A DNA stretch of 9,314 bases from Dialister sp. CAG:486 (GTDB taxonomy: Bacteria; Bacillota; Negativicutes; Veillonellales; Dialisteraceae): NCBI GenBank assembly GCA_000434475.1, contig FR879570.1, forward strand, positions 1-9,314. Reading direction: 5' to 3'. Each line of letters starts with the position of its first letter. The stretch's first letter is position 1. Of the stretch, positions 1 to 9,314 are shown piece after piece. Under the pieces are notes generated by a model. The model was not told the DNA's origin, did not search any database, and saw only the letters and a list, made by a program, of their open reading frames with translations. The position numbers were made by a program, and so were the translations under genes.

Positions 1-21
1 CATAGGCTAATCCTGAACCAT

Positions 22-55
22 AAAACCCCGCCATCCTTTCGGATAGCGGGGTTTT
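22..55 (-). terminator. Rho-independent terminator of the cstA-family gene
   Basis: The arms AAAACCCCGC and GCGGGGTTTT enclose an inner ATCC/GGAT stem. Read on the minus strand, the single mismatch becomes a G-U pair and the loop becomes GAAA. The structure therefore fits minus-strand transcripts better than plus-strand ones. It starts 12 bases past the stop codon of the carrier gene and ends in a run of U. Confidence 0.9.
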
Positions 56-67
56 CATTGATTTTTC

Positions 68-1807
68 TTAGTCCAGAGCCGGTGCTTCGCCGTTGTCATC
101 CGGATCCTTTTTCTTGAAGATCGTGCGATAGCCTTCTACCGCAAGCTCCAATGCAAGGACGATAAGGAAGGAACCGATGATGGCCTGTGCATACGGGCCC
201 CAGTCAGCGCCGCCCTTCATGATGATGAGGATCTGATTTCTTACGATCAGAGCCAGCGAGCAAATGGTGACGACCATCATGAAAGACATCGGGAAGAGGA
301 ACATCCTATTGTTCTTGCCTGCATTGCCGAGCCATGCTGCGACAGCCAGGAGGCCGATGCCGGCCAGCAGCTGGTTCGCTGCACCAAAGAGCCCCCAGAT
401 CTTCATGAAGCCGTTCATACCGAGCATGACGCCGAGGAATACCGTGAGGATGGTCGCAAAGTATGGATTGACCATCATTTTCTTGAAGCCGTTCTTGATA
501 TCTTTCGGTGTTTCACCCGGTTCGAGCCAGAATTCCTGGAACATGAAACGAGCCAGACGTGTCGCGGTATCCAGAGAGGTCAGGCAGAATGCGGAGTACG
601 TCAAGACGAGCAGGGTGTACATGGAGTTCTCCATGCTTTCGAGTCCCGGGATCGCACCGATCATCGCAGCAATGCCGCCGGCAAAGATATCGGTCGCACC
701 TTTCACATGACCCGTTTCTCTCGCATAAGCGATGGCACAGAGGGTGATGATCGCGAGTACGCATTCCAGCAGCATGCCGCCGTAAGCGATCGGCTTTGCA
801 TCCGATTCCTTATCCAGCTGCTTAGACGTCGTGCCGGAGGATACGAGAGAGTGGAAGCCCGAGATCGCACCGCAGGCTACGGTCGTGAAGAGGATCGGGA
901 ACATGTACTGTATGCCATTGCCATTGTCTACCGCAAAGCCGGTGTAAGCAGGGAAAAGGTCCGGCTTGATATCCGGATGGGCGCCTACGATGCCTACGAC
1001 AGCGACAGCCAGCATCGCATAGAGCAGGAAGGAAGACAGGTAGTCACGCGGCTGGAGCAGGATCCAGACCGGAGTGACGGATGCGATGGTGATGTAGAGA
1101 CCGATGAGCCACATCCATGTGGTGGTGGAGAAATACAGCGGATGCCAGTTCATGCCGACCGCCATGCAGACTACGATCGCAGCGACGCCCAGGATGGTGG
1201 AGGTCACCATGGAGGTGTGACGGCGATATACAGCAAATCCGAATACGATAGCAACAAGGATGAAGAGGAGCGATACCATGGCGACCGAAGCCTGTGTCGC
1301 ACTCTTGGCTTCATTTAAGACGCCGTTTTCATAGGTCGCCCCAAAGGTAGATGCTACGATCGCTGCGAAAGCTGCTACGACGAGGATCAGCGTCAGATAC
1401 GAGAAAATAATGAAGAGCTGCTTTGCTCTCTTGGACATATTCGCAGAAATGATCTCCCCGATGGACTGCCCCTTATGGCGGACAGAAGCGAAGAGCGCCC
1501 CGAAGTCATGGACACCACCGAAGAAGATACCGCCGATCAGCACCCACAGAGTGACCGGCAGCCAGCCAAACATAGCGGCCCCGATCGGTCCGGTGATCGG
1601 GCCTGCGCCAGCGATGGAGGAGAAATGATGCCCCATCAGCACCGGTGCCTTTGCCGGCACATAGTCGATGCCATCATTCATGGTATGCGCCGGTGTCGGG
1701 ATATCCCCCTCACCTACGCCCCATTGCTTGACCAGCCAGCGCCCATAAAATACATAACCACAAAACAAAATCACTAAACAGACAGCCAATAATACCAGTG
1801 TATTCAT
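68..1807 (-). CDS. cstA: CstA-family carbon starvation / pyruvate or peptide carrier
   Basis: This is a polytopic membrane protein of 579 residues that should sit in the cytoplasmic membrane. The family hallmark HHFSSIAGAGPITGPIGA lies at residues 60-77, followed by a GGVHDF motif. Many hydrophobic segments follow, and a C-terminal hydrophobic domain (CstA_5TM type) ends in a charged KKKDPDD tail. Characterised relatives in E. coli (CstA, BtsT/YjiY) import pyruvate, and CstA was also linked to peptide use; the substrate here is inferred. An in-frame ATG lies 42 bases upstream (1849), but I chose 1807. It is preceded by AAGGAG seven bases before the ATG, and the protein then begins directly with a membrane segment (MNTLVLLAVC). 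The gene lies 91 bases downstream of the unrecognised gene on the same strand with no terminator between, so they may be co-transcribed. A strong terminator follows the gene. No two-component regulator is visible nearby. Confidence 0.93.
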   Translation of the reverse strand: MNTLVLLAVCLVILFCGYVFYGRWLVKQWGVGEGDIPTPAHTMNDGIDYVPAKAPVLMGHHFSSIAGAGPITGPIGAAMFGWLPVTLWVLIGGIFFGGVHDFGALFASVRHKGQSIGEIISANMSKRAKQLFIIFSYLTLILVVAAFAAIVASTFGATYENGVLNEAKSATQASVAMVSLLFILVAIVFGFAVYRRHTSMVTSTILGVAAIVVCMAVGMNWHPLYFSTTTWMWLIGLYITIASVTPVWILLQPRDYLSSFLLYAMLAVAVVGIVGAHPDIKPDLFPAYTGFAVDNGNGIQYMFPILFTTVACGAISGFHSLVSSGTTSKQLDKESDAKPIAYGGMLLECVLAIITLCAIAYARETGHVKGATDIFAGGIAAMIGAIPGLESMENSMYTLLVLTYSAFCLTSLDTATRLARFMFQEFWLEPGETPKDIKNGFKKMMVNPYFATILTVFLGVMLGMNGFMKIWGLFGAANQLLAGIGLLAVAAWLGNAGKNNRMFLFPMSFMMVVTICSLALIVRNQILIIMKGGADWGPYAQAIIGSFLIVLALELAVEGYRTIFKKKDPDDNGEAPALD

Positions 1808-1898
1808 AATCCTTCTCCTTTCTCCTTGACTTCCTTGTCTGCCCCTCACAGCAAACCGCTGCTTGTTGTTGGTCGCTTGAAATTCTTTGAACCTTTTC

Positions 1899-2483
1899 TC
1901 ACGCTTCCATCCGCACAGATCCTTCGAAGAGCTTCTTCAGGCCTTTTTCCATGCAGCGTCCTGCCTTATTGAAATAGAACCGATCGTCACGAAGTGCCAA
2001 ACATCCCGCATGGTACTCCATCCATCCGTGGAAGGAGAAGCGGAAGGTCTTGTAATACTTGCACTTTTCCAAGGCGATCCTGGCTTCCTCATCGACCGTG
2101 TCGCACAGAAAGACCGGTGAGATATATGTATACATATGGCCCGATCCGATGTGTGCCATATCCATCCCCGCCTGATACGCGTAGTCCCTGCAGGCATCAA
2201 AGACTTTTTTGGATAGATGAGGAACGGAAAAGACGAAGACGAACTCTTCCTGATGCGTCGACCATAGCTCATTCGAATGGAGAATGAAATATCTCTCTGC
2301 CCTTTCGTAATATTCACATACCGCAGACAGAGACGCCCCTTCGGGCAGGAAGGGTGCCGTCAGCTCCTTCGCCTCCCGGAGCCCTTCCCCCGGCGATTCT
2401 CTCACGCCGTCAAAACGCGTGATCGTATAATACCTGCGGTACGCCGCAAGCAGACGCTCCACCGCATCCTTCCTGGCCCTCAT
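1899..2483 (-). CDS. Hypothetical protein (unrecognised, 194 aa)
   Basis: I do not recognise this family. The predicted product is soluble, with no signal peptide or membrane segment. It is rich in aromatic and charged residues. It starts with a basic helix-like stretch (MRARKDAVERLLAAYRRYY), has a central hydrophobic strand (EEFVFVFSVPHL) and a C-terminal part with several Cys, His and Tyr residues (CKYYKTFRFSFHGWMEYHAG). A longer ORF starts at 2507, but the ATG at 2483 is preceded by GGGGGGAGG four bases upstream and is the better start. An extended -10 box (TGT-TATAAT) lies about 40 bases upstream. The gene precedes the CstA-family gene by 91 bases in the same direction, which suggests one transcript but does not reveal a role. 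The consistent coding frame and good ribosome site make it a real gene; its function is unknown. Confidence 0.75.
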   Translation of the reverse strand: MRARKDAVERLLAAYRRYYTITRFDGVRESPGEGLREAKELTAPFLPEGASLSAVCEYYERAERYFILHSNELWSTHQEEFVFVFSVPHLSKKVFDACRDYAYQAGMDMAHIGSGHMYTYISPVFLCDTVDEEARIALEKCKYYKTFRFSFHGWMEYHAGCLALRDDRFYFNKAGRCMEKGLKKLFEGSVRMEA

Positions 2484-2523
2484 TGGCCTCCCCCCTGAAC
2501 TTTTCATAACAGAATCTTCTAGA

Positions 2524-2529
2524 ATTATA
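2524..2529 (-). promoter_or_regulatory. Probable extended -10 box for the 194-aa gene
   Basis: On the minus strand TATAAT is preceded by TGT, an extended -10 motif, about 40 bases before the chosen start at 2483. No good -35 box is present at 17 bases. A second TATAAT on the same strand (2555-2560) could serve instead. The whole stretch 2520-2590 is AT-rich. Confidence 0.5.
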
Positions 2530-2735
2530 ACAAATCCGAAATTGAGTTTCTCTCATTATACATTGCCCTTCTTGAATAATATAATAAAAGATACTTATAA
2601 CAGGTATGAAGAATTGTTGTATATCAGAAAGGCCTATATCTCTTACATGTATACTCTATTTTGCTAAAAGAGTAAAATATTAGAGCTTCAGGGTTAGCCC
2701 ATTGGGCGTGCTGCCCTTTGATTTCATTGGGAAAG

Positions 2736-2771
2736 AGGTTCAGAAGGTTCTATAGGTTCTGAGGGTTCAAC
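2736..2771 (+). repeat. 9-bp tandem array, four units
   Basis: The units read AGGTTCAGA, AGGTTCTAT, AGGTTCTGA and GGGTTCAAC in unbroken 9-base phase. The last unit merges into the left inverted terminus of the short element that follows. Confidence 0.75.
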
Positions 2772-2942
2772 GGGGAAGGTGCGGCGCATAAAATAATGAA
2801 AGCGCCGCGGAGTTTTGAAACTAGCGGTTTTCTCGTATCGCAAACCTAATCCCTAGCCACTAATCCCTAGCTACCAGTCACTAGTCACTAGTCACTAGCC
2901 ACTCATTCCTGCTTTCAAACTTCAAGGTTAGCCCGTTGAACC
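2764..2942. repeat. Short element with 11-bp terminal inverted repeats
   Basis: GGTTCAACGGG at 2764-2774 is a perfect inverted copy of CCCGTTGAACC at 2932-2942. The 179-bp interval contains a 7-bp GC hairpin (2781-2808) and a heptamer array (2845-2903). A related sequence to the left end recurs at 8004-8029. No coding capacity is visible. It may be a small non-autonomous element or a composite of unrelated repeats; without other copies the boundaries are tentative. Confidence 0.45.
2845..2903 (-). repeat. Heptamer array (TAGTGAC/TAGGGAT type)
   Basis: On the minus strand the units read TAGTGAC three times, then TGGTAGC, TAGGGAT, TAGTGGC and TAGGGAT, all in 7-base phase, with partial units at both ends. 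It is the same family as the arrays at 4406, 5873, 8228 and 9203. Confidence 0.9.
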
Positions 2943-2964
2943 GCTTTGCCCCACATGCTATAAT
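2936..2964 (+). promoter_or_regulatory. Thioredoxin gene promoter
   Basis: The -35 box TTGAAC (2936-2941) and a consensus -10 box TATAAT (2959-2964) are 17 bases apart, and a TG at 2956-2957 gives an extended -10. The predicted start near 2971 gives a leader of about 50 bases before the ATG. The -35 box lies inside the right inverted terminus of the short element. Confidence 0.8.
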
Positions 2965-3020
2965 GAGTACATCAAGCATATACATTTCTATCGATATAGT
3001 CATATACAAGGAGGATCCCT

Positions 3021-3344
3021 ATGATCACTGAAATCCATACAGAAGAAGCATTCCGGAAAGAGATCGCCACCCGCAAGGGCCTCTCCCTCATCGACTTCTG
3101 GGCCACCTGGTGCGGCCCCTGCCGTATGATGGCTCCCGTCATAGAGGCGGCGGATGCAGAGCTGGGCTCTGCCATCCACTTCACCAAGATCGATGTAGAC
3201 GAGCTCCCTGATATCGCCGCCGACTTCGACATCATGTCGATCCCGACCATCGTCATTCTGGAGAACGGAGAGGAGATCACCCGTCTCACCGGCGCCATGT
3301 CTGCGGAAGAATTCATCAGCCAGCTAAAGAGCATCGCAGGATAG
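3021..3344 (+). CDS. trxA: Thioredoxin
   Basis: This 107-residue cytoplasmic protein is the normal thioredoxin length. It has the redox-active WCGPC motif with Cys31 and Cys34, the preceding FWATW strand, Asp25 at the buried acid position and the cis-proline Pro75 in SIPT. It should reduce protein disulfides, re-reduced by a thioredoxin reductase that is not encoded here. The start is fixed by AAGGAGG six bases before the ATG. The gene is monocistronic, with its own strong promoter and a strong terminator four bases after the stop. Only the ATPase-independent redox fold is seen, with no extra domain. The symbol trxA is by family; specialised paralogues cannot be excluded. Confidence 0.96.
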   Translation: MITEIHTEEAFRKEIATRKGLSLIDFWATWCGPCRMMAPVIEAADAELGSAIHFTKIDVDELPDIAADFDIMSIPTIVILENGEEITRLTGAMSAEEFISQLKSIAG

Positions 3345-3347
3345 CGC

Positions 3348-3394
3348 AAAGAGGCTCTGCAGCATGTACTTCATGCCGCAGAGCCTCTTTTTTT
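3348..3394 (+). terminator. Terminator of the thioredoxin gene
   Basis: AAAGAGGCTCTGC pairs with GCAGAGCCTCTTT, and an inner GCATG/CATGC stem extends it. Seven T residues follow. It starts four bases after the stop codon. Confidence 0.93.
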
Positions 3395-3413
3395 GCTGTG
3401 CTGCAAATCAATA

Positions 3414-3449
3414 AAAAGCCCGATCGATGGGGAAATCGACCGGGCTTTT
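3414..3449 (-). terminator. Hairpin terminator, best read leftward
   Basis: AAAAGCCCG and CGGGCTTTT flank an inner TCGAT/ATCGA stem. Plus-strand RNA has one A-C mismatch, while minus-strand RNA has a G-U pair at that position. The minus-strand tail is UUUUUAUU. Together these indicate termination of a leftward transcript. Confidence 0.8.
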
Positions 3450-3519
3450 ATAGGAGAGAGGGTATTGTTATCAAGAAATAAGATGAATCTATAGGGTGAT
3501 GCGCCACCTCCTTTATCAT
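3448..3519 (-). CDS. Possible 23-aa small ORF in the orphan unit
   Basis: An ATG at 3519 opens a frame MIKEVAHHPIDSSYFLITIP plus three residues, ending in TAA just inside the terminator hairpin. The AAAGGAGG motif (3507-3514) lies inside the frame, downstream of the ATG, so it cannot serve that start. A GTG in the same frame overlaps the motif and is too close. Translation is therefore doubtful, and I recognise no relative. It is listed because it fits exactly between the promoter and terminator. Confidence 0.15.
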   Translation of the reverse strand: MIKEVAHHPIDSSYFLITIPSLL

Positions 3520-3582
3520 AAGATATGGTATGACAGGGCTTTCGAGGGGGAGTGGAAGACCTGCCAAATGGAATCTGTTTTC

Positions 3583-3605
3583 TAAGTTGACTTTCGGTCA
3601 ACTTA
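3583..3605. promoter_or_regulatory. 9-bp inverted repeat: operator or 5' hairpin
   Basis: TAAGTTGAC (3583-3591) and GTCAACTTA (3597-3605) are perfect inverted copies five bases apart. The site lies just downstream of the minus-strand -10 box. It could be an operator for a dimeric repressor (TetR-like sites have this form) or a 5' stabilising RNA hairpin. Confidence 0.65.
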
Positions 3606-3612
3606 TGTATGT

Positions 3613-3640
3613 ATTATACCATGAAAACGATGGATTGCAA
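3613..3640 (-). promoter_or_regulatory. Minus-strand promoter of the orphan unit
   Basis: On the minus strand the boxes are TTGCAA (3635-3640) and TATAAT (3613-3618), 16 bases apart, with an extended TGG before the -10. Transcription would start close to the 9-bp inverted repeat. Confidence 0.65.
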
Positions 3641-3775
3641 GGGGCTTTATCATTATATTTTCATAAATTGCTAAGCGTATTTTTTTATTAAATCTTAATT
3701 TTTTCGACCTTGAGTCAATAGGGTATTTGACTGGATGCTTCGCGATACGGCTCATGCGGGATCCCCTCATTCCCC

Positions 3776-3804
3776 TTGACATCCGTGGTATAATAAATCT
3801 TAAT
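3776..3804 (+). promoter_or_regulatory. Overlapping promoter elements of the kinase-like gene
   Basis: An extended -10 (TGG-TATAAT, with TATAAT at 3789-3794) has no good -35 box. A perfect TTGACA (3776-3781) lies too close to it but is 17 bases from a weaker CTTAAT (3799-3804). Either or both could drive the gene, giving a leader of about 20-30 bases. Confidence 0.55.
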
Positions 3805-3805
3805 A

Positions 3806-3826
3806 TTTCACTTTTGGTGAAAGGAG
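3806..3826 (+). promoter_or_regulatory. Leader hairpin touching the ribosome binding site
   Basis: TTTCAC (3806-3811) pairs with GTGAAA (3817-3822). The last three bases of the stem are the first bases of the AAAGGAG site (3820-3826). The hairpin would partly cover the site, possibly tuning translation. Confidence 0.45.
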
Positions 3827-3832
3827 AGCTCT

Positions 3833-4408
3833 ATGATCATCACCATCGCACGCGAGAGCGGCAGCGGCGGCTACACCGTCGGAAAGCTCCTCTCTGACTA
3901 CTATCACATTCCCGTCCACGATCAGGACAGTCTCGCCCGCCTTGCCAAAGAAAAAGGCATGTATGATGAAATGCCGGATTTCTTCCAGGAAGCCCCCGTG
4001 AACTCTATCGTTTACGCACTCTCCATGGATTTCAGAAACAAGAAATTCACTGAACCGGAGCGCAATCGCTTGGAACACCTGCTGCCGGAAAAGGACTTCA
4101 TCCTCGTCGGTCGCTGCGGAAATTACATTTTCAGAAATCATACGGGCTGCATCTCCGTTTTCATTCACGGTGACATCGACCACCGCATCCGCTACAAAGC
4201 GGATATGCTTGGCATCAGCCCCAAAGAGGCAGAGGAGATCATCCATACCAATGATGAGAATCGCCTCGCCTATCACCGCTACTACACCGGCGAGACATGG
4301 GGGGCTGCCAAAAACTATGACCTCTCCATCAATACCGCCCGCATCGGCCACGCTTTCGCTGCCGAACTGATCGAGAAATATGTGGAGAAATTGGGATTTC
4401 ATACATAG
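3833..4408 (+). CDS. Cytidylate kinase-like family protein
   Basis: This 191-residue cytoplasmic protein carries the glycine-rich nucleotide-binding loop AREsGSGGyxVGK at residues 6-18. Family signatures follow: LVGRCGNYIF at 91-100, NDENRLAYHRYYTG at 140-153 and YDLSINTA at 162-169. These match the cytidylate-kinase-like family (related to Cmk and typical of gut anaerobes) rather than housekeeping Cmk. Members are presumed nucleotide kinases, but most lack tested substrates. The start is supported by AAGGAG six bases upstream. The gene stands alone. Its TAG stop codon (4406-4408) is the first unit of a heptamer repeat array, and no clean terminator follows. Family assignment is confident; the reaction is inferred. 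Confidence 0.88.
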   Translation: MIITIARESGSGGYTVGKLLSDYYHIPVHDQDSLARLAKEKGMYDEMPDFFQEAPVNSIVYALSMDFRNKKFTEPERNRLEHLLPEKDFILVGRCGNYIFRNHTGCISVFIHGDIDHRIRYKADMLGISPKEAEEIIHTNDENRLAYHRYYTGETWGAAKNYDLSINTARIGHAFAAELIEKYVEKLGFHT

Positions 4409-4460
4409 TGCCTAGGGATTAGGGATTAGAAGTGACTAGTGGCTGGTGACTAGTGACTGG
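4406..4460 (+). repeat. Heptamer array after the kinase-like gene
   Basis: The units are TAGTGCC, TAGGGAT, TAGGGAT, a 3-base phase break, then AAGTGAC, TAGTGGC, TGGTGAC and TAGTGAC. The first TAG is the gene's stop codon. Confidence 0.9.
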
Positions 4461-4480
4461 GAGACGTCAGCCCTTCATAT

Positions 4481-4507
4481 CGTCATTTCGAGCGAAGCGA
4501 GGAATCT
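4481..4507 (+). repeat. REP-like dispersed repeat, copy 1
   Basis: The unit begins CGTCATTTCGAGCGAAGCGA and continues GGAATCT. A near-identical inverted copy is at 9118-9145. Closely similar intergenic repeats occur in many bacterial genomes. Confidence 0.75.
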
Positions 4508-4611
4508 TTGTCATTCGCGGTCAGATGGTCAATGCTTGGAACTCCCAAACGGGAAACCTGCTCCCCGCAGACTTTCGGGCATCGCCGCCATCTATACTCC
4601 GCGGCGCATTT

Positions 4612-4688
4612 CGTCATCCTGAGCGGAGTGACATGTCGGATGTTCGAAAATGTAAAGGCGGAACAGTGAAAACTGAGTCGAAGGATCT
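4612..4688 (+). repeat. REP-like repeat of a second type, split by a 49-bp insert
   Basis: CGTCATCCTGAGCGGAGT (4612-4629) and CGAAGGATCT (4679-4688) would join into a common repeat form. They are separated by 49 bases, and GAGT is present at both edges (4626-4629 and 4675-4678), as expected for a small insertion or duplication. Confidence 0.5.
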
Positions 4689-4701
4689 AGCGCCGTACCA
4701 C

Positions 4702-4736
4702 CATTTCTCATTTCTCATTTCTCATTTCTCATTCAC
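4702..4736 (+). repeat. CATTTCT heptamer array
   Basis: Four perfect CATTTCT units are followed by CATTCAC. The period is again 7 bases, but the unit differs from the TAGKGRY arrays. Confidence 0.9.
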
Positions 4737-4821
4737 ATGAGGCTTTCAAATTGATTCAAAGGACGGTACGCCTCACTGGCTAACCCTCCCCCCAATAATA
4801 ACAATAACGAAAGGACCTTCT

Positions 4822-5190
4822 ATGCCTTATTTATTTCAATTCGGAATGATCTTAGCCATTTCCTTTGTGGGAGAACTTCTCCATGCGCTGCTGCCGCTTC
4901 CTGTACCGGCCAGCATTTACGGGATACTGATCCTGTTTGCCCTCTTATACTTCAAGGTCATCCGTATCCCGCAGATCCGGCAGGCCTCCATGTTCCTCAT
5001 CGAGATCATGCCCATCCTCTTCCTTCCGGCCGCTGTCGGCCTCATGGACTCGTGGCACTTGATCTCCTCTACCCTTCTGCAGTACATCGTGATCACCATC
5101 CTTGCCATGGTCATCGTCATGGCAGCCGGCGGCCTTTTCACGCAGTTTATCATGAAGAAGGTCACAAGGAAGGAGACCTGCCATGAATGA
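4822..5190 (+). CDS. lrgA: LrgA/CidA family membrane protein
   Basis: This small integral membrane protein of 122 residues has four hydrophobic segments and is normal in length for the family. It carries the family motif PVPASIYG at residues 27-34 and the MPILFLPAAVGLM segment in the third helix. LrgA/CidA proteins were first described as antiholin/holin-like; later work in Bacillus subtilis (PftA) and Streptococcus mutans ties LrgAB-type pairs to pyruvate transport. It forms a complex or operon with LrgB, whose start overlaps its end by eight bases (ATGAATGA). AAAGGA six bases before the ATG supports the start. No lytSR regulator lies nearby. Family is certain; the physiological role is inferred. 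Confidence 0.92.
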   Translation: MPYLFQFGMILAISFVGELLHALLPLPVPASIYGILILFALLYFKVIRIPQIRQASMFLIEIMPILFLPAAVGLMDSWHLISSTLLQYIVITILAMVIVMAAGGLFTQFIMKKVTRKETCHE

Positions 5191-5875
5191 TTTCCTGACA
5201 CACTCCGCCTACATCTCGGTCTTCATCAGCCTCATCGCCTTTTATCTCGGCTCGAAGCTCTTTTTGAAATTTCATTTTCCCTTGTTCAATCCGCTTCTGA
5301 CCGCGGTCCTCTTGGTCATCGGCTTCCTCAAGTTGACCGGCATGGATTACAAGGACTATAACGAAGGCGCCTCCTACATCAATTACCTGCTGACGCCCTC
5401 CACCATCTGTCTCGCCGTGCCGCTCTATGAACAGATCAAGCTTTTGAAGAAAAACTATAAGGCCATCTTCCTCGGTATCCTTTCCGGCGTCGTGACAGGG
5501 CTCTTTGCCGTCTACGTCCTCTGCCTGGCCTTCGGCTTTGACCACGCTTCCTACGTGACGCTGCTTCCAAAGTCCATCACCACGGCCATCGGCATGGGAC
5601 TTTCCGAAGAGCTCGGCGGCTATGTCTCCATCACCGTCGCTGCCATCATCGCGACCGGGATCCTCGGAAATATCATCGGCGAATCCGTCTGCCGTCTCTT
5701 TCATATCACCGACCCCATCGCCCGCGGCATCGCTCTTGGCACTGCGGCACACGCGATGGGTACGGCAAAAGCCATGGAGCTTGGACCCATCGAGGGTGCC
5801 ATGTCTTCTCTCTCCATCGTAGTCGCCGGTGTTTTCACTGTCGTCTTCGCCTCCTTCTTTGCCGTGCTGATTTAG
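5183..5875 (+). CDS. lrgB: LrgB/CidB family membrane protein
   Basis: This polytopic membrane protein of 230 residues has the normal family length. Motifs include FNPLLTAVLL (35-44), LLTPSTICLAVPLY (69-82), LPKSITTAIG (128-137) and GTAAHAMGTAKAMELGPIEG (186-205). It is the partner of the upstream LrgA, translationally coupled through the eight-base overlap, with AAGGAAGGAG upstream of its ATG. Together they may export or import pyruvate or modulate autolysis, as in relatives. The TAG stop codon is the first unit of a 22-unit heptamer array, and a bidirectional terminator lies about 170 bases downstream. Codon use is GC-rich at third positions like its neighbours on the left. Confidence 0.93.
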   Translation: MNDFLTHSAYISVFISLIAFYLGSKLFLKFHFPLFNPLLTAVLLVIGFLKLTGMDYKDYNEGASYINYLLTPSTICLAVPLYEQIKLLKKNYKAIFLGILSGVVTGLFAVYVLCLAFGFDHASYVTLLPKSITTAIGMGLSEELGGYVSITVAAIIATGILGNIIGESVCRLFHITDPIARGIALGTAAHAMGTAKAMELGPIEGAMSSLSIVVAGVFTVVFASFFAVLI

Positions 5876-6026
5876 TGACTGGTGACTAGGGACTGGTGGT
5901 TAGTGGCTAGGGATTAGTGGCTAGGGATTAGGGGCTAGGGATTAGGGATTAGATGTTAGCCGTTAGATGCCTGAATCCGATGTCTGATGCCTGATGCCTG
6001 ATGTCTGAACTCTGACGTCTGCGGTC
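5873..6026 (+). repeat. Long heptamer array, 22 units in phase
   Basis: Starting with the lrgB stop codon, units run without a phase break: TAGTGAC, TGGTGAC, TAGGGAC, TGGTGGT, TAGTGGC, TAGGGAT and so on. After about unit 14 the consensus drifts to TGATGCC and TGATGTC, then TGACGTC. The first half has a strong TAG..TAG rhythm, and the drift suggests ongoing slippage and divergence. Confidence 0.92.
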
Positions 6027-6043
6027 AATCTCTCCCCGCTCTG

Positions 6044-6081
6044 AAAAAAGAGTCTGTCAAAAAGCTGACAGACTCTTTTTT
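6044..6081. terminator. Bidirectional terminator between lrgB and the ATPase gene
   Basis: AAAAAAGAGTCTGTCA pairs perfectly with TGACAGACTCTTTTTT across a 6-base loop, with A and T runs on both sides. It borders the stop codon of the convergent ATPase gene and can end both transcripts. Confidence 0.93.
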
Positions 6082-7295
6082 CATGTCCACGATTTTTCCA
6101 AAAGAAAATCGCGTATATTTCTATGCCGGATGCCATTGCGGCCACGATCAAATTCATCCAAAGAAACTACATATTTGGGATAGTTATCCCTGATCTCTTC
6201 CAATACACCGAACTCACGTTCCATTGTCTGCTCACTTGCCAAAAGATATGTCACTTGCACATAGAGTTTTTCTTTTCCGCGCGAAGCGATGAAGTCGATT
6301 TCCTTATCACCATACTTACCGACAGTCACTGCATAACCGCGGCGCAGCATTTCCAGACAGACGATATTTTCGAGTACCTGGTCGATGTCCTGCTGATTCC
6401 GTCCATATACCGCCTGTCGGATCCCATGATCCACCACGTATAGTTTTTCATTGACAGACAAAGATTTCTTACCGACCAGATCCTCCCGCTTGACTCGATA
6501 CAGAAGAAAAGCATTCTCACAGGCCTTGACATAGTTCAGGACCGTTTCATACGATGCATTTCGCTTTTCGTTTTTGAAATACTTCGTAAGACTGTTCACG
6601 CTGAAAGGATGCCCCACATTGGCCATCAGGTAAAGAACGATGCGCTCTAAAAGATCTACATCACGGATAGCATTTCGCCCGATGACGTCCTTCAGAATGA
6701 CCGAGTGATAGACGTCTCGCAGATATTGAAAAATCGCATCTTCTTCCTTTGGCAGATGAGAAAGAAATGGCATACCGCCCGTCAGCAGATAGTCCTGAAA
6801 GGCCTTCCCTTCGGAGAGGTACAGCCCCTCTTCCTGCTGCATCGCGATAAACTCTGCAAAAGAAAAAGGGTACATCACAAATTCTACATACCTTCCTGCA
6901 AGATACGTCGCCAGCTCGCCAGACAGCAGTTTCGCATTCGAGCCCGTCACATAGATGTCACAATCAAAGTCGAGTCTGAGTGAATTGATGCATCGCTGCC
7001 AATCCTCTACCTCCTGAATCTCATCGAAGAAAAAATAAAGTTTGCAGGTTTTTCCCCTCGCCCGTCGACTGATTTCTTCATGAAGTGCCAGCGCATTGCA
7101 ATATGTGCGATTCACCAGTTGTTCAAAATTAAAGGAAATCATCTGCTCATCAGAGACCCCCTGCTTTCTGAGTTCTTCCTGAATGAGCGAGAGCATGACA
7201 GACTTTCCTGAACGGCGGATGCCCGTCAGCACTTTTATGATTTCTCGTCCGATGAATGGCCGAATGCGCTTCATGTACAACTCTCTTTTTATCAT
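6081..7295 (-). CDS. AAA-family ATPase with DUF4143 domain
   Basis: This 404-residue cytoplasmic protein belongs to the AAA_14/DUF4143 group (COG1373). Walker A GIRRSGKS is at residues 25-32, Walker B LYFFFDEIQE at about 86-95, sensor-like VTGSN at about 116-120, and SGELATYLAGRYVEF carries a conserved arginine. A DUF4143 region follows, then a C-terminal nuclease-like fold with an ENIV helix, a KEIDFI strand and YVQVTY, resembling PD-(D/E)xK enzymes but with Gln where Lys is usual. An in-frame ATG at 7316 overlaps the -10 box, so I chose 7295, which has AGAGGTGA upstream. The gene is visibly more AT-rich than lrgB, and such ATPases are scattered and often multicopy in gut anaerobes, suggesting transfer. 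The cellular role of the family is unclear. Confidence 0.92.
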   Translation of the reverse strand: MIKRELYMKRIRPFIGREIIKVLTGIRRSGKSVMLSLIQEELRKQGVSDEQMISFNFEQLVNRTYCNALALHEEISRRARGKTCKLYFFFDEIQEVEDWQRCINSLRLDFDCDIYVTGSNAKLLSGELATYLAGRYVEFVMYPFSFAEFIAMQQEEGLYLSEGKAFQDYLLTGGMPFLSHLPKEEDAIFQYLRDVYHSVILKDVIGRNAIRDVDLLERIVLYLMANVGHPFSVNSLTKYFKNEKRNASYETVLNYVKACENAFLLYRVKREDLVGKKSLSVNEKLYVVDHGIRQAVYGRNQQDIDQVLENIVCLEMLRRGYAVTVGKYGDKEIDFIASRGKEKLYVQVTYLLASEQTMEREFGVLEEIRDNYPKYVVSLDEFDRGRNGIRHRNIRDFLLEKSWT

Positions 7296-7314
7296 CGTCT
7301 CACCTCTTTCTCTC

Positions 7315-7343
7315 ATTATAATTGAATAAAATGATGAAATCCA
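7315..7343 (-). promoter_or_regulatory. Probable promoter of the ATPase gene
   Basis: On the minus strand TATAAT (7315-7320) lies about 20 bases before the start codon, with a weak -35 candidate TGGATT (7338-7343) 17 bases upstream. The -35 region lies in the edge of the 44-bp palindrome, so anything bound there could control the gene. Confidence 0.55.
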
Positions 7344-7380
7344 GAAAAGTTTCGATTATAATCGAAACTTTTCTGGATTT
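7337..7380. promoter_or_regulatory. Perfect 44-bp palindrome upstream of the ATPase gene
   Basis: The left arm from 7337 (AAATCCAGAAAAGTTTCGAT) is exactly mirrored through the centre TATA to 7380. The core GATTATAATC contains TATAAT on both strands. It is placed over the ATPase promoter region and just past the end of the flavoprotein gene. It could be an operator or recognition site; as RNA it would form a 20-bp hairpin, perhaps helping to terminate the flavoprotein transcript, though no clean U tract follows. Confidence 0.85.
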
Positions 7381-7386
7381 TGGTAA

Positions 7387-7411
7387 AAAGTTCACTTATA
7401 CCTGAAACTTT
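7387..7411. repeat. Degenerate second copy of the palindrome core
   Basis: AAAGTT, then TTATA, then GAAACTTT are spaced as in the core of the perfect palindrome (AAAGTTTCGATTATAATCGA). The right side ends on the stop codon of the flavoprotein gene. Confidence 0.55.
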
Positions 7412-7980
7412 CACTTCATAAATCTCCGTCCTTCGCCCCAAGCCTTCCCGACCGCTTCTCCGAGCGGCAGGTACTTGCCATGCACCGCATCAAAGGTGAT
7501 CGGCGCCAGCTTCATGGGATCGATCTTCCCCTCCGTCAGGATGGAGTCATCGGCAAGAATATTCACGATATCGCCCACGAAGTGGAAATCTTCGCCCACC
7601 TGTGTCACCTTGGATACTTTACACTCAAAAGTGAGCAGGTACTCCGTGATGACAGGCGCTTCCACATGCTCGCTCTTCACGACATGGAAGCCCACATGCC
7701 CGATCTTCCCTGCGGCCGCCTTCTCACTCACGCAGCCGAAATAATCCGACTCTGCCATCGTGCCGACAGTCGCCATGCTCACCGTGAAGGCGGAAGCGGC
7801 ACGGATATTCTCCGTCGTCTGGTGGCGATGATCCAGCATGAAGCCAATCTGGTTCGTATCATAGATCCCTCCCCACGCCACCACCATGGCATCTGCGTGG
7901 CCTTCCTTGTCATAGGACGCGATCACCAGCACGGGCTGGGGATACAGAATGGATGCGGGTTTCATATTTGTTTTCATCAT
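7411..7980 (-). CDS. Flavin reductase-like FMN-binding protein
   Basis: This 189-residue protein resembles the flavin-reductase-like split-barrel family (FMN-binding flavoproteins). Family-like patterns are PVLVIASYDKEGHADAMVVAW near residues 16-36, NQIGFMLDHRHQTTENIRAA near 43-62, and ECKVSKVTQVGEDFHFVGDI near the centre-right. It should be cytoplasmic and may use NAD(P)H or reduced partners with FMN; a detoxification or ferric/flavin reductase role cannot be decided. Two adjacent ATGs (7980 and 7977) follow AAGGAG; the second has the better six-base spacing. Another Met (MKPAS) lies close by. The gene is apparently monocistronic with no clear promoter; the upstream sequence is a dispersed repeat copy and a MITE-like element. 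Confidence 0.88.
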   Translation of the reverse strand: MMKTNMKPASILYPQPVLVIASYDKEGHADAMVVAWGGIYDTNQIGFMLDHRHQTTENIRAASAFTVSMATVGTMAESDYFGCVSEKAAAGKIGHVGFHVVKSEHVEAPVITEYLLTFECKVSKVTQVGEDFHFVGDIVNILADDSILTEGKIDPMKLAPITFDAVHGKYLPLGEAVGKAWGEGRRFMK

Positions 7981-8003
7981 GTTCTCCTTGATAAAGGTAC
8001 AAT

Positions 8004-8029
8004 AGGTTTAACAGGGAAGATGCGGCGCC
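8004..8029 (+). repeat. Related copy of the short element's left end
   Basis: AGGTTTAACAGGGAAGATGC followed by GGCGCC matches 2763-2788 at 21 of 26 positions, four of five differences being transitions. Here it abuts the MITE-like element and no matching right end is visible. Confidence 0.55.
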
Positions 8030-8195
8030 TAGGGAAACACTGATTAAATCGTTGTCAGATTTTACTCTTGAATTTTTATACATGACGAGGAATAGCCTGA
8101 CGCGAATAGCGAGCTATTTAAGGAAGGCTATGACGAAGCTATGTATAAAAATTCTTGTAAAATCTGATTCTGCGATTGAATCAGCGTTTCCCTAG
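8029..8195. mobile_element. MITE-like 167-bp imperfect palindrome
   Basis: The outer ends CTAGGGAAAC and GTTTCCCTAG are perfect inverted repeats. Further matching blocks are TCAGATTTTAC (8055-8065) with GTAAAATCTGA (8157-8167), and AATTTTTATACAT (8071-8083) with ATGTATAAAAATT (8141-8153). AATAGCGAGCTATT (8105-8118) forms a hairpin at the exact centre. It has no coding capacity, so any mobility would need a transposase from elsewhere. The CTAG at each end may be part of the element or a duplicated target. It lies between the DUF4136-like gene and the flavoprotein gene, both leftward, and its RNA would be one long hairpin. Confidence 0.7.
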
Positions 8196-8227
8196 AACTG
8201 GCATTTCAGTCACCAGTCTCTCAAGGC

Positions 8228-8258
8228 TTCTGATTCCTAATCCCTAGTCACTAGTCAC
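8228..8258 (-). repeat. Heptamer array forming the 3' end of the secreted-protein gene
   Basis: On the minus strand GTGAC, TAGTGAC, TAGGGAT and TAGGAAT follow in phase. The last codons of the gene and its TAG stop are inside the array. A 20-base stretch (8228-8247) is repeated exactly at 9203-9222. Confidence 0.85.
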
Positions 8259-8951
8259 TTTCTCTTTCAGATCCTTGGCAAAGCGGTCGACGATGCGCTG
8301 ATACATCCCCTTCGGATCGTTCTCCGCATTGCGCGTGCGGTCATCCTCGCTCGAAGCGATAAGCTCGCCGCTTTCTACATCATACCATTCAAAGGTCATC
8401 GTCACCACAGCATATGGGATCTCCCGGGCAGGCACATAGTCGGGGTAGGTTTCTGTACGATAGAAATCATGCCAGTTTCCATCCTTGTCCTGATAGGAAT
8501 CCCGCACCTGAACAGATCTCCACTCCACATGCGCCGGCTCGATGTAGCTTTTCACCTGCCAGCGGGTGAGCCTGGGCAGGATGTATACCTGTGCATTCGC
8601 ACTCTTCGCAGCTTCGAAGAGATCATCCGCCTCTTCCGTCCCGCTCTCGGCCGACGCTTTCTGCACACGGGAGACAGAAAGGCTCTTTGACGCCGTCGGT
8701 GCTTCTATGGTAAGCATCACATCTTTGGGAATTTTTGATTTGTTCATGCGGCTGGCAAATGTCGTTTCCAAGCTCTTCTGTCTCGCACTGCTCAAGACGA
8801 TATCACTCATATCGACGCGGCCCACATAAATGCGACTGATCTTCGAAAAATCATAGCTCGGATCCTGCCAGCTCGTGTAGTCCGCATGGACGGGAGTAGC
8901 ACAGAAAGCGGCAGCGCAGACTGTCGCGGTGAATAACAGTTTATAGTTCAT
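8244..8951 (-). CDS. Secreted or periplasmic DUF4136-like protein
   Basis: This 235-residue protein has a typical Sec signal peptide: a short basic start (MNYK), a hydrophobic stretch and a VHA cleavage site after residue 23, with no lipobox. The mature part begins DYTSWQDPSYDFSKISRIYV, which resembles the start of DUF4136 envelope proteins. A middle region has IPKDVMLTIEAP and ANAQVYILPRLTRW, and a late region has VVTMTFEWYDVESGELIASS; this is consistent with a beta-rich domain. The start is fixed by GGAGGTGA four bases upstream. The C-terminus (KVTSD) and stop codon are encoded by a heptamer array, so the original end may have been altered. Function is unknown; it is probably in the cell envelope. 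Confidence 0.8.
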   Translation of the reverse strand: MNYKLLFTATVCAAAFCATPVHADYTSWQDPSYDFSKISRIYVGRVDMSDIVLSSARQKSLETTFASRMNKSKIPKDVMLTIEAPTASKSLSVSRVQKASAESGTEEADDLFEAAKSANAQVYILPRLTRWQVKSYIEPAHVEWRSVQVRDSYQDKDGNWHDFYRTETYPDYVPAREIPYAVVTMTFEWYDVESGELIASSEDDRTRNAENDPKGMYQRIVDRFAKDLKEKVTSD

Positions 8952-9117
8952 ACAATCACCTCCGGGGTAATAGTGTGTGTGGTTTGCGGTTTAAGGTGTA
9001 AGAGCTTCTCCGTTCGTCATCCCCAAAGAAACCACTTCCATGGGGCAGCTGAAAAGCAAAGCAATAAGGCATCGGTTACCGATACGCGCATCGCTGCAGA
9101 TCAACGCAGTGCAAGAG

Positions 9118-9145
9118 AGATTTCTCGACTTCGCTCGAAATGACG
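9118..9145 (-). repeat. REP-like dispersed repeat, copy 2
   Basis: On the minus strand it starts CGTCATTTCGAGCGAAGTCG and ends AGAAATCT, matching the copy at 4481-4507 with one inserted base and one change. A CTGC/GCAG hairpin just to its left (about 9094-9110) may belong to the same unit. Confidence 0.7.
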
Positions 9146-9202
9146 ATACGAGAGAAATGCTTGATTCAAGTATCCCGACAAATTCTACGAAAAGGGAGCA
9201 TT

Positions 9203-9234
9203 TTCTGATTCCTAATCCCTAGCCACCAGTCACT
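9203..9234 (-). repeat. Heptamer array at the right edge
   Basis: On the minus strand AGTGAC, TGGTGGC, TAGGGAT, TAGGAAT follow in phase. The end shares 20 identical bases with 8228-8247. Confidence 0.8.
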
Positions 9235-9252
9235 CCCCTCTCTCCTTCCCCC

Positions 9253-9281
9253 ATTATATCACAGCGCGCGGACACGCAAAA
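9253..9281 (-). promoter_or_regulatory. Leftward promoter with no adjacent gene
   Basis: On the minus strand TATAAT (9253-9258) is preceded by TGA, an extended -10. The -35 candidate TTTTGC is weak. A purine-rich GGGGGAAGGAGAGGGG follows, but only the heptamer array comes next. It may drive the secreted-protein gene through a leader of about 290 bases. Confidence 0.45.
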
Positions 9282-9314
9282 AGGCGATGTGAAATAACGA
9301 TCATCTCATTTTCG

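Follow-up and report, generated by a model that had tools for sequence, protein, structure and literature searches.

We favour, at about even chances, reading the heptamer array at positions 5873-6026 of a 9,314-nt stretch of Dialister sp. CAG:486 DNA (the window, meaning the whole stretch analysed) as one arm of an intergenic repeat of dispersed, REP/MITE-like type; replication slippage would lengthen and shorten it in whole steps of seven bases. In a relative with a closed genome (G209), arrays of this kind have a period of strictly seven while the unit varies, lie mostly in noncoding DNA, are directional, and have dispersed repeats or an inverted partner array on their 3' side more often than controls. 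An earlier sequence-only reading of the window had drawn attention to the array and its constant phase; its picture was incomplete in that the tie to stop codons, the direction and the palindromic flanks were missing from it.

Pfam and ORF analysis identified nine genes in the window: cstA, an unknown gene, a thioredoxin gene, a cytidylate-kinase-like gene, lrgA, lrgB, an AAA/DUF4143 ATPase gene, a flavin-reductase-like gene and a second unknown gene. Between these genes or at their ends lie six period-7 arrays (2845-2903, 4406-4460, 4702-4733, 5873-6026, 8228-8259 and 9203-9234). The sequence-only reading had counted five; the four others it named are present at the places given, with lag-7 identities of 0.64-0.79 and repeats shared among them (9203-9234 is absent from the TRF rows), but the total rises to six with an extra (CATTTCT)x4.6 array at 4702-4733 detected by TRF. 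No Rfam match at gathering scores and no tRNA genes were found in the window. The features to which we refer are as follows.

5873-6026, plus strand: heptamer array of 154 nt (22 x 7), from lag scan, TRF and ORFs.
5924-5947, plus strand: G-quadruplex motif (four G3 runs, loops of 1-7) inside this array, from a motif scan; potential only.
5183-5875, plus strand: lrgB (PF04172), 5' neighbour of array 5873-6026, from ORF and Pfam.
6042-6083, no strand assigned: strong hairpin with an A run and a T run, between array 5873-6026 and the convergent AAA-ATPase gene 6081-7316, from folding.
4406-4460, plus strand: heptamer array whose first bases are the TAG stop codon of the cytidylate-kinase-like gene, from TRF, ORFs and shared repeats.
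4481-4506, plus strand: CGTC-tagged palindrome 3' of array 4406, from shared repeats.
4612-4688, plus strand: second CGTC-tagged REP-like stretch, interrupted, between the facing arrays 4406 and 4702, read from the sequence.
4702-4733, minus strand: heptamer array (CATTTCT on plus, AGAAATG on minus, x4.6) facing array 4406 across the palindromes, from TRF.
2845-2903, minus strand: heptamer array with its G-rich strand on minus, 117 bp upstream of the thioredoxin gene, from TRF, ORFs and shared repeats.
8228-8259, minus strand: heptamer array from which gene 8244-8951 (minus strand) takes its TAG stop and its C-terminal residues VTSD, from ORFs and shared repeats.
9203-9234, minus strand: heptamer array sharing 32 nt with 8228-8259 at 94% identity, from shared repeats.
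9117-9145, minus strand: CGTC-tagged REP-like palindrome about 57 bp 3' of array 9203, of the same family as 4481-4506, from shared repeats.

Identity within array 5873-6026 was 0.68 at lag 7 and 0.67 at lag 14, compared with only 0.18-0.24 at lags 5, 6, 8 and 9. In a lag-7 scan of the window the top-scoring 140 nt gave 96 matches, whereas none of 100 dinucleotide shuffles exceeded 62. Units in the first part are of TRGKGRY type (TAGTGAC, TAGTGGC, TAGGGAT), a pattern that fits the TAG-type units for the most part, and those in the last part are of TGATGYC type. The description of the array as 22 heptamers without insertion or deletion is correct as to the real period and the overall phase. At 5966-6008, however, the TRF alignment calls for 5% indels, and the TAG-type and TGATG-type halves may thus be separated by a single -1/+1 pair that compensates itself.

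The first three bases of the array are the TAG stop codon of lrgB (5873-5875). In all, three of the six window arrays reach a gene end, each time with the TAG of a unit serving as stop codon. Two frameshifted LrgB records also end in array sequence: P0168, which runs towards the array, ends LRLLLCRADLVTGD, the residues encoded by the first two window units in that frame, and P0184 ends DLGDVTRDWWLVARD, whose last 11 residues equal those of later units of the window array in another frame. The first unit of P0184 would be one base shorter than that of the window, which may reflect either a strain difference or a sequencing error; on variation in unit number between strains, such records offer a hint at most. 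Downstream, hairpin 6042-6083 is a likely two-way intrinsic terminator. In the lrgB gaps of relatives (80 loci at 37-62% identity, plus the next 17), a stricter lag scan found lag-7 blocks at only three loci (L010, L085 and L089).

Palindromes accompany several of the other window arrays. Between 4406 and 4733 the layout, like that of the inverted array pairs of G209 and other genomes described below, is an array, two CGTC-tagged palindromes and a facing array; 23 nt at 4475-4497 recur in inverted orientation at 9129-9151 (96%), and we read the palindrome at 4481-4506 as REP-like. Arrays 8228-8259 and 9203-9234 have a non-heptamer tail in common, reading ...TAGGAATCAGAA on the minus strand. 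On the 3' side of array 8228 lies a MITE-like element (8029-8195) with 23-nt terminal inverted repeats (CTAGGGAAAC...GTTTCCCTAG) that are 91% complementary and 121 nt apart; its ends resemble the TAGGGAT unit. Two further repeats were seen: a perfect palindrome with 22-nt arms and no spacer at 7337-7380, just upstream of the minus-strand AAA/DUF4143 ATPase gene, and, near array 2845, a short AGGTTCAGA-like repeat at 2736-2769 to which TRF assigned a period of 9, not 7.

The whole-genome test was carried out in G209, a single contig of 2,478,942 bases (72,000 masked), with home-made gene calls (2071 genes, 81% coding). At a looser threshold the lag scan returned 86 lag-7 arrays, all 86 of them less than half coding. 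The heptamer excess is very clean: noncoding arrays numbered zero at lags 2 to 6 and 1, 1, 2 and 3 at lags 8, 9, 10 and 11; at lags 14, 21, 28 and 35 there were 57, 36, 21 and 15. The period-7 scan with a tandem repeat finder that the sequence-only reading had proposed gave the same picture in this relative, with 62 noncoding and no coding period-7 rows, 60 of the 62 without indels, and a multiple of 7 as the best period at 94 of 143 noncoding loci. Together with the lag scan of the window, this bears out the proposed period-7 process in which phase stays constant while sequence varies. An exact 7-nt unit in excess over other periods, as seen in the window and in G209, and a dispersed, noncoding occurrence in many copies (six window arrays; 86/86 in G209) characterize heptameric simple sequence repeats of the STRR type.

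The units themselves differ. After rotation, the 86 arrays reduce to 22 consensus types; 54 belong to one related group (CGTGGCT, AGTGGCT, CGTGGTT, AGTGGTT, CGTGGGT), and others include ATGTTTG, AGTTTGT and AACGATG. TCGTGGC is the commonest unit, and the G-rich strand averages 37% G and 37% T. As several unrelated unit groups share the genome, the period is unlikely to stem from any one motif. An ordered start-to-end series of units is suggestive only: in 80 chains, position 2 was A in 44 and C in 24 first units and A in 32 and C in 48 second units, but forward and reverse unit transitions mostly balance.

The diversity of units and the mostly noncoding location are also what plain local slippage would give, in which a heptamer duplicated by chance in free intergenic DNA grows by sevens and is eroded by mutation, with the palindromes as mere neighbours. 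Seven would then be the shortest slip at which the looped-out bases escape contact with the polymerase, and polymerase slippage was already put forward in a 2007 paper, as cited in the accessible part of PMC4692102. We consider this explanation possible but doubtful, as three observations speak against it: the direction of the arrays in convergent gaps, the dispersed repeats in their 3' flanks, and the almost exclusive 3' position of inverted partners.

Placement could be scored for 82 G209 arrays, of which 30 lie in convergent gaps (39.6 kb in total), 47 in co-directional gaps (200 kb) and 5 in divergent gaps (53.8 kb). Sixty-two of the 82 were nearer to their 5'-side neighbour, compared with a mean of 40.6 and a maximum of 57 in 2000 random placements. 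Of the 30 arrays in convergent gaps, 28 had the 5' end of their G-rich strand closer to a gene than the 3' end (p = 9e-7), a direction that speaks against local slippage; 16 of these arrays start within 20 bp of a stop codon on the 5' side (median distance 3), compared with one on the other side. Between co-oriented genes, 19/25 arrays in the same direction were nearer the 5' neighbour (p = 0.015), and antisense arrays showed no direction (11/22). Many arrays follow directly on a stop codon or on the T run of a terminator-like hairpin, and TAG was the stop codon before 13 of 26 same-strand arrays (among the 30 nearest), compared with 415 of 2071 genes genome-wide. No clear replication-strand rule emerged, with the G-rich strand on the leading strand in 34/86 arrays. 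In a mixed set from other genomes, scored with crude ORFs, the 5' gene was nearer in 7/9 convergent, 6/8 sense, 5/12 antisense and 9/13 divergent cases; 11/55 arrays overlapped an ORF by half or more. Since only one of the nine convergent arrays there lay within 20 bp, close anchoring to the gene end is firmly established for G209 only.

The 3' flanks of the G209 arrays are enriched in other repeats. Non-heptamer repeats (at least three other copies) occurred in the 80-nt 3' flank of 38/55 same-strand arrays, twice as often as in controls at matched distance behind other genes (209/600; odds ratio 4.2, p = 1.5e-6), and in the 5' flank of 21/55. Arrays with an opposite-strand 5' neighbour had 3' dispersed repeats in 15/27 cases (p = 0.04). 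An inverted partner array lay within 90 nt on the 3' side of 17/86 arrays, compared with 2/86 on the 5' side and 2/86 for random noncoding positions; in other genomes the numbers were 10/54 and 1/54, where both arms of a pair can count. This asymmetry speaks against mere neighbourhood of palindromes, as local slippage would have it. One recurrent flank is a GTAG-tagged palindrome found directly behind a number of arrays. In one palindrome family with 155 copies, heptamers lay upstream of 24 and downstream of 10 copies, and most copies had no array, which counts against the element reading. The background rate computed for this comparison, and five long blocks elsewhere in the analysis, are artefacts of masked N and were set aside. 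Both flanks were more folded than random noncoding DNA, on the 5' side perhaps because of terminators. The element is often unrecognisable, since an inverted partner was present in only 17/86 arrays and 58/86 lacked any of seven hand-entered palindrome families within 60 nt on the 3' side. Any likeness to REPs (palindromes of 20-40 bp with a tetranucleotide tag, in many copies) would concern these flanking repeats and not the arrays, and any comparison of the arrays with MITEs (multicopy, with terminal inverted repeats and target-site duplications) would rest on the 17/86 with inverted partners.

Under the element reading, we infer the following course, with the window arrays presumably behaving like those of G209. 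An element with a short heptamer arm would move and settle in free DNA behind a gene. Polymerase slippage, probably assisted by the hairpin, would then add or remove single units and blocks of two to four (the lags of 14, 21 and 28), and the units would diverge through point mutation. Arrays would survive only outside coding DNA because selection would remove them from it, and an array reaching a gene end would provide that gene's final codons and its stop. The model requires no advantage for the cell. Also counting against it is that simple slippage gives no account of why periods of 8, 9 or 10 are not common too.

Arrays also occur in other members of the Negativicutes. Of 300 sampled genomes, 33 had at least three TRGKGRY units in succession; the highest number of matches in any one of them was 91 (overlapping matches are each counted, and the backward control pattern also fits some units and is thus a weak control). 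The arrays are therefore not confined to the window locus, and with 86 of them in G209 the restriction to this locus that would have spoken against the sequence-only reading does not apply. In G197, which belongs to the class of Megasphaera massiliensis (Negativicutes) and to a family represented by 12 genomes, and whose CstA, 1902-2507 protein and thioredoxin are 90%, 67% and 66% identical to those of the window, the lag-7 scan showed no array between the thioredoxin gene and the 1902-2507 orthologue; an array lies instead behind the hairpin following cstA, where gene order differs from the window. Array position is thus not always kept among relatives, as local slippage would also allow.

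Conservation was seen at one gene end. The 11 full-length homologues closest to the 8244-8951 protein are 73-97% identical to it, and ten of them have C-terminal residues that TRGKGRY units can encode, with varying tails (VTSD, VTSG, VTRD, VAGD, VAGG, VVGD), whereas the array-type tail was absent from all eight more distant full-length homologues; four fragments were not informative. The tail pattern, [VG][TAIV][SRG][DG], was derived by hand after the tails had been seen. Among 240 LrgB and kinase homologues it matched three, all of them LrgB records frameshifted towards the array.

Several further occurrences were noted. In G248, a relative in the family of G200, several array types lie within a few kb (GTTAGCC, CACGGAC, CACGAAT and GGGATTA, at L221, L230, L231 and L232), three of the four stretches having been picked because an array was present. 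At L115, L119, L123 and L124, facing array pairs are separated by a few to about 35 nt and would fold into hairpins whose stems consist of heptamers. Fifteen IMG/VR viral contigs (L297-L311; phage or host DNA) match three TAGKGAC units in a row; CstA and the 20-nt shared tail had no match among viral contigs.

The kept tail in 10/11 homologues, the placement of the G209 arrays at stop codons and behind terminator-like T runs, and the one G-quadruplex motif in the window array could instead point to a functional 3'-end element in DNA or RNA. Such an element might form a G-quadruplex, space out bound proteins, stop antisense transcripts coming from facing genes or serve as a back-up translation stop. 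We regard such a function as improbable. The unit varies, the G-quadruplex motif at 5924-5947 is the sole one in the window and thus present in only one of six arrays, G197 has no array at the one comparable gap examined, and the accessible text of PMC4692102 reports no identifiable role in gene regulation for the Xanthomonas heptamers. A back-up stop signal in all frames was rejected because tandem copies of TCGTGGC or of TCGTGGT are free of stop codons in every frame.

We give little credence to the idea that a specialised process copying seven bases at a time, linked to palindromic hairpins rather than to a motif, would build such arms in Negativicutes, Xanthomonas, cyanobacteria and Beggiatoaceae by one mechanism with a fixed 7-nt quantum. 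Very improbable is a Y1 (HUH) transposase of the RAYT type making the units by repeated cleavage at the foot of a REP hairpin: a RAYT cleaves a GTAG motif (accessible part of PMC3733652), one G209 palindrome, that lying directly behind a number of arrays, starts with GTAG and many units carry GTGG, but the window palindromes are CGTC-tagged, and PF01797 is present in only 10/33 array-bearing compared with 147/267 array-free genomes of the same sample (uncorrected for kinship), a trend in the opposite direction, so that the transposase is not required as maker; the Y1 transposase that a RAYT-mobilised REP (REPtron) calls for is thus missing from most array-bearing relatives.

Several known repeat systems resemble the arrays. 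Short tandemly repeated heptanucleotides (STRR), three of them, were reportedly described by Mazel in 1990 in one filamentous cyanobacterium, a member of another phylum. The likeness to cyanobacterial heptamers that the sequence-only reading had pointed out stands but is incomplete, as such repeats are also known from Xanthomonas, Beggiatoaceae and Bacteroidetes (PMC4692102 and PMC4679880, in their accessible parts). According to the accessible part of Rehm et al. (PMC4692102), heptamers of the form GGGAATC or GGGGA(C/T)T in Xanthomonas and Nostoc have a function given there as unknown. Like the arrays described here, they have conserved and variable positions, a G-rich strand, a noncoding bias, a position downstream of genes near or overlapping stop codons on the coding strand, and rarity between divergent genes, and they form convergent inverted pairs, with 70 cases in one Xanthomonas and few in Nostoc. 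Heptamer arrays with stop-codon overlap and inverted pairs are therefore a kind already known, as far as that text goes. It also describes one motif type per genome with a preference for four units, and generally no association with insertion sequences or transposable elements, whereas here several unrelated heptamer groups share a genome and dispersed palindromes lie on the 3' side. Four G3 runs in most arrays, which mark the Xanthomonas-type G-quadruplex heptamers, contrast with a single motif in one of six window arrays. Citing the 2007 paper, the same text mentions an excess of heptamers in bacteria, with polymerase slippage guessed as the cause.

The TAACTGA repeats of Beggiatoaceae, cyanobacteria and Bacteroidetes are mostly intergenic and patchy, and indels between two close Cyanothece strains are mostly in 7-nt steps, as stated in the accessible part of MacGregor (PMC4679880); unlike here, a single heptamer is involved, and in the main genome it lies mostly just upstream of start codons. 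For the flanks, the accessible text of Di Nocera et al. (PMC3733652) describes GTAG- and CGTC-tagged REPs which, as here, lie next to gene 3' ends in convergent and unidirectional gaps; that portion contains no mention of heptamers, Dialister, Selenomonas, Veillonell- or Negativicutes. The BrickBuilt MITE of Porphyromonas gingivalis likewise holds a tandem repeat within a dispersed inverted-repeat element, but its unit is 23 nt and it is confined to one species (PMC4596501, accessible part), and a survey of prokaryote satellites lists heptamer-derived families such as (GATAGRA)n of Chloroflexus (PMC6749651, accessible part). Among the literature matches listed, which mostly leave out subscription papers, none describes heptamer arrays in Negativicutes, and the statement that this group has no described counterpart was not contradicted. 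As far as the literature covered goes, what is new here is the lineage, the coexistence in a genome of several unit groups sharing one period, and the dispersed repeats on the 3' side. Direction and 3' palindromes give a concrete model, and the arrays lend themselves to testing why repeats of seven are so frequent in bacteria.
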